Source: Actinomycetota bacterium (lineage in GTDB: Bacteria; Actinomycetota; Actinomycetes; S36-B12; UBA5976). From it: a DNA stretch of 57,170 nt. The stretch spans positions 1 to 57,170 of the forward strand of contig CANFOW010000007.1 of the NCBI GenBank assembly GCA_947448865.1, given 5' to 3'. The notes under the pieces are model-generated. The model was not told where the DNA came from, did not search any database, and worked only from the letters and a program-made list of their open reading frames with translations. Numbering within the stretch: the stretch's first letter is position 1; each line of letters begins with the position of its first letter. Made by a program: the position numbers and the translations under genes. Below are positions 1 through 57,170 of this stretch, one piece after another.

Positions 1-633
1 AGCGTCAAGATACTTCGTTGCCGGAAACTTACTATCTATATAGAGAACGCGACCGTCAGGAAGGTACACAGTTGCATCAGGTCGGCCACGACCATCGCCT
101 TGCTGTTGAATCTGTTTGTCGAAGTCCACATGTTCGGCCATTCCCATCATGCTGACGAGACGTTCGAGTTGTACTTCGCCCCAACGACCTCGCACAGTGT
201 TACTTTTCATCGCCTGTGACAGTGCGCTTGTGTGAATGCCTAAATCAGTCAGCATCAACCCGGTGTTCTTCACTTGCTCACTCAGTGTGCTGTAGGCACC
301 CACTCGTGCCTTTTCGAGTTCGTCAACTTGCCTCTTGAGTTCGGAGATTGTTACTGAGATTGGTTCCACTGTCTCTTTGATTACGGCTGTAGTAGCTGTG
401 TTTTGGGCGTTCATGTGATCGGTGTTTTGACGAAGACGGCTCTCAGTTGCTTCATCTAGTGCAGATCTAACGGCTACGAGTCCTTCGTTTGTGGCATCTC
501 GAAAGATTTCGCGGTAATCCTCGCGCGATAAGTCAGTGGATTTGCGGTTAACTCGACTCAAAACGAGAACAACCATAATGAGAGTGGAAACTGAAAGTAT
601 CAGTGCTAATAAGGTCAGATTTGATGTCGTCAT
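1..633 (-). CDS. rmuC: DNA recombination protein RmuC, 3'-truncated by the window edge
   Basis: The reverse strand encodes an uninterrupted frame from ATG at 633 to the window start, about 211 residues. It begins with a hydrophobic N-terminal segment (about residues 5-25), followed by a helical, coiled-coil-like stretch. It then enters the RmuC core with GRWGEVQLERLVSM and a segment ending LPDGRVLYIDSKFP, which is characteristic of this nuclease-fold family. RmuC proteins are thought to limit recombination at inverted repeats; the family is usually 350-500 residues, so the catalytic half lies outside the window. The gene is divergent from the helicase gene across a 107-bp gap. The family call is firm; the cellular role is by family only. 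Confidence 0.9.
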   Translation of the reverse strand, partial: MTTSNLTLLALILSVSTLIMVVLVLSRVNRKSTDLSREDYREIFRDATNEGLVAVRSALDEATESRLRQNTDHMNAQNTATTAVIKETVEPISVTISELKRQVDELEKARVGAYSTLSEQVKNTGLMLTDLGIHTSALSQAMKSNTVRGRWGEVQLERLVSMMGMAEHVDFDKQIQQQGDGRGRPDATVYLPDGRVLYIDSKFPATKYLDA

Positions 634-740
634 AGGCGTAAGTGTGTCACTTGATACTGACAATCTGAGGTTCTCGGCGCGGGTGATTAGGTGAATATCC
701 TTTTGTCACCTACCGTTGAGGTTGCACCGAAAGGCAAATT

Positions 741-2795
741 GTGACCCCTTCCTCAAGTCCGAAGAAAAAACCGCGCGCCCGAAAGCTTGAACGCGATCGT
801 GCCGTTGCGGGCGAAAAGAAGGGTTCATCCCGCCATCTCGCTGCTAAAAAAGCCGCCTCTGCCAAGCGCGTTGCCCCTGTCAAAAAGCGCTCAGCCGTTG
901 TAAGCAAGCGCTCTGAAGATTTTGACGACTCCACTAGTCGTCCAGCCACAAAACGGGCTGCCAGCTCCGATCGCGCAGCGGCACCAAGTCGTTCCGAGCG
1001 TCCATCACGCGGTAAAGAAGTGTGGAATCCATCTGGTAAGCCACAAAGCAAGGGCGGCTCAAGTCCAGCCGGACCTCGAGGTCGCCGCGATGCTGATGAT
1101 CGTCCCTCGCGGGGACGCAGCGATCGCGATGAACGCCCAACACGTTCCAGTGATGGCCGAATCGACGTCGATCCGCGCCGTAAGAGTGCCAGCGACACGC
1201 GTCCAGCACGTTTCCGTGACGATGCTCCTGCTCGTGCACCTCGCGCTGACCGTGCTGACTCGCGTCCTGCTCGTTACCGTGATGATGCACCGTCTCGTCC
1301 GTCACGCGATGATCGACCTGCTCGTGCACACCGTGAAGACCGCGGAGACAGTCGTCCATCACGTACCCGAGATGATGCTCCGGCACGCGCTTCGCGTGGT
1401 CGTGATGACCGCCCAGCTCGCTCACCACGCATTGATCGTGCGTATGAAGACCGTCCAATTCGCGCCCCAAAGTCAACTCGTTCATCAAAGCCTGAGGTAG
1501 ACGAAGTAATTGAAGAAGATACTTTTGATTACTCCGCACCAAATGCCTGGCGCGATCTTGGAATTAGCGATGAACTTCTTCCTATTTTGATGCGTGCTGG
1601 AATTGCTAAGCCATTCCCGATTCAGGCAAAAACACTTCCAGACGCAATTGCTGGAAACGACATTCTTGGTCGCGCTCAAACTGGTTCAGGTAAGACACTT
1701 GCGTTCGGTCTTGCGATGTTGACTCGCTTGGCGCATCGCAAGGGAATAGCAAACCATCCATTGGGCTTAGTGCTTGTTCCAACTCGTGAGCTCGCTGCCC
1801 AAGTTAATGATGCGCTAATGCCGTTTGCACAATCTGTGGGATTGGATATGCGTCTTATCGCGGGCGGAATGCCTTACGCAAAGCAAATTGATGCACTGCG
1901 TCGTGGTGTTCATATTTTGGTGGCAACCCCAGGTCGACTAAACGATTTGATTGAACAAGGTCACGTTGAAATGAACAAAGTCGAAGTGACTGTGCTTGAT
2001 GAAGCTGACCAAATGTGTGACATGGGCTTTACGCCACAAATTACTGAAATTCTTGATCTCACGAAAAAGGGTTCGCAGCGACTTCTCTTTAGTGCGACTC
2101 TGGATAACGACGTCGACAAGATTGTCAAGAAGTACTTACACGATCCGATTGAGCATGCGACTGCCACAAAGAAGGCATCCGTGACAACGATGGAGCACTA
2201 TCTCTTCGTGGTTTATAGCGAAGACAAGCAGACAATCATCGCTGAAATCGCATCCCGCCTTGGTAAGACAATGTTCTTTGGTCGCACCCAGTTAGGTGTT
2301 GACCGCATTGCCAAGGATTTGGCACATGTTGGCGTTGCATCTGGTGGACTTCATGGTGGAAAGAGCCAAGCACTGCGCACGAAGACTCTTAAGGCCTTTA
2401 AAGATGGCGTGACCGACGTTCTCGTTGCAACCGATGTGGCTGCTCGAGGCATTCACGTTGATGGTGTCTCGCTAGTCGTTCACATTGATCCACCAGGCGA
2501 TCCAAAGGATTACTTACATCGCGCAGGACGTACTGCACGTGCTGGCGAAGAAGGCAAAGTCGTGACATTGGTTGGTCCACGCCAACAAAAATCTGTCATG
2601 GCAATGATGCAACGAGCCGGTGTGACTCCGATTGTGGTCCAAGTGCGTTCTATGCACAAAGACATGGTGCGGATTACTGGTGCACAAGAGCCATCCGGTA
2701 CACCGTGGCACCCACCAGCAGAACCTGCGAAACGTGGCGGCCGACCACCTGCCCGACGTGGGGCAAGCACATCGTCTCGCGGACGCAAGTGGTAA
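741..2795 (+). CDS. DEAD-box ATP-dependent RNA helicase with long Arg/Asp-rich N-terminus
   Basis: 684 residues from GTG, with an AAAGG-like ribosome site just upstream. Residues 1 to about 260 are low complexity, Lys/Arg/Ser-rich and then built from degenerate RPARxRDDAP-like repeats. The helicase core follows: Q-motif region with FPIQ, motif I AQTGSGKT (about 312-319), PTRELA, TPGR, DEAD at 420-423, SAT, and HRAGRTAR in the second RecA domain. A short basic tail (RRGASTSSRGRKW) ends the protein. DEAD-box proteins unwind short RNA duplexes in ribosome assembly and mRNA decay. A charged tail at the N-terminus rather than the C-terminus is less usual and may bind RNA or drive condensation; that role is inference. 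Confidence 0.93.
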   Translation: MTPSSSPKKKPRARKLERDRAVAGEKKGSSRHLAAKKAASAKRVAPVKKRSAVVSKRSEDFDDSTSRPATKRAASSDRAAAPSRSERPSRGKEVWNPSGKPQSKGGSSPAGPRGRRDADDRPSRGRSDRDERPTRSSDGRIDVDPRRKSASDTRPARFRDDAPARAPRADRADSRPARYRDDAPSRPSRDDRPARAHREDRGDSRPSRTRDDAPARASRGRDDRPARSPRIDRAYEDRPIRAPKSTRSSKPEVDEVIEEDTFDYSAPNAWRDLGISDELLPILMRAGIAKPFPIQAKTLPDAIAGNDILGRAQTGSGKTLAFGLAMLTRLAHRKGIANHPLGLVLVPTRELAAQVNDALMPFAQSVGLDMRLIAGGMPYAKQIDALRRGVHILVATPGRLNDLIEQGHVEMNKVEVTVLDEADQMCDMGFTPQITEILDLTKKGSQRLLFSATLDNDVDKIVKKYLHDPIEHATATKKASVTTMEHYLFVVYSEDKQTIIAEIASRLGKTMFFGRTQLGVDRIAKDLAHVGVASGGLHGGKSQALRTKTLKAFKDGVTDVLVATDVAARGIHVDGVSLVVHIDPPGDPKDYLHRAGRTARAGEEGKVVTLVGPRQQKSVMAMMQRAGVTPIVVQVRSMHKDMVRITGAQEPSGTPWHPPAEPAKRGGRPPARRGASTSSRGRKW

Positions 2796-2876
2796 TTGCA
2801 GGCAACTAACGTCTGTGAAGTTTTCTCTTTAATCTGCAGAAAGCCCTATTGTTAGAGGCAGGCAAAAGGGGTTCAA

Positions 2877-4067
2877 ATGAGTGAACAAAATGCGCGAGGT
2901 TTAGGGCGATTTTTTCGCGGCGTTGATGAAAATGGCGCTGAAATTTCAGAGGCCGTTTATGCAGCTCGCGAAAGTGAATTAATGCAAACAATTGCAGGTT
3001 TACGTTCACGAATTTCCGAATTGGAAAGTGCAGTAGGTCGACCTAGCTTCATAGATGTTGATGATGACACACTGACTCAGATCGCAGCTGAAGATGCCGC
3101 GGTCATTATTCGGGCGGCTCGCGCTCGCTCGTCCAAACTTGTTGAGCAAGCTACCGAGACTCTGCAGAGCGCAGAATTAGATCGTGAGCAAGTTCGTTCG
3201 AGTGCAGAACTTGATGCTCGCCGCATTCGAGATGCTGCAAGCGTTGATTCACGCAGACTCCGTGGCGAAGCAACTGCCGCATTAGAAAACGCTCAGCGCC
3301 AAGCAAACCAGATTTTAGCTGCCGCTCAAGAAGACGCAGATGCCCAAATCAAATCGTCACAGGCCACAGTTGCGCGGATGCTTGACGAAGCTACCCGCAA
3401 TTCACGTGAAACCGTCCAAGCTGCAGAGCAATTCCGAATGGGCGTTGAAGCTGAACTTGAAGCGCTTCGCAACTCAGTTAATGCCGAACTTTCTGCATAT
3501 CGTGCGCGCATTGAATCTGAAATGAATGAGATGCAAGCGCAAAAAACTCGTGAAAGCGAAGAAACACTCGCTGCAGCAATTGCAGAATCACAACGACTGG
3601 TGACAGAAGCTACTTCAGCGAGCCAGGGCATGGTTGAACGTGCGAGTGCTGATTCACGAGCATTAATGGAAGAGACAGCTCGTCACCATCAAGAAGTTCT
3701 CGCATCTGCGCAGGCACGTGCCGAAGAAACTCTTTCTTCTGCACGCAATCTGGCAGGCGAGGAAAAGGCAGCTGCCGCACGTGAAGCCGAGGAAGTTCGT
3801 CGTACGGTGTCGGCCTATCGTCAGCAAGTCCTTATGGGAATTGATCACAATCGCGACGTGGTTTCACCGCTACTCGAAGCTTTTGCGAATATTCGTGACT
3901 ATCTCAATAAGTCCGAAAAGTCTGCACTTGATATCACAGCGCATCTTCATCAACGTCGTAATGACCTGACTGAGGTTGTTATTGAATTAAATGACGAAGG
4001 TTTGCCACTAAGTATTGAAAATAATGTTGACAATTCAGATGGATATTCAGACTCAGACGAAGGTTAA
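2877..4067 (+). CDS. Long Ala/Glu/Arg-rich coiled-coil protein, possibly DivIVA/Scy/FilP-like cytoskeletal
   Basis: 396 residues from ATG with a purine-rich site (AAAAGGGG) 5-6 nt upstream. After a short N-terminal region with GRFFRGVDENG, residues about 35-360 are almost uninterrupted predicted helix, rich in Ala, Glu, Arg and Gln with heptad-like spacing (for example RRIRDAASVDSRRLRGEA and RETVQAAEQFRMG). The C-terminus is acidic (DNSDGYSDSDEG). No enzymatic motif or membrane segment is visible. Actinobacteria use such coiled coils (DivIVA/Wag31, Scy, FilP, SepIVA) to organise poles and septa. The composition fits that group, but I see no clear DivIVA N-terminal signature, so the role is inference. 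It converges on lhgO with a 3-bp gap. Confidence 0.6.
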   Translation: MSEQNARGLGRFFRGVDENGAEISEAVYAARESELMQTIAGLRSRISELESAVGRPSFIDVDDDTLTQIAAEDAAVIIRAARARSSKLVEQATETLQSAELDREQVRSSAELDARRIRDAASVDSRRLRGEATAALENAQRQANQILAAAQEDADAQIKSSQATVARMLDEATRNSRETVQAAEQFRMGVEAELEALRNSVNAELSAYRARIESEMNEMQAQKTRESEETLAAAIAESQRLVTEATSASQGMVERASADSRALMEETARHHQEVLASAQARAEETLSSARNLAGEEKAAAAREAEEVRRTVSAYRQQVLMGIDHNRDVVSPLLEAFANIRDYLNKSEKSALDITAHLHQRRNDLTEVVIELNDEGLPLSIENNVDNSDGYSDSDEG

Positions 4068-4070
4068 TTT

Positions 4071-5282
4071 TTATAAAACCTGACGCTGTTCTAAATCGGT
4101 AACCACATACTTGGCAACAGCCATGCTTGATGTCCATGCTGGCGACACTGAGTTCAGCATGTGTGTGCTGTACTTGTCGCCTTCAATGATGAAGTCCATC
4201 TCGAGCCGTTTTTTACGCACGTTAAATAATTGAGCCCGAATCCCTACTTGGCCTCGAGTCTTAAACGCTGAACTTGGCAATGATGGAACTAACTCTTGAG
4301 CTTGGGAAATCATGACGTGCCGGAGATATTTGGGAAACTCTTGTTTAACCAGGTCCCAAGCATTGTGATGCTTGCTGGTTAAAAACCGCGGATAGGCAGT
4401 TAATGTCTCGGCAAATTCACGTCCAGAAAAATTGGACAACCCTGTGTAGTTTTCTCTCCAGAATCCTGGGATTGCTGTTGGCCCAATTTTGACTTTGCCC
4501 TTTGCTGTGAGCGTCACGTGAACGCCCAGAAATGGATTTCTAACATCAGGCACAGGGTAAACCTGTCGTGTCATAAATCCTTGCGGCACATCTGCGTACC
4601 AATACAAACCTTTAAAGGGAAGCATGACGTACTCGTGTCCGAAGTTGCATTGTTGTGCAATCTTGTCTGCGTATAGTCCAGCTGCGTTAATGACGTGTCC
4701 CGTCACAAAAGTATCTGACTTTGTGTGAACCTCATTGTGGGTTACTTGCATAACTTCTTGGCCAAAGTGAATCGCCACACCTGCGCTTTTTACAGCAGCA
4801 GCCATTGTGTCAATGACGTTTCGTGGATCGGCAACACTGGTTGTCGGTGACCATAGCGCCAACTCACATGTGCGTGCCCTGGGTTCGAGTTGGCTCAACT
4901 CGCCTTGGGAAATCAATGACACATCGACACCATTTGCTTGGGCACGCGAGGCAAGCAAATGCAAGGTTTCGATTTGAGAATCGTGTGACACAACGACTAC
5001 TTTGCCCGTCGAAATTACTGGCACTTTGTGTTGGTCAAGAAAATCCCGTAGAAGTTTGTTTCCTTCTCTAGTCAGACGTGCTTTAAGACTTTCTGGTGAA
5101 TAGTAGAAACCTGCATGCAGGATCCCAGAGTTTCTTCCAGAAGCATGAGTTCCTGCGTCAGATTCCTTATCGAGAACAACTATTGATAGTGACGGATTTC
5201 GTGAGATGAGTTCATGCGCAATTGCGAGTCCGATAATGCCTGCGCCAATGATGACAAAGTCGCTCGACGGTTTACTCGTCAC
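4071..5282 (-). CDS. lhgO: L-2-hydroxyglutarate oxidase, FAD-dependent
   Basis: 403 residues from GTG. The N-terminal Rossmann fold FVIIGAGIIGLAIAHEL binds FAD. The following HASGRNSGILHAGFYY block is the recognisable signature of the LhgO/L2HGDH branch of the DAO family, and length matches that family (about 400). These enzymes oxidise L-2-hydroxyglutarate to 2-oxoglutarate, passing electrons to the membrane quinone pool in characterised bacteria. The start overlaps the stop region of the upstream small membrane protein by 11 bp, so the two are co-transcribed and translationally coupled. A related FAD oxidase specificity cannot be excluded from motifs alone. Confidence 0.87.
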   Translation of the reverse strand: MTSKPSSDFVIIGAGIIGLAIAHELISRNPSLSIVVLDKESDAGTHASGRNSGILHAGFYYSPESLKARLTREGNKLLRDFLDQHKVPVISTGKVVVVSHDSQIETLHLLASRAQANGVDVSLISQGELSQLEPRARTCELALWSPTTSVADPRNVIDTMAAAVKSAGVAIHFGQEVMQVTHNEVHTKSDTFVTGHVINAAGLYADKIAQQCNFGHEYVMLPFKGLYWYADVPQGFMTRQVYPVPDVRNPFLGVHVTLTAKGKVKIGPTAIPGFWRENYTGLSNFSGREFAETLTAYPRFLTSKHHNAWDLVKQEFPKYLRHVMISQAQELVPSLPSSAFKTRGQVGIRAQLFNVRKKRLEMDFIIEGDKYSTHMLNSVSPAWTSSMAVAKYVVTDLEQRQVL

Positions 5283-5547
5283 GAGCCTGATTTTTATGAC
5301 GAAGTTTTTTGCTGCTTCGGGTTATCGCTAGCAGCCCAGCACTTGCGCATGCGACACCAATTATTCGAGCGCCGCTTCCAATACTCGGGATAGCTAAGTT
5401 CAATCCACCAAGAAATCCAAGAACCCCGAGGACGATTGAGGTTATAAGGAGCCCGCGACGCGATGAAAAGCTAAGCCCAAATCCAATGAGACCGGCAAGT
5501 ATTGCGCCTAGGAATATGACTCCAACGAGTAACGCCAAGCTCTCCAT
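5272..5547 (-). CDS. Small integral membrane protein, unknown function
   Basis: 91 residues from ATG. Three hydrophobic stretches (about residues 3-25, 32-53 and 58-77) are rich in Gly, Leu and Ile, and the tail is basic (SSKKLRHKNQ), suggesting three membrane helices. No catalytic motif or cysteine pair stands out. It precedes lhgO with an 11-bp overlap, which argues for a shared transcript, but no function can be assigned. I do not recognise a named family. Confidence 0.6.
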   Translation of the reverse strand: MESLALLVGVIFLGAILAGLIGFGLSFSSRRGLLITSIVLGVLGFLGGLNLAIPSIGSGARIIGVACASAGLLAITRSSKKLRHKNQARDE

Positions 5548-5710
5548 ACGTGAAGTGTATTGCGAATTACATGACGCTCACATAGAAAATGTGATGGTGA
5601 GTAAGTCGTGTGAATAGATTTGCGACAGAATCAGTACTGTCTGAACGAGCGACTTTGGGGTAGTCACCACGTTCTGACACTTCAGGACTCAATCAATCCG
5701 AGAGGCGCTC

Positions 5711-7042
5711 GTGGACATTCCGGAAAAACTCTCCTCACTATTGGCGCGCGACTCACAGTCTGTTGCTGGAGTGGAGAAGCTACGATTCTTCCCACTCGCA
5801 GTCGAGTCAGGACATGGAAGTCATCTCATCGAAGTCGGCGGCCGCAAGCTACTTGATTTCTCAAGTTCGTGGACAGCCGGCGGAATCGGATACGGCCATC
5901 CACACGTGGTTGATGCCATCTCGCGTGCCTCATCAAACCAACCAGGCGCAGGTGGGATTTCGGCAGTCCACCCGTACATGGTTGAGCTGGCGGAAAAATT
6001 ACTTGAGATTACGCCGGGCGATGCTGATCGCCGTGTGTATCTTGGCAATTCCGGAACGGATGCCAACGATGTCGTACTCAGAAGTTGCCAGTACGCAACA
6101 GGTCGTAACCGCATAATAACTTTTTCGGGAAGCTATCACGGTGGCGTTGGCCTTGCGATGGGTGTCTCAGGTGTCCACGTCGAAGCCGGAGCTGTCGCAT
6201 CCCCCGTCGCAGCCTTCATTCCATTTCCTGATCCTTACCGACCACACACTGGACATGCAGACACCGTAGTTCAAGATTCACTTGCGCGACTGGATACAGA
6301 GTTGGCCGCAGGCGATGTTGCGTGCGTCATTGTGGAAACCATCCAATCCGATGGTGGCATTGTGATTCCGCCAGACGGTTTTTTGAGCGGACTTCGAACG
6401 GCCTGTAATAAGTACGGTGTGATTCTGATTTGCGATGAAGTGAAAGTTGGCCTGGGACGGACCGGACTTATGCATGCCTTTGATCATGAGTCAGTTGTTC
6501 CTGATGTGGTGACCTTTGGAAAAGTACTCGGTGGCGGACTGCCTCTTTCTGCGGCTGTTGGTCCGACTTCAATTCTTGATGGGCCAGTAGCTTCGGCGCT
6601 CCTGACAACGGCCGGGAACCCGGTAACTGCGGCAGCTGGCCTGGCCGTGTTGCAGGTGATCGAAAGTGAATCGCTTGTGAGTAAATCTCAGGTATCCGGT
6701 CAGACTCTGCTGAATTCATTGAAGTCACATGTTTCAAGGCTTGGTGTTGAGGCATCCGTAGGCGACATACGTGGACGGGGCCTGACAATCGGTGTCGACT
6801 TAGTTTCCGACTTGGCTACAAAGAGTCGCAATTTTGATCTTGCAAAGCGGGTCGCCTACCGTGCATGGGAACTTGGCGTGGTCGTGTACTACGTGGGAGG
6901 CAATGTTTTAGAAATAACGCCTGCCCTGACTACCCAACCAGTCGATCTTGAGGTTGGAGCCGAAATCATTGCCCGCTCTATTGCGGATGCCATTGATGGC
7001 CAGGTCACCGACGAGCAAATCGCACCATTTGTTGGGTGGTAA
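5711..7042 (+). CDS. Class-III PLP-dependent aminotransferase (GabT/ArgD-like fold), substrate unknown
   Basis: 443 residues, GTG start. The fold-type I, class-III signature is clear: SSSWTAGGIGYGHPHVV near the N-terminus, GNSGTDANDVVLR for phosphate binding, SGSYHGG, the conserved Asp in ICDEVKVGLGRTG, and Lys271 in TFGKVLGGGLPLSA as the probable Schiff-base lysine. Class-III members act on omega-amino groups (4-aminobutyrate, acetylornithine, taurine, beta-alanine) or are glutamate-1-semialdehyde mutases. Neither neighbours nor motifs fix the substrate. It stands alone: the upstream gene is divergent and the downstream gene has its own promoter. Confidence 0.88.
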   Translation: MDIPEKLSSLLARDSQSVAGVEKLRFFPLAVESGHGSHLIEVGGRKLLDFSSSWTAGGIGYGHPHVVDAISRASSNQPGAGGISAVHPYMVELAEKLLEITPGDADRRVYLGNSGTDANDVVLRSCQYATGRNRIITFSGSYHGGVGLAMGVSGVHVEAGAVASPVAAFIPFPDPYRPHTGHADTVVQDSLARLDTELAAGDVACVIVETIQSDGGIVIPPDGFLSGLRTACNKYGVILICDEVKVGLGRTGLMHAFDHESVVPDVVTFGKVLGGGLPLSAAVGPTSILDGPVASALLTTAGNPVTAAAGLAVLQVIESESLVSKSQVSGQTLLNSLKSHVSRLGVEASVGDIRGRGLTIGVDLVSDLATKSRNFDLAKRVAYRAWELGVVVYYVGGNVLEITPALTTQPVDLEVGAEIIARSIADAIDGQVTDEQIAPFVGW

Positions 7043-7159
7043 CGTAAGCGCTAAATAGCGAGTAGTGGGTAAACCCCACATATAGAGTGAAAAGTGCGGA
7101 TTTACGTGTAAAACCCCTTATTTCTCATTGGGCCTGTTGCAAATTCGAATATTTCTGCT

Positions 7160-7165
7160 TACTAT
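7160..7165 (+). promoter_or_regulatory. -10 box (TACTAT) of a leaderless gene
   Basis: TACTAT lies six bases before the ATG at 7172, so the predicted transcript begins at or next to the start codon. This favours ATG 7172 over the in-frame GTG at 7166. Confidence 0.6.
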
Positions 7166-7171
7166 GTGGAC

Positions 7172-7768
7172 ATGAGAAAGAAAAACGCTCTAGTTGCAAC
7201 CGTGTCCGTTCTTACTGGCTTGGTTGTGGCTTTGTCGTCGACCAGCGCAATGGCTTACCCGCCAGGTGCAAGTTTGGCCGCTAGCGTTACGCCCGATCAG
7301 GTTAAAGCAGGTTCTTCAACCATACTAAACGTGACAAATGGTGAAATCTCAAAAGCTTTTTCGTACCGAATTGGTTCTGGTTCAGTAAATTCATCGAATA
7401 AAACTGGTCCACTGGGAACAAAATCCATTCAGATTAAAGCTCCTACAAACCCAGGCATCTATGTTGTAACTGTTTCTCAGAAGTTCAACGGAGCTGCTAA
7501 TGCATCCCAGGCTACTGCGACGCTCTATGTTCCTCGCGTGACAGTTCCTACAACTGCTCGCGTGAACCGCAGCATTAACGTTTTAGTAGCGAATGCAAAA
7601 ACTGGAACACACGTAACGGTGACAGTTGGCTCCGGAACGCCACAGCAAGTTGATGTCGCATCTCACAGCGCTACGGTGTCAGTAGCGTTTGCACTTAAAG
7701 GTCGTCAGACAGTCACGGTTACCGTCGGCAGTTTGGTCTACACATCTACTGTGAACGTCTCGCGTTAA
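7172..7768 (+). CDS. Secreted Ig-like beta-sandwich protein
   Basis: 198 residues. A classical signal peptide begins MRKKNALVATVSVLTGLVVA and ends near STSAMA-YPPG. The mature part is Thr/Val/Ser-rich with alternating hydrophobic strands such as GIYVVTVSQKFNG and ATLYVPRVTVPTTARVNRS, consistent with one or two bacterial Ig-like domains (about residues 35-125 and 125-198). No catalytic residues or LPXTG anchor are seen. It precedes the tyrosine autokinase by about 200 bp in the same orientation; a cell-surface link is plausible but unproven. Confidence 0.65.
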   Translation: MRKKNALVATVSVLTGLVVALSSTSAMAYPPGASLAASVTPDQVKAGSSTILNVTNGEISKAFSYRIGSGSVNSSNKTGPLGTKSIQIKAPTNPGIYVVTVSQKFNGAANASQATATLYVPRVTVPTTARVNRSINVLVANAKTGTHVTVTVGSGTPQQVDVASHSATVSVAFALKGRQTVTVTVGSLVYTSTVNVSR

Positions 7769-7966
7769 CTCGAATTAAATATCTTGACAACGTAATTAGT
7801 TGTTGAGTTCAAGTTCGGCCACTTACACGAGTTCAATCCTTAGTGCCCCTGTCGCTGTTTTGTTGCCTGCTCGCGAGTTCACACATATGCCAAGGTGCGA
7901 CTATTCTGTTGGTTAAGGTTTTGAAGTTTTCGGTATTTACAGAAATTTGAGCGAGGAGCGCACTCA

Positions 7967-9382
7967 ATGGAGTTGCAGGAATATTTACGCACTCTTCGCA
8001 AGCGTTGGAAAACGATTTCACTCGTGCTGTTTTTAACAGTATTAATTTCCGGCGCGGTAACCATTGCAACGCCTAAAGCATATGTTTCTAATGCCCAGTT
8101 ATTTGTTGCCACCTCCGGATCTAGTAGCGACATTGGTAACGTGCTCACTGGTGCTCAGTTTTCAAGTCAACGAGTAAAGACGTATACGCAGCTAGTGAAA
8201 ATGCCACAGGTACTTGCACCTGTTTCTGCTGCACTGGGCTACGAAGTTACTAAGGAAGAAGTAACAGCGACGAGTCCACTCGACACTGTGCTTATAAATA
8301 TTGCAGTCTCAAACCATGATCCCGCTCGTGCTATCGCTATCGCTGATGCCGTATCAATACAGCTCGCAAAAGTAATTCAGGAACTCGAGACGCCTCTATC
8401 AGTCGGCGGAAGTAGCCCCGTAAAGGCAACAGTTGTTCAGCAAGCCAGCACACCAGATGGTCCAAGTTCTCCTCGGCCCGTGTCCAATGTGATTTTAGGC
8501 ATTTTGCTGGGGGCACTCCTAGGTGTTGGAATTGCAATATTGCTTGAGACTCTCGACAACACAGTTAAAGCGTTTGACGATGTGGTCAAGGCGACCGGAA
8601 TCAACCCGATAGGAATTATTGGATTTGATCCAGGCGCGAAATCAAGTCCAATTGCAGCGTTGAATCAGCGAAGCGTCCGTTCAGAAGCATTCAGAACCTT
8701 ACGAACTAACCTGCAGTTTGTTGATGTCGATAAGCCACCACATGTCTTCGTGATTTCTAGTGCGTTGCCGGATGAAGGAAAGTCAACGACGTGCTTGAAC
8801 TTGGCGATTGCATTTGCGCAATCTGGTGCCAAGGTGTGCTTGGTTGATGCGGACCTCAGGAAGCCAAGTCTGGCAGGCTACCTCGGAATTGATGGTGGGC
8901 TTGGTCTGACAAATATTCTGGCTGGTCAAGTAAAACTAGAAGATGCCTTGGTTCTGTGGAACCGTGAATTGATGACAGTACTTCCGTCGGGGCCAACACC
9001 ACCAAATCCAAGCGAATTACTTGGTAGTAAGCAAATGTCAGCGTTACTAGAACAGCTTCGTAAAGAGTTCGATTACGTCATCATCGATGGTGCGCCACTG
9101 TTGCCAGTAACAGATTCGGCTATCCTCGGGCGATTGACGGACGGAATTATTTTTGTGGTTCGTTTTGGTAAAACTACTCACGAACAAATTCAGCGCACAA
9201 TTGAATCCCTTGCGATTGTTGAAGCTCACCTGCTCGGACCAGTGGTTAATTTTGTGCCGAGTGGTTCCGCAGGGTATGGCTACGGGTATGGCTACGGGTA
9301 TGGCTACGGGTATGGCTACGGGTATGGCCTCCAAGATTCTGTAGATATTTCTGACAAAGCGGTTTCTGGTAACACCGAGTAG
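7967..9382 (+). CDS. Chain-length regulator / tyrosine autokinase (Wzz-BY-kinase fusion) with Gly-Tyr repeat tail
   Basis: 471 residues, ATG with GAGGAG upstream. An N-terminal Wzz-type part has membrane segments at about 17-37 and 174-194 enclosing an extracytoplasmic region. The cytoplasmic part is a P-loop BY-kinase: Walker A in SSALPDEGKSTTCLNLAIA, Walker A' VCLVDADLRKPS, Walker B YVIIDGAPLL. The C-terminus carries (Gly-Tyr)9 encoded by 12-bp repeats, then a short acidic tail. BY-kinases autophosphorylate on C-terminal tyrosine clusters to control capsule or exopolysaccharide polymerisation. Here the kinase and Wzz halves are fused, as in proteobacterial Wzc and some actinobacteria. A tyrosine phosphatase gene follows. 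No glycosyltransferases are present nearby. Confidence 0.9.
   Translation: MELQEYLRTLRKRWKTISLVLFLTVLISGAVTIATPKAYVSNAQLFVATSGSSSDIGNVLTGAQFSSQRVKTYTQLVKMPQVLAPVSAALGYEVTKEEVTATSPLDTVLINIAVSNHDPARAIAIADAVSIQLAKVIQELETPLSVGGSSPVKATVVQQASTPDGPSSPRPVSNVILGILLGALLGVGIAILLETLDNTVKAFDDVVKATGINPIGIIGFDPGAKSSPIAALNQRSVRSEAFRTLRTNLQFVDVDKPPHVFVISSALPDEGKSTTCLNLAIAFAQSGAKVCLVDADLRKPSLAGYLGIDGGLGLTNILAGQVKLEDALVLWNRELMTVLPSGPTPPNPSELLGSKQMSALLEQLRKEFDYVIIDGAPLLPVTDSAILGRLTDGIIFVVRFGKTTHEQIQRTIESLAIVEAHLLGPVVNFVPSGSAGYGYGYGYGYGYGYGYGYGLQDSVDISDKAVSGNTE
9272..9328 (+). repeat. 12-bp tandem repeat (gggtatggctac), 4.75 copies, encoding (Gly-Tyr)9
   Basis: Four full copies of gggtatggctac followed by gggtatggc, without mismatch, inside the 3' end of the kinase gene. 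Every copy is in frame and alternates the Tyr codons tat and tac. Perfect repeats of this length can change copy number by slippage, always in steps of two Gly-Tyr pairs. Confidence 0.97.
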
Positions 9383-9489
9383 AGTGTGGATGTGGGTTGC
9401 TTGCGGTAATTTTCGCCAGTAATCATTAACTATTCGGGGGAATAGCGGTCGCCAAGGACTTGGTGACAACACGACCTGGATGGGATCTG

Positions 9490-10140
9490 ATGGCACCGAG
9501 AATTCTCATCGTGTGCACTGCAAATGTGTGCAGAAGCCCTTATGCGGCCGACAAATTACGCACGAGTCTGAGTGCCGATCCGAGCACAGCAGCTCTTGAA
9601 TTTATCGTTGAGTCTGCTGGGACTCATGCAGTTGATGATCAAAGTTACTGCCAGATGGCAACGAAGCGAATAGGCGAGCAGCATCAGGGAGTTTCGCGCC
9701 ATCTCGAATCAGTAGATTTGGGCACCTTTGATTTGATTTTGACCATGAGCAGAAATCAACGTGGCGAAATTGTGCGACTAGCACCGCAATTGCGGTCGCG
9801 TATTTACACATTGGTTGAAGTGTCGCGCCAAGCCTATGGAATAACACAAGACGGCCAGGCCCTTGATGTTGCTCGTGGAAAAAGTCGCCCCAAAGACACG
9901 GGCCATTCGCGTCAACATGTTGAACTGCTGCCCAGTGGTAATCAAGACCGTTGGAACTGGCTCCTTGAGGAAATGAACGCTTGGCGGGGCTTCTTTGCCG
10001 GCGGAGTTGCCAGACATCAATCCCTTGACGTCAATGACCCACATATTGTGTCAAAAGACATTCACGACGACACATTCGAAATTATTGACGAAGCGATTGC
10101 CGCATTCGTAAAAGCTTTATCTGCGACCTTAAACGCATAA
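9490..10140 (+). CDS. Low-molecular-weight protein-tyrosine phosphatase
   Basis: 216 residues from ATG 9490; an upstream GTG at 9460 is in frame, but the P-loop then falls unusually far from the N-terminus. The catalytic CX5R loop is VCTANVCRSP (Cys9, Arg15 from ATG 9490). The late NDPH segment supplies the likely general-acid Asp, followed by the usual helix (FEIIDEAIAAFVKAL). It lies just downstream of the tyrosine autokinase, matching the kinase/phosphatase pairs that cycle phosphate on BY-kinases. Length exceeds the family norm (about 150-165) because of insertions between residues about 100 and 180, including RGKSRPKDTGHSRQH. The target is inferred from context. Confidence 0.85.
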   Translation: MAPRILIVCTANVCRSPYAADKLRTSLSADPSTAALEFIVESAGTHAVDDQSYCQMATKRIGEQHQGVSRHLESVDLGTFDLILTMSRNQRGEIVRLAPQLRSRIYTLVEVSRQAYGITQDGQALDVARGKSRPKDTGHSRQHVELLPSGNQDRWNWLLEEMNAWRGFFAGGVARHQSLDVNDPHIVSKDIHDDTFEIIDEAIAAFVKALSATLNA

Positions 10141-10183
10141 GCGACTTAACTACACAGTTCCAATACCTCGCTCGTGCCTGCAA

Positions 10184-10189
10184 TAGGGT
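10184..10189 (+). promoter_or_regulatory. -10 box (TAGGGT) of a leaderless ABC transporter gene
   Basis: TAGGGT ends six bases before the ATG at 10196, placing the predicted transcription start at the start codon. Confidence 0.55.
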
Positions 10190-10195
10190 GAGGGT

Positions 10196-11128
10196 ATGCG
10201 GGTTGAGGTTCAAGGAATCGATAAGCACTTTCGAAAAGTCCATGCAGTAAGAGAATTGAGCTTCACTGTTGAACCGGGGCGAGTCACTGGATTCCTCGGT
10301 CCAAATGGATCAGGTAAGTCCACTTCTATGCGACTTATGTTGGGTTTGGACAAAGGCAAAGGCCAGACGCTTTTTGACGGAAAACAACTCACAGACCATA
10401 AGTCCGTAACACGTGTTGTTGGTGCTCACCTTGACGCAAAGTTTTTTCACCCGAAACGCACGGCTTATGCACACCTAAGAATGTTGGCTTCTGAGTCGCG
10501 AATTTCAAAGGCTCGAGTTAATGAAGTACTGCAACTTGTTGGGCTGGAGTCAGTGGCCAAAAAAAGGCCTGGCGGATTTTCACTTGGCATGGGACAGAGG
10601 CTGGGATTAGCTGGCGCTATTTTGGCGGATCCGCAAGTGTTGATTCTTGATGAACCTGCAAACGGACTCGACCCTCAATCCATTCAATGGATGAGAGATT
10701 TTTTGAGATTTTATGCCTCACTTGGCCGAACTGTATTAGTCAGCAGCCATCTATTAAGTGAGATGCAATTACTTGCTGACGATGTTGTTGTCATCGCACG
10801 AGGATCGCTTATTGCATCTGAGTCCATGTCCGCATTCTTAGCGCGGTCAACGGGTAGTTCGGTCAAAGTGCGCACCAACAATGTGCGAGGACTCGCAGAA
10901 GCATTGCAATCCGAAGGACTTTCGCTATCTGTTACGCATGGCGAAGAATTGCGAATCCCAAATGTCACAACTGACATCGTGGGAGAGATTGCTTTTCGGT
11001 ATAGCGTTCCGTTGCTGGAACTAACTGCTGAGACCGCGAGTCTTGAAAGTGTGTTTCTCGAACTCACGGAAAGTGGACAGGAATATCGCACAGGGGTTTC
11101 TACTCCCCATTTGGGAGGTGCGCTGTGA
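10196..11128 (+). CDS. ABC transporter ATP-binding protein (ABC-2 exporter type)
   Basis: 310 residues. Walker A is GPNGSGKST (near residue 37), the ABC signature is SLGMGQRLGLA, and Walker B is VLILDEPANGLD followed by an SSHLLSEM H-loop. The C-terminal 90 residues form the extra domain typical of ATPases that pair with ABC-2 permeases (CcmA/NatA/BcrA-like). It overlaps the permease gene by 4 bp (GTGA), so both act as one exporter. Substrates of the subfamily include antibiotics, lipids and sodium; nothing here fixes which. Confidence 0.92.
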   Translation: MRVEVQGIDKHFRKVHAVRELSFTVEPGRVTGFLGPNGSGKSTSMRLMLGLDKGKGQTLFDGKQLTDHKSVTRVVGAHLDAKFFHPKRTAYAHLRMLASESRISKARVNEVLQLVGLESVAKKRPGGFSLGMGQRLGLAGAILADPQVLILDEPANGLDPQSIQWMRDFLRFYASLGRTVLVSSHLLSEMQLLADDVVVIARGSLIASESMSAFLARSTGSSVKVRTNNVRGLAEALQSEGLSLSVTHGEELRIPNVTTDIVGEIAFRYSVPLLELTAETASLESVFLELTESGQEYRTGVSTPHLGGAL

Positions 11129-11865
11129 TCTCGGTTTTGATTTATGAATGGCGTCGGCTGTGGTCTGTGCGTTCAACGTGGATTATGTCGATTCTGTATT
11201 TAGGAATGGCAGCTCTACTTGGCGCAGTTCCTCTCTATTTCGATACTGGCGCTAAACAATCATGGCAAGGTCTCTATAGTTCCTCAGGAAATTTATTATG
11301 CGTCATCATGTTGAGCGTTATTGCTGCGCAAACTTTCGGCCATGAATATAGGTATGGACTCATTCGATTAACTTTTAGCGAATTTCCAAAACGTGAAAGG
11401 GTGATGATTGCAAAGACAATCATGCTTGGCGTGTACGTCACTCTCATGACTTTCTTGGGTTGGGCAGTTCTTGGCGCTATAGGTGCTTCAAAACCGTCAC
11501 GAATTTCAACAGACGTGGTCGGATTTAGTTTGAGTGGAAATAACATCCCACACTTGTGGCAGATACCAATTTTTGGTTTCGCTTATTGCATCATCGCGAT
11601 GAGTGTGACGGTGCTGACCCGAAACCTTGCACTAGGCGTGATACTTCCATTGTTGACAGCCACTTTGGTGGAGACACTTATTTCTGGATTCTCAACACTG
11701 GCCAAAGGTCGACTTGATTGGCTTGTTCACATTTTGCCTTTCAACAATGGCTATGCCTGGCTTAGTGGATCAACAGACATGCACCTATCCGGCTTAGTAT
11801 TTGCTTCCTGGGCTGTTGGCTTCTACTTTTTGGCAACACTTCGCCTGCATGTGCGAGACGCCTAA
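11125..11865 (+). CDS. ABC-2 type transporter permease
   Basis: 246 residues from GTG overlapping the ATPase stop. About six hydrophobic segments are visible (near residues 20-40, 55-72, 98-120, 138-160, 168-190 and 218-238), the standard ABC-2 topology. Positively charged termini suit a cytoplasmic location. It functions with the preceding ATPase. The TauE/SafE gene starts on the base after this stop codon, suggesting a three-gene transcript. Confidence 0.82.
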   Translation: MISVLIYEWRRLWSVRSTWIMSILYLGMAALLGAVPLYFDTGAKQSWQGLYSSSGNLLCVIMLSVIAAQTFGHEYRYGLIRLTFSEFPKRERVMIAKTIMLGVYVTLMTFLGWAVLGAIGASKPSRISTDVVGFSLSGNNIPHLWQIPIFGFAYCIIAMSVTVLTRNLALGVILPLLTATLVETLISGFSTLAKGRLDWLVHILPFNNGYAWLSGSTDMHLSGLVFASWAVGFYFLATLRLHVRDA

Positions 11866-12627
11866 ATGGCGCTAGCACTTAATCGCCAGACCTACCAAGC
11901 AATAGCCGTCGGGATTGCTGCTGGACTGCTGTCGGGATTTTTTGGCGTGGGTGGCGGCTTCATCATGGTGCCGCTCTATGTTCTCTGGATGCAAGTAGAT
12001 CAAAAACGTGCGCACGCAACATCACTACTTGCGATTATTCCAATTGCGACCACCGCCGCTACAAGTTACGCAATCCAACACGAAGTCGATTGGTCCGCCG
12101 TTATATTGGTGCTGGCCGGCTCGGTCTTTGGCGCGAAATATGGCGTCCACCTTTTGGGCAAGTTGCCCCTGCGCACAATACAAAGAATTTTTGCGGCGGT
12201 GTTAATTCTTTCTGCGGCACGATTGCTGTGGTCGGCTACTCCACATCAAGTTTTCCACGGACTGTTGGCCGACATCCTGCTAGTAACAATCGGATTTCTT
12301 GCAGGTGTGATGTCAGGAATGCTTGGTGTTGGTGGTGGAATCGTTATTGTTCCCGCATTGATTCTGACCTCCGGCATCGATGCCACGATGGCGAGGGGCA
12401 CCAGTCTCGCGGTAATTATTGGAACTGCGATTTCCGGAACTCGTTCACACCTGAAGCGAGGAAATGTTGATGTTCACCTAGGACTGGTCTCTGGCATTGC
12501 GGGAATCCCAGCTGCCGTTGTCAGTAGCGTCCTAGGCACAACAACATCAGATCGGGTGGCTGTCTCGTTGTTTTCATTGATTCTTATAGCTATTGCAGTC
12601 CGAATGATGCGTAGTTCGTCCCACTAG
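11866..12627 (+). CDS. TauE/SafE-family membrane transporter (sulfite exporter-like)
   Basis: 253 residues, ATG abutting the previous TAA. The two-fold repeated TauE/SafE motif is obvious: GLLSGFFGVGGGFIMVPL near the N-terminus and GVMSGMLGVGGGIVIVPAL in the second half. About eight membrane helices are predicted. Family members move sulfite, sulfoacetate and other organosulfur anions. Substrate here is unknown, and coupling to the ABC-2 exporter may be only transcriptional. Confidence 0.87.
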   Translation: MALALNRQTYQAIAVGIAAGLLSGFFGVGGGFIMVPLYVLWMQVDQKRAHATSLLAIIPIATTAATSYAIQHEVDWSAVILVLAGSVFGAKYGVHLLGKLPLRTIQRIFAAVLILSAARLLWSATPHQVFHGLLADILLVTIGFLAGVMSGMLGVGGGIVIVPALILTSGIDATMARGTSLAVIIGTAISGTRSHLKRGNVDVHLGLVSGIAGIPAAVVSSVLGTTTSDRVAVSLFSLILIAIAVRMMRSSSH

Positions 12628-12695
12628 AGGCGAACTCGCTCAATCTCTCGTACTCTTGGCGTGAGGATTCCAACACCCTGTCGAAGGGGGATTTA

Positions 12696-13865
12696 GTGAA
12701 AGTCGTAGTACCCGCAGAACACAATGACGGTGAACGTCGTGTCGCTTTAGTGCCTGAAGCTGTTGCCAAGCTGATCAAACTTGGTTTAGAAGTGAGCATT
12801 CAAAGCGGTGCTGGTGTCAGTGCAAACCATGATGACAATTCGTATGTCACAGCAGGCGCTTCCATTATTAGTGATGGCGAAATTTCGCAGGCAATAAAGT
12901 CTGCTGATGTTGTAACAACAGTTCGTCCGCTGCCAATCCCAGTAGCTAAGTCGCTCAAACGTGGTGCAATAACACTTTCTTTCTTGTCGCCCACAAATAA
13001 TGCAGACGAAATTAAAGCATTGAGTGAAGCTGGTGTCACTGCACTTTCATTTGATTTAGTTCCTCGCATATCTCGAGCGCAATCTATGGACGCACTGTCT
13101 TCACAAGCACTGTGTGCGGGATATCGAACAGCACTTATCGCCGCTGAAAGATCCTCGAAATTTTTCCCCATGCTTATGACAGCTGCGGGAACAGTTCAAC
13201 CAGCAAAAGTACTGGTGCTGGGTGCAGGTGTGGCCGGTCTTCAAGCAATGGCAACGGCTCGTCGACTCGGAGCAGTGGTCAGCGCGTATGACGTACGTGC
13301 ATCAAGTGCCGATGAAGTGAAGTCAATGGGTGCTACCTTCATCAACTTAAATCTCGAAACTCTCGAAGGCGCTGGCGGTTACGCTCGAGAAATGGGCGAA
13401 GAACGCGCCAAGGCACAGCAAGACGCTTTGACACCGTTCATATCGGAATCAGATGTTGTCATCACGACAGCTGCAATTCCTGGTCGACCTGCTCCGATTC
13501 TTGTGACCGCAGCCATGACAAAAAATATGAAGCCAGGTTCGGTCATTGTCGATCTAGCTGCTGAGTCCGGTGGAAATGTCGAAGGATCTGTTGCAGGCGA
13601 AGACGTCGAACTTGCAACGGCCGGCGGAACAGTCACTCTTATCGGTTGTAAGGACTTAGCAAGTCAAATTTCTGTGCATTCCAGCAAGTTGTATGCCCAG
13701 AATGTTGTGTCACTTCTGACATTGATAACCAAAGATGGCGAAGTCACGCCAGATCCAGCTGATGAAGTTGTTGCAGGTAGCGCTGTCGTTTTTGATGGAG
13801 AAGTGCGAAATGCGATGGCTCGCGAAACCCTTGGGCTAGAACCACTCAAAAAGGATGGTGAGTAA
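12696..13865 (+). CDS. pntAA: NAD(P) transhydrogenase subunit alpha part 1 (NAD-binding domain I)
   Basis: 389 residues, GTG start with AAGGGGGA upstream. The alanine dehydrogenase/PNT N-terminal domain begins VVVPAEHNDGERRVALVPEA. The NAD-binding Rossmann motif VLVLGAGVAGLQAMATA lies near residue 170, and RASSADEVKSMGA follows. This is the soluble NAD(H)-binding component dI of the proton-translocating transhydrogenase, which uses the proton gradient to make NADPH from NADH. The alpha chain is split after dI, as in Rhodospirillum and mycobacteria, and the other two subunits follow directly. Confidence 0.95.
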   Translation: MKVVVPAEHNDGERRVALVPEAVAKLIKLGLEVSIQSGAGVSANHDDNSYVTAGASIISDGEISQAIKSADVVTTVRPLPIPVAKSLKRGAITLSFLSPTNNADEIKALSEAGVTALSFDLVPRISRAQSMDALSSQALCAGYRTALIAAERSSKFFPMLMTAAGTVQPAKVLVLGAGVAGLQAMATARRLGAVVSAYDVRASSADEVKSMGATFINLNLETLEGAGGYAREMGEERAKAQQDALTPFISESDVVITTAAIPGRPAPILVTAAMTKNMKPGSVIVDLAAESGGNVEGSVAGEDVELATAGGTVTLIGCKDLASQISVHSSKLYAQNVVSLLTLITKDGEVTPDPADEVVAGSAVVFDGEVRNAMARETLGLEPLKKDGE

Positions 13866-13868
13866 GAC

Positions 13869-14165
13869 ATGGATGCAATTGCACTCTTAACGATTTTTGT
13901 GCTGAGTATTTTCGTAGGCATTGAAGTTGTCTCAAAAGTATCTGCAGTTTTGCACACGCCGCTAATGTCCGGAGCAAATGCGATTCACGGTGTTGTTCTC
14001 GTTGGCGCAATTTTGGTTACAGGCAAGGCGAACACGACACTTGAACTTGGACTTGGATTGGCGGCAATCGTACTTGCAGCAATCAACATGGTCGGTGGTT
14101 TCGTTGTAACCGATCGCATGCTGGAAATGTTTAAGCCAAAGCCTCGTGATGGAGAAGCGAAATGA
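13869..14165 (+). CDS. pntAB: NAD(P) transhydrogenase subunit alpha part 2 (membrane component)
   Basis: 98 residues with three hydrophobic helices and the typical HTPLMSGANAIHGVVLVGAI segment, the conserved core of the PntAB membrane subunit. The start lies three bases after the pntAA stop and the end overlaps pntB by 4 bp (ATGA). It forms part of the proton channel with the PntB membrane domain. Confidence 0.95.
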   Translation: MDAIALLTIFVLSIFVGIEVVSKVSAVLHTPLMSGANAIHGVVLVGAILVTGKANTTLELGLGLAAIVLAAINMVGGFVVTDRMLEMFKPKPRDGEAK

Positions 14166-15574
14166 CACCAACCTGGGTACGCCTTGCTGAACTTGGCGCG
14201 TCAGTGCTTTTCATCCTTGCTCTCAAGGGACTGTCTTCACCAAAAACTGCCCGCCGAGGAAACCTCCTTGGCGCAGCCGGTGCCACGATTGCAACAATCG
14301 TTGCATTCTTTTATGGCGAGAAGTTTTACGGTGGTCCGATACAGCATCTGCCACTCATCATTGTTGCCACCGCAATTGGTTCGGTGATTGGTTGGATAGC
14401 GGCCAAGCGCGTCCAGATGACGCAAATGCCACAGATGGTTGCGCTATTCAATGGCGTCGGTGGTGGAGCCGCCGCCGTTGTTTCAACGATTGAATTTTTG
14501 TCAGCAGGTAATCCAGCACAGACGCGTGCTGCATTAGCTGCAACGGTCTTTACCGTTCTCGTCGGATCGGTATCTTTCACGGGTTCAATTCTGACCTTTA
14601 TGAAATTGCAAGAACTGATGACATCCCGACCAGTTGTCATACCAGCCGGACGATACATCACGTCACTTGTTGGACTATTAACAATTGGATCGGCAATCGT
14701 GCTTGTCACCTGGCTTGATTCCGCCGGGAATGCTTCGAGTTCAATACTCTTCGTACTGCTTGGGCTTTCGCTCATAATGGGACTTCTCTTAGTACTTCCA
14801 GTTGGTGGCGCAGATGTTCCCATCGTGATTTCGTTGCTGAACGCATTTACAGGACTTTCGGTAGCCGCTTCTGGTTATGTACTGGGTAACGTTTTGCTCA
14901 TTGTGGCGGGAACTCTTGTTGGGGCTTCAGGAACGTTGCTGACTCGCATGATGGCTCAAGCCATGGGTCGACCACTCACGAACACTTTGTTCGGGGCATT
15001 TACTGCTAAGGCAACAACGGCTGCTGGGCCAGCGGAAGATCGTCCTGTGAAGTCAGCTTCTCCAGAAGATGTGGCCATCATGCTGGCGTATGCGCGCAAG
15101 GTCATCATTGTTCCTGGTTACGGGCTTGCTGTTGCCCAGGCGCAAAATACGATTCGCGAGTTGGTTGAACTTTTGCAAGCGAAGGGTATTTCGGTTGACT
15201 ATGCAATTCACCCCGTTGCCGGCCGTATGCCAGGACACATGAATGTGTTGCTAGCCGAAGCAAATGTACCTTATGAGCAACTGAAGGAAATGGATGAAAT
15301 CAATCCAGAATTCGCAGAAACAGATGTTGCTCTGGTAGTTGGAGCGAACGATGTTGTGAATCCAGCAGCACGCAATGATCCTTCTGCACCGATTTATGGA
15401 ATGCCGATTCTCAACGTAGATCAGGCACAGCAAGTTGTATTCCTGAAGCGTTCTATGCGGCCAGGATTTGCTGGAATCGAAAATGAAGTGCTCTTTGATC
15501 CAAGAACGTCATTGCTTTTTGGCGATGCAAAAGAATCACTGACAAAAGTTGTGAGCGCAGTTAAGAATCTCTAA
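14162..15574 (+). CDS. pntB: NAD(P) transhydrogenase subunit beta (membrane plus NADP-binding domain)
   Basis: 470 residues. The first about 270 residues contain eight to nine hydrophobic helices. The C-terminal dIII NADP-binding domain carries VIIVPGYGLAVAQAQ, AIHPVAGRMPGHMNVLLAEA and VGANDVVNPAARND, all diagnostic for PntB. It completes the transhydrogenase operon, which ends at a strong hairpin. The complex supplies NADPH for biosynthesis. Confidence 0.96.
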   Translation: MTPTWVRLAELGASVLFILALKGLSSPKTARRGNLLGAAGATIATIVAFFYGEKFYGGPIQHLPLIIVATAIGSVIGWIAAKRVQMTQMPQMVALFNGVGGGAAAVVSTIEFLSAGNPAQTRAALAATVFTVLVGSVSFTGSILTFMKLQELMTSRPVVIPAGRYITSLVGLLTIGSAIVLVTWLDSAGNASSSILFVLLGLSLIMGLLLVLPVGGADVPIVISLLNAFTGLSVAASGYVLGNVLLIVAGTLVGASGTLLTRMMAQAMGRPLTNTLFGAFTAKATTAAGPAEDRPVKSASPEDVAIMLAYARKVIIVPGYGLAVAQAQNTIRELVELLQAKGISVDYAIHPVAGRMPGHMNVLLAEANVPYEQLKEMDEINPEFAETDVALVVGANDVVNPAARNDPSAPIYGMPILNVDQAQQVVFLKRSMRPGFAGIENEVLFDPRTSLLFGDAKESLTKVVSAVKNL

Positions 15575-15580
15575 ATAGTA

Positions 15581-15626
15581 AAAAGTAAAGAGCGGTCTCA
15601 CAGGTGTGGGGCCGCTCTTCACTTTT
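15581..15626. terminator. Bidirectional intrinsic terminator between pntB and the CPBP gene
   Basis: An outer stem aaaagt/actttt and inner stem aagagcgg/ccgctctt, separated by one mismatch, surround a 16-base loop. A/T runs on both sides suit termination of both converging genes. Confidence 0.85.
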
Positions 15627-15636
15627 AGCTCAAGAA

Positions 15637-16383
15637 TTAAGTGAGCCCGATTTCTGCCAACGTTTTACCTTTGTACTTTCGGTTATTGATTATGGTGAAC
15701 GTTATGGCCAACAAAAACAGGATCAGTGCGGGATACAAACCAAGCTCATTCTTTCCAATGGACGATGCTCCCGGCGCAATTAAGAAACCGTCATAAAGCC
15801 AATGCATCACAATCACGAGAATCAAGTTGCCACCACTCGTGACGTACACCCAACCGAATGCTAAGCCGATACACGAAGTCAAGATTACTTGGAAGATTGT
15901 TGCTGAAACGGACTGCTTCATGACGTTTACTGAATGCATTACTCCGAACAGCAATGAAGAGTAGGCAACGGCACGGGTAGCCGTCATGGATTTACCCAGC
16001 TGATTGAGGATGATCCCGCGAAATGCCGTTTCTTCTCCGATACCAACAAAGAGCGTGCCCAAGAAAACCGATGTCACTGTGGGCCATACGACTCCACCAC
16101 CTTGGATAGCCTGCAAGCCACCAATGATTGTGAGTGCAATCGGAATCGCAAGTACCCAAGCTTGACGAGAGATTTGGTTGGAAAAATGAATTTTTGTTTG
16201 TGTTAGTACAGAAAGCCCGTAAGTGATCCCAGCAATTATCGCGATGACCCACCAGAGCTCTTTCATAATGAGATGAGCACTGCTGTAGTCGTGCGATGTC
16301 ATACTCCACAAAATTGCCATCATGGCCGGATATAGAAGTGCAACAAAAATAACGAGTGGCTTACCTGAGAGACTTCTCATCAT
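15637..16383 (-). CDS. CPBP-family intramembrane metalloprotease
   Basis: 248 residues starting with a Met-Met pair. About seven to eight hydrophobic helices are visible. The Abi/CPBP catalytic motifs are present: EETAFRGIILNQL (EExxxR), FGVMHSVNVM, and VIVMHWLYDG in a later helix. Related to Rce1 prenyl-protein endopeptidases; in bacteria they are linked to membrane proteolysis or bacteriocin self-immunity. Substrate unknown. A TAGGCT box six bases before the start suggests a leaderless transcript. It converges on the pnt operon across the shared terminator. Confidence 0.85.
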   Translation of the reverse strand: MMRSLSGKPLVIFVALLYPAMMAILWSMTSHDYSSAHLIMKELWWVIAIIAGITYGLSVLTQTKIHFSNQISRQAWVLAIPIALTIIGGLQAIQGGGVVWPTVTSVFLGTLFVGIGEETAFRGIILNQLGKSMTATRAVAYSSLLFGVMHSVNVMKQSVSATIFQVILTSCIGLAFGWVYVTSGGNLILVIVMHWLYDGFLIAPGASSIGKNELGLYPALILFLLAITFTIINNRKYKGKTLAEIGLT

Positions 16384-16389
16384 GCCAAG

Positions 16390-16395
16390 AGCCTA
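16390..16395 (-). promoter_or_regulatory. -10 box (TAGGCT) of the leaderless CPBP gene
   Basis: On the reverse strand TAGGCT is followed by six bases and then the ATG at 16383. Confidence 0.5.
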
Positions 16396-16468
16396 ATGTG
16401 CAAATAATGATGGCGGTGAGATTTGGCGAGAATTGACGATGTCAGGGCTGAAACTATGAAAAATCATA

Positions 16469-16558
16469 TGGCGGTGCCGGTGGGATTTGAACCCACGGAG
16501 GGCTTGCACCCTCACACGCTTTCGAGGCGTGCTCCTTTGGCCGCTCGGACACGACACC
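16469..16558 (-). tRNA. tRNA-Ser(CGA), CCA encoded
   Basis: The reverse strand folds as a class-II tRNA of 90 nt. Acceptor GGTGTCG pairs with CGGCACC, then comes discriminator G and a genomic CCA. The anticodon loop CTCGAAA holds CGA (reading UCG) at 16522-16524. A long variable arm (GAGGGTGCAAGCCCTC) and T-arm GTGGGTTCAAATCCCAC are present. Confidence 0.95.
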
Positions 16559-16606
16559 GCCGATAACATTACCCGTATTCGTAGCCTTGCGGAAAATCGT
16601 TGAAAT

Positions 16607-17065
16607 TTATCTATGCCGATTAAAGAATTCAGCTAGCAACTCGGCTGCATCCTGCGCAAGGACTCCGGACACTACAACGGCGCGATGAGGCAATCTACGG
16701 TCGCGAACTACATCCCACAGGGATCCAACTGCCCCAGCTTTGTCGTCAAAGGCTCCAAAAACTATTCGGGAAATCCGAGCCTGCATTGCAGTTCCAGCAC
16801 ACATCGTGCACGGTTCTAGCGTGACAACCAAGGTGCATTGGTCTAGACGCCAATTATTCAGTGAAGCTGCAGCTTGGCGCATCGCCACAATTTCGGCATG
16901 ACTCATGGGGTCATGGTCAGCTTCGCGGGTGTTGAAGCCCCGACCAATGATGACTCCGTCTGGGTTGAGGACTACAGCACCGACTGGGACCTCGCCTAAT
17001 TTCAAAGCCGAGCGGGCAAGATCCAAAGCTGAGTTCATTGCTTCGCGGTCGGCCTGACTCTCCAT
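16607..17065 (-). CDS. tadA: tRNA-specific adenosine deaminase
   Basis: 152 residues. The cytidine-deaminase zinc motifs are intact: His56-Ala-Glu58 and Pro85-Cys86-Thr-Met-Cys89, with the TadA-specific context FNTREADHDPMSHAEIVAM. TadA converts A34 to inosine in tRNA-Arg(ACG). Length matches E. coli TadA. It lies beside tRNA-Ser, as in many actinobacteria. Confidence 0.94.
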   Translation of the reverse strand: MESQADREAMNSALDLARSALKLGEVPVGAVVLNPDGVIIGRGFNTREADHDPMSHAEIVAMRQAAASLNNWRLDQCTLVVTLEPCTMCAGTAMQARISRIVFGAFDDKAGAVGSLWDVVRDRRLPHRAVVVSGVLAQDAAELLAEFFNRHR

Positions 17066-17119
17066 TGCATAAGTCTTGCACTTACCCGAGACCGATTATT
17101 CAGTTCGCTGGCAAATTGG

Positions 17120-17125
17120 TAGGCT
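17120..17125 (+). promoter_or_regulatory. -10 box (TAGGCT) driving the SAM-IV leader
   Basis: TAGGCT ends seven bases before the first base of the aptamer (17133), so the transcript is predicted to start at the riboswitch itself. Confidence 0.6.
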
Positions 17126-17132
17126 GACAATT

Positions 17133-17240
17133 GGTCAAGAGAAATAGCGCTAAGTCCCGGCTCGTTATTCGACAACCCTTGCTAACCGCGATGGGGTGCC
17201 CCGGTGTAAGACCAGGCCACGTATGTGGCAAGCGCGGGTC
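17133..17240 (+). ncRNA. SAM-IV riboswitch aptamer
   Basis: The stretch carries the conserved SAM-IV blocks in order: GGTCAAGAG, AAGTCCCGGCT, CGACAACCCT, CCGCGATGGGGTGCCCCGG, GTAAGACCAGG and GGCAAGCGCGGGTCC. GGTC (17133-17136) pairs with GACC (17210-17213) as P1. The 3' GCGGGTC forms the downstream pseudoknot strand. These blocks match the actinobacterial SAM-IV consensus known from Mycobacterium leaders. A gggtcc/gggccc hairpin (17236-17251) overlaps the aptamer end and could be the expression platform. The first downstream gene starts at 17304. Confidence 0.93.
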
Positions 17241-17303
17241 CACCTGGGCCCACATGGGGCAACTGAAGTTGACCTATGTTCCAACGTAATAAGGAGAAAC
17301 AAC

Positions 17304-18164
17304 GTGAAGTTCACTTCATCACGCCGCCTGGCTGCTGTCGCAGTTGCCGCACTTTTGGCAGCCTGCTCAAGCGGTTCGGCTGATAATGCGTCTGCAACCT
17401 CTGCGGCACCTACTGCTGCAGCATGCACACCAGCATCGCTCCAGACTTTGACAGCTGGCAAACTCACAGTCGCAACAGGTCAGCCTGCTTACTACCCATG
17501 GGTAATTGACGACAAGCCAGAAGCCGGAAAGGGCTTTGAAGCAGCAGTCGCATATGCAGTTGCAAAGCAACTTGGATATGCCGATACCGACGTCACATGG
17601 GTTCGCACTACCTTTGACAGCGCAATCACACCAGGTCCAAAGACTTTCGATTTCAACTTGCAGCAGTACACAATCACAGATGAACGTAAAGCAGCAGTAG
17701 ATTTCTCGAGCCCGTACTACACAACACCGCAAGCGATTGTTGCTGTTAAGGGTGGCAAGCTCGACGGAATCACCACTATCGCAGAACTCAAGAACGCCAA
17801 GCTTGGCGCTGGTGTTGGTACAACAGCAATCGACATCATTAAGACCACTGTTGGCACCGAGCCACAGGTCTTCAATGACAATGCTGCTGCAGTAGCTGCT
17901 CTCAAGAACGGTCAGATTGACGGCGTGGTTGTTGATCTTCCGACTGCGTTCTATTTGTCAGGTGTCGAAGTAGAAAACGGAATCATTGCAGGTCAGTTCC
18001 CATTGAGTGGAAGCGGCGACAATTTCGGTTTGCTTCTTGCAAAGGACAGCCCAATTACATCCTGTGTTTCACAAGCTGTTGACGCCCTCAAGGCAGATGG
18101 CACGCTGGACGCTCTAGCCGCAACGTGGCTGGGAACAGATGCAGGTGCAGCAGTACTGAAGTAA
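17304..18164 (+). CDS. Substrate-binding lipoprotein of a polar amino acid ABC transporter; methionine or related ligand inferred
   Basis: 286 residues from GTG 17304, chosen because AAGGAG lies 8 nt upstream and a lipoprotein signal peptide begins there (MKFTSSRRLAAV, lipobox LAAC with Cys21). The longer frame from 17196 runs through the riboswitch and is rejected. The mature protein is a type-II periplasmic binding domain (SBP_bac_3): KLTVATGQPAYYPWVIDD, TFDFNLQQYTITDERKAAVDFS and the late DNFGLLLAKDSP. It delivers ligand to the permease and ATPase downstream. Control by a SAM-IV aptamer points to methionine or a methionine precursor, although the fold is that of Gln/Arg/cystine binders rather than MetQ. 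Confidence 0.9.
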   Translation: MKFTSSRRLAAVAVAALLAACSSGSADNASATSAAPTAAACTPASLQTLTAGKLTVATGQPAYYPWVIDDKPEAGKGFEAAVAYAVAKQLGYADTDVTWVRTTFDSAITPGPKTFDFNLQQYTITDERKAAVDFSSPYYTTPQAIVAVKGGKLDGITTIAELKNAKLGAGVGTTAIDIIKTTVGTEPQVFNDNAAAVAALKNGQIDGVVVDLPTAFYLSGVEVENGIIAGQFPLSGSGDNFGLLLAKDSPITSCVSQAVDALKADGTLDALAATWLGTDAGAAVLK

Positions 18165-18183
18165 TGCTGATTCAATTATCCGC

Positions 18184-19095
18184 ATGAGTACTCACGACAG
18201 CCCGATCCACGACAACGTGGGTCGGGCTTTGTCGTCTGTTGATCCACTCGTGTGGTCTCCGAGTGCTCGCGAAGTACAACGCATCGCGTTGCGCAAGAAA
18301 CTTGCTCGCCGTCGAATAGTTGTTGCAGCCATTTCAACGTTGATTGTTTTAGGTTCACTTGCAGCGGTGCTTGTGACTTCACCAGGTTGGAAAGTTGTAA
18401 ACAAAACATTCTTTGACTGGAGTTACGGACTTACAGTTTTGCACTTGGTCATCAAGGGCATTTTGACCAACATTGGTCTGACGCTCATCGCATCTGTTGC
18501 AATTGGGATCATTGCAATGTGCCTTGCTTTAGCTCGCACTTCGAAGTCTGCGGCGATGACTCCGTTTCGTTTTTTGGCCACAGCATATGTAGATATTTTT
18601 CGCGGTGTTCCATTGCTCTTAGTTATTCTCTTGGTCGGTTTTGGAATTCCGGCACTGCGAATAAAAATCATTCCAAACAGCGTTCTGGTTCTCGGAACAA
18701 TTGCAGTCGTTCTCACCTATTCCGCTTATGTTGCTGAAGTAATACGCAGTGGAATTTTGTCTGTGCATCCAAGTCAACGTGCTGCCGCTCGTTCACTTGG
18801 TCTCAATCAATCTCAAACCTTGCGACACGTTGTGTTGCCGCAAGCAATCAAGCGCGTTGTTCCACCACTGTTAAACGATCTAGTCGCTTTGTTAAAAGAC
18901 ACTGGTCTGGTGTCGATTCTTGGAGTTATTGATGCAGTGCGTGCTGCACAAATAGAGGCATCGCGCACATTCAACTACACACCGTATGTGATTGCAGCAA
19001 TTCTCTTCTTGTTCATCACTATCCCACTTACCCGTTACACAGATCGCGTGTTACTCCGTTCCATTAGTCGACAGAATGCCGAGGGAACGGCATGA
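18184..19095 (+). CDS. Polar amino acid ABC transporter permease
   Basis: 303 residues from ATG 18184. An in-frame GTG at 18250 would give 281 residues and place the strong hairpin outside the gene; neither start has an obvious ribosome site. After a basic cytoplasmic N-terminus there are about six hydrophobic helices. The HisM/GlnP family hallmarks are YVDIFRGVPLLLVILLVGFG and the EAA loop SQRAAARSLGLNQSQTLRHV with VLPQAIKRVVPPLLND. It pairs with the following ATPase (4-bp overlap). A single permease gene implies a homodimeric channel. Confidence 0.93.
   Translation: MSTHDSPIHDNVGRALSSVDPLVWSPSAREVQRIALRKKLARRRIVVAAISTLIVLGSLAAVLVTSPGWKVVNKTFFDWSYGLTVLHLVIKGILTNIGLTLIASVAIGIIAMCLALARTSKSAAMTPFRFLATAYVDIFRGVPLLLVILLVGFGIPALRIKIIPNSVLVLGTIAVVLTYSAYVAEVIRSGILSVHPSQRAAARSLGLNQSQTLRHVVLPQAIKRVVPPLLNDLVALLKDTGLVSILGVIDAVRAAQIEASRTFNYTPYVIAAILFLFITIPLTRYTDRVLLRSISRQNAEGTA
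18199..18228 (+). terminator. Terminator-like hairpin between binding protein and permease (possible attenuator)
   Basis: AGCCCGA-t-CCAC and GTGG-g-TCGGGCT form an 11-bp stem around a six-base loop, followed by only TTT before gtcg. It sits inside the first codons of the permease frame as drawn from 18184. Its position suits partial termination that leaves the binding-protein mRNA in excess. Confidence 0.5.
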
Positions 19096-19835
19096 GTGTT
19101 CTTGATGTGCGAAACCTTCGTAAGAGTTTTGGAACTGAAGTGGTGCTCGCGGATTTATCTCTTGAGGTACCTGAGCACACAGCGACAGTTCTCATTGGTG
19201 CATCTGGATCCGGCAAGTCAACGTTGTTGCGTTGCATTAACTTGCTGGACACGATCGATGATGGATCCATTTACTTAGATGGACAAGAAATTTCTGATCC
19301 TGCAATTGACGTGGATCAGGTGCGCCGCAAACTCGGCATGGTTTTCCAGTCATTCAATCTTTTTCCGCACATGAGCGTGATTGACAACATCACGTTGTCT
19401 CCGAGAAAAGTCCACGGCGTATCACCAGAGCAAGCGCGTAGTGAGGCAATGGATTTGCTTACCCGATTCGGACTTGCTGATAAAGCAAACCAATTCCCTG
19501 ATCGCTTAAGTGGTGGTCAACAACAACGCGTTGCGATTATTAGGTCGATAGCGGTCAAACCACGTCTCTTGTTGCTAGATGAAGTGACATCAGCACTAGA
19601 TCCTGTTCTTGTTAATGAAGTGCTGTCAATCGTGCGTGACTTAAAGAGCGATGGCATGACGATGGTGCTCGCTACCCACGAGATGGGCTTTGCAACACAA
19701 GTTGCTGACGAAGTATGTTTCCTTGAAGCGGGACGAATCGTTGAACGAGGACCAGCCGCTCAAGTGATTCAGAATCCACAACTTCCTGCGACCCAAGAGT
19801 TTTTGCGCCGAGTGCACGAAGCTGGCCGACTTTAA
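19092..19835 (+). CDS. Polar amino acid ABC transporter ATP-binding protein
   Basis: 247 residues. Walker A GASGSGKST, Q-loop VFQSFNLFPHMSV, signature LSGGQQQRVAI, Walker B LLLLDEVTSALDP and H-loop ATHEMGFA match GlnQ/HisP-type ATPases. The Walker B Glu is followed by VTSALD, a common variant in this family. It energises the uptake system headed by the SAM-IV riboswitch and ends immediately beside the convergent ParB-like gene. Confidence 0.95.
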   Translation: MSVLDVRNLRKSFGTEVVLADLSLEVPEHTATVLIGASGSGKSTLLRCINLLDTIDDGSIYLDGQEISDPAIDVDQVRRKLGMVFQSFNLFPHMSVIDNITLSPRKVHGVSPEQARSEAMDLLTRFGLADKANQFPDRLSGGQQQRVAIIRSIAVKPRLLLLDEVTSALDPVLVNEVLSIVRDLKSDGMTMVLATHEMGFATQVADEVCFLEAGRIVERGPAAQVIQNPQLPATQEFLRRVHEAGRL

Positions 19836-20132
19836 CTAATCAGTTATCTCCAAGACCCGCGCGTGCAATGACGTGCGACCTTGTAATGCGGCGCGTACCG
19901 CTCGATGTAATCCGTCCTCTAAATACAACTTGCCCTGATATCGGATGACGTGGGCAAATATGTCACCAAAAAAGGTTGAGTCACTTGCGAGAAGCGCGTT
20001 TAAGTCCAAGGTGCTGCGAATAGTGGACAGATCAGCCAACCGGATTTGGCGTGGCGCGAGTTCGCCCCACTGTTCGCCAGTGAGTTGGGGTTCTGGGTAC
20101 GGCCGAGCATCCAGGACAGACTTGAAGATCAC
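19836..20132 (-). CDS. Small ParB/sulfiredoxin-fold-like protein, function unknown
   Basis: 98 residues from GTG. A C-terminal YLEDGLHRAVRAALQGR segment resembles the D/E-G-H-HR nucleotide-binding loop of ParB-like nuclease and sulfiredoxin domains (DGxHR). The N-terminal half has LADLSTIRSTLDLNALLASD. Small actinobacterial proteins of this kind are often annotated only as ParB-like or hypothetical. It abuts the ATPase stop in convergent orientation and diverges from ftsH. Assignment to the fold is by motif resemblance only. Confidence 0.5.
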   Translation of the reverse strand: MIFKSVLDARPYPEPQLTGEQWGELAPRQIRLADLSTIRSTLDLNALLASDSTFFGDIFAHVIRYQGKLYLEDGLHRAVRAALQGRTSLHARVLEITD

Positions 20133-20276
20133 CTTTTAACAATAAGCAGAAAATCACTAATTATGGGTTATTTGGTGACTAGTGCGTTCACCCTAGACGA
20201 AACGGTTTAGCGCAAAGTGCCAACGGGTAGTACCGTAAGAAGCCATTGTTCTATTCGGGAGTCGTCAGTACACCAC

Positions 20277-22268
20277 ATGAAAATCAAGTCCATTTATCGT
20301 TCCCCATTGTCCTGGATCTTGCTTGCCGTAGGTGTGATGCTGATAGGAAGTAACCTCCTGTCATCTTCTGGCAGCGTCAAGAAAGTTGATACCTGGCAGA
20401 TTGTTGATGACGTCCAACAAGGTCGGGCAAAGTCCGTCATTTTGGTTGACCGCGATCAAACAATTCAGGCAACTCTGACAGATGGATCGAAACTTACCTC
20501 GGACTACATCACTGGCCAGGGCACTGACTTAGTGACCATGCTTAAAGAGCAAAAGGCTGCCGGAAAACTTCCTGGCGGATACAACGTGGTTGTACCTCAC
20601 GATTCTTTCTGGGCAAGTTTGCTCATGTCAGTTCTTCCCGTCGTATTACTTCTTGGAATGCTGTTCTTCTTTATGGGACAAATGCAAGGTGGCGGACGCA
20701 TCATGCAGTTTGGAAAGTCCCGCGCAAAAATGATCACCAAAGATATGCCGCAAACAACTTTCGCGGATGTTGCTGGTGCCGATGAAGCGGTTGAAGAACT
20801 TCTCGAGATTAAAGAATTCCTACAGGCTCCTGCGAAATTCCAAGCACTTGGTGCAAAAATTCCCAAGGGCGTTCTTCTCTATGGTCCGCCTGGAACTGGA
20901 AAAACTTTGCTTGCGCGAGCAGTAGCTGGCGAAGCAGGAGTTCCGTTTTATTCAATTTCGGGTTCAGACTTTGTTGAAATGTTTGTTGGAGTCGGCGCAA
21001 GTCGTGTACGTGATTTGTTTGAGCAAGCAAAGACAAATGCTCCTGCCATTATTTTTATTGACGAAATTGATGCCGTAGGTCGTCACCGTGGTGCTGGTTT
21101 AGGTGGCGGTCATGATGAGCGCGAACAAACTCTTAACCAGATGCTTGTTGAAATGGACGGCTTTGATGTCAACACAGGCGTGATCCTGATCGCCGCAACA
21201 AACCGTCCCGATATTCTTGACCCTGCACTTTTGCGTCCAGGCCGTTTTGATCGACAGATCGCCGTTGATGTACCAGGTCTGACAGGACGCTTTGATGTTC
21301 TTAAGGTCCATGCAAAAGGCAAGCCGTTAGCAGACGACGTTGATTTGATGGCTGTTGCTCGACGCACCCCAGGTTTCACTGGTGCTGACTTAGCAAATGT
21401 GCTTAATGAAGCAGCATTGCTAACGGCACGCAAGGGCGAATCACTAGTGACGAATGCGATCTTGGATGAGTCAATTGATCGCGTTATTGGCGGTCCGCAA
21501 AAGCGAACTCGCTTAATGGGCGAACACGAACGCTTGATCACTGCTTATCACGAAGGTGGCCACGCACTTGTGGCTGCTTCGTTGCCAAACACTGACCCAG
21601 TTCACAAGATCACGATTCTGCCTCGTGGTCGCGCACTTGGGTACACGATGGTGCTTCCGGAATCGGAAAAGTACTCGACAACACGTAGCGAGATGCTTGA
21701 CCAACTTGCTTACATGCTTGGCGGACGCGCAGCTGAGGAAATGGTTTTCCATGATCCAACAACTGGCGCCAGTAACGACATTGAGAAAGCAACTGCTGTG
21801 GCACGCAAGATGGTCATGCAATTCGGTATGTCCGAACGTCTAGGTGCAATTCGTTTTGGTCAAGGCGATGGTGAAGTTTTCATGGGTCGCGACATGGGAC
21901 ACCAACGCGATTACTCCGAAGAAGTAGCCGGGATTATTGATGAAGAAGTTCGCGGTTTCATAGATGTTGCTCACCATGAGGCGTATGAAATTCTCAACGA
22001 AAATCGCGATGTTCTTGATGCACTCGTGCTTGAGCTGCTCGACAAGGAAACTTTGAATCGCGAAGAAATCGCTCGAATTTTCGAACCGCTTAAGCGACGT
22101 CCGCTGCGTCCAGCCTGGACTGGTTCGACTCGACGCGAGCCAAGCAATCGTCCTCCAGTTGTGCCACCAGTATCTGAACTGTCTCACGGCGTTTCAAGTA
22201 ATGGCCATGATGCAGAGGTGCTGCTCAATGAAAATTCGGATGCGAGTGACCCAAGGTCACAAGCGTGA
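20277..22268 (+). CDS. ftsH: ATP-dependent zinc metalloprotease FtsH
   Basis: 663 residues from ATG 20277; the frame extends upstream to a GTG at 20217, but the basic-hydrophobic N-terminus begins at 20277. Two membrane helices (about 9-29 and 120-140) flank the extracytoplasmic domain. The AAA domain has Walker A GPPGTGKT (203-210), [11 protein letters not shown] and the [23 protein letters not shown]. The protease centre is His425-Glu-Gly-Gly-His429, and the later Asp of [12 protein letters not shown] completes the zinc site. FtsH degrades misfolded and regulatory membrane proteins. It overlaps folE by 4 bp and opens the folate operon, a typical actinobacterial arrangement. Confidence 0.97.
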
Positions 22269-22876
22269 GCATCAACCCAATCGAGGAAGTTCCTGAACCG
22301 CCTGCGCAAGCACCATTTGATGCTGCGCGGATTGAAGCGGCAGTTCGGGAAATTCTGATTGGAATTGGCGAGAACCCTGATCGTGAAGGCCTGCGAGATA
22401 CACCTGCGCGCGTGGCAAAGTCATTTTCAGAAATTTTTGAAGGGCTTCACCGCACCGCAGATGAAGTCTTGACTACAACTTTTTCAATTGGACACGATGA
22501 GTTAGTTGTTGTTAAAGACATCACGGTCTATTCAACCTGCGAACATCACCTCGTACCTTTTCATGGCGTTGCACATGTGGGATACATTCCGAGCGACGAA
22601 GGCCGTATCACTGGTTTATCGAAAATTGCTCGACTCGTGGACCTGTTTGCTCGACGTCCACAAGTACAAGAAAGACTCACAACACAAATCGCAGACGCAA
22701 TGGTGCGCATACTTAACCCCCGCGGTGTCATTGTCGTGATTGAATGCGAGCACATGTGTATGTCTATGCGTGGAATTCGTAAGCCTGGAGCAACAACTGT
22801 GACCTCGGCGGTGCGTGGTCAATTGCGTGATTCAGCAACCCGTGCCGAAGCCATGGCACTGATCAGCGGCAAGTAG
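22265..22876 (+). CDS. folE: GTP cyclohydrolase I
   Basis: 203 residues, GTG start overlapping the ftsH stop. Key segments: [20 protein letters not shown], the zinc and active-site [40 protein letters not shown] and [11 protein letters not shown], giving the Cys/His/Cys zinc ligands. It converts GTP to 7,8-dihydroneopterin triphosphate, the first step of folate synthesis. Length matches type-I FolE. First of the fol genes. Confidence 0.97.
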
Positions 22877-22883
22877 ATAATCC

Positions 22884-23741
22884 ATGCTCCACCCCACTGG
22901 GCTGCCACAACATCTCGAAGCATTGGATCGCACTCTCGTTATGGGAGTTCTGAACGTCACACCGGATTCATTCAGCGATGGCGGATTATTCAATCAGACT
23001 GACATTGCAATCGAACACGGTCTTTCATTAGCTGCACATGGCGCCGACATTGTTGACGTTGGCGGCGAATCAACGCGACCAGGTGCCGAGCGAATCTCAA
23101 TTGAGGACGAACTTTCTCGTGTCATTCCGGTTATTTCGGAATTGGCGAAAAACAATGTGGTTGTGAGCGTTGACACAATGCGAACTGAGGTAGCTCGCGA
23201 AGCATTGTTAGCCGGCGCAGTCATCGTAAATGACATAAGCGGCGGCCGTGCAGATTCACTTATGAATGAATTCATGTCAACGAATTCGTTTCCATTTATC
23301 ATCATGCATTGGCGCGGATTGTCGAATGTCATGACGCAACTGACCGACTACGACGATGTCGCACGCGATGTTGCTGGTGAACTCGCGTCGCAAGTCGCAG
23401 ATGCGGTAGATGCGGGTGTAGAACGAAGCCGCATTGTCATAGATCCAGGAATCGGCTTTGCGAAGACGACTCAACAAAATTGGCCCATCTTGCAGGACCT
23501 CGAAACTCTTGACGCGCTTGAACTCCCGGTTTTATGGGGGGTTTCGCGCAAGAAGTTTCTAGGTGAGTTGCTGGCTGACTCGCATGGGGAATTCCGAGAC
23601 ATGTCCGGTCGCGAAGCTGCGACAGTCGCCTTAACGACGTATCTTGCACTAGCAGGTGCGTGGGCCGTGAGAGTTCATGATGCACGTGCTTCCCGCGATG
23701 CGATAGACGTCATTGAACGACTAGGACAAATTCATGACTGA
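22884..23741 (+). CDS. folP: Dihydropteroate synthase
   Basis: 285 residues. The DHPS signatures are complete: MGVLNVTPDSFSDGG near the N-terminus, DIVDVGGESTRPGAERIS, VNDISGG, and the pterin-binding IVIDPGIGFAKTTQQNW and GVSRKKFLGELL. It joins p-aminobenzoate to the pterin pyrophosphate and is the sulfonamide target. Overlaps folB by 8 bp. Confidence 0.97.
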   Translation: MLHPTGLPQHLEALDRTLVMGVLNVTPDSFSDGGLFNQTDIAIEHGLSLAAHGADIVDVGGESTRPGAERISIEDELSRVIPVISELAKNNVVVSVDTMRTEVAREALLAGAVIVNDISGGRADSLMNEFMSTNSFPFIIMHWRGLSNVMTQLTDYDDVARDVAGELASQVADAVDAGVERSRIVIDPGIGFAKTTQQNWPILQDLETLDALELPVLWGVSRKKFLGELLADSHGEFRDMSGREAATVALTTYLALAGAWAVRVHDARASRDAIDVIERLGQIHD

Positions 23742-24090
23742 TCGGATTACGTTAACGGGATTGAAAGCTTTTGGTTACCACGGAGTTTTTGAGCAGGAGA
23801 AAAATCTAGGTCAAGAATTTATTGTTGACGTTGTGATTCACACAAGTTTTGATTCTGCGATTCAGACCGATGACGTGAGTTCAACAATTGATTACGGCTA
23901 CGTGGCGGAGTTGGTTCATCGCGTAGTGGTAGAAACCCGTTATGACCTCATTGAGTCGCTCGCGGACGACATCGCACGCCAAATTTGTGACCTCGCTGGT
24001 GTGCAACAGGTATTCGTGACAGTACACAAACCTCAAGCACCAATCACCGTGTCATTTGTCGATGTCAGTGTTACCCGAGTTTTGCCATGA
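23734..24090 (+). CDS. folB: Dihydroneopterin aldolase
   Basis: 118 residues beginning MTDRITLTGLKAFGYHGVFE, the FolB hallmark (GxHGVxxxE), followed by GQEFIVDVVIH and the Lys of VTVHKPQAPI. It cleaves dihydroneopterin to 6-hydroxymethyl-dihydropterin. Overlaps folK by 4 bp (ATGA), keeping the pathway order P-B-K. Confidence 0.96.
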   Translation: MTDRITLTGLKAFGYHGVFEQEKNLGQEFIVDVVIHTSFDSAIQTDDVSSTIDYGYVAELVHRVVVETRYDLIESLADDIARQICDLAGVQQVFVTVHKPQAPITVSFVDVSVTRVLP

Positions 24091-24602
24091 CACGCGTTGC
24101 CATTGCCCTTGGGTCTAATCTCGGAGACCGCTTGGGTCATCTGCAGGAAGCCGTTAAGCAACTGCGAAATAATCCACTTCTTGAAGTTGTTGCCGTATCT
24201 GCGGTTTATGAAACGGAACCGGTCGGGGGCCCCGACCAGGATGAGTTTTTCAACGCCGTTGCGATTGTGAATACGCAAGTTTCGCCCGAAGAATTGTTAG
24301 ACGCTATGCAGGAAATTGAGAATGCTCAGGGCCGTACCCGGGAAATACATTGGGGGCCGCGAACGCTAGATGTGGATATTCTTGCGATGGGTTCACTAGT
24401 TATGAATTCAGAGCGACTCGAATTACCACACCCTCGGGCGCACGAACGTGGGTTTGTTTTGATTCCGTGGGCACAAGTAGATCCGAGTTTTGAATTGCCA
24501 TTGCATGGTCGGGTAGCAGACCTAGCAGTGCGAGTAAGAGATTCAGGAATCGAAAGAATTTTCGAAGCCGATGTGTTTGATGAACGGAATCAGGACAGAT
24601 GA
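24087..24602 (+). CDS. folK: 2-amino-4-hydroxy-6-hydroxymethyldihydropteridine diphosphokinase
   Basis: 171 residues with VAIALGSNLGDRLGHLQEAV, VYETEPVGGPDQDEFFNAV, and the HPPK signature WGPRTLDVDILAMG and LELPHPRAHERGFVLIP. It transfers pyrophosphate to the hydroxymethylpterin just before the DHPS step. Overlaps the DUF3180 gene by 4 bp. Confidence 0.97.
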   Translation: MTRVAIALGSNLGDRLGHLQEAVKQLRNNPLLEVVAVSAVYETEPVGGPDQDEFFNAVAIVNTQVSPEELLDAMQEIENAQGRTREIHWGPRTLDVDILAMGSLVMNSERLELPHPRAHERGFVLIPWAQVDPSFELPLHGRVADLAVRVRDSGIERIFEADVFDERNQDR

Positions 24603-25087
24603 ATCTCGCACCAACGCGGCTAAGTTTCCTTGGTTCACTTGCACTTCTTTCCAGTTCGTTTGGTTGGGCATTGGCAAGGCTCTGGGTTAAGTGGTTTGGC
24701 CACAACCTTGCTGTTCACTGGCTGACAGTGACAACAATGTTTCTCGTAGCAGCAACTCTTATTGTTTGGGCTCTTATGATGAAGCCTCGAATTCAGCCAG
24801 AGCCAGGTAAACCCCGCATGCACCCACTCGTTGCCGCCCGTACTGCGGCACTTGCAATGTCCGCTTCGCGCATGGGTTCACTTGTGGCTGGATTTTATGT
24901 AGGTGTGTTGCTACTCAATCTTCCCGCGTGGGCCACACCAGCTAGTCGTGAGCGAGTAGTTCTCTGTGCTGTGACGGTTTTATTTAGCGTGGTCACTGTA
25001 GCGACAGCGCTGTGGATTGAACGTATGTGCCAACTTCCCAAGCCACCTGCTTCATCCGTGGCCGAAGGCACAGAATTAGGCGTTTAA
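24599..25087 (+). CDS. DUF3180 membrane protein
   Basis: 162 residues with four hydrophobic helices (about 9-27, 40-62, 92-112 and 118-140) and the tract RTAALAMSASRMGSLVAGFYVG, which is characteristic of DUF3180. Members typically sit directly after folK in actinobacteria. Function is unknown. It converges on the histidine kinase gene with a 12-bp overlap. Confidence 0.85.
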   Translation: MNLAPTRLSFLGSLALLSSSFGWALARLWVKWFGHNLAVHWLTVTTMFLVAATLIVWALMMKPRIQPEPGKPRMHPLVAARTAALAMSASRMGSLVAGFYVGVLLLNLPAWATPASRERVVLCAVTVLFSVVTVATALWIERMCQLPKPPASSVAEGTELGV

Positions 25088-26461
25088 GAAATCCGCTTGG
25101 GCATCGAGGCCATGAGGTGTGCGATTAACTAACCGCACGTTACCGCCGCCTAACGTAACGAGACGTTCAACAATGGCAAGCCCCAAACCGCTGCCTTCTT
25201 TATCGCTACGTGCGCGCCAAAAACGATTGAACGCTTTTTCGAGATCTTCTTGCGGCATACCCGGACCCTGATCCATCACATGCAATGTTGAAAAACGATT
25301 TCCGTAGCTGATGTCCAATGCGATCACAGAGTTATCAGGAACAATTTCTAAAGCATTGTCGATGTAGTTATCTATGACTTGCTCGACTGCATTTTCGACC
25401 GCAGTAATTCGTGCGACTTTTGTTGGAATGACAGTGATGACAATTCCTCTGTCGCTGGCAAGTGCCTCCCAGCTTTCCGCCCGTTCGCGCACAATTTTGC
25501 ACAAATCAACGGTCACCAAAGTTGGATTGTCGTGAGCATCGGCCCGACTCAGAACCAGTAGACCCTCAACGAGACGCTGTAAGCGCTCAGCTTCATCTGT
25601 GGCGGCTTCAATACGTTCTGAAGCACCATGTGGGTCCGTGTCAATAAGTTCGGCAGCTCGCTCGAGTCTCAATTGCAACGCAGTCAAGGGCGTGCGTAAT
25701 TGATGTGAAGCATCAGCAGCAAAGGCACGTTGTTGCGAGAGCAAACGAGTCAAACTGTCTGACATTTCATTGAATGAGCGAGCAAGGGCACGAATTTCGT
25801 GTGTGCCCTCATCCTCGTTTGCACGTACAGACAAATTGCCTTTTGTGAATTCGTCAGTGATTGTTTCGAGGTCTTTAATCCTTCGTGAGATTGCGTTAGC
25901 GAGTAATACAGCAACCATGATCGCAATGAGCAACGTTATGCCCGCGACGGTGGCAAGTCCCAAGATGCGCTGATTGACCGTGGCATCAACTTGCGACGCT
26001 GGGTAGGTAATGCGTACAACTCCGAGTTGGTCCGTGCCAAAGAAAATTGGTACCGCAACATAAAGCAGTTCGGTTTGCGTTGTTGTAGAGAATCGACGGC
26101 CGCTTGTTACTTGTCCAGTAAGGGACTTTTGAATTTCTGGCCTACTTAAATAGCTAGTACCGGCCATAGACGGAATTTCAGTATCAGCAACGACAACGCC
26201 GTTGAGATCAACAACTACTACGCGAGCGCCTTTAAGAATCTGGTATCGGTCAAGGTCTGTTTGCAAAATATCTAAATTGTCCACCGTCGGATCGTTCAAC
26301 GAATCAAGCGCCTTATCTGAAAGCAAGAAAGCGTCACGTTCAAGTGCGGTGTAGATGCGGTCAGTTTCAACCGTTCGCAGATAACCAGCAAGCGGAATGT
26401 CCTGAACAAGTAACACGATGAGCGTTAAGCCCACTAATGCTGCTGCAAGTAAACGTTTCAC
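25076..26461 (-). CDS. Membrane sensor histidine kinase
   Basis: 461 residues from GTG, overlapping the regulator stop by 4 bp. It has an N-terminal membrane segment (about 3-25), an extracytoplasmic sensor region (about 28-165), a second membrane segment (about 170-192) and a HAMP domain. The dimerisation box ADASHQLRTPLTALQLRLE carries phospho-His253. The ATPase domain has VIDNYIDNALEIV, DQGPGMPQEDL and GSGLGLAIVERLV. It phosphorylates the adjacent OmpR-type regulator. Divergence from the ApbE/oxidoreductase genes suggests redox or envelope sensing, which is inference. Confidence 0.93.
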   Translation of the reverse strand: MKRLLAAALVGLTLIVLLVQDIPLAGYLRTVETDRIYTALERDAFLLSDKALDSLNDPTVDNLDILQTDLDRYQILKGARVVVVDLNGVVVADTEIPSMAGTSYLSRPEIQKSLTGQVTSGRRFSTTTQTELLYVAVPIFFGTDQLGVVRITYPASQVDATVNQRILGLATVAGITLLIAIMVAVLLANAISRRIKDLETITDEFTKGNLSVRANEDEGTHEIRALARSFNEMSDSLTRLLSQQRAFAADASHQLRTPLTALQLRLERAAELIDTDPHGASERIEAATDEAERLQRLVEGLLVLSRADAHDNPTLVTVDLCKIVRERAESWEALASDRGIVITVIPTKVARITAVENAVEQVIDNYIDNALEIVPDNSVIALDISYGNRFSTLHVMDQGPGMPQEDLEKAFNRFWRARSDKEGSGLGLAIVERLVTLGGGNVRLVNRTPHGLDAQADFLNA

Positions 26462-27132
26462 GAGGTAGAGACAGTGAGCCTAAAGCCAACGCCGCGAACT
26501 GCTTCTATCCAGTCTTGATTGCCAAGTTTTTTGCGCAATGCAGCAACGTGGGCATCTACAGTTTTTGTCGTTCCATACCAGTTGGTATCCCACACTTCGC
26601 TCATAATGTCGTTACGTCGGAAAACGGCGCCAGGATCATTTGCCAAATAGGCCAACAAATCAAATTCTTTTGGAGTGAGATAAACCTCTTGGCCATTAAC
26701 GTGGACTTTTTGTTGACGGCGGTCAATGCTGATTGGGCCGATTTCTTGAGTTCCAGCTGGTGTATCAGGCTGGGAAGAGGTTCTACGGTAAACAGCTTTA
26801 ATACGGGCGACTAATTCCCGCATGCCAAAAGGCTTGACCATGTAATCATCGGCGCCGAACTCGAGAGCAAGCACTCGATCAATTTCTTCGCTGCGGGCAC
26901 TCAAAATAATGATGGGAGTCTGATGAGATTGACGGATAGTGCGACACACGTCCTGACCGTCCATGTCAGGTAAACCAAGGTCGAGCAGAATCAAGTCAAA
27001 TGGTGCACTTGCGGCGCTGGCAATTGCCTGTTTGCCGTTATCGACATGGGTGACCTTAAATCCGGCGTTGACTAGTCCGTCTAAAACACCGGCTGCAACA
27101 GAGGGGTCATCTTCGACCAAAAGTATGTTCAC
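26458..27132 (-). CDS. OmpR/PhoB-family response regulator
   Basis: 224 residues from GTG. The receiver domain contains VEDDP, the phospho-acceptor Asp51 in ILLDLGLPDMDG, ILSAR and DYMVKPFG. The C-terminal winged helix shows VYLTPKEFDLLAYLANDPG and TVDAHVAALRKKLG, diagnostic of OmpR-type DNA-binding domains. It faces the exported-protein/apbE operon across a 130-bp divergent promoter region, so it is likely to regulate that operon and itself. Confidence 0.94.
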   Translation of the reverse strand: MNILLVEDDPSVAAGVLDGLVNAGFKVTHVDNGKQAIASAASAPFDLILLDLGLPDMDGQDVCRTIRQSHQTPIIILSARSEEIDRVLALEFGADDYMVKPFGMRELVARIKAVYRRTSSQPDTPAGTQEIGPISIDRRQQKVHVNGQEVYLTPKEFDLLAYLANDPGAVFRRNDIMSEVWDTNWYGTTKTVDAHVAALRKKLGNQDWIEAVRGVGFRLTVSTS

Positions 27133-27250
27133 CCCCTTATATTGCTGTAAAAATGGCTAAGATTTCGCACCTAGCCCGTTTTATACGAATATTGGATAAA
27201 TCAGGTGGTTTATTGGGAGACGATGTGGTTTTCCTTGTAAGAAGCAAAGG

Positions 27251-27256
27251 TACTTT
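27251..27256 (+). promoter_or_regulatory. -10 box (TACTTT) of the leaderless exported-protein operon
   Basis: TACTTT is followed by six bases and the ATG at 27263. The surrounding 27133-27262 interval is the divergent control region shared with the response-regulator gene. Confidence 0.55.
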
Positions 27257-27262
27257 GAAGAC

Positions 27263-27643
27263 ATGAGATCACGAGTAACTACAGCAGTATCCCTAGCCGG
27301 CGTTTTAATTGCAGGTGTCGCAGCCGCAGCAGTCAACACTCAGGCTTTGCAGTCCCGCGCCGCCGCCACATCAGGCGATGCTACGACCTCCTTGTCGGTT
27401 AACTCCGATCCAATTTCAAGCGCAGCACCAGTTGCCACTGATGTTGCTACACCAGATCCAATCGTGAGCGATGTCCCAGTTCCTGACGTCACTGTCGCAT
27501 CGGTTCTGACGGATAACTCTGCGAGCACTCCTGTAAAGAAGAAGCCAGTTAAGAAGACTCCAACTGCAAGTCCTACCTCATCATCGAATTATTCCGGTGG
27601 CGACGACGGTGAAGGTGATGATGAGGGCGAAGACGATGACTAA
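27263..27643 (+). CDS. Small exported/anchored Ser/Thr/Pro-rich protein with acidic tail, unknown
   Basis: 126 residues. An N-terminal signal-like helix (RSRVTTAVSLAGVLIAGVAA) is followed by a disordered Ser/Thr/Asp/Pro/Val-rich region, a Lys-Pro cluster (VKKKPVKKTPT) and a very acidic Gly/Asp/Glu end (GGDDGEGDDEGEDDD). No cysteines and no FMN-binding domain are visible. First gene of an operon with apbE and the ferredoxin-type oxidoreductase; it overlaps the next gene by 8 bp. It could be a metal-binding or spacer protein; no function can be claimed. Confidence 0.65.
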   Translation: MRSRVTTAVSLAGVLIAGVAAAAVNTQALQSRAAATSGDATTSLSVNSDPISSAAPVATDVATPDPIVSDVPVPDVTVASVLTDNSASTPVKKKPVKKTPTASPTSSSNYSGGDDGEGDDEGEDDD

Positions 27644-28166
27644 TCCATTCCGTCGTAAGCCGCATCCAGCGCGTGCATCTCGGATATTCACAGCTGGCCT
27701 CTCGCTGACTGCGTTCCTGTCGATGATTGCCAGTTTCTCTTGGAACACTCACTTAGCTGATTTAGCTGCTGCATCGCAGCCTGATGTGACGGACGCAGCG
27801 ACACCTGCAGTAATTGATTCAACGGCTCCTGCAGCCACGTCGCCTGCTATTCCGTCAGCGAATCCATCACCCTCGCAGTCAGCCTCTGGTATTAGTCCAG
27901 CAACGCCAGCTAAGAAAACCGTGAAGAAAAGTACGAAGTCAACTAAGACCACAACCGGTGGATCAACGTCGACAAGCGGTGGAACTTCTGGTGGCGGTAC
28001 AACAACTACTCCTACTACGGCACCAACACCTGCCACAACAGTGAGCTATACCTGCATTTCCGATGGCAGTCACAGTGGTAAGAAATCCAATTTCACAGTG
28101 CAGCATGTCAGTAAGTCAAAGTGCGCTTCCTATGCAAGATGGGGTTACAACTGGGTGCAGGTGTAA
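27636..28166 (+). CDS. Exported low-complexity protein with a short cysteine-pair C-terminal module, unknown
   Basis: 176 residues from ATG 27636, inside the preceding gene's last codons. A basic N-terminus leads to a hydrophobic helix (about 18-38). A long Ala/Ser/Thr/Pro-rich linker with a Lys-Thr stretch, then Gly/Thr repeats, ends in a compact 40-residue module with two cysteines (YTCISDGSHSG and SKSKCASYARWGY). The layout is anchor-linker-small domain. Position suggests it works with ApbE and the oxidoreductase, in the place where related loci carry an FMN-binding protein. I do not recognise the C-terminal module. Confidence 0.65.
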   Translation: MTNPFRRKPHPARASRIFTAGLSLTAFLSMIASFSWNTHLADLAAASQPDVTDAATPAVIDSTAPAATSPAIPSANPSPSQSASGISPATPAKKTVKKSTKSTKTTTGGSTSTSGGTSGGGTTTTPTTAPTPATTVSYTCISDGSHSGKKSNFTVQHVSKSKCASYARWGYNWVQV

Positions 28167-28172
28167 GTTCAC

Positions 28173-29135
28173 TTGCCCTCCCATTTCGACTTGTCGGGAA
28201 TTGCGCGCGACTCAGTTAACTCAGTTTTTCCAGGGATTGATTTATATAAAATCGATTTCTTTGCAATGGGCTCCAAGTGCTTCATCATCGTGGCGGACAA
28301 GTCAATCGACATGCTTGACGAATTGCATCACAAAGTTGATCAGCTTGAGAATTATTGGTCTCGCTTCAAAAGCACTAGCGAACTTATGCTCGCGAATAAT
28401 GCGCATGGAAATGTTCAGCATGTAAGTCCGGACACAATTCGCCTGATACAAGAAATGCAATTCGGTTATCGATTAACTAACGGTGTATTTAATCCGGGTC
28501 AATTGCATGCCACTATCGAACACGGATTTGCACAAAGCAAAGTTGATTCATTAGACACATCAGTGCTGAGCAACGGGAACATCCAAGTGCTAACGGTTCT
28601 TGATGTCGTCGTTAACGCTGACGAGAGCACAATCGTGATACCCAAGGGACTGGCGCTGGATGCTGGAGGAATTGGCAAAGGACTTGCCGCTGATATCACG
28701 GCAGATTTAGCTATTCAGTTAGGTGCCCAAGGAACAGCCGTGTTCATTGGTGGTGAAGTATGTGTTCGCGGAATCGCACCTGGTGATCAAGGTTGGACAA
28801 TTGGCGTTTCGAGTCCACAGAATCCAAGTATTTATCTGGATGTCTTGGCCCTACATGACGGCGGTGTTGCTACCTCAGGTCCGCGTGGCTGGACAAATAT
28901 CCGGGGTGAAAGTCACATCATTGACCCAAGGACAAACCAACCCGCACAGTGCAGTATCGCGCAAGCAACAGTTGTTGCATCGACTTCGACTCACGCGGAA
29001 GTACTCACAAAACTATGCATGCTTTTGCCAATTGATGATGCGTTGAGCGAAATTGAGCGTCTTGGAGCCGATGCACTATTAGTGGACGATAAGTTGAACA
29101 GGTACGAGACCGTAGGTTGGGAGAATTTCGTCTAA
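28173..29135 (+). CDS. apbE: FAD:protein FMN transferase (ApbE family)
   Basis: 320 residues from TTG. ApbE features: FFAMGSKCFIIV near the N-terminus, the LDAGGIGKGLAADITADL flavin-binding segment, GVATSGPRGWTNIRGESHI and IIDPRTNQPA. The enzyme covalently attaches FMN from FAD to Thr/Ser of target proteins. No signal peptide is seen, so it would act in the cytoplasm or modify proteins before export. It overlaps the following oxidoreductase by one base (TAATG). The expected FMN_bind substrate protein is not recognisable in the operon. Confidence 0.87.
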   Translation: MPSHFDLSGIARDSVNSVFPGIDLYKIDFFAMGSKCFIIVADKSIDMLDELHHKVDQLENYWSRFKSTSELMLANNAHGNVQHVSPDTIRLIQEMQFGYRLTNGVFNPGQLHATIEHGFAQSKVDSLDTSVLSNGNIQVLTVLDVVVNADESTIVIPKGLALDAGGIGKGLAADITADLAIQLGAQGTAVFIGGEVCVRGIAPGDQGWTIGVSSPQNPSIYLDVLALHDGGVATSGPRGWTNIRGESHIIDPRTNQPAQCSIAQATVVASTSTHAEVLTKLCMLLPIDDALSEIERLGADALLVDDKLNRYETVGWENFV

Positions 29136-30658
29136 TGGATCCAATGATTTGGAACTATGTGACTCGGGCGAGCGCACTCATTGCCTGGGTATTACTTGTG
29201 ATTTCTGTGACGTGGGGAATTCTGCTTTCGACCCGCATTCTTAAACCGAATGACAATCCAGGTTGGCTTTTAGATTTACATCGCTGGGTCTCGGGTTTGG
29301 CGATGGCATTCACTGCACTGCATGTGTGGTCACTTCTGTATGACCCATTTGCGTATTTCCAGATCCCGGATTTGTTGATTCCTTTCAGAAGCTCGTACAC
29401 AGCAATTGAATCCCTTGGTCCGTGGCCAGTTGCTCTCGGTGTTATTTGTTTTTATTTGATGATTGCCGTGCAATTTACTTCACTTATGCTCAAGGCACTT
29501 CCACGACGTTTTTGGAAAGGCGTGCATTACCTGAGCTATGTCGTTGTCATGGTTGTGTCATTCCATGCAGGCTGGACAGGCACCGATACTCGAGCGTGGG
29601 TTTATCGCATTGTTGCAATTGTGTTGATCATGTTGACCACAATTGCTTTGTTTGTGCGAATACTGTTTCCCAAGTCAGCTCGAACACTGTCAGCAACAGT
29701 CGAAGGTCGCCGCCCGGCTCAGCTCAGTGAAAATCTGACGACTATGAAGATTGCGAACATCTTCACTCCGGCAACTGACATTCGTGCAATAGATTTTGTT
29801 TTACCTAATGGCGCACAATTACAAACGTGGGTTCCTGGTTCTCACATCACATTGCACTTGCCAAACGGGTTGAAGCGCCAGTACTCGCTCTGTGGTGATC
29901 CCGCAGATCGCAGCCAGTATCGAGTTGCAGTTTTGAATTCACCTAAGTCGCGCGGTGGAAGTAAGTGGATCCATGAGGAACTCAACGTTGGTGACACCAT
30001 GTCCATTTCCGGTCCACACAATCACTTTGAACTTGAACCATCATCTGAGTATTTATTTGTTGCAGGCGGAATTGGTATTACTCCGATCAAGGCAATGCTC
30101 GAGAGTCTGCCGAATCGTCGGGAATGGCGCTTGCTTTATGCCGGTCGTAGCCGTGCCTCAATGGCATTCGTAGCTGAACTTGAGCAGGCCTATCCCGGGC
30201 GCGTTACGGTACACGCCGATGACGTCATGGGTGGTCCACCTAACCTAGACGCGCTGCTAGCGGGCTTTAAGGGCGAAGTGTATGTATGTGGACCTGAGCC
30301 ACTCCTTAATGCTCTGATTGCTCGGGTGCCTGCTGATCGGCTTCACTTTGAGCGATTCAGTGCGGTTGAACGTTCAGCCGACGAACCGGCTAAACCTTAT
30401 GAAGTACGACTAGCTCGCTCACGCACGAACTTCACTGTGCAGCCAAATGAGTCGCTGCTTGATGCCATTAACTCAAATGGCGGTGCGCTGATCTCATCCT
30501 GTGGGGAAGGCGTTTGTGGAACGTGCGAAGTTCGCGTTCTCGATGGAAAACCGTTACATCTTGATTCAGTAACAAGCGATGAAGATAAAGATGAAATTGG
30601 CGTCATGTACCCATGTGTTTCTCGTTCTCGCTCGGATGTATTAACACTCGACATCTAG
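29135..30658 (+). CDS. Membrane haem / FAD-NAD(P) / 2Fe-2S oxidoreductase (ferric-reductase-like)
   Basis: 507 residues from ATG 29135. The N-terminal half has about five to six membrane helices with two histidine pairs, His49/His63 and His131/His144, spaced as in ferric-reductase-type cytochromes. A ferredoxin-NADP reductase unit follows with RQYSLCGDP for FAD and FVAGGIGITPIKAML for NAD(P). The C-terminal plant-type ferredoxin domain holds CGEGVCGTC plus a distal Cys in MYPCVS. Electrons from NAD(P)H would pass through FAD and 2Fe-2S toward haem, or in reverse. Its likely acceptor is the flavinylated partner of ApbE, not identified here. Confidence 0.9.
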   Translation: MDPMIWNYVTRASALIAWVLLVISVTWGILLSTRILKPNDNPGWLLDLHRWVSGLAMAFTALHVWSLLYDPFAYFQIPDLLIPFRSSYTAIESLGPWPVALGVICFYLMIAVQFTSLMLKALPRRFWKGVHYLSYVVVMVVSFHAGWTGTDTRAWVYRIVAIVLIMLTTIALFVRILFPKSARTLSATVEGRRPAQLSENLTTMKIANIFTPATDIRAIDFVLPNGAQLQTWVPGSHITLHLPNGLKRQYSLCGDPADRSQYRVAVLNSPKSRGGSKWIHEELNVGDTMSISGPHNHFELEPSSEYLFVAGGIGITPIKAMLESLPNRREWRLLYAGRSRASMAFVAELEQAYPGRVTVHADDVMGGPPNLDALLAGFKGEVYVCGPEPLLNALIARVPADRLHFERFSAVERSADEPAKPYEVRLARSRTNFTVQPNESLLDAINSNGGALISSCGEGVCGTCEVRVLDGKPLHLDSVTSDEDKDEIGVMYPCVSRSRSDVLTLDI

Positions 30659-30668
30659 CCAGACTAGA

Positions 30669-30674
30669 TACGCT
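30669..30674 (+). promoter_or_regulatory. -10 box (TACGCT) of the leaderless amidase gene
   Basis: TACGCT is followed by six bases and the ATG at 30681, implying the amidase has its own leaderless promoter despite lying only 22 bp after the oxidoreductase. Confidence 0.55.
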
Positions 30675-30680
30675 TATGCC

Positions 30681-31466
30681 ATGACTCGTGTGGCGTTGTT
30701 ACAGATAGATGTTTCGGATACAGAACCAGTAGATGTTCGAATCAAGCGGGTACTCGACTTAGTTGAGGGCTTGGCTGGTAAGTGCGACATTGCGGTTCTT
30801 CCTGAACTGTGGCACGTTGGCGCGTTTAATAATGCTGCGCTGCGACCACACGCAGTCTCACGTGACAGCGAACTCATCACATCTTTGCAAGCTGCTACTA
30901 AGTCAGCAGGTATCTGGCTCCATGCTGGTTCATTCGTTGAGCTTCACGATGGGGACAAGTTGTCCAACACGTCACTTGTGATTCGTCCCGATGGAACGGT
31001 CGCTGAGTTTTACCGCAAAATTCACTTGTTCGGTTTTGATCAAGGCGAAGCAATCATGCTTGAGCGTGGAGATGATGTTGTCATCGTTGACAATAGTCCA
31101 GTCGGTCGGGCAGGAATTGCCACATGTTACGACCTGCGCTTCCCAGAACTTTTCCGCGCCCAACAGGAACAAGGCGCCCAAACATTCTTGCTTTGTTCTG
31201 GCTGGCCAACTCCACGCATTAATCATTGGCGAGTGCTCATTCAAGCCCGAGCGATTGAAAACCAAGCATGGTTTATTGCATGTAATGAAGTCGGCGTGAA
31301 TGGCGATTACATCCTTGGCGGCAACTCCATGATTGTGAGTCCTCGCGGCGACATCGTGTGTGAAGCAGGAGCAACCGAAGAAATTCTCTTTGCAGATATT
31401 GATGTCGACATGGCAGACGAATGGCGCCAAAGCTTTCCAATTTTGCGCGATCGGGTAATGCGTTAA
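30681..31466 (+). CDS. Carbon-nitrogen hydrolase (nitrilase superfamily, omega-amidase/Nit-like)
   Basis: 261 residues. The catalytic triad is intact: Glu42 (VLPELW), Lys114 (FYRKIHLF) and Cys150 (IATCYDLRFPEL). RKIHLFGFD and CYDLRFPELFRAQ are typical of the Nit1/Nit2/omega-amidase branch, which hydrolyses alpha-ketoglutaramate, alpha-ketosuccinamate or deaminated glutathione. Its length (about 260) fits that branch. It converges on the copD gene with a 4-bp overlap. Confidence 0.87.
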   Translation: MTRVALLQIDVSDTEPVDVRIKRVLDLVEGLAGKCDIAVLPELWHVGAFNNAALRPHAVSRDSELITSLQAATKSAGIWLHAGSFVELHDGDKLSNTSLVIRPDGTVAEFYRKIHLFGFDQGEAIMLERGDDVVIVDNSPVGRAGIATCYDLRFPELFRAQQEQGAQTFLLCSGWPTPRINHWRVLIQARAIENQAWFIACNEVGVNGDYILGGNSMIVSPRGDIVCEAGATEEILFADIDVDMADEWRQSFPILRDRVMR

Positions 31467-33400
31467 CTATCCCGCTGATTTAAAGCAGTAAGTCTTTGGT
31501 TGTATGCGCGTAATTCCGCGTCGCCATCACGATCTGCCTGACGGTCCAGACGTTTGGCTAACTTGGTATCACTCATTGCCCATTGCACTGCAACAACCAC
31601 CATCAAGATGAGTGATGGCACTTCGCCTAATCCCCAAGCAATTCCGCCACCGTTGTAGGTATCGGTTAGTGGATTATCAATCCATGGCGGACGCACTATC
31701 GAATACCAAGCATTTCCAACGGGGACCGTCGATTGCATAAGTGCGATGGCGAAGAATGCGTGTAGAGAAATCGCCACCATGACCAGCATGAGTCGTGTCC
31801 AATGAGGAACGTGTCGAGGTGCGGGATCCACTCCAATCACAATGAATGAAAAGAGCAATCCGGAAATAAGGAAATGCACTTCCATAAACACATGTCCAAC
31901 ATGCCCTGACATCAAATTCGCAAATAGCGATGTGAAGTACATTCCGTAAAGCCCAAAAGTGAAAATGATGAGCACAATAATTGGTTGCGTAATGAAGCGG
32001 CTGTAAGTGCTGTGCAGAATGGCGAGCAACCATTCGCGGGCATTGCGATGTTCGGCCTCCCGCTGCGCTGGAAGTGCACGCAAAGCCAACGTAATTGGTG
32101 CTCCGAGCACAACAAAAATGGGAGCAATCATCGACAAAATCATGTGTTGAATCATGTGCGAGGCAAATGACACCATGGCGTACTTAGCGATACCTGCACT
32201 TGATGCCCACATAACAAGTACGAGCCCACATGTGAAAGAGACAGTTCGTAAGACTGGCCAAGAAATTGACGACGCTTTTAGTCGACGAAGCCCCATGTAA
32301 TACAAGCACAATGCCGAAACGCTGATTGACAACATGAACCACTCTGGATGCCAACCAAACAGCATTCGCATTGCACTCGGCGCAGGCGGAAACCTGAAAC
32401 CAAGAATCTCTTCAGCTGCTGAAGGTAGTTGCGTTGCAAGGCGGCTCAGCGGTGTGGCATGCAGTGCAACACCGACGCCAATCGCTAGTGCCATCACACC
32501 AACTTCGGCGCCAACAAAGCGCATGACATTTCCTTGTGCTGCAAGTGCCGCACGTACTCGGGTAGCTAAAACGGCGATAACGACAAAGAGAACAACTTTT
32601 ATCGATACCAGTTGACCGTAACCTGACCGCCACAAATCTGAGACGGCATCTAACCGGGCATAGGATGCGGCAACTCCAGACACGATGAGTGCAGAAACGG
32701 ACCACTTCGCCAGTGTTGAATAGCGTTTCACAACATCCACACTGCGACTGCGGATGTATGGGACGACTGCCCACAAGCCCCCAACCCAGAGCGACATGGA
32801 TACACCGTGTATGACCGAAGACGTAAGCGCCAATGAATGATCGCCGAGCGATGCCGAGTGGCTGTTTAGCAGCGGTGCGATAATTGCGGCCGTTGCTAAA
32901 GCTGCGATCAAGGCGACTGAATTAAGAGACACAACAAAGAGTCCGACAGCGCAAACTACAAGAGCCATAACGCTTGCGATAACAAAGCTTCTCGATGGCG
33001 GCAGAGACCACAAGTACGTACCAATAACTCCGGGGCGCATTGTGTCAGCAGCTGACAAACCTAAAACGACTGACAATGTCAAAACGCTGATCACAAACAG
33101 CAGGCCTGACCAAATCAATGACAAGCGCCCTAAATGCAATAAGCGGTCACGGCCTTCTCGAGTCACTGTGCGGTCTGATTGCGGTTCAATCATGCACAGT
33201 ACAAAAAGCCCGCCCAGTATGCGTGCACCAAGCAACGTTGCACAAAGTGATGTGATGTTAAGTGACCAAGTGATTGCTCGACCGGCATCGGGAAGCCCGG
33301 CGTCGATTGGATGCCAAGCACCGTGACCAAGTATGAGTGCAACAGTTAAACCGAATGTCGAAAGTGCAATGACTGCAATTCTCGAAATCAGATTTGACAC
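31463..33400 (-). CDS. CopD copper import domain fused to CtaG-type cytochrome c oxidase assembly protein
   Basis: 645 residues from GTG with about 14-15 hydrophobic helices. The N-terminal half (to about 310) resembles CopD, with SVIHGVSMSLWVGGLWAVVPY as the characteristic His-containing stretch. The second half resembles caa3_CtaG with WHPEWFMLS, SHMIQHMILSMIAPIFVVLG, HFLISGLLFSFIVIGVDPAPR and FHAFFAIALMQS-like segments. This fusion is common in actinobacteria and is thought to bring copper to terminal oxidases. copC lies 8 bp upstream, so the pair forms a copper-trafficking operon. Confidence 0.9.
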   Translation of the reverse strand: MSNLISRIAVIALSTFGLTVALILGHGAWHPIDAGLPDAGRAITWSLNITSLCATLLGARILGGLFVLCMIEPQSDRTVTREGRDRLLHLGRLSLIWSGLLFVISVLTLSVVLGLSAADTMRPGVIGTYLWSLPPSRSFVIASVMALVVCAVGLFVVSLNSVALIAALATAAIIAPLLNSHSASLGDHSLALTSSVIHGVSMSLWVGGLWAVVPYIRSRSVDVVKRYSTLAKWSVSALIVSGVAASYARLDAVSDLWRSGYGQLVSIKVVLFVVIAVLATRVRAALAAQGNVMRFVGAEVGVMALAIGVGVALHATPLSRLATQLPSAAEEILGFRFPPAPSAMRMLFGWHPEWFMLSISVSALCLYYMGLRRLKASSISWPVLRTVSFTCGLVLVMWASSAGIAKYAMVSFASHMIQHMILSMIAPIFVVLGAPITLALRALPAQREAEHRNAREWLLAILHSTYSRFITQPIIVLIIFTFGLYGMYFTSLFANLMSGHVGHVFMEVHFLISGLLFSFIVIGVDPAPRHVPHWTRLMLVMVAISLHAFFAIALMQSTVPVGNAWYSIVRPPWIDNPLTDTYNGGGIAWGLGEVPSLILMVVVAVQWAMSDTKLAKRLDRQADRDGDAELRAYNQRLTALNQRDS

Positions 33401-33408
33401 TCCACTAA

Positions 33409-33963
33409 CTACTTACGGTTACGGATGACAATTCCAAGCACAACGCCGAAGCCAATTCCAAGTGCAATACCGGCCCATTTCTGAACCTTTGAACCAATGC
33501 CGTCATCATTGCCCTCGGCATCATCGCCTGTAGCCGCATAGGTTGTAGGTATCGCCATGATTGGCGTCGGATTTCCACCACCACAGGAATCAACGCCACA
33601 GTTTGTGAAAGTGAACTTTCCATCTTGGACGTGTCCATCGTCGGCGGTGATGCGCCAAGCAACTGTAATTTCCCCAGGCGGCATGTCCGCTGGCCATGGA
33701 ACGCTCAGTTCCGCGCCATTCAAAGTCGCAGGATCGGTGGCAATTGGTGCGCCGGCTGAGTCACTCACTGCAATAGCGCTGCCATCGAGCAACGGAGGCT
33801 CACTAAAAGTAAGTGAAATTGTCATGGGTGGTGCTAGGACAGATGAACCATCTGCCGGGTTAGTGCTGAGCAACTCAGCATGAGCACTCGCTGAGGCAAT
33901 GGGGCCTAGTGCAACTAGCGCAGTTACAGCCAGTCCTGAGAAAAATGAACGCATCGATTTCAT
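33409..33963 (-). CDS. copC: CopC-domain copper-binding exported protein, membrane anchored
   Basis: 184 residues. A signal peptide ends at SASA-HAELL, leaving the mature His1 used by CopC/LPMO-like copper sites. The domain continues with STNPADGSS, ISLTFSEPP, and the second copper site ITADDGHVQDGKFTF (His of DGHV). A Gly/Asp-rich linker with a NCGVDSCGGGNP pair leads to a C-terminal membrane helix and basic stop-transfer (RNRK). It presumably hands copper to the CopD/CtaG fusion encoded next. Confidence 0.92.
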   Translation of the reverse strand: MKSMRSFFSGLAVTALVALGPIASASAHAELLSTNPADGSSVLAPPMTISLTFSEPPLLDGSAIAVSDSAGAPIATDPATLNGAELSVPWPADMPPGEITVAWRITADDGHVQDGKFTFTNCGVDSCGGGNPTPIMAIPTTYAATGDDAEGNDDGIGSKVQKWAGIALGIGFGVVLGIVIRNRK

Positions 33964-33969
33964 GCCTAA

Positions 33970-33975
33970 AGCGTA
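33970..33975 (-). promoter_or_regulatory. -10 box (TACGCT) of the leaderless copC operon
   Basis: On the reverse strand TACGCT is followed by six bases and ATG at 33963. Confidence 0.55.
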
Positions 33976-34085
33976 GCCCCCACATCACCTACGAGTGTTC
34001 GCGGTTGGCGAATTAGCGTGAATCTCGTGCGCTGCCCTTGGGAACAGAACACCTAATCCCTGAGAATCGCAGTTTTACGTGATCG

Positions 34086-34156
34086 AGCGGGTGACGGGAA
34101 TCGAACCCGCGCCTCAACCTTGGGAAGGTTACGCGCTGCCATTACGCCACACCCGC
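34086..34156 (-). tRNA. tRNA-Gly(CCC)
   Basis: 71 nt on the reverse strand: acceptor GCGGGTG/CACCCGC, discriminator U, D-arm GCGTAATGGCAGCGC, anticodon loop TTCCCAA with CCC, T-arm GCGGGTTCGATTCCCGT. CCA is not encoded. Confidence 0.95.
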
Positions 34157-34220
34157 GAAGCGTTTCGAATCTATCGCCTTTTATCGAGACCTGTTGCGCT
34201 GTTGTGGGCGAAGTAGTCGG

Positions 34221-34226
34221 TAATCT
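34221..34226 (+). promoter_or_regulatory. -10 box (TAATCT) of the leaderless dcd gene
   Basis: TAATCT, six bases, then GTG at 34233; this supports the GTG start. Confidence 0.55.
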
Positions 34227-34232
34227 TGAGCC

Positions 34233-34814
34233 GTGCTGCTTTCAGACCGTGACATCAAAGCCGAAATCACATCGGGGCGCGTAGGGATAGATCCTTACAG
34301 CGAAGAGATGGTTCAGCCATCAAGTATTGATGTACGTCTCGATCGCTTTTTTCGAGTGTTCGAGAATCACAAGTATCCCCACATCGACCCGTCGGTTGAA
34401 CAAATTGACTTAACGCGTGAAGTGTCAGCTGAACAGGGCGAACCGTTCGTGCTCCATCCAGGTGAATTTGTTTTGGGCAGCACCTACGAAGTTGTCACGC
34501 TTCCTAACGATGTGGCTGCCCGACTTGAAGGTAAATCAAGCTTGGGTCGTTTAGGACTGTTAACGCACTCCACCGCAGGATTTATTGATCCAGGATTTTC
34601 CGGTCACGTCACACTTGAATTAGCGAACGTTGCGACACTTCCAATTTTGTTATGGCCAGGAATGAAAATCGGACAGGTTTGTTTCTTCCGGATGACCTCG
34701 GAAGCCGAATTCCCATATGGGTCGAGTGTGTATGGATCTCGCTATCAAGGTCAGCGTGGACCTACGCCGAGTCGTTCACATGCGAATTTTCATCGCACAA
34801 ATATTTCTGACTAA
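34233..34814 (+). CDS. dcd: dCTP deaminase
   Basis: 193 residues from a leaderless [22 protein letters not shown] opens the protein; [16 protein letters not shown], the catalytic [24 protein letters not shown] region (Glu in the trimer core) and the C-terminal [15 protein letters not shown] are all family hallmarks. Actinobacterial enzymes such as the M. tuberculosis one are bifunctional, giving dUMP directly; [10 protein letters not shown] matches that length class. Role: thymidylate supply and dUTP avoidance. Confidence 0.96.
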
Positions 34815-34897
34815 GAATCTTTGCGATAACTCGTTGCCAGCACCTACGTGTTGATGCAGTCGCACTGTGTAACCAGATTGCAGAATCACTCGGTTAG

Positions 34898-37093
34898 TTA
34901 GTCGCGCGCCAGTCGATCAAGTAGCAACGTAGCAACATCCACAACTTCTGCGGTTGCATCATTGCCGGACTCTTGAGCACGAACTGTGACGGCATCATTA
35001 AGCATCACGGAACAGAATGGACAGGCAACTGCAATCTTGCTGGCACCGGTTGCAAGCGCTTCGTCGCCTCGATTGAGATTTACTCGTGAGCCAATCTTTT
35101 CTTCCATCCACATACGTCCGCCACCAGCACCACAACAGAATGATTTCTCTTTATTGCGATCCATTTCGACTAAGTTGATGCCCGGCACCTGCGTAAGAAG
35201 TTCGCGTGGTGGCATGTAAATCTTGTTATGACGACCTAGGTAACACGGATCGTGATAGGTCACAGTCTCGTCTTCTGGCGTGAGCAAAGTCAGGCGATTT
35301 TCCGAAACCAGTTGATTAAGCAGCACAGTGTGATGTACCACTTCGTAGTTACCACCAAGTTGCGGATACTCGCGTCCTATTGTGTTCAAGCAGTGCGGAC
35401 AAGTAACGACGATTCGACGGGCACCAACTTCGTTAAGGACTTCAACGTTTTGCTGAGCCTGCATTTGATAAAGGAATTCATTACCGGCACGTCGTGCTGG
35501 ATCACCAGTGCAGGTTTCGCCATCGCCAAGCACCATGAAATTAATGCCAGCGGTGTAGAGAAGTTCGGCGACTGCTTTGGTGGTTTTCTTAGCCCGATCG
35601 TCATAGGCACCAGCGCATCCAACCCAAAATAGGTATTCCACATCTGCTGGGATTTTGTCTTCGCCATCCATACCAAAAACCCGGATGGGGAATTCAACTT
35701 CGGTTATCCAACTAGTACGACCCGATTGGTTCATGCCCCACGGATTGCCTTTAGTTTCAAGATTCTTGAAAAGTCCACCAAGTTCTGCCGGAAAGTTACT
35801 TTCAATCATGACCTGATTGCGTCGCATGTCCATGAAGTGATCGATGTGCTCAATGTCTACCGGACATTGCTGGACGCAAGCTCCGCATGATGTGCAGGAC
35901 CACAATGCGTCAAAGTCGATAACCGGGCCTTCGTGGCTGCGGTGGCCTTGCGCGTCGTAGCCATCTGTTGACTGATGTGGGTCGCTGCTGCGCTCTCCGA
36001 CTAGTGGTCGAGCAACTTCGTCTTGCACCTTTTGCGACATTGCGGAAAGGTCCGCGTTTTCGCCCGCCAAAATGTATGGCGCCTTGGCAAACAAGTTGTC
36101 GCGCAAATCCATAATCATCAACTTGGGGCTAAGTGGTTTCCCGGTATTCCATGCGGGGCATTGGCTTTGGCAACGTCCGCATTCAGTGCAGGCAAGTAAA
36201 TCGAGATTGCCTTTCCACGTGAAGTCTTCGATTTTGCTTCGACCAAATAGCGCATCGTCTTGCGGATCTTCAAAGTTCACCTCGGCAGTGCCGGCATACA
36301 TAGGTAACAAAGGTCCTAGAGCATCCGGGCGACGACTGAAAAGAATGTTCAGCGGCGCAGCTCCGATATGCAGATGCTTGCTATGAAGAACAAAGAGCAA
36401 GAAGCCAAGGATGACTCCAATGTTGAGCCATAACCCGATGGACTCAAGCCATTCATTTGAAGTCAGGCCGAGTGGATGAAGCCAGTGCGCCACGGTTTGT
36501 GATGCAAAGGCACCACCATCCATGAACGGGAAGTTACGAGTGCCTTTGTCAATGCTGACGTTGTATTGTGCACCGCGGTATAGGAGCAAAGTCCAAATCA
36601 CATTGAAGATCATCACCAAAACAAGCCAGGCCGCGCCTGTGTGTGATCCAAAGAATCGAGATTCGCGTCCAAGCTTTGCGGGATTCTTGCGAAGCCGGAT
36701 CACAGCGAACATCACGATGCCGACAACGACTAAAACCGAAAACAGATCCTCAAGAAATCCAACGGCTTTCCATCGCCCAATGACAGGGACAGCGAATTCA
36801 GAATTAAAAAGCGCACCGAATGCTTCCACGATTGTGAGCGAGAGAACCAAGAAGCCCCAGAATGCAAAAACGTGCGCAATCCCAGGAATTGTCCAAGCAA
36901 GCAACTTCTTTTGACCAAGCACTTCGGTCGCTTGACTCTTGATCCGTTCGCCGCGGTCACCTGTTCGGTTAACTGCTGGCTGACCAGTACGCACGAGCTT
37001 GTATAAAAATAGGAGACGTCGCGCGGCCAGCCCAAGCAAAATGATTGTGATTGCTAAACCGACTGTTAACCGTAATGTCATCGAATTACTCAT
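34898..37093 (-). CDS. Membrane haem-b / iron-sulfur oxidoreductase (heterodisulfide-reductase-like, twin CCG)
   Basis: 731 residues from ATG 37093, chosen for GGGAG five bases upstream; a longer TTG start is possible. The N-terminal third has about five to six helices resembling a nitrate-reductase gamma haem-b domain. Two ferredoxin-type clusters follow: CTECGRCQSQCP and CTSCGACVQQCPVDI. The CCG domains appear as VGCAGAYDDRAKK/CTGDPARR and CPHCLNTIGREYP/CCGAGGGRMWMEE. Such proteins (Rv0338c type in mycobacteria) move electrons between quinone and an unknown donor, perhaps 2-hydroxyacid oxidation. The gene stands alone. Confidence 0.9.
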   Translation of the reverse strand: MSNSMTLRLTVGLAITIILLGLAARRLLFLYKLVRTGQPAVNRTGDRGERIKSQATEVLGQKKLLAWTIPGIAHVFAFWGFLVLSLTIVEAFGALFNSEFAVPVIGRWKAVGFLEDLFSVLVVVGIVMFAVIRLRKNPAKLGRESRFFGSHTGAAWLVLVMIFNVIWTLLLYRGAQYNVSIDKGTRNFPFMDGGAFASQTVAHWLHPLGLTSNEWLESIGLWLNIGVILGFLLFVLHSKHLHIGAAPLNILFSRRPDALGPLLPMYAGTAEVNFEDPQDDALFGRSKIEDFTWKGNLDLLACTECGRCQSQCPAWNTGKPLSPKLMIMDLRDNLFAKAPYILAGENADLSAMSQKVQDEVARPLVGERSSDPHQSTDGYDAQGHRSHEGPVIDFDALWSCTSCGACVQQCPVDIEHIDHFMDMRRNQVMIESNFPAELGGLFKNLETKGNPWGMNQSGRTSWITEVEFPIRVFGMDGEDKIPADVEYLFWVGCAGAYDDRAKKTTKAVAELLYTAGINFMVLGDGETCTGDPARRAGNEFLYQMQAQQNVEVLNEVGARRIVVTCPHCLNTIGREYPQLGGNYEVVHHTVLLNQLVSENRLTLLTPEDETVTYHDPCYLGRHNKIYMPPRELLTQVPGINLVEMDRNKEKSFCCGAGGGRMWMEEKIGSRVNLNRGDEALATGASKIAVACPFCSVMLNDAVTVRAQESGNDATAEVVDVATLLLDRLARD

Positions 37094-37188
37094 ACGCACT
37101 CCCAAAACCCAAGTGTTGTTGAGACTATCGCACCAAGTCTTGGACAGTTCTTAGATTGGCGTGTGGTTTCAGGCACTTATTGATGACG

Positions 37189-37194
37189 TACATT
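37189..37194 (+). promoter_or_regulatory. -10 box (TACATT) of the leaderless M4 protease gene
   Basis: TACATT, seven bases, then GTG at 37202; agrees with that start. Confidence 0.45.
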
Positions 37195-37201
37195 TATAGA
37201 T

Positions 37202-39439
37202 GTGTTGTGGCTCAGTTCGCGAAAGACTCATTCGAGTGCGAAACCTCGTTTGCGCGCATTCGCTGGCCTAATTATTTTCGCATTAGGAGCAACGCTTTTC
37301 GTTCCAACTCAGGCAGCAACCTCGTCCGCCGTACCGGGTTCTGCATTAGATCGCATGGTTGCACTGCCTCATCCGCAGTCACTGTCGCAACCCACTTCTG
37401 ATGCGTCGATTGCGGCCTCACAACACCTGCGCAATCTGGCGAAAAAATATGGTTTTACTGACAATGAATTTTCCGTAGAGCGTGTTATTGATACTGGGTC
37501 ACTTGCAACAGTTCGGTTTACTCAGGCTATTTCGGGTATCCCTGTTGCAGATTCACTTATCTCAATAACAGTGAACGCTCGCGGAGCGCTGTTGTCCTAT
37601 TCGTTAAAGATTGGACGCGCTCCACAAATTGAGCCAATTCATAGTCAAAATTCCAGTGCACTTTTTGTAGCCTCTGCAGTTGCTAGTGCACTTGCGGTCT
37701 CGTTTGATTCGGTTGTAGTAACGCAACTCGCGTTGGAAATTAGTGATAGCGCTGTCACACAATCGCCGCTTGAAGGTGTTCGTTACGTATGGTCAGCTCG
37801 CGTAGATTTTGTCGACTCAACACGTGAGCCAATTTATGTGCTGGTCGATGACGCCTCTGGCAGTGTGATTACAAGCAGCTCTGTAGTTCGGCATGTGGCT
37901 GATCCAAATCCTTTGGTGTGCGACTTACAACGCACGGATACGTCGTATCGCAAGTCCGGTGCCCCAAAAACTATCTTGACGTATTCGCGTTCGAAGAAAA
38001 AATATGTGAATGTAAATTCGACACCACTTCCAATATGCAACATTGGAAATGTTGGTAACACGCCGAATCTCAGTAACGCAATTGATGCTTCCGAGTTTCA
38101 ACATGCGACGACCGACATAAATCAGACAATTCAATATTTCAAGGACTACGTCGGAATTAATATCAATGACGAGTTATATCTGGGCAACGTTTCTCCTTTA
38201 ATGAACTACAACAGCAAGGTGAAATCTGCGGCGAAGTGCGAGGATCAAGCCGATGATATTTGTCAGCCTCGGATAAGTGCTTTCACTAACGTATGTGCGG
38301 TTCATGGTTTGAGATATTGCGAATACAAACCAGGAACAAAAAAGTATTCGTCGAAATATCCGAAGTATTACGCAAATGCATTTTGGACTGCATGGTGGTC
38401 GAAAACTTCTTCAGACGTAGCAATTGACTGCGGCTCAACTGTGTGCAGTGGAATTTTCTTGGGCAAAGGTTATGTGGCTGACGATGTGGTGGCCCACGAG
38501 CTCGCTCACGGAGTTACGGGTGCTATTTCGTTCACAGGTGGATTAACACACGATGCAAACGCTTTGTCTGAGGCTTACTCAGATTTCTTTGGTGAGGCCG
38601 TCGATCAACTGACAGTGTCGCCCGGCGAGGCAGCTGATGCTTCATTCAAAATGGGTGAAGATGTTGGATTGTCGAATGTTCCTGGGCAATTCATTCCAGA
38701 TGTTGCGCGCGGGCCTTTCAGAAATATGCAGGGTATTGGGTCCGGACAAATTACGGATATATCTGCGACCTATTCACCCAGCGCAGATTCACATACCAAT
38801 AACGGCCCTGCGAATTATTTTGCGTGGCTCATCACGCATGGCGGAACTCAATCTGACATCACGGTAACGCCGATTGGTACTGAGCCAAATACTGCTGGAA
38901 ACCAAAACGGTTTGTGTGATCTACCAAGCGAATGCACGGCAATTACAAAGATGACACGGTTGGCGTTCGGATCACTGAGCCATCTGACAGCTTCCGCCAC
39001 GTATTTTGATTTCGGAAATGCAATGTTGCTTGCTTGTTCAGATTTAGTGACTGCGAATGTGAGTGATTTCGTTTCGAATGACTGTGTGCAGGTTCGTAAT
39101 GCTCTTGACGCAATCCATGCTTTCACTTTGAAATTTACGTCGCTTACCTATACCCGTTTAGCGGTTGTAGCGGGATCGCAACAAACAGTAAAAGCAACTC
39201 TGGGTACCCGTACTTCGGGGCGCATCGCAAACCTGATCGTTCGACTGCAATCCTCAGCGGATGGAGTCTCGGCTTGGACAGACGTGCCAGGAGCAATTTC
39301 GTATACGGATAGTACGGGACGAGCCTCGATAAGTATTCGGACATACGCGAAGACCTATTACCGTTTTGTGTCAGCGATTGATCCCACTCTTCATTACGAC
39401 GCCACAACGAGCGACGTGTTTTCAATTTCAACGCGATAA
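37202..39439 (+). CDS. Secreted M4 (thermolysin-type) metalloprotease with C-terminal Ig-like domain
   Basis: 745 residues, GTG start. A signal peptide (to about residue 38, TQAA-TSS) precedes an FTP/PepSY-type propeptide (about 60-225). The catalytic domain has the zinc motif His432-Glu-Leu-Ala-His436 and Glu457 in NALSEAYSDFFGE, one residue further apart than in thermolysin, plus the active-site His in SADSHTNNGPANYFAWL. Cysteines in the catalytic domain suggest disulphides. The last about 110 residues form a beta-sandwich-like domain. It probably degrades extracellular protein for amino acid supply. Confidence 0.92.
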   Translation: MLWLSSRKTHSSAKPRLRAFAGLIIFALGATLFVPTQAATSSAVPGSALDRMVALPHPQSLSQPTSDASIAASQHLRNLAKKYGFTDNEFSVERVIDTGSLATVRFTQAISGIPVADSLISITVNARGALLSYSLKIGRAPQIEPIHSQNSSALFVASAVASALAVSFDSVVVTQLALEISDSAVTQSPLEGVRYVWSARVDFVDSTREPIYVLVDDASGSVITSSSVVRHVADPNPLVCDLQRTDTSYRKSGAPKTILTYSRSKKKYVNVNSTPLPICNIGNVGNTPNLSNAIDASEFQHATTDINQTIQYFKDYVGININDELYLGNVSPLMNYNSKVKSAAKCEDQADDICQPRISAFTNVCAVHGLRYCEYKPGTKKYSSKYPKYYANAFWTAWWSKTSSDVAIDCGSTVCSGIFLGKGYVADDVVAHELAHGVTGAISFTGGLTHDANALSEAYSDFFGEAVDQLTVSPGEAADASFKMGEDVGLSNVPGQFIPDVARGPFRNMQGIGSGQITDISATYSPSADSHTNNGPANYFAWLITHGGTQSDITVTPIGTEPNTAGNQNGLCDLPSECTAITKMTRLAFGSLSHLTASATYFDFGNAMLLACSDLVTANVSDFVSNDCVQVRNALDAIHAFTLKFTSLTYTRLAVVAGSQQTVKATLGTRTSGRIANLIVRLQSSADGVSAWTDVPGAISYTDSTGRASISIRTYAKTYYRFVSAIDPTLHYDATTSDVFSISTR

Positions 39440-39509
39440 TCAACCGGTAGGAAAGTACATTCCTGGCTACGGCTGGTGAAGTCGCTTGATTACCGACTGC
39501 ATGTTCCAG

Positions 39510-40172
39510 TTAGTGCAGGTGCTGCATAGCCCAGGCGTACATAGCAATTGCACCCGCTGCTGACGCATTCATAGATCTGGTGGATCCGCGTTGTTCGATT
39601 CCTAAAACTTGTGTGCAGGCTTCTATGCCTTCCGGAGACATCCCCGGACCTTCTTGACCGAAATACAGCACACACGCGCGAGGAAGTGTGGCAGATTCAA
39701 GCCAACCGCACCCAGGCACGTTATCGATGCCAATTATCGGAACGTTGTTTTCTAGTGACCAGGCTTTAAATTCTGCAACTGTTGGATGGTGAAACAAATG
39801 TAAGTAGCGGTCAGTCACCATCGCTCCGCGACGGTTCCATCCACGACGTCCAACGATGTGAACACCAGCTACATTAAAAGCGTTTGCAGTACGCACCACA
39901 GAACCGATATTCAAATCATGTTGCCAATTTTCAATAGCGATGTGCAGTGGACTGCGTTTCGTATCAAGATCAGCGACAATCGCTTCCATACTCCAGTAGC
40001 GATACTCGTCAATGACATTGCGTCGATCACCGAGCGTGAGAAGCTCTGGGTCGTACTGTGGACCTTCGGGCCAAGGCAAGGGATGAGGATCCACGCCAAT
40101 GACCGGATAGAACTCGCCAGGTCCTAAGTTGCTGCGGTCTGGTTCACTCATGCGTTCTATTGTGTCAGCCAT
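39510..40172 (-). CDS. TrmH/SpoU-family RNA 2'-O-methyltransferase
   Basis: 220 residues. The SPOUT motifs are present: ENWQHDLNIGSVVRTANAFN (motif 1), VLYFGQEGPGMSPEGIEAC (motif 2) and QRGSTRSMNASAAGAIAMYA (motif 3), which together form the trefoil-knot SAM site. The N-terminal 60 residues contain YPVIGVDPHPLPWPEG, unlike the E. coli L30-like extension. The modified nucleotide (tRNA G18 or rRNA) cannot be told from sequence. Confidence 0.9.
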   Translation of the reverse strand: MADTIERMSEPDRSNLGPGEFYPVIGVDPHPLPWPEGPQYDPELLTLGDRRNVIDEYRYWSMEAIVADLDTKRSPLHIAIENWQHDLNIGSVVRTANAFNVAGVHIVGRRGWNRRGAMVTDRYLHLFHHPTVAEFKAWSLENNVPIIGIDNVPGCGWLESATLPRACVLYFGQEGPGMSPEGIEACTQVLGIEQRGSTRSMNASAAGAIAMYAWAMQHLH

Positions 40173-40209
40173 TGAACGGTGTCAGATTCACGAAGATTCT
40201 AAACAAAAC

Positions 40210-40241
40210 AAAAAGGCGCAGGAGTGACCCTGCGCCTTTTT
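40210..40241. terminator. Strong bidirectional intrinsic terminator
   Basis: aaaaaggcgcagg and cctgcgccttttt form a perfect 13-bp stem around a six-base loop. It lies 10 bp after the DUF3606 stop (reverse strand), with further A runs at 40201-40209 giving a U-rich tail in that direction. Confidence 0.93.
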
Positions 40242-40250
40242 GAGATGGAA

Positions 40251-40424
40251 CTAGTTGCCGTGGCGGCGTTCAATTTCCGCGTAAATGGCAACACGATCAG
40301 TGCTACCTACGGCAGCCTTTGCTTCTTTGACCTGTTCAACGGTGATGCCGAACTTGCGGGCAACATAGTCGAGTTCATGGTCCTGGTCGCTGATCTGAGG
40401 TGCATCCTCAAATTGGTTAGACAT
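40251..40424 (-). CDS. DUF3606 mini-protein
   Basis: 57 residues: starts MSNQFEDAPQ and ends IERRHGN. ATG 40424 has AGGGGA five to six bases upstream. The core ELDYVARKFGITVEQVKEAK followed by AVGSTDRVAIYAEI matches the short helical DUF3606 pattern (YWxxKFGVxxEQLxxAVxxVG). Its own ribosome site and a very strong terminator argue for a real, well-expressed monocistronic gene. Function unknown; the family is small, soluble and possibly stress-related or nucleic-acid-binding. Confidence 0.85.
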   Translation of the reverse strand: MSNQFEDAPQISDQDHELDYVARKFGITVEQVKEAKAAVGSTDRVAIYAEIERRHGN

Positions 40425-40488
40425 AGCGTCCCCTGTGGTTAAAGGGAGACTGTTCTCCCGAGCACCACACTAATAGCCCAGTGTGCTT

Positions 40489-41370
40489 TTACTCAAGCAC
40501 TTTGGCAATTGCGGCAATGTGTTCTGCATTTGAACCGCAACATGCGCCAAAGGCGTTAATGCCCAAAGCATGCATGTCACTAACAAACTCAGCCATGTCG
40601 TCAGGTGAACCCGTATAAATAAACTCGTCACCGACCAATTGCGGCAGGCCAGCGTTACTTGTCAGCAGAATGTGGACACCATCTGGTTTTGCATCGACGA
40701 AGTCCTGGGCAATGGTTCGCATTTCGTCCGTACCGCGCCCGCAGTTAGCGCCAATCAGTCGCACGCCCATCTCAGCGATTTCCTTGATTGCCGTTGCAGG
40801 CTTAACGCCCATCATGGTGCGCAGGTTGGTGTCAAAACTCATCGTTGCCACCACGGGTAGTTCAGGAGCGACCTGTCGAGCTGCAGCTACGGCAGCACGT
40901 ACTTCATCAAGATCGCTCATCGTTTCAATCAAAATCGCGTCGACGCCGCCGTCAACCAGACCTTGAATCTGTTCAGCAAATATTTCTTGAGCACTTTCTG
41001 GGGTTAAGAGACCCATGGGTTCCATCAACTCACCGGACGGGCCGACATCGCCGAAGACAAACAATGCCTCGCTTGAGTTCGCAACCTCTCGAGCAACCTC
41101 AGCTGCTGCTTTGTTTAACTCATGGACCCGGTCTTCTAACCCATGCATGGCGAGCCGCGGCCGGGTTCCACCGAAAGTGTTTGTTGTTAAGAAATGAGCT
41201 CCCGCATCCGCGTAGCGCTTCAGAATTGCCGCAACTCGATCGGGATGATCAACGTTCCACAATTCGGGAGCGCCACCATCAATTAAGCCAGCATCTTGCA
41301 GTGCTGTGCCCATCGCACCGTCGCCGACCAGATTGTTGCCCGCATCGAGCCATTCGTACACGTTGGTCAT
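40489..41370 (-). CDS. Homocysteine S-methyltransferase-domain protein (MetH N-terminal/BHMT-like)
   Basis: 293 residues. The TIM-barrel homocysteine methyltransferase features are GDGAMGTALQDAGL, LTTNTFGGTRPRL, and the zinc cysteines in IGANCGRG and FGACCGSN. No folate- or cobalamin-binding domain is attached, so it must take methyl groups from a small donor (betaine, S-methylmethionine) or a separate corrinoid protein. It is preceded by the PF13769-like gene with 9 bp between, which suggests a shared methyl-transfer function. Confidence 0.88.
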   Translation of the reverse strand: MTNVYEWLDAGNNLVGDGAMGTALQDAGLIDGGAPELWNVDHPDRVAAILKRYADAGAHFLTTNTFGGTRPRLAMHGLEDRVHELNKAAAEVAREVANSSEALFVFGDVGPSGELMEPMGLLTPESAQEIFAEQIQGLVDGGVDAILIETMSDLDEVRAAVAAARQVAPELPVVATMSFDTNLRTMMGVKPATAIKEIAEMGVRLIGANCGRGTDEMRTIAQDFVDAKPDGVHILLTSNAGLPQLVGDEFIYTGSPDDMAEFVSDMHALGINAFGACCGSNAEHIAAIAKVLE

Positions 41371-41379
41371 GGTGTGCTC

Positions 41380-41673
41380 CTAATTCGCAATCGAGGAAAT
41401 CAGTTCATTCAAAGCGGCCTCATCTAGGCGTGCTTCTAATTCTTTGCTGACGATCTCAGCCACATCGTGAGGCGAGCCATCATGTTCAAGCCACTCACTT
41501 CGGTTCCAACCATCCATGTAGGCGTCAGCATCAGAGGCTCCTGCTTGCATGGCAGCCTCGTCAATTGCCTCTTGGAAACGTTGCGCAAGTGACACTTTGA
41601 CTGTGTCTTGGTCGTTTCGCGCCACAACGAGAGACGGGATAGTTCGCCAGTAGGTGATTTGATATTCGCTCAC
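41380..41673 (-). CDS. Virulence-factor family protein (PF13769-like)
   Basis: 97 residues from a leaderless GTG. ITYWRTIPSLVVARND, SLAQRFQEAIDEAAMQAG and DADAYMDGWNR match a small family labelled 'virulence factor', whose members in alphaproteobacteria sit next to methyltetrahydrofolate or methyltransferase genes. The name is historical and gives no evidence of pathogenicity. Here it precedes a homocysteine methyltransferase-domain gene, agreeing with a methyl-group metabolism role. Confidence 0.75.
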   Translation of the reverse strand: MSEYQITYWRTIPSLVVARNDQDTVKVSLAQRFQEAIDEAAMQAGASDADAYMDGWNRSEWLEHDGSPHDVAEIVSKELEARLDEAALNELISSIAN

Positions 41674-41679
41674 ACCTCA

Positions 41680-41685
41680 ATCGTA
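41680..41685 (-). promoter_or_regulatory. -10 box (TACGAT) of the leaderless two-gene methyltransferase operon
   Basis: On the reverse strand TACGAT is followed by six bases and the GTG at 41673. Confidence 0.5.
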
Positions 41686-41788
41686 GTCGTAGCATCTCGC
41701 AAAACACTTGCGACTGTTTTGTTCCGTAATCGAACAAAGCCGTTGAGTCACGGATTGGAACGGCTAGATTTGTAATTGAGGTATTTGC

Positions 41789-42463
41789 ATGACATCCAGT
41801 AATCCAGAGTTTCCGTTTTGGCACCGTGTGCATCGTGGGGAACCACGTTGGCCAGTGACGATTGTTGTGGCAATTGTTATAGCGCTCCAAGTGACATTGC
41901 CAGCAGAATTCAATGAGTCGTACACGGGCATTATTTGTGGAGTTGAGGCAGCACTGCTTGTTGTCGTAAATGTGCTCAATCCTCGACGAATCAGCTCACA
42001 CGACAAAGGACCACGAGTCGCAAGTCTTGCCTTGGTAGTCACAATGTCATTGGCGAATTTCATTTCTGTGGTGCGTCTCATTAACGCGCTATTAAGTGGG
42101 CAACTCAATGATGCGCACATGTTGTTGAAATCTGGCGGTTCAATTTGGTTGACAAACGTTGTAGTTTTTGCGCTGTGGTATTGGGAATTTGATCGCGGAG
42201 GTCCCGGTGCACGTGCTCAAGCTCGTGACCATATCCCTGATTTCATGTTTCCTCAGATGAGCGATCCTGGTTTAGCGGCTCCACATTGGGCTGCCTCATT
42301 TTTTGATTACCTTTACACGTCATTTACGAACTCAAGTGCATTTAGTCCAACAGATGTACTCCCATTGACACGATGGGCGAAACTTCTCATGATGTTGCAA
42401 TCGTCAACCTCACTTGTCGTCGTAGCGTTAGTGATTGCACGCGCAGTAAACATTTTGCATTAG
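41789..42463 (+). CDS. Four-helix membrane protein, DUF1345-like
   Basis: 224 residues, ATG with GAGG upstream. Hydrophobic segments lie at about 21-40, 47-65, 77-97, 114-130 and 195-220. The segment FFDYLYTSFTNSSAFSPTD followed by LTRWAKLLMMLQSSTSLV resembles the end of DUF1345 proteins, which share a pore-like helix pair with ion channels (TxFTxxxxxxPTD). No charged selectivity motif is evident. Function unknown. Confidence 0.65.
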   Translation: MTSSNPEFPFWHRVHRGEPRWPVTIVVAIVIALQVTLPAEFNESYTGIICGVEAALLVVVNVLNPRRISSHDKGPRVASLALVVTMSLANFISVVRLINALLSGQLNDAHMLLKSGGSIWLTNVVVFALWYWEFDRGGPGARAQARDHIPDFMFPQMSDPGLAAPHWAASFFDYLYTSFTNSSAFSPTDVLPLTRWAKLLMMLQSSTSLVVVALVIARAVNILH

Positions 42464-42505
42464 CCAATAAGCACGAGACATCACGATGAATACAAAGGAA
42501 TTGTT

Positions 42506-43096
42506 ATGAAGCGAGTACTTGTCATTCACGGCTGGAATAATCGACGCGACCCCGAGCATTGGCAACATCGGCTTGTTTCCGCGCTCCGTAACCTTGGACA
42601 TCAGGTGATGTACCCGCAGTTACCCAATACCGATAATCCAGTAGTCGACGAATGGCTTGAAGTAGTGTCGGCCGAACTAGGAATGCTTGCTGAACTCGGC
42701 GATGACGAGCTAGTTGTGATTGGACATTCCCTGGGTTGTCTCACCTGGATGCACATTGTTATGCGTGACCTTGCACCACAAATTGTTGATCGAGTATTGC
42801 TCGTGGCTCCCGCTGATCCTGAATTGTGCGAAGCAGCCATTGGATTCCCGCTAACTCTGGGCGACGATGAATTAAAGCTACGGCTTCATGCCGCGGCCAT
42901 AAAGACAACAGTCCTAGCAAGTGATGCTGATCCATGGATTCCACGCGGAGTTATCGAAACGTTCTCGGATGTACTTGAGTTCGAGACGGTTTTATTGCCT
43001 GGTGCGGCGCATCTGGCAATGCAAGACGGGTGGGGACCATGGCAAGGCGTAATCGATTGGGTCAACGATTCAGGCGCTGACTTATCACGCCGTTAG
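42506..43096 (+). CDS. RBBP9/YdeN-family alpha/beta serine hydrolase
   Basis: 196 residues, ATG with AAGGAA upstream. It starts KRVLVIHGWNNRRDPEHWQH; the nucleophile elbow is VIGHSLGCL (Ser), the Asp is in ASDADPW and the His in GAAHLAMQDGWG, giving a full triad. The short length without a lid is typical of the RBBP9/YdeN group. Substrate unknown. Same orientation as the flanking membrane-protein and MFS genes. Confidence 0.87.
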   Translation: MKRVLVIHGWNNRRDPEHWQHRLVSALRNLGHQVMYPQLPNTDNPVVDEWLEVVSAELGMLAELGDDELVVIGHSLGCLTWMHIVMRDLAPQIVDRVLLVAPADPELCEAAIGFPLTLGDDELKLRLHAAAIKTTVLASDADPWIPRGVIETFSDVLEFETVLLPGAAHLAMQDGWGPWQGVIDWVNDSGADLSRR

Positions 43097-43109
43097 GCTT
43101 ACCTGTGTC

Positions 43110-44360
43110 ATGAGAAATGAAAATCGGGAACTGCTCAACATTGCGAATTTTCGCAAGTTACTTGTTGCCCGCACTATTTCCAATTTCGGAAATGGGCTAG
43201 CCCCAATTGCACTTGCTTTTGGTGTACTCGATCTCAAGGGCGCCACACCATCGACATTAAGCATTGTGATGGCAGCACAACTGTTTCCAATCGTGGCATT
43301 CATGTTGGTCGGTGGAGTTATTGCCGACCGTTTTCCTCGGGCTTTGGTTGTCGGCGCATCTGACATCATGCTGAGCGCATTAGTTATTGGCAATGGCATA
43401 TCTTTTATTACGCATAAAGCCACAGTTCCGAGCTTGGTCGTTATTGCGTTGTTGAGTGGAACGCTCAATGCGGCATGGTGGCCGGCATTTTCAGGAATCG
43501 TTCCCGAAGTCGTTCCTGAAGAGCAATTACAGAATGCGAACTCATTTGTCGGATTAGTGTCCAACACGTCAAACATTTTTGGTGTGGTCACAGGTGGCAT
43601 TCTTGTTGCGGCCATAGGTTCGGGACCAGCGATTGTGGTTGACGGATTTACATTCCTGGTCGCAGGTATTTTGGTGTTTCAACTCAGGGGACTTGGTAAT
43701 CGTCGAGACACGCAAACGGATACTTCTTCGGTTCGTGATGATTTGATGCATGGATGGCGCGAGTTCACGAGTCGCACCTGGGTTGTGACGATTGTTGCCG
43801 GGTACTCAATCATCGTCATGATGTTTGAAAGTGCGCTGTCTGTCATTGGCCCGTATCACGCAAAGACAGTATTAGGTGGCCCGAAACCTTGGTCGTGGAT
43901 CTTGGCCGCATTTTCCGTCGGAATGGTGCTTGGGGTTATCGCCACAATGCGCATCAAACCTCGCCGTCCAATTTTCGTCGGACTGAGCATGCAGTTTGCT
44001 CTTGCTGCCTGGTTTGCGAGCATTGGCCTGACCACTGTGATTCCAATCATTATGGTCGCGGGATTTTTCTGTGGCTTCGCGATGGATTTCTTTATGGTGT
44101 TGTGGCAGACAGCGTTACAAACGCACATCCCACGCGAATCACTTTCGCGCGTTGTGTCCTATGACGCTTTTGGTTCCTTGTTCTTTGCACCGTTGGGCTT
44201 ATTGCTCGCCGGGCCTCTTGTGATGGCAATCGGATCGCAGAATGCTTTGATCTGGTTTGCGATTGTTACTGGCGTTGTCGTTGTCGCTATGTTGTCCGTT
44301 AAAGACGTTCGTGCGTTAACTCAAATTGACGACGAACAACTAGATAACACACTTGCCTAA
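43110..44360 (+). CDS. Major facilitator superfamily transporter (Enterobactin exporter EntS-like)
   Basis: 416 residues with about 12 hydrophobic helices. The loop after helix 2 is GGVIADRFPRALVVGASD, the usual MFS signature, and LSGTLNAAWWPAFSGIVPEVVPEEQLQNANSF is the typical antiporter helix-4/5 region of MFS_3/EntS-type exporters. Such proteins export siderophores, drugs or macrolides; the substrate is unknown. It converges with a 4-bp overlap on the following reverse gene. Confidence 0.87.
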   Translation: MRNENRELLNIANFRKLLVARTISNFGNGLAPIALAFGVLDLKGATPSTLSIVMAAQLFPIVAFMLVGGVIADRFPRALVVGASDIMLSALVIGNGISFITHKATVPSLVVIALLSGTLNAAWWPAFSGIVPEVVPEEQLQNANSFVGLVSNTSNIFGVVTGGILVAAIGSGPAIVVDGFTFLVAGILVFQLRGLGNRRDTQTDTSSVRDDLMHGWREFTSRTWVVTIVAGYSIIVMMFESALSVIGPYHAKTVLGGPKPWSWILAAFSVGMVLGVIATMRIKPRRPIFVGLSMQFALAAWFASIGLTTVIPIIMVAGFFCGFAMDFFMVLWQTALQTHIPRESLSRVVSYDAFGSLFFAPLGLLLAGPLVMAIGSQNALIWFAIVTGVVVVAMLSVKDVRALTQIDDEQLDNTLA

Positions 44361-44770
44361 ATAAAAGTGCGGTGCACTTCAATCCAGTGACGAGCTGCGG
44401 CGAGGATTTCGGGCTCGGTCATTGCGACGATGTTTTCATCAACTGCGCCAACAACATTCTTTGCCACTTCGTGATGATGTCTCTCTAAATACTGAACGAG
44501 TTGCAACATACTGTTGCCCTTTCCTTTACCGTGCCCCATGAGCAGAATCTCGGAAGCAGGACGAAGTGCCTGCGACACCGCTTCGTAATACGGCTTGTCG
44601 TTCTTACTTGAGTCATGACCACCATGATGTTGTGCTTCACGCACATGATGGTGATCAACAGGTGGGAGCGAAATCGTATTCGGTACTTCCCCACGTTTTG
44701 CATCTGTAGTCCAGATGCGAGTTTCATCACGGGTAACGACTGCGATGACAAATTTTCCTGTGAGGTCCAT
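44357..44770 (-). CDS. Hypothetical protein, possibly eRF1-domain-3-like (baeRF/host-attachment type)
   Basis: 137 residues from ATG 44770, chosen for AGGAGA five bases upstream; the longer upstream frame overlaps dapB. FVIAVVTRDETRIWTTDAKRG looks like the RNase-H-like domain strand of bacterial release-factor homologues, and EILLMGHGKGKGNSMLQLVQ followed by NVVGAVDENIVAMTEPEIL resembles their domain 3. A His-rich central patch (DHHHVREAQHHGGHD) could bind metal. Assignment is by resemblance only. Confidence 0.6.
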   Translation of the reverse strand: MDLTGKFVIAVVTRDETRIWTTDAKRGEVPNTISLPPVDHHHVREAQHHGGHDSSKNDKPYYEAVSQALRPASEILLMGHGKGKGNSMLQLVQYLERHHHEVAKNVVGAVDENIVAMTEPEILAAARHWIEVHRTFI

Positions 44771-44867
44771 GGTGTCTCCTAAGTTGTGTCTCTTTTCATC
44801 ATCTCTCTGAAATACCAATCCGTCAGTCGTCCCACCGAAGTTAACTGTTGCGTGGCACACTTCCTGC

Positions 44868-45662
44868 ATGATTAAAATTTGTCTCGCAGGCGCCACAGGC
44901 TGGACCGGCCGCGCATTAGCTCTCGCAATCCGTCAATCAGATGACTTCCAATTAGTTTCGGCTGTCGCTCGCCAAACGGCGGGTCAGGACTTGGGACAGG
45001 TACTAGAAGGCAACGAATGGGGAGTCCCCGTCGTGAGCGACCTTGAAAGTGCACTCGAGGGTGCTGATGTGCTCATTGACTACACATCTCACGACTGCGT
45101 AAAAGCCAACATCTTGTTAGGTATCGAGCACGGAGTTCACGGGATTGTTGGATCATCTGGACTTACTGCCTCAGATTTCGCAGACATTGATCAAGCGGCG
45201 CGAGCTCAGTCTGTTGGTGTGGTGGCAGCTGGCAATTTCGCGATTACGGCCGCTCTAGCCCAAGCTGCAGCACTCTTGGTTGCACAGCACTTGCCGCGTT
45301 GGGAAGTCATTGATTACGCGAGTGCCACAAAACCAGACGTTCCGAGTGGCACTGCTCGGGAACTAGCCGAACGATTAAGTGCGGTTCATCGCCCGGAATT
45401 CGACATTGCCCCATCAGATATTGCCGGTCCTCAAGAAGCACGAGGAGCAGACATTGACGGCACGCAGGTTCACTCGCTTCGGCTTCCCGGGTTTGTTGTG
45501 GCTACCGAGACGGTCTTTGGTATGCCCGATGAGCGTCTCACGATTCGCTTTGATGCAGGGAATTCCCCAATGCCTTATGTTGCGGGCACATTGATTGCTG
45601 CTAAAGCTGTTGTTCATCGTGTTGGGCTAGTGCGTGGGCTAGACACGCTGCTGCTGTCTTAG
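44868..45662 (+). CDS. dapB: 4-hydroxy-tetrahydrodipicolinate reductase (DapB-like), atypical active site
   Basis: 264 residues. The nucleotide-binding CLAGATGWTGRALALAI, VLIDYTSHD, GSSGLTASD, AAGNFAIT and the C-terminal LRLPGFVVATETVFGMPDERLTIRFDA follow DapB. The catalytic block reads VIDYASATKPDVPSGTA: the Lys and PSGTA are kept, but the usual His-His pair (EIHHxxKxDxPSGT) is replaced by Tyr-Ala-Ser. Similar variants exist among actinobacterial and plant-type enzymes, so activity is possible. No other lysine genes adjoin; lysC and asd lie 9 kb away. Confidence 0.78.
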   Translation: MIKICLAGATGWTGRALALAIRQSDDFQLVSAVARQTAGQDLGQVLEGNEWGVPVVSDLESALEGADVLIDYTSHDCVKANILLGIEHGVHGIVGSSGLTASDFADIDQAARAQSVGVVAAGNFAITAALAQAAALLVAQHLPRWEVIDYASATKPDVPSGTARELAERLSAVHRPEFDIAPSDIAGPQEARGADIDGTQVHSLRLPGFVVATETVFGMPDERLTIRFDAGNSPMPYVAGTLIAAKAVVHRVGLVRGLDTLLLS

Positions 45663-45713
45663 GGCCAAATCGTGGGGAATTCACTGACAATTCACCTTGC
45701 AGAATCTCGAACC

Positions 45714-45755
45714 TACGGTATCGTAGGTTACGCTAGCGTAGGTTACGGTACCGTA
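45714..45755 (+). promoter_or_regulatory. Triple palindromic operator, 15-bp period, upstream of the nitronate monooxygenase gene
   Basis: Three 12-bp inverted repeats start at 45714, 45729 and 45744, each separated by GGT: TACGGTATCGTA (one mismatch), TACGCTAGCGTA (perfect) and TACGGTACCGTA (perfect). Consensus TACGNTANCGTA. Size and symmetry suit TetR-family dimers. The cluster lies between the dapB stop and the ribosome site, so it probably represses the following gene. No TetR gene is present in the window. Confidence 0.8.
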
Positions 45756-45787
45756 GCCTGCAAGGCGATACCGCACGAGGAGTGCTG

Positions 45788-47215
45788 ATGAACGAACTTG
45801 GCCTACCCCCAATCATTCAGGGCGGCATGGGCGCTGCCGTATCGTCTTGGTACCTAGCAAAGACGGTGGCCAGCGATGGCCAGCTAGGCGTTGTGTCAGG
45901 CACTGCCCTAGAAACAATCGTTGCTCGACGGTTGCAAAATGGTGACGAGGGCGGACACATGCGCCAGGCGCTTGCTGCTTTCCCTTACCAAGATGTTGCT
46001 GAACACATCCTCGATACTTTTTATTTGCCCGAAGGTCGTAACGGTAAGCCTTATCGTCCAATGCGACGAATCAGCATTAAGCCACACAAAGAGCACGACC
46101 AACTCACCGTTGCAGCAAACTTTGTCGAAGTGTGGTTAGCCAAGCAGGCAGGTACCGGAAAAGTGGGAATCAACTTCCTTGAGAAGTTGCAGACCGCTAC
46201 ACCAGCTGCGCTGTATGGCGCGATGCTCGCGGGTGTCGATGCAATTTTGATGGGTGCTGGAATTCCTCGAGAGATTCCACAATTGATGACTGACTTTTCT
46301 CGTGGACTCACCGGCGGATTAACAATTGATTCAGATCGCCCAGCTGGAATGGCCGCTCCAATTTTGGAATTTGATCCGAAAGAATCTTTTGGCGTTGCGC
46401 CAGAACTTCCTCGCCCAGCATTCCTTGCCATCGTGACGGCCGAAGTGTTGGCGTCGTATTTAGCTCGCAACGAAGTAACTCGTCCCGAAGGATTTGTTGT
46501 TGAGCACTTCATGGCTGGCGGTCACAACGCGCCACCTCGTCGCTTACAAGAAACAGAGACTGGCTACGGCCCCCTTGATGAAGCAAACATCGACAAGGTA
46601 CGCGATGTCGGCCTACCGTTCTGGCTCGCAGGCGGACGTGCGACTACCGAGTCTGTTAAGCAAGCCGTGGAGCTAGGCGCTGAAGGCGTGCAGGTCGGGT
46701 CGCTCTTTGCACTGTCTAATGAATCTGGTTTATTGCCGGAGTACCGCGAGCAAATGTTGCAAGCGGCTCGTGAAGGAAATCTCAAAGTGCGCACGGATCA
46801 CCGCGCATCCCCAACCGGATTCCCATTCAAGGTTGTCGAACTTCCTGGAACTATGGGTTCGGGCGATGTGTACAAGGCTCGTCCTCGTTTGTGCGACCTT
46901 GGATACTTGCGTTCTAGCCACATTGATGAGAACAGCAAAGTCACATATCGATGCGCTGCCGAACCTGAAGATCCATTCTTGAAAAAGGGTGGCGAAGAAG
47001 ACGATCTTCGTGAACGCATTTGTTTGTGCAATGGTTTGACCGCAGCCGTCGGGCTGGGGCAAGAACGCCCAGATGGTTACAAGGAAGCGCCTCTGCTCAC
47101 GCTCGGTGCAACAACCAGTGACGTCGAAGCCATGCTGAAGGATTTCCCCACTGGCTGGAGCGCACATGACGTTGTTGCTCGGTTATTGGCTGGCGTAGAG
47201 GCAGCAAACGCCTAA
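45788..47215 (+). CDS. Nitronate monooxygenase-family flavoprotein (NPD/2-nitropropane dioxygenase-like)
   Basis: 475 residues from ATG 45788, with GAGGAG five bases upstream. FMN-TIM barrel features: PPIIQGGMGAAVSSWYLAKTV, GVVSGTAL, GAGIPREIPQLM, FVVEHFMAGGHNAPPR, LPFWLAGGRAT and AEGVQVGSLFALSNESG. It is longer than the usual 320-380, with a C-terminal extension containing several cysteines (PRLCDLGY, YRCAAEP, RICLCNGLTA). Actinobacterial long forms are annotated only broadly, so the natural substrate is uncertain. The palindrome array upstream implies inducible expression. Confidence 0.82.
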   Translation: MNELGLPPIIQGGMGAAVSSWYLAKTVASDGQLGVVSGTALETIVARRLQNGDEGGHMRQALAAFPYQDVAEHILDTFYLPEGRNGKPYRPMRRISIKPHKEHDQLTVAANFVEVWLAKQAGTGKVGINFLEKLQTATPAALYGAMLAGVDAILMGAGIPREIPQLMTDFSRGLTGGLTIDSDRPAGMAAPILEFDPKESFGVAPELPRPAFLAIVTAEVLASYLARNEVTRPEGFVVEHFMAGGHNAPPRRLQETETGYGPLDEANIDKVRDVGLPFWLAGGRATTESVKQAVELGAEGVQVGSLFALSNESGLLPEYREQMLQAAREGNLKVRTDHRASPTGFPFKVVELPGTMGSGDVYKARPRLCDLGYLRSSHIDENSKVTYRCAAEPEDPFLKKGGEEDDLRERICLCNGLTAAVGLGQERPDGYKEAPLLTLGATTSDVEAMLKDFPTGWSAHDVVARLLAGVEAANA

Positions 47216-47298
47216 ATTACAAGGATTTTTCCTCGGTTCAGGATTAGGCAGGCTCGGGTAGAATCGGAAGCCTTGCCCAAAGAATTGCAGGTGACATC

Positions 47299-48420
47299 GT
47301 GCGCGCTCGAACTCTTCGAAGAATTGTTGCGTCCATTGGTGCCGTCACGCTGTCATTGGGGCTATCGAGTGGCGCGTGGGCCACAGATCCGCCTAAGCCG
47401 GTTGTCCCCGATGCTCGTGAACATGGTGTTGTCACTCGGGTTTATGACGGCGATACCGTTCTGGTTCATTTGACCACCGGCAAGAATCGCAAGATTCGCC
47501 TGTTGAGCTTGCAAGCGATGGAGCAATACTCCTACCCAGCGGACAACACAGGCATTACCGGCGAATGTCACGCCGCCGAAGCGACTGCGTTGCTACGTGA
47601 TCTGATTTTGGATAAAGAAGTTCGACTCGAATCCTTTAAGGTCTCGACAGCAAGTCGTGGCCGCGAATACCGCTACATCTCTGTGTACAAAGACGGTGCC
47701 TGGCGTGACGTCGGCGCGTACCTCATCGCTGAAGGTTTAGCGTTGCCCATGCTTCACCCCATTGAGTATTCCTACAACTGGTATTACATGGCATTTTCAC
47801 AGTGGGCCGCACAACGTCAGGTCGGGTTATTCCAAACTGATTACTGCGGCGCCGGTCCTAGCAAAAACGCTGTCCTTGATGTTGCCGTTGTTTGGGACGC
47901 TCCGGGTAACGACGGCACTAATGGCAACGGTGAGTACATGTCGATTACGAACAACGGAACTAAATCCGTAAACCTGGCTGGCTGGTGGGTGCGTGACAGT
48001 GGTCTGCAGGGACCTGAAGGTCATCACTTCACATTTCCCAAAGGCACGATTTTGTCGCCTGACGAAACGATTCGAATCCATCCCGATAAGGGCAAAGCAA
48101 CAAATCGCGATTTTTATATGGGTGACCACGGACCGATTTTTGAAAACGTGATGACGGGCAAAATTTTTATGGGTGATGGTGCTTATTTATTTGATCCCGA
48201 TGGTGACTTACGTGCCTGGAAGCAGTATCCCGATGTGCCAATGGGTTCAACAGCACCTGATGGTCAAACTGACCCAACAAATCCAGACGGCGTCACTGAC
48301 CCGATTGTGATTTCAAGTGAACTGCCTGGATTCCAGTTGCTTACTTTGATTGATGATCGCAGTGGAGATTTAATCGCTAGCCGTGGAGCTCGCGACTTTC
48401 GAGTCATCGCCTCTAATTAG
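47299..48420 (+). CDS. Secreted thermonuclease (SNase) with lamin-tail domain
   Basis: 373 residues from GTG. A signal peptide ends near SSGAWA-TDP. The SNase domain (about 45-190) shows [22 protein letters not shown] and [19 protein letters not shown], with the Arg/Asp/Glu catalytic-type layout. A lamin-tail domain follows (about 200-320): [41 protein letters not shown]. The modular combination is known in actinobacterial exonucleases and suggests DNA scavenging or competence-related breakdown outside the cell. It converges on ppa with a 4-bp overlap. Confidence 0.88.
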
Positions 48421-48905
48421 TGGGATTTAAATCTTGCGAACGAAGCTTGAATTTCTTCTTCTGCATCGGCTCTGTTTGCCCAGGTAGCACCTTCTACTGA
48501 TTTACCAGGCTCAAGGTCTTTATAGGTTTCGAAGAAATGTTGAATTTCAAGTCGTTCAAATTCGGGCATGTCTTCAATGTCTTGTAAATGTGACTTGCGA
48601 ATATCGCGCGAGGGTACGCACATAATTTTGTCATCGCCGCCGGCTTCATCGCGCATACGGAACATTCCGATAGCGCGGCAACGGATGAGAACTCCAGGGA
48701 ACGTTGGTTCTTCAATTAGAACTAATGCGTCCAGTGGGTCACCATCTTGACCCAAAGTATTTTCGATGTAGCCGTAGTCACGCGGGTAGCGAGTTGCGGT
48801 GAATAGCATTCGATCAAGGCGAAGACGGCCACTTTCATGATCGACTTCGTATTTGTTTCGGCTTCCTCCAGGAATCTCCACTAGAACATCAAATTCCATG
48901 GTCAT
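48417..48905 (-). CDS. ppa: Inorganic pyrophosphatase (family I)
   Basis: 162 residues from ATG 48905 ([12 protein letters not shown]); ATG 48899 is an equal alternative used by mycobacterial homologues. An AAGGGTG site precedes it. Motifs: [17 protein letters not shown], the metal-binding [19 protein letters not shown], and [13 protein letters not shown]. It hydrolyses PPi from biosynthesis. Divergent from dacB, with the start region overlapping the upstream frame of that gene. Confidence 0.96.
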
Positions 48906-48981
48906 GGTTGTCACCCTTACTCTCAGTTCACTCGTACGCTGTTCTAAGTGTAAGAGCATGCGCCTGTGCTCTTCAGTGAGT

Positions 48982-50337
48982 ATGGGAGTTCCCAAAATCC
49001 ACGTGAATCGTCGTCACGCCCGAGTAGTTGGTGCAGGCCTGAGTGTGCTGATGCTTGTGACGATAACGCTTTCGACATCTAGGGCTGTTTCTGATGGAGT
49101 CCCGCCTACGATTTCGGGCTCAGTGTTTGACCCGCTTCAGGGGGTTCAGACTGCGACTTCCGTGGGAGTGGCGAAGGCGTTTGGCACACTACTTAATCGT
49201 GCGCCGCTCAACAAAAAGACCGCTGTACTTGTAGAAGATGCTGACACACATCAGATTCTCTTTTCACAGAACTCAGATGAGCTGCTTGCGCCGGCTTCAA
49301 CCATAAAATTGCTTACGGCATTGACAGCGCTAAAAGTTCTCGGCAGTCAGACCAGATTCACAACATCCGTATTTCAAACCAATGACGTGCTCACACTGGT
49401 TGGCGGAGGCGATCCAACTCTTGTCAGTGCGGAGCCTAAACATTGGCGAGGTAAGCCCGCAGGTGTAGAGCGCCCACCGTCACTCGATCGACTTGCTGAT
49501 TATGTTGCGCAAGCCGTGACAGACCGGTCGCACAATTACATTCTTAACTTTGATTCGTCATTCTTTTCTGGAGAAACAACTGCGAAGTCGTGGCCAGCTG
49601 AATATGTGTCAACAGGTGTTGTTTCGCCGGTCACTGGATTGACCGTTGACTTCGGTGTCACGAAGAAAGATGTGCCATATGGAGACACGGGCTCGTGGGC
49701 TGCAACCTACTTAACTAAGGCACTACTTCAACGAGGTGTGCTAGTCACTGTTGGGAAGCGAAGCGACTCATCGAATGTCGGTGAACAGATCGCGCAGGTT
49801 CAATCCGCACCCGTGAGTGGAATTGTTGAACGCATGCTTACGACAAGTAACAACACGATGGCAGAATTTTTAGCGCACCATGTGGGCAAAATACAAGGAC
49901 ACACTTCGTTTGATGCGATTGCGCAAAGTCAGGTGAATGTTCTCAGTTCATTGGGCGTTGACATGACTGGATCTCGACTCCACGATGCAAGCGGATTAAG
50001 TCGTGATGACCGAGTGTCTGCAAATACTGTGATGAGCGCACTGAGGGTGACAAGTCAACAATTAGATACCCATTGGTTTTCGACAACGGGCTTACCCATT
50101 GCAGGAGTTTCAGGAACTCTAAAGGACCGATACCCCACAGGCAATCCAGGTCGAGGATACGTAGCGGCAAAGACCGGAACACTTACGGGAATAGCGTCAC
50201 TTGCAGGATTTGTTGTTGATACGGATGGACAAGTGCTCAACTTCGTATTTATTGCGAACAATGCAAGCTCGGGGTTGGAGTTAACACAGGCACTTGATCG
50301 CCTCGCCACTGCACTGGCGACATGCGGTTGTCAGTGA
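48982..50337 (+). CDS. dacB: D-alanyl-D-alanine carboxypeptidase/endopeptidase (PBP4, S13)
   Basis: 451 residues from ATG 48982 (GTG 48976 also in frame); the frame upstream lies in the antisense of ppa and is rejected. A basic N-terminus and hydrophobic signal/anchor ([14 protein letters not shown]) are followed by the penicillin-binding fold: SxxK in [12 protein letters not shown], SxN in TTSNNTMAE and KTG in [13 protein letters not shown]4-type enzymes trim or open peptidoglycan crosslinks. Gene order dacB-tilS-hpt is typical of actinobacteria. Confidence 0.95.
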
Positions 50338-50368
50338 AGCGTAAAGTCATGGTCATGAGCAGGAACTC

Positions 50369-51316
50369 ATGATTGATCTGACGCTACGTTCTGCGCTGCT
50401 GACTAACCTGGCTGATTTAGAGCCAGGCGATCGTATTGCAGTGGGACTTTCTGGTGGCGCTGACAGCGTTGCGCTATTGCGTGCCGCGTTACATGTCGGA
50501 CAGGAATTGAGTCTGGGCGTCACAGCCTTGGTCATCAATCATCAACTTCAGGATTCCTCGCATGATGCTGCGACTCAAGCGGTCGTTGTGGCAACAGCAC
50601 TTGGTTGTCAATCAGTTGTCATGATTCCTGTTGATGTGCAGCGTGGACCTGGCTCAGGTGGATTGGAATCTGCTGCTCGAAATGCACGCCGGAGTGCCTT
50701 TGAATTTTTTGCGGTCAATAATCACATCAAAGCTGTATTACTCGGACACACACGAGACGATCAAGCCGAAACGGTTTTGTTAGGACTTGCACGAGGTTCA
50801 GGTGCACGTTCGCTTTCAGGTATGCGAACCGTTGACGGACTTTATCGCAGACCTTTTCTCGCTATTAGTCGTGAATTAGTTCGCTCAACCGTGAACGACC
50901 TAGATGTGTACGAGGATCCGCATAACTCAGAGAGCCGTTTTTCGCGAGTGCGTGTGCGCGAATCAACTCTTCCGACTCTTGAAAGTGATCTAGGGCCAGG
51001 CATTGCAGAAGCATTAGCTCGTACTGCAGACATGTTGCGCGATGACGCGGACGCTCTTGATTCGTTAGCGCGATCATCCAGTTCTGAGGTGGTTGAGGAT
51101 TTAGTTGCCTTGTTACCTGCGATTCGCCACCGAGTTTTGCGACAATTAGCAATCGACAATGGTGCGAATCAAAATGATCTCACTCGTGAACACGTGCTTC
51201 TCATTGATGGATTAGTTACCGGCTGGCATGGTCAAGGTCCGCTTAACCTACCCGGCTCACTCAACTGCGAACGGCATAATGGCAAACTGTTGTTCTACAA
51301 GAAACACAAGGAGTAG
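50369..51316 (+). CDS. tilS: tRNA(Ile)-lysidine synthase
   Basis: 315 residues. The PP-loop is VGLSGGADSVALL (residues 26-38), then LVINHQLQDSS, VLLGHTRDDQAETVLL and MRTVDGLYRRPFL. The enzyme attaches lysine to C34 of tRNA-Ile(CAU). It is a short form lacking the long C-terminal domains of E. coli TilS, normal for actinobacteria. AGGAACTC precedes the ATG; hpt begins three bases after the stop. Confidence 0.95.
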   Translation: MIDLTLRSALLTNLADLEPGDRIAVGLSGGADSVALLRAALHVGQELSLGVTALVINHQLQDSSHDAATQAVVVATALGCQSVVMIPVDVQRGPGSGGLESAARNARRSAFEFFAVNNHIKAVLLGHTRDDQAETVLLGLARGSGARSLSGMRTVDGLYRRPFLAISRELVRSTVNDLDVYEDPHNSESRFSRVRVRESTLPTLESDLGPGIAEALARTADMLRDDADALDSLARSSSSEVVEDLVALLPAIRHRVLRQLAIDNGANQNDLTREHVLLIDGLVTGWHGQGPLNLPGSLNCERHNGKLLFYKKHKE

Positions 51317-51319
51317 CGC

Positions 51320-51880
51320 GTGGAAGCATCACATCTCGGCGACGACCTCACTTCAATAGTTGTATCGCACCAACAACTCGAAACAAGGATTCGTGAAATT
51401 GCCGCAGATATCGATCGTGACTATGCGGACATTGATAAGCCGCTGTTAATGATTGGTGTGCTTAAAGGCGCGGTCATGGTGATGGCCGATTTAGCGCGAG
51501 CTATCAGTATTCCGTTGCACATGGATTGGATGGCAGTGTCTTCATACGGACACGGCACGAAGTCCAGCGGTGTTGTGCGCATTCTCAAAGATCTTGATAT
51601 CGATATCAAAGATCGTCATGTGCTGATCGTCGAAGATATTTTGGATTCAGGCCTGACGTTGTCTTGGCTCATTCGTAATCTTGCATCACGCGGTCCAGCG
51701 TCAGTTAACGTCATGACCATGATGCGTAAGCCAGATGCAATCAAAGTGCAAGTTGATGCTCGCTACATTGGTTTTGATATTCCCAACGAGTTTGTCGTTG
51801 GCTTCGGTTTGGATTATGCAGAGCAATACCGTCATCTACGTGACGTGGCCATTTTGGCGCCACACGTTTACCAACACTGA
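51320..51880 (+). CDS. hpt: Hypoxanthine phosphoribosyltransferase
   Basis: 186 residues from GTG, with AAGGAG overlapping the tilS stop. The PRPP-binding loop is VLIVEDILDSGLTLSWL. VLKGAVMVMADLAR, YGHGTKSSG and FVVGFGLDYAEQYRHL are typical of HPRT. It salvages hypoxanthine and guanine. The gene ends before a terminator shared with the convergent tRNA-Ser. Confidence 0.96.
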   Translation: MEASHLGDDLTSIVVSHQQLETRIREIAADIDRDYADIDKPLLMIGVLKGAVMVMADLARAISIPLHMDWMAVSSYGHGTKSSGVVRILKDLDIDIKDRHVLIVEDILDSGLTLSWLIRNLASRGPASVNVMTMMRKPDAIKVQVDARYIGFDIPNEFVVGFGLDYAEQYRHLRDVAILAPHVYQH

Positions 51881-51924
51881 CGCGACCCAAAATCTGTCCA
51901 AAGCGCGATTTTTACCAAAAGAAA

Positions 51925-51952
51925 AAAAGAGCTCCCGTAAGGGCGCTCTTTT
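51925..51952. terminator. Bidirectional intrinsic terminator between hpt and tRNA-Ser(GGA)
   Basis: aaaagagc-t-ccc and ggg-c-gctctttt form a stem with a single internal mismatch and loop gtaa. The A run (51922-51928, with further A's at 51917-51920) makes a strong U tail for the reverse strand; the forward tail is shorter. Confidence 0.87.
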
Positions 51953-51956
51953 CTTA

Positions 51957-52044
51957 TGGCGGAGGATAGGGGATTTGAACCCCTGAGGGCTTTCACCCAA
52001 CCCGCTTTCCAAGCGAGCGCCATAGGCCACTAGGCGAATCCTCC
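51957..52044 (-). tRNA. tRNA-Ser(GGA), CCA encoded
   Basis: 88 nt on the reverse strand with acceptor GGAGGAT/ATCCTCC, discriminator G and CCA. The anticodon loop TTGGAAA carries GGA; a long variable arm (GGGTGAAAGCCC) and T-arm AGGGGTTCAAATCCCCT confirm serine class-II structure. Confidence 0.96.
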
Positions 52045-52096
52045 ACCGCAGAGATTACCCGTAAACGGGGGCAAATAGCGAACCGTGATCAGACTC

Positions 52097-52102
52097 TAGA
52101 AT
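52097..52102 (+). promoter_or_regulatory. -10 box (TAGAAT) of the SRP RNA gene
   Basis: TAGAAT ends seven bases before the predicted 5' end of the SRP RNA stem. Confidence 0.6.
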
Positions 52103-52109
52103 GAGAGCT

Positions 52110-52199
52110 AGCCCCTCATGTGGCGTTACCCTGTGAACCTCCCTAGGGCCGGAAGGCAGCAAGGATAAGCGGGCTCTAACGGGTGCGTGAGGGGTCCTT
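52110..52199 (+). ncRNA. ffs: Signal recognition particle RNA, small bacterial (4.5S-like) type
   Basis: The universally conserved SRP helix-8 core is present: GTGAACCTCCC, AGGGCCGGAAGGCAGCAAGG and ATAAGCGGG. The GGAA tetraloop sits in the middle. Flanking strands gcccctca (52111-52118) and tgaggggt (52188-52195) close the terminal stem, followed by a T run. It recruits Ffh for membrane protein targeting. It lies just before dnaX, a common actinobacterial arrangement. Confidence 0.95.
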
Positions 52200-52226
52200 T
52201 TATATTCCAAGGTCACAGTCAACGAC

Positions 52227-52232
52227 TACTCT
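52227..52232 (+). promoter_or_regulatory. -10 box (TACTCT) of the leaderless dnaX gene
   Basis: TACTCT is followed by seven bases and the ATG at 52240, supporting that start over the longer frame that runs back into the SRP RNA. Confidence 0.5.
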
Positions 52233-52239
52233 CATAGGT

Positions 52240-54192
52240 ATGTCCTTGGCTCTTTACCGCAAATACCGTCCTGGCCAATTTGCCGACGTTATCGGCCAAG
52301 ACCATGTCACAGGACCATTGACTCGGGCGCTTAATAGCGACCGCATTCACCATGCCTACCTATTCACAGGGCCACGCGGATGTGGGAAGACGTCTTCGGC
52401 GCGCATTATGGCTCGCTCAATTAATTGTGTGAATGGTCCAACATCGACACCTTGTAATGTGTGCCAATCGTGTATTGATTTAGCACCGAACGGTCCAGGC
52501 TCGATTGATGTTATCGAAATGGATGCTGCAACATATCGCGGCATTGATGATGCAAAAGAACTTCGTGAACGCGCTGTCTATGCACCAGTGGCCTCGCGTT
52601 ACAAGGTGTACATCATCGACGAGGCGCATCAACTTACTAAAGATGCGTTTAACGTGTTGTTAAAGCTTGTTGAGGAACCGCCTCCACACTTGCGTTTTAT
52701 TTTCGCAACAACTGAGCCTGACAAAATCATTCCGACTTTGCGCTCACGAACTCATCATTACGCATTCCGACTGGTCTCTGCGAAAGTCCTCCAGGAACAT
52801 CTTGCTAAGTTGTGTGAACAAGAAGGTATTGCCGCAGAGCCAACTGCCCTCGCTCTCATTGCCCGTGCTGGTGCGGGATCAGTGCGTGACTCACAATCTG
52901 TTTTAGGCCAGGTCATCGCAGGTAGTGGTCCTGAAGGAATTACCTACACCGATACCGTGTCTCAACTTGGTTTCACTGACGAAGTGATTCTCGGCAAAGT
53001 CGTTACTGCAATCGCGCGCGGCGACGGAGCTGAACTGTTCCATTTAGTTGATCAGATTGTTGGATCAGGTCATGAACCACGACGTTTTGTCGCCGACTTA
53101 CTTGAGCGGTTGCGTGACATGGTGGTAGTGACTCAAGTTCCCGACGCTGTGACATCAGGACTTTTTGATATGCCAGCAGAACAGATTGCCGACATTGCCG
53201 AACAAGCGAAATTATTTACTCCCGCTCAACTTGTTCGGGTTGCTGATCTCGTAAGTTCGGGCTTGTCTGAACTTCGAGGCGCTGCCTCACCGCGACTTCA
53301 ACTCGAGCTACTTGTTGCTCGACTCGTAACTCCGCAAGTCACACTTGACTTAGAAGATCGGGTTTCCAAACTTGAGCAAGGCGGGCCAACAACGCAAGCA
53401 CGACCCGTAGCAACACGAAGCCCTGCCCAGGCAGCCGCAATGGCCCATGTGCAAAATCCCACTCGCGAAGTTCCTGCTGCAATGCCGGCATCAGCGCTTT
53501 CGGGTTCCGACGAGGGACCTGTTGACTATGCCCCTGGGGACGTTGCGGAAACCGACACGCCTTCCCAAGAACTGACCTCAACGCAACCTGCTGCAGTGGT
53601 TCCAGAGAAGGCAGCACCTGCAACTTCTCCACGCACATCACCACCTGCGCGACCAACTGAAGGCGCACGTCGACCAAGCCCAGCAGCTCCACTTAAACCG
53701 TCGCAAGTAACGAAGGCTGCAGCAAAGAAAGAACCAGAAGCGTCAACGCAGGAACCGGAACCAGTACAGCCGATTACTTCAGGAGCGCTGACACTTGAAG
53801 TTCTTCGTGACAATTGGACCTCTGTTATAAGTACTGCGGGCGCCGCGAAGAAGGTAACAGCAATGTTGCTTAAAGACAGCGCACCCATGTCCATAGCTAA
53901 TGGCGTTGTTGCTGTCGGATTCCCATCTACCGGCATGATGAATAACGCGTCCAACCCTGGACACTACGAACTCATAGCCCAAGTCATCGAACAACTCTTC
54001 GGCGCAAAAGTTCGCGTGGAAGGCACACTGTCTCCCAATGTGACAACACCAAAGAATTCTGCTCAAGCAGCTCTTGTCGATACCGGAGATGCCGCACCAG
54101 ACGACGACAATGTGTCGACGAAATCTGGTGTCGCGTTAGCGCAAGAAATTCTTGGCGCACGTGTCATTGATGAAGGTACACGCGGCGCATGA
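52240..54192 (+). CDS. dnaX: DNA polymerase III subunit gamma/tau (clamp loader)
   Basis: 650 residues from ATG 52240. [20 protein letters not shown] is the standard beginning. The Walker A region is [17 protein letters not shown], a zinc cluster is formed by [16 protein letters not shown], and the Walker B/SRC region is [16 protein letters not shown] with [16 protein letters not shown]. Domain III follows, then a Pro/Ala/Thr-rich linker (about 385-520) and a C-terminal tau-like domain. No clear slippery frameshift site was identified in the linker. Overlaps recR by 4 bp. Confidence 0.95.
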
Positions 54193-54797
54193 GCAGCATG
54201 TACGAAGGGATCGTTCAAGATCTCATCGATGAGTTCGCGCGACTCCCAGGCGTTGGACCCAAGGGAGCCTCACGCATTGCATTTTTCTTGCTAGCCAGTG
54301 AACCCGAAGATGTTGAAAGACTCGGACGCCTGCTCATTGAAGTAAAAGAGAATGTACGTTTTTGCACCGTGTGCTTCAATGTGGCATCAAGTGATATGTG
54401 CCGTATCTGTTCAGACACTCGTCGCGATCAAACAATTCTCTGTGTAGTTGAAGAACCTAAAGATGTCCTCGCAGTAGAACGAACCCGAGAATTTCGAGGC
54501 CGTTACCATGTGCTTGGCGGCGCTATTAATCCGATTGATGGTGTGGGTCCCGATGATTTGCGCATTCGCGAGTTAGTTTCTCGGCTAGCAGACACCTCAA
54601 TAACTGAAGTCATTCTGGCAACTGACCCCAATCTTGAAGGCGAAGCGACCGCCACCTACCTCACCCGAACCATGTCAACGTTCGGCGTAAAAGTCACCCG
54701 GCTAGCCAGCGGCCTGCCAGTGGGTGGCGATTTGGAGTATGCGGACGAAGTCACACTCGGTCGAGCCTTCGAAGGAAGACGTCAAGTAAGCCAGTAG
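54189..54797 (+). CDS. recR: Recombination mediator protein RecR
   Basis: 202 residues. The helix-hairpin-helix [17 protein letters not shown], the four-cysteine zinc finger [16 protein letters not shown] and the Toprim segment [19 protein letters not shown] with [17 protein letters not shown] are complete. RecR loads RecA with RecO/RecF at gaps. Pairing with dnaX is widespread in bacteria. Confidence 0.97.
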
Positions 54798-54842
54798 TTG
54801 GTCCATTATTTGGACGTGATGTCCTGATACTGAGACTGCCTT

Positions 54843-54848
54843 TAGAAT
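54843..54848 (+). promoter_or_regulatory. -10 box (TAGAAT) of the leaderless lysC gene
   Basis: TAGAAT, eight bases, then ATG at 54857. Confidence 0.5.
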
Positions 54849-54856
54849 TAAGCGTT

Positions 54857-56155
54857 ATGGGCTTGGTTGTTGCCAAATTTGGCGGGTCATCAGTAGCAGA
54901 CGCTGCGAGTATTTTGCGTGTCGCAAAGCGCATCGTTGATACCAAACAATCTGGAAACCAAGTTGTAGTCGTGGTATCCGCAATGGGCGACACGACAGAT
55001 GAACTCTTAGACCTAGCGCACGAAGTATCCCCAAACCCTCCGGGTCGTGAACTCGACATGCTGTTAACTGCTGGCGAGCGCATTTCGATGGCTGTGTTAG
55101 CTATGGCGATAAATGACCTCGGGGAAGATGCCCGCTCATACACGGGATCGCAAGCGGGACTAATCACCGACTCCACACATGGCAAGGCGCGCATTGTTGA
55201 TGTCACGCCTGATCGCATCCAGCAAGCATTAAGCGAAGGTGCGATTCCGATCATTGCTGGATTCCAAGGAGTCGCGCAAGATACAAAAGACATCACAACA
55301 CTAGGTCGTGGTGGTTCTGACCTCACTGCAGTTGCGATTGCCGCAGCTCTTAACGCAGACGTATGTGAGATTTATACAGACGTTGATGGAATATTTTCAG
55401 CAGACCCGCGCATTTGCCCAAAGGCTCGTCAAGTTCCTCGCATTACATACGACGAAATGATGGAGCTCGCAGCTGCGGGAGCAAAAGTGCTGCATCTTCG
55501 TTGCGTTGAATATGCGAAACGATTTAACCTTCCGATTCACGTGCGCTCGTCATTTTCGCAACGTGAAGGAACTTTTGTTATTGCCGATCTGGCTGACCAG
55601 TCCAAGATCGCGAAGTTGTCCCAACAAGGAGCCATTATGGAACAGCCAATTATCGCCGGCGTTGCACATGATCTTGGTGATGCCAAGGTGACTGTAGTTG
55701 GAGTGCCTGATAAACCCGGTATGGCCGCAGCTATCTTCCAAGCTGTCGCTGATGCCGGAGTCAACATGGACATGATTGTGCAAAACGTGAGTGCGAGTGG
55801 ATCTTCAAAGACTGATGTCACGTTCACAGTTCCGCGGGCCGAAGCAGCGAAAGCTGAACTTCAACTGCGTAAGGCACACAGTGTCATTGGATTTGACGAT
55901 GTTGAGACTGATGAAAACATTGCAAAGATTTCATTAATCGGTGCGGGTATGCGATCACATCCTGGAGTGTCAGCAACATTCTTCAAGGCGATTGCTGATG
56001 CGGGTATCAATGTGGAAATGATTTCAACATCCGAAATTCGCATTTCAGTAGTAACACGTGCTGATGCTGCTAAGTCTGCAGTTCAAGCAATTCACACAGC
56101 TTTCGGTTTGGATGCCGACGGCGAAGCCGTTGTGTACGGCGGAACGGGGCGATAG
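54857..56155 (+). CDS. lysC: Aspartokinase, with internal start for a beta subunit
   Basis: 432 residues. The kinase domain (about 1-245) has [49 protein letters not shown] and [16 protein letters not shown]. Two ACT regulatory domains follow (about 265-335 and 345-425), with [17 protein letters not shown] and [19 protein letters not shown], the lysine/threonine feedback site. An in-frame ATG at 55637 with AAGGAG upstream would yield the ACT-only beta chain, as in Corynebacterium and Bacillus alpha2beta2 enzymes. First step of the aspartate family; asd follows after 2 bp. Confidence 0.96.
55625..55639 (+). promoter_or_regulatory. Internal ribosome binding site and start codon for aspartokinase beta subunit
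   Basis: AAGGAG at 55626-55631 precedes ATG at 55637-55639 with five bases between. The resulting protein (about 172 residues) begins [20 protein letters not shown], aligning with the known beta-subunit start of corynebacterial LysC (MEEAVLTGVATDKSEAKVTV). The position, codon 261, is exactly between kinase and ACT domains. Confidence 0.8.
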
Positions 56156-56157
56156 TC

Positions 56158-57170
56158 ATGTCAAAGAAACCAACACTTGCAGTTGTCGGAGCCACTGGCG
56201 CAGTAGGAACTGTCATGCTCGATATTTTGTCGACGCGTCCAAATGTGTGGGGCGACATTAAGTTACTTGCCTCAGCACGATCTGCCGGTAAAGTCCTGAC
56301 GGTTCGTGGCCAAGAAGTGGTAGTCGAAGAGCTCACAGAAGATTCTTTTGACGGAGTCGACGTTGCGATGTTCGATGTGCCTGATGAAATCTCGGAAAAA
56401 TGGGCTCCAATCGCCGCAGCACGTGGAGCAGTCGTCGTTGATAACAGTGGCGCATTCCGCATGGATGCAGATGTTCCGCTCGTTGTCCCAGAAGTAAATC
56501 CTGAGCAAACAAAGAATCGCCCTCGCGGAATTATTAGCAATCCAAACTGCACAACCTTGTCAATGATTGTTGTTGTCGGTTCATTGCAACGAGCTTTCGG
56601 TGTGCGCGAACTAGTTGTGGCTTCGTACCAAGCAGCATCTGGAGCAGGTCAAGCGGGTATTGATACTTTGCATGAACAAATGGATGCAGTCTCCGGAAAA
56701 AATCTGGGAAGCGCAACAAAAGATGTGCGAAATGTTATTACTGACCTCGGCGCTTTCCCTGCCCCACTTGCGATGAATGTTGTGCCATGGGCTGGCTCAC
56801 TCAAGGAAGATGGCTACACAAGCGAAGAACTGAAAGTTCGTAATGAATCACGCAAAATTCTTGGCATGCCTAATCTGAAAGTGCATGCTACTTGTGTTCG
56901 TGTTCCAGTTGTCACCACACACTCACTTGCAGTACATGCAGTGCTAGATCGTCCAGTAACTGCTGATGAAGTGCGCGCATTGCTGGAAAATGCTGAAGGT
57001 GTATTGGTCGTTGATGATCCCGAGAACAAAATCTTCCCAACCCCAATTGACGTAGTCGATACCGATCCCACAGTCGTTGGACGTATTCGGGTGTCACGCG
57101 AGTACCCAAATGAAATTGATTTCTTTGTGTGTGGCGATAATTTACGCAAGGGTGCTGCGCTGAACACAGC
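56158..57170 (+). CDS. asd: Aspartate-semialdehyde dehydrogenase, 3'-truncated by the window edge
   Basis: 337 complete codons from ATG 56158, two bases after lysC, to the window end. The NADP-binding [18 protein letters not shown], the catalytic Cys131 in [12 protein letters not shown], the [10 protein letters not shown] segment and the His-containing [11 protein letters not shown] match Asd. It reduces aspartyl phosphate to the semialdehyde, shared by lysine, threonine and methionine synthesis. Only the last few residues are missing. Confidence 0.96.

Follow-up and report, generated by a model that had tools for sequence, protein, structure and literature searches.

A tandem repeat in an actinobacterial gene for a bacterial tyrosine kinase (BY-kinase) encodes an uninterrupted run of alternating glycine and tyrosine near the C-terminus of the protein, which raises the question of whether the repeat is a device for changing the number of phosphosites or simply the coding sequence of a phosphorylation tail. 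The window is the whole stretch of DNA that was analyzed, 57,170 nucleotides of contig CANFOW010000007.1 of an Actinomycetota bacterium. The first-pass annotation of this DNA had proposed that the copy number of the repeat can change in frame by slippage, as a contingency-like control that is unusual on this protein type. The results presented here are best explained if the tract is a phosphorylation tail of the ordinary kind, long and register-degenerate, which is DNA-pure and belongs to a common tail type. The contingency claim for the repeat is unsupported.

The kinase gene, its repeat array and its neighbourhood

The features discussed in this manuscript are collected in Table 1. The open reading frame (ORF) that carries the repeat is a capsule-type bacterial tyrosine kinase with its motifs intact. 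Profile searches with this ORF gave a TIGR01007 match of 175.8 bits (cut-off 108.05) and a Wzz (PF02706) match of 41.3 bits (cut-off 25.5), and the GNVR domain stayed under its cut-off (20.7 versus 27.7 bits). In an alignment with Wzc of E. coli K-12, residues K272, D294/D296/R298 and D374 correspond to K540, D562/D564/R566 and D642 of Wzc. The Walker A' motif (DADLR, residues 294-298) and the Walker B residue (Asp374) both lie downstream of Walker A. EX2RX2R is the oligomerisation motif of BY-kinases, and its residues E240, R243 and R246 are kept in 190/190, 190/190 and 188/190 homologs, respectively. A phmmer search of the PDB matched BceF, CapAB, Etk and Wzc, with E-values down to 2.4e-40. 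The AlphaFold2 model, built from 28 aligned sequences, has a mean pLDDT of 83.3, and its best Foldseek matches were chains of the Wzc octamer (E 3.6e-30). The model contains long helices at residues 14-34 and 171-196, which are read as transmembrane helices. Residues 434-471, which follow the last kinase strand, have a pLDDT below 50 and are predicted to form a disordered tail.

Table 1. Coordinates of the kinase gene, its motifs, the repeat array and the adjoining genes in the window
Feature	Position	Strand	Basis
Small predicted secreted protein (AYPPG...)	7166-7768	+	Upstream of kinase
Wzz (PCP) and BY-kinase fusion, Wzc-type, 471 aa	7967-9382	+	TIGR01007, PF02706, AlphaFold2, Foldseek
EX2RX2R motif (E240, R243, R246)	8684-8704	+	Identical to Wzc E508, R511, R514
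Walker A Lys272-Ser273 (in ALPDEGKST)	8780-8785	+	Alignment to E. coli Wzc
Perfect 12-bp tandem repeat, unit GGGTATGGCTAC x4.75	9272-9328	+	Tandem Repeats Finder
LMW tyrosine phosphatase, 216 residues	9490-10140	+	PF01451 52.1 bits (cut-off 23.2); CTANVCRS active-site signature

Tandem Repeats Finder reported the array with a period of 12, 4.8 copies and 100% matches, and with the highest score among the 10 arrays in the window. The array is in frame in the kinase ORF and codes for residues 436-454, which read (Gly-Tyr)9-Gly, and 17 residues follow before the end of the protein, so that the tract is near the C-terminus and not at it. The nine tyrosines within these residues constitute the C-terminal tyrosine cluster of the kinase. 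Thus, the perfect 12-bp repeat, its (Gly-Tyr)9 product, the BY-kinase label and the position of the tract at the place of the tyrosine cluster, all of which were part of the first-pass annotation, were borne out. An antisense ORF at 9047-9496 was rejected as a gene; its VAIP repeat is a mere reverse complement of the array.

The gene for the low-molecular-weight (LMW) phosphatase begins 107 bases downstream of the kinase gene. The PF01451 match covers only residues 5-110 of this protein, and its C-terminal part lies outside the match. The small protein encoded upstream of the kinase matches no Pfam or NCBIfam family. Two congeners (L170 and L171) have weak homologs of it (tblastn E 1e-5 to 1e-3) next to their kinase and phosphatase genes, and the small secreted protein, the kinase and the phosphatase are possibly a conserved module. 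A scan of 81 loci, most of them with flanks of about 1.5 kb and six with longer neighbourhoods, found the phosphatase signature in 13.

In four congeners, the kinase is surrounded by polysaccharide genes, as judged for two of them from ORFs alone. For example, L170 and L171 have the kinase with the phosphatase, the secreted proteins of weak similarity and sugar-nucleotide genes (Pfam for L170 only), in L168 its neighbours are a priming sugar transferase and an acyltransferase, and L169 has a gene order like that of L168 from inspection of its ORFs. In the window genome, the kinase is outside the sugar cluster; another contig carries sugar-nucleotide genes together with glycosyltransferases and a priming sugar transferase. 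A Wzy polymerase was sought in this genome (88.4% complete) and none was identified; the sole Wzy_C match was below the cut-off and looks like a heme A synthase, and two proteins of contig C10 were without a Pfam match in this search.

Tyrosine tails of related kinases and a ratchet model

Kinase homologs occur in 7 of the 43 genomes of the family (at E 1e-20), in 23 of 166 from the order and 160 of 393 from the class (both at E 1e-40), and in 116 of 195 from one other genus (at E 1e-85). From the same class 195 homologs were fetched, 194 of which had a usable tail as delimited by an alignment rule. At least three tyrosines were present in 190 of the 194 tails and at least one YxY in 182. A strict (GY)4 or longer run was present in 119 tails and a run of at least nine units in 9. 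All four fractions are biased upwards because the ranking query included the tail. Within the genus of the window, the runs have lengths of 7, 9, 10, 10, 15 and 16. In one congener (G032) there are two BY-kinases, L003 with n=10 and L009 with n=7 in the tail.

A second set of homologs was found by peptide patterns from outside the tail. It contained 17 distant homologs from other phyla (Clostridia, Bacteroidetes and others; E 1e-25 or better, 26-37% identity), and 10 of these also carry a strict (GY)4 or longer run. Thus, the (GY)n tail recurs across phyla, and the proposal that such a tract is unusual on this protein type was refuted. A search of open-access papers found no description of (GY)n tails on BY-kinases.

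Consecutive tyrosines are exactly two residues apart in 531 of 642 intervals in 125 tails, compared to 173.5 expected. The same spacing is enriched in the 42 tails without a (GY)3 run (92 of 171 intervals versus 44.8 expected), and the window tail is an unbroken Y-x-Y series throughout (GY)9. This spacing of two agrees with the YxY ratchet published for Wzc of E. coli. According to PMC11986026 and PMC8285477, the tail of E. coli K30 Wzc enters the active site of a neighbour with the tyrosine at i-2 in a pocket, phosphorylation proceeds from C to N, and the octamer disassembles at the fourth phosphate. In PMC11986026, YxY is the register read by the Wzc active site together with the tyrosine pocket. 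A review (PMC12220298) states that what counts is overall phosphorylation and not any individual tyrosine, and that the tyrosines are poorly conserved in number and arrangement.

The (GY)9 tract very probably forms the C-terminal tyrosine cluster of a polysaccharide co-polymerase and BY-kinase of the Wzc type and serves as a ratchet tail that the phosphatase resets. We infer phosphorylation, the ratchet and an effect on the polymer, and autophosphorylation of the cluster is predicted. Since the i-2 tyrosine sits in the pocket, strict Gly-Tyr alternation would make each two-residue step an equivalent YxY register. The (GY)9 tract would then act as a ratchet track that is uniform along its length and offers as many as nine phosphosites. 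The adjacent LMW phosphatase would reset the phosphorylation of the tail, and the resulting cycle of kinase assembly and disassembly may control Wzy-dependent polysaccharide synthesis. Selection keeps the peptide, and the unit number drifts slowly between species.

When the Wzc pocket residues (534-536, 645-647, E675 and S679) were aligned, P536, P645 and L647 were found to be kept. S679 corresponds to Thr411 in the window kinase and to Ala in 148 of 190 homologs. E675 corresponds to Gln407, which is Gln in 170 of 190 homologs, and the acidic Glu406 is merely adjacent. In Wzc, E675 is the acidic pocket residue proposed to exclude phosphotyrosine; thus Gln at this position counts against a simple transfer of the Wzc model. 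Two further points weigh against the ratchet reading, the location of the window kinase outside the sugar cluster and the fact that the search of this genome identified no Wzy polymerase.

The same tract could be viewed as a flexible or sticky low-complexity linker for interaction or condensation, with its phosphorylation incidental. The low pLDDT across the whole tail would agree with such a role, and a composition rich in Gly and Tyr is also found in adhesive and condensing proteins. Against a linker stand the enrichment of two-residue spacing in tails that have no GY runs, the phosphatase gene that adjoins the kinase gene, and the match of YxY to the register described for the Wzc active site and pocket in PMC11986026. 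The linker is considered very unlikely, and the phosphorylation tail is retained as the preferred reading.

Codons and copy number of the Gly-Tyr tracts

More than one GGNTAY hexamer was found in 105 of the 120 tracts with n of at least 4. The synonymous codons are thus scrambled while Gly-Tyr is kept, so selection acts on the peptide. Among kinase pairs, which are not independent of each other, n was equal in 15 of 19 pairs with at least 95% kinase identity and off by one in the other 4, and the codons often differ. Pairs with equal n and different codons include L003 with L004 (n=10 in each) and L225 with L226 (n=6 in each). At 90-95% kinase identity, n was equal in 20 of 35 pairs, off by one in 10 and off by two in 5. 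The unit number thus does drift between species, at a slower pace than the codons change.

The order of the codons was analyzed in 73 non-redundant tracts, with the window excluded. Compared with permuted tracts, adjacent units were less alike (z -5.9 at a lag of 6 bp) and units two apart more alike (z 4.2 at a lag of 12 bp). The low likeness of adjacent units is due to the Gly codons, which were identical between neighbours in 137 of 341 cases versus 176.5 expected (z -6.2), and not clearly to the Tyr codons (235 of 341 versus 243.1 expected, z -1.6), which do not clearly deviate. Gly-x-Gly elsewhere in the same kinase genes showed no such avoidance (z +1.5), and the Gly-codon effect was stable at four redundancy thresholds. 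The effect is an alternation of Y-ending (GGC/GGT) with R-ending (GGG/GGA) Gly codons (z -5.9), with no clear deficit inside either class. GGT is almost missing, with 14 of the 684 Gly codons in the tracts versus 861 of 5669 elsewhere. Alternation of Gly tRNAs or protection against slippage could explain this pattern. Among the 120 homologous tails, the alternation can be observed in the (GY)n tracts of L003, L088 and L205, for example. Recurrent 6-bp slippage was rejected as a general origin of the tails; adjacent units are unlike, the tracts are mixed and n is stable in close pairs.

The window array was compared to this background. None of 5000 within-tract codon permutations matched its 12-bp periodicity, and with synonymous codons sampled from elsewhere in the kinase gene, which offers few of them (33 Gly and 6 Tyr), a perfect 12-bp periodicity has a probability of about 1e-6. 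The array is among the longest pure arrays of the 120 tracts (54 bp within GY, tied by L069). In the window tract the Tyr codons alternate too, in step with the Gly codons, which speaks for 12-bp duplication in the past of this tract, and the rank of the array among the purest of the 120 makes a recent duplication plausible. The perfect array reflects local duplication and/or the family habit of alternating Gly codons. A duplication of 12 bp is a possible past event and does not count as evidence of switching. A kinase of another genus in the family (L007, G019:C2:10091-11464; 48% identity) has the GGGTATGGCTAC unit over 36 bp of its tail, preceded by other Gly/Tyr-rich repeats.

These results bear directly on the proposed contingency-like locus, in which 12-bp slippage would change the number of phosphosites in frame and tune polysaccharide length within a population. 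One part of the proposal stands, as the repeat lies in frame and copies might in principle be added to it or lost from it. The array is also perfect and among the longest pure ones, and n does differ between species, by one or two units in 15 of the 35 pairs at 90-95% identity. The copy-number comparison across related genomes, which the first-pass annotation had named as a check, likewise gave n of 7 to 16 in the genus. However, control by slippage was not supported. First, n is equal in most pairs at 95% identity or above, often with different codons. Secondly, the unlikeness of adjacent units is the opposite of what recurrent 6-bp slippage produces. Third, the mixed codons of most tracts mean that the repeats of relatives are not homogenised by slippage. 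Lastly, a unit of 12 bp is a multiple of three, so a change of copy number cannot alter the frame or switch the gene off, and tail length alone could change. A contingency function is therefore very unlikely.

The contig is probably metagenome-derived and belongs to a draft genome of 105 contigs at the completeness given above, and short-read assembly can collapse or mix perfect arrays, so that part of the copy number seen in the window could stem from assembly or consensus errors. Such an artefact is extremely unlikely, as the 57-bp array is shorter than common reads and the congeners have n of 7, 10, 10, 15 and 16, mostly in tracts of mixed codons, which are hard to collapse.

A broader proposal, which is speculative and unlikely, is that strict (GY)n tails are convergent register-degenerate ratchet tracks in which n would act as a phosphorylation timer that determines for how long the kinase-polymerase ring remains assembled. 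In lineages such as that of the window, long DNA-pure arrays would allow fast in-frame changes of n that tune polymer length, and most relatives would damp this mutability by Gly-codon alternation.

For the preferred reading as a phosphorylation tail, the natural tails (n of 2 to 16, with two-residue spacing nearly everywhere) are a ready series for testing the Wzc ratchet, and the question for this series is whether octamer lifetime and polymer length are set by how many YxY steps a tail contains. The family-wide alternation of Gly codons is a small regularity with a bearing on the bacterial encoding of repetitive peptides.

Comparison with known systems

The window kinase resembles Wzc and Etk of E. 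coli (PCP-2a BY-kinases) in that a Wzz-type part, two predicted transmembrane helices, a BY-kinase domain and a YxY-rich C-terminal tail are combined in one polypeptide. As with Wzc and Wzb of E. coli, a phosphatase gene adjoins the kinase gene. However, the extracytoplasmic part is shorter than that of Wzc, with about 135 residues between the predicted helices, the tail is a strict (GY)9 whereas that of Wzc is mixed, and the pocket residue E675 is replaced by Gln.

The kinase domain of the model also fits CapAB of Staphylococcus aureus (2VED/3BFV), with an rmsd of 1.9 A and 33% identity. In Gram-positive systems, CapA and CapB are two distinct polypeptides, whereas the window protein is fused, and the tyrosine tail of CapAB is much shorter than that of the window kinase. 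Morona and colleagues reportedly described, in 2003, a (YGX)4 repeat domain at the C-terminus of CpsD, an autophosphorylating tyrosine kinase of Streptococcus pneumoniae. Unlike the tract in the window, the CpsD repeat has a period of three residues and few units. The other (GY)n BY-kinases of the same class and of Clostridia and Bacteroidetes have the tail type of the window kinase, with n of 4 to 16; those tracts are mostly shorter and have mixed codons, whereas the window array is DNA-pure at 12 bp.
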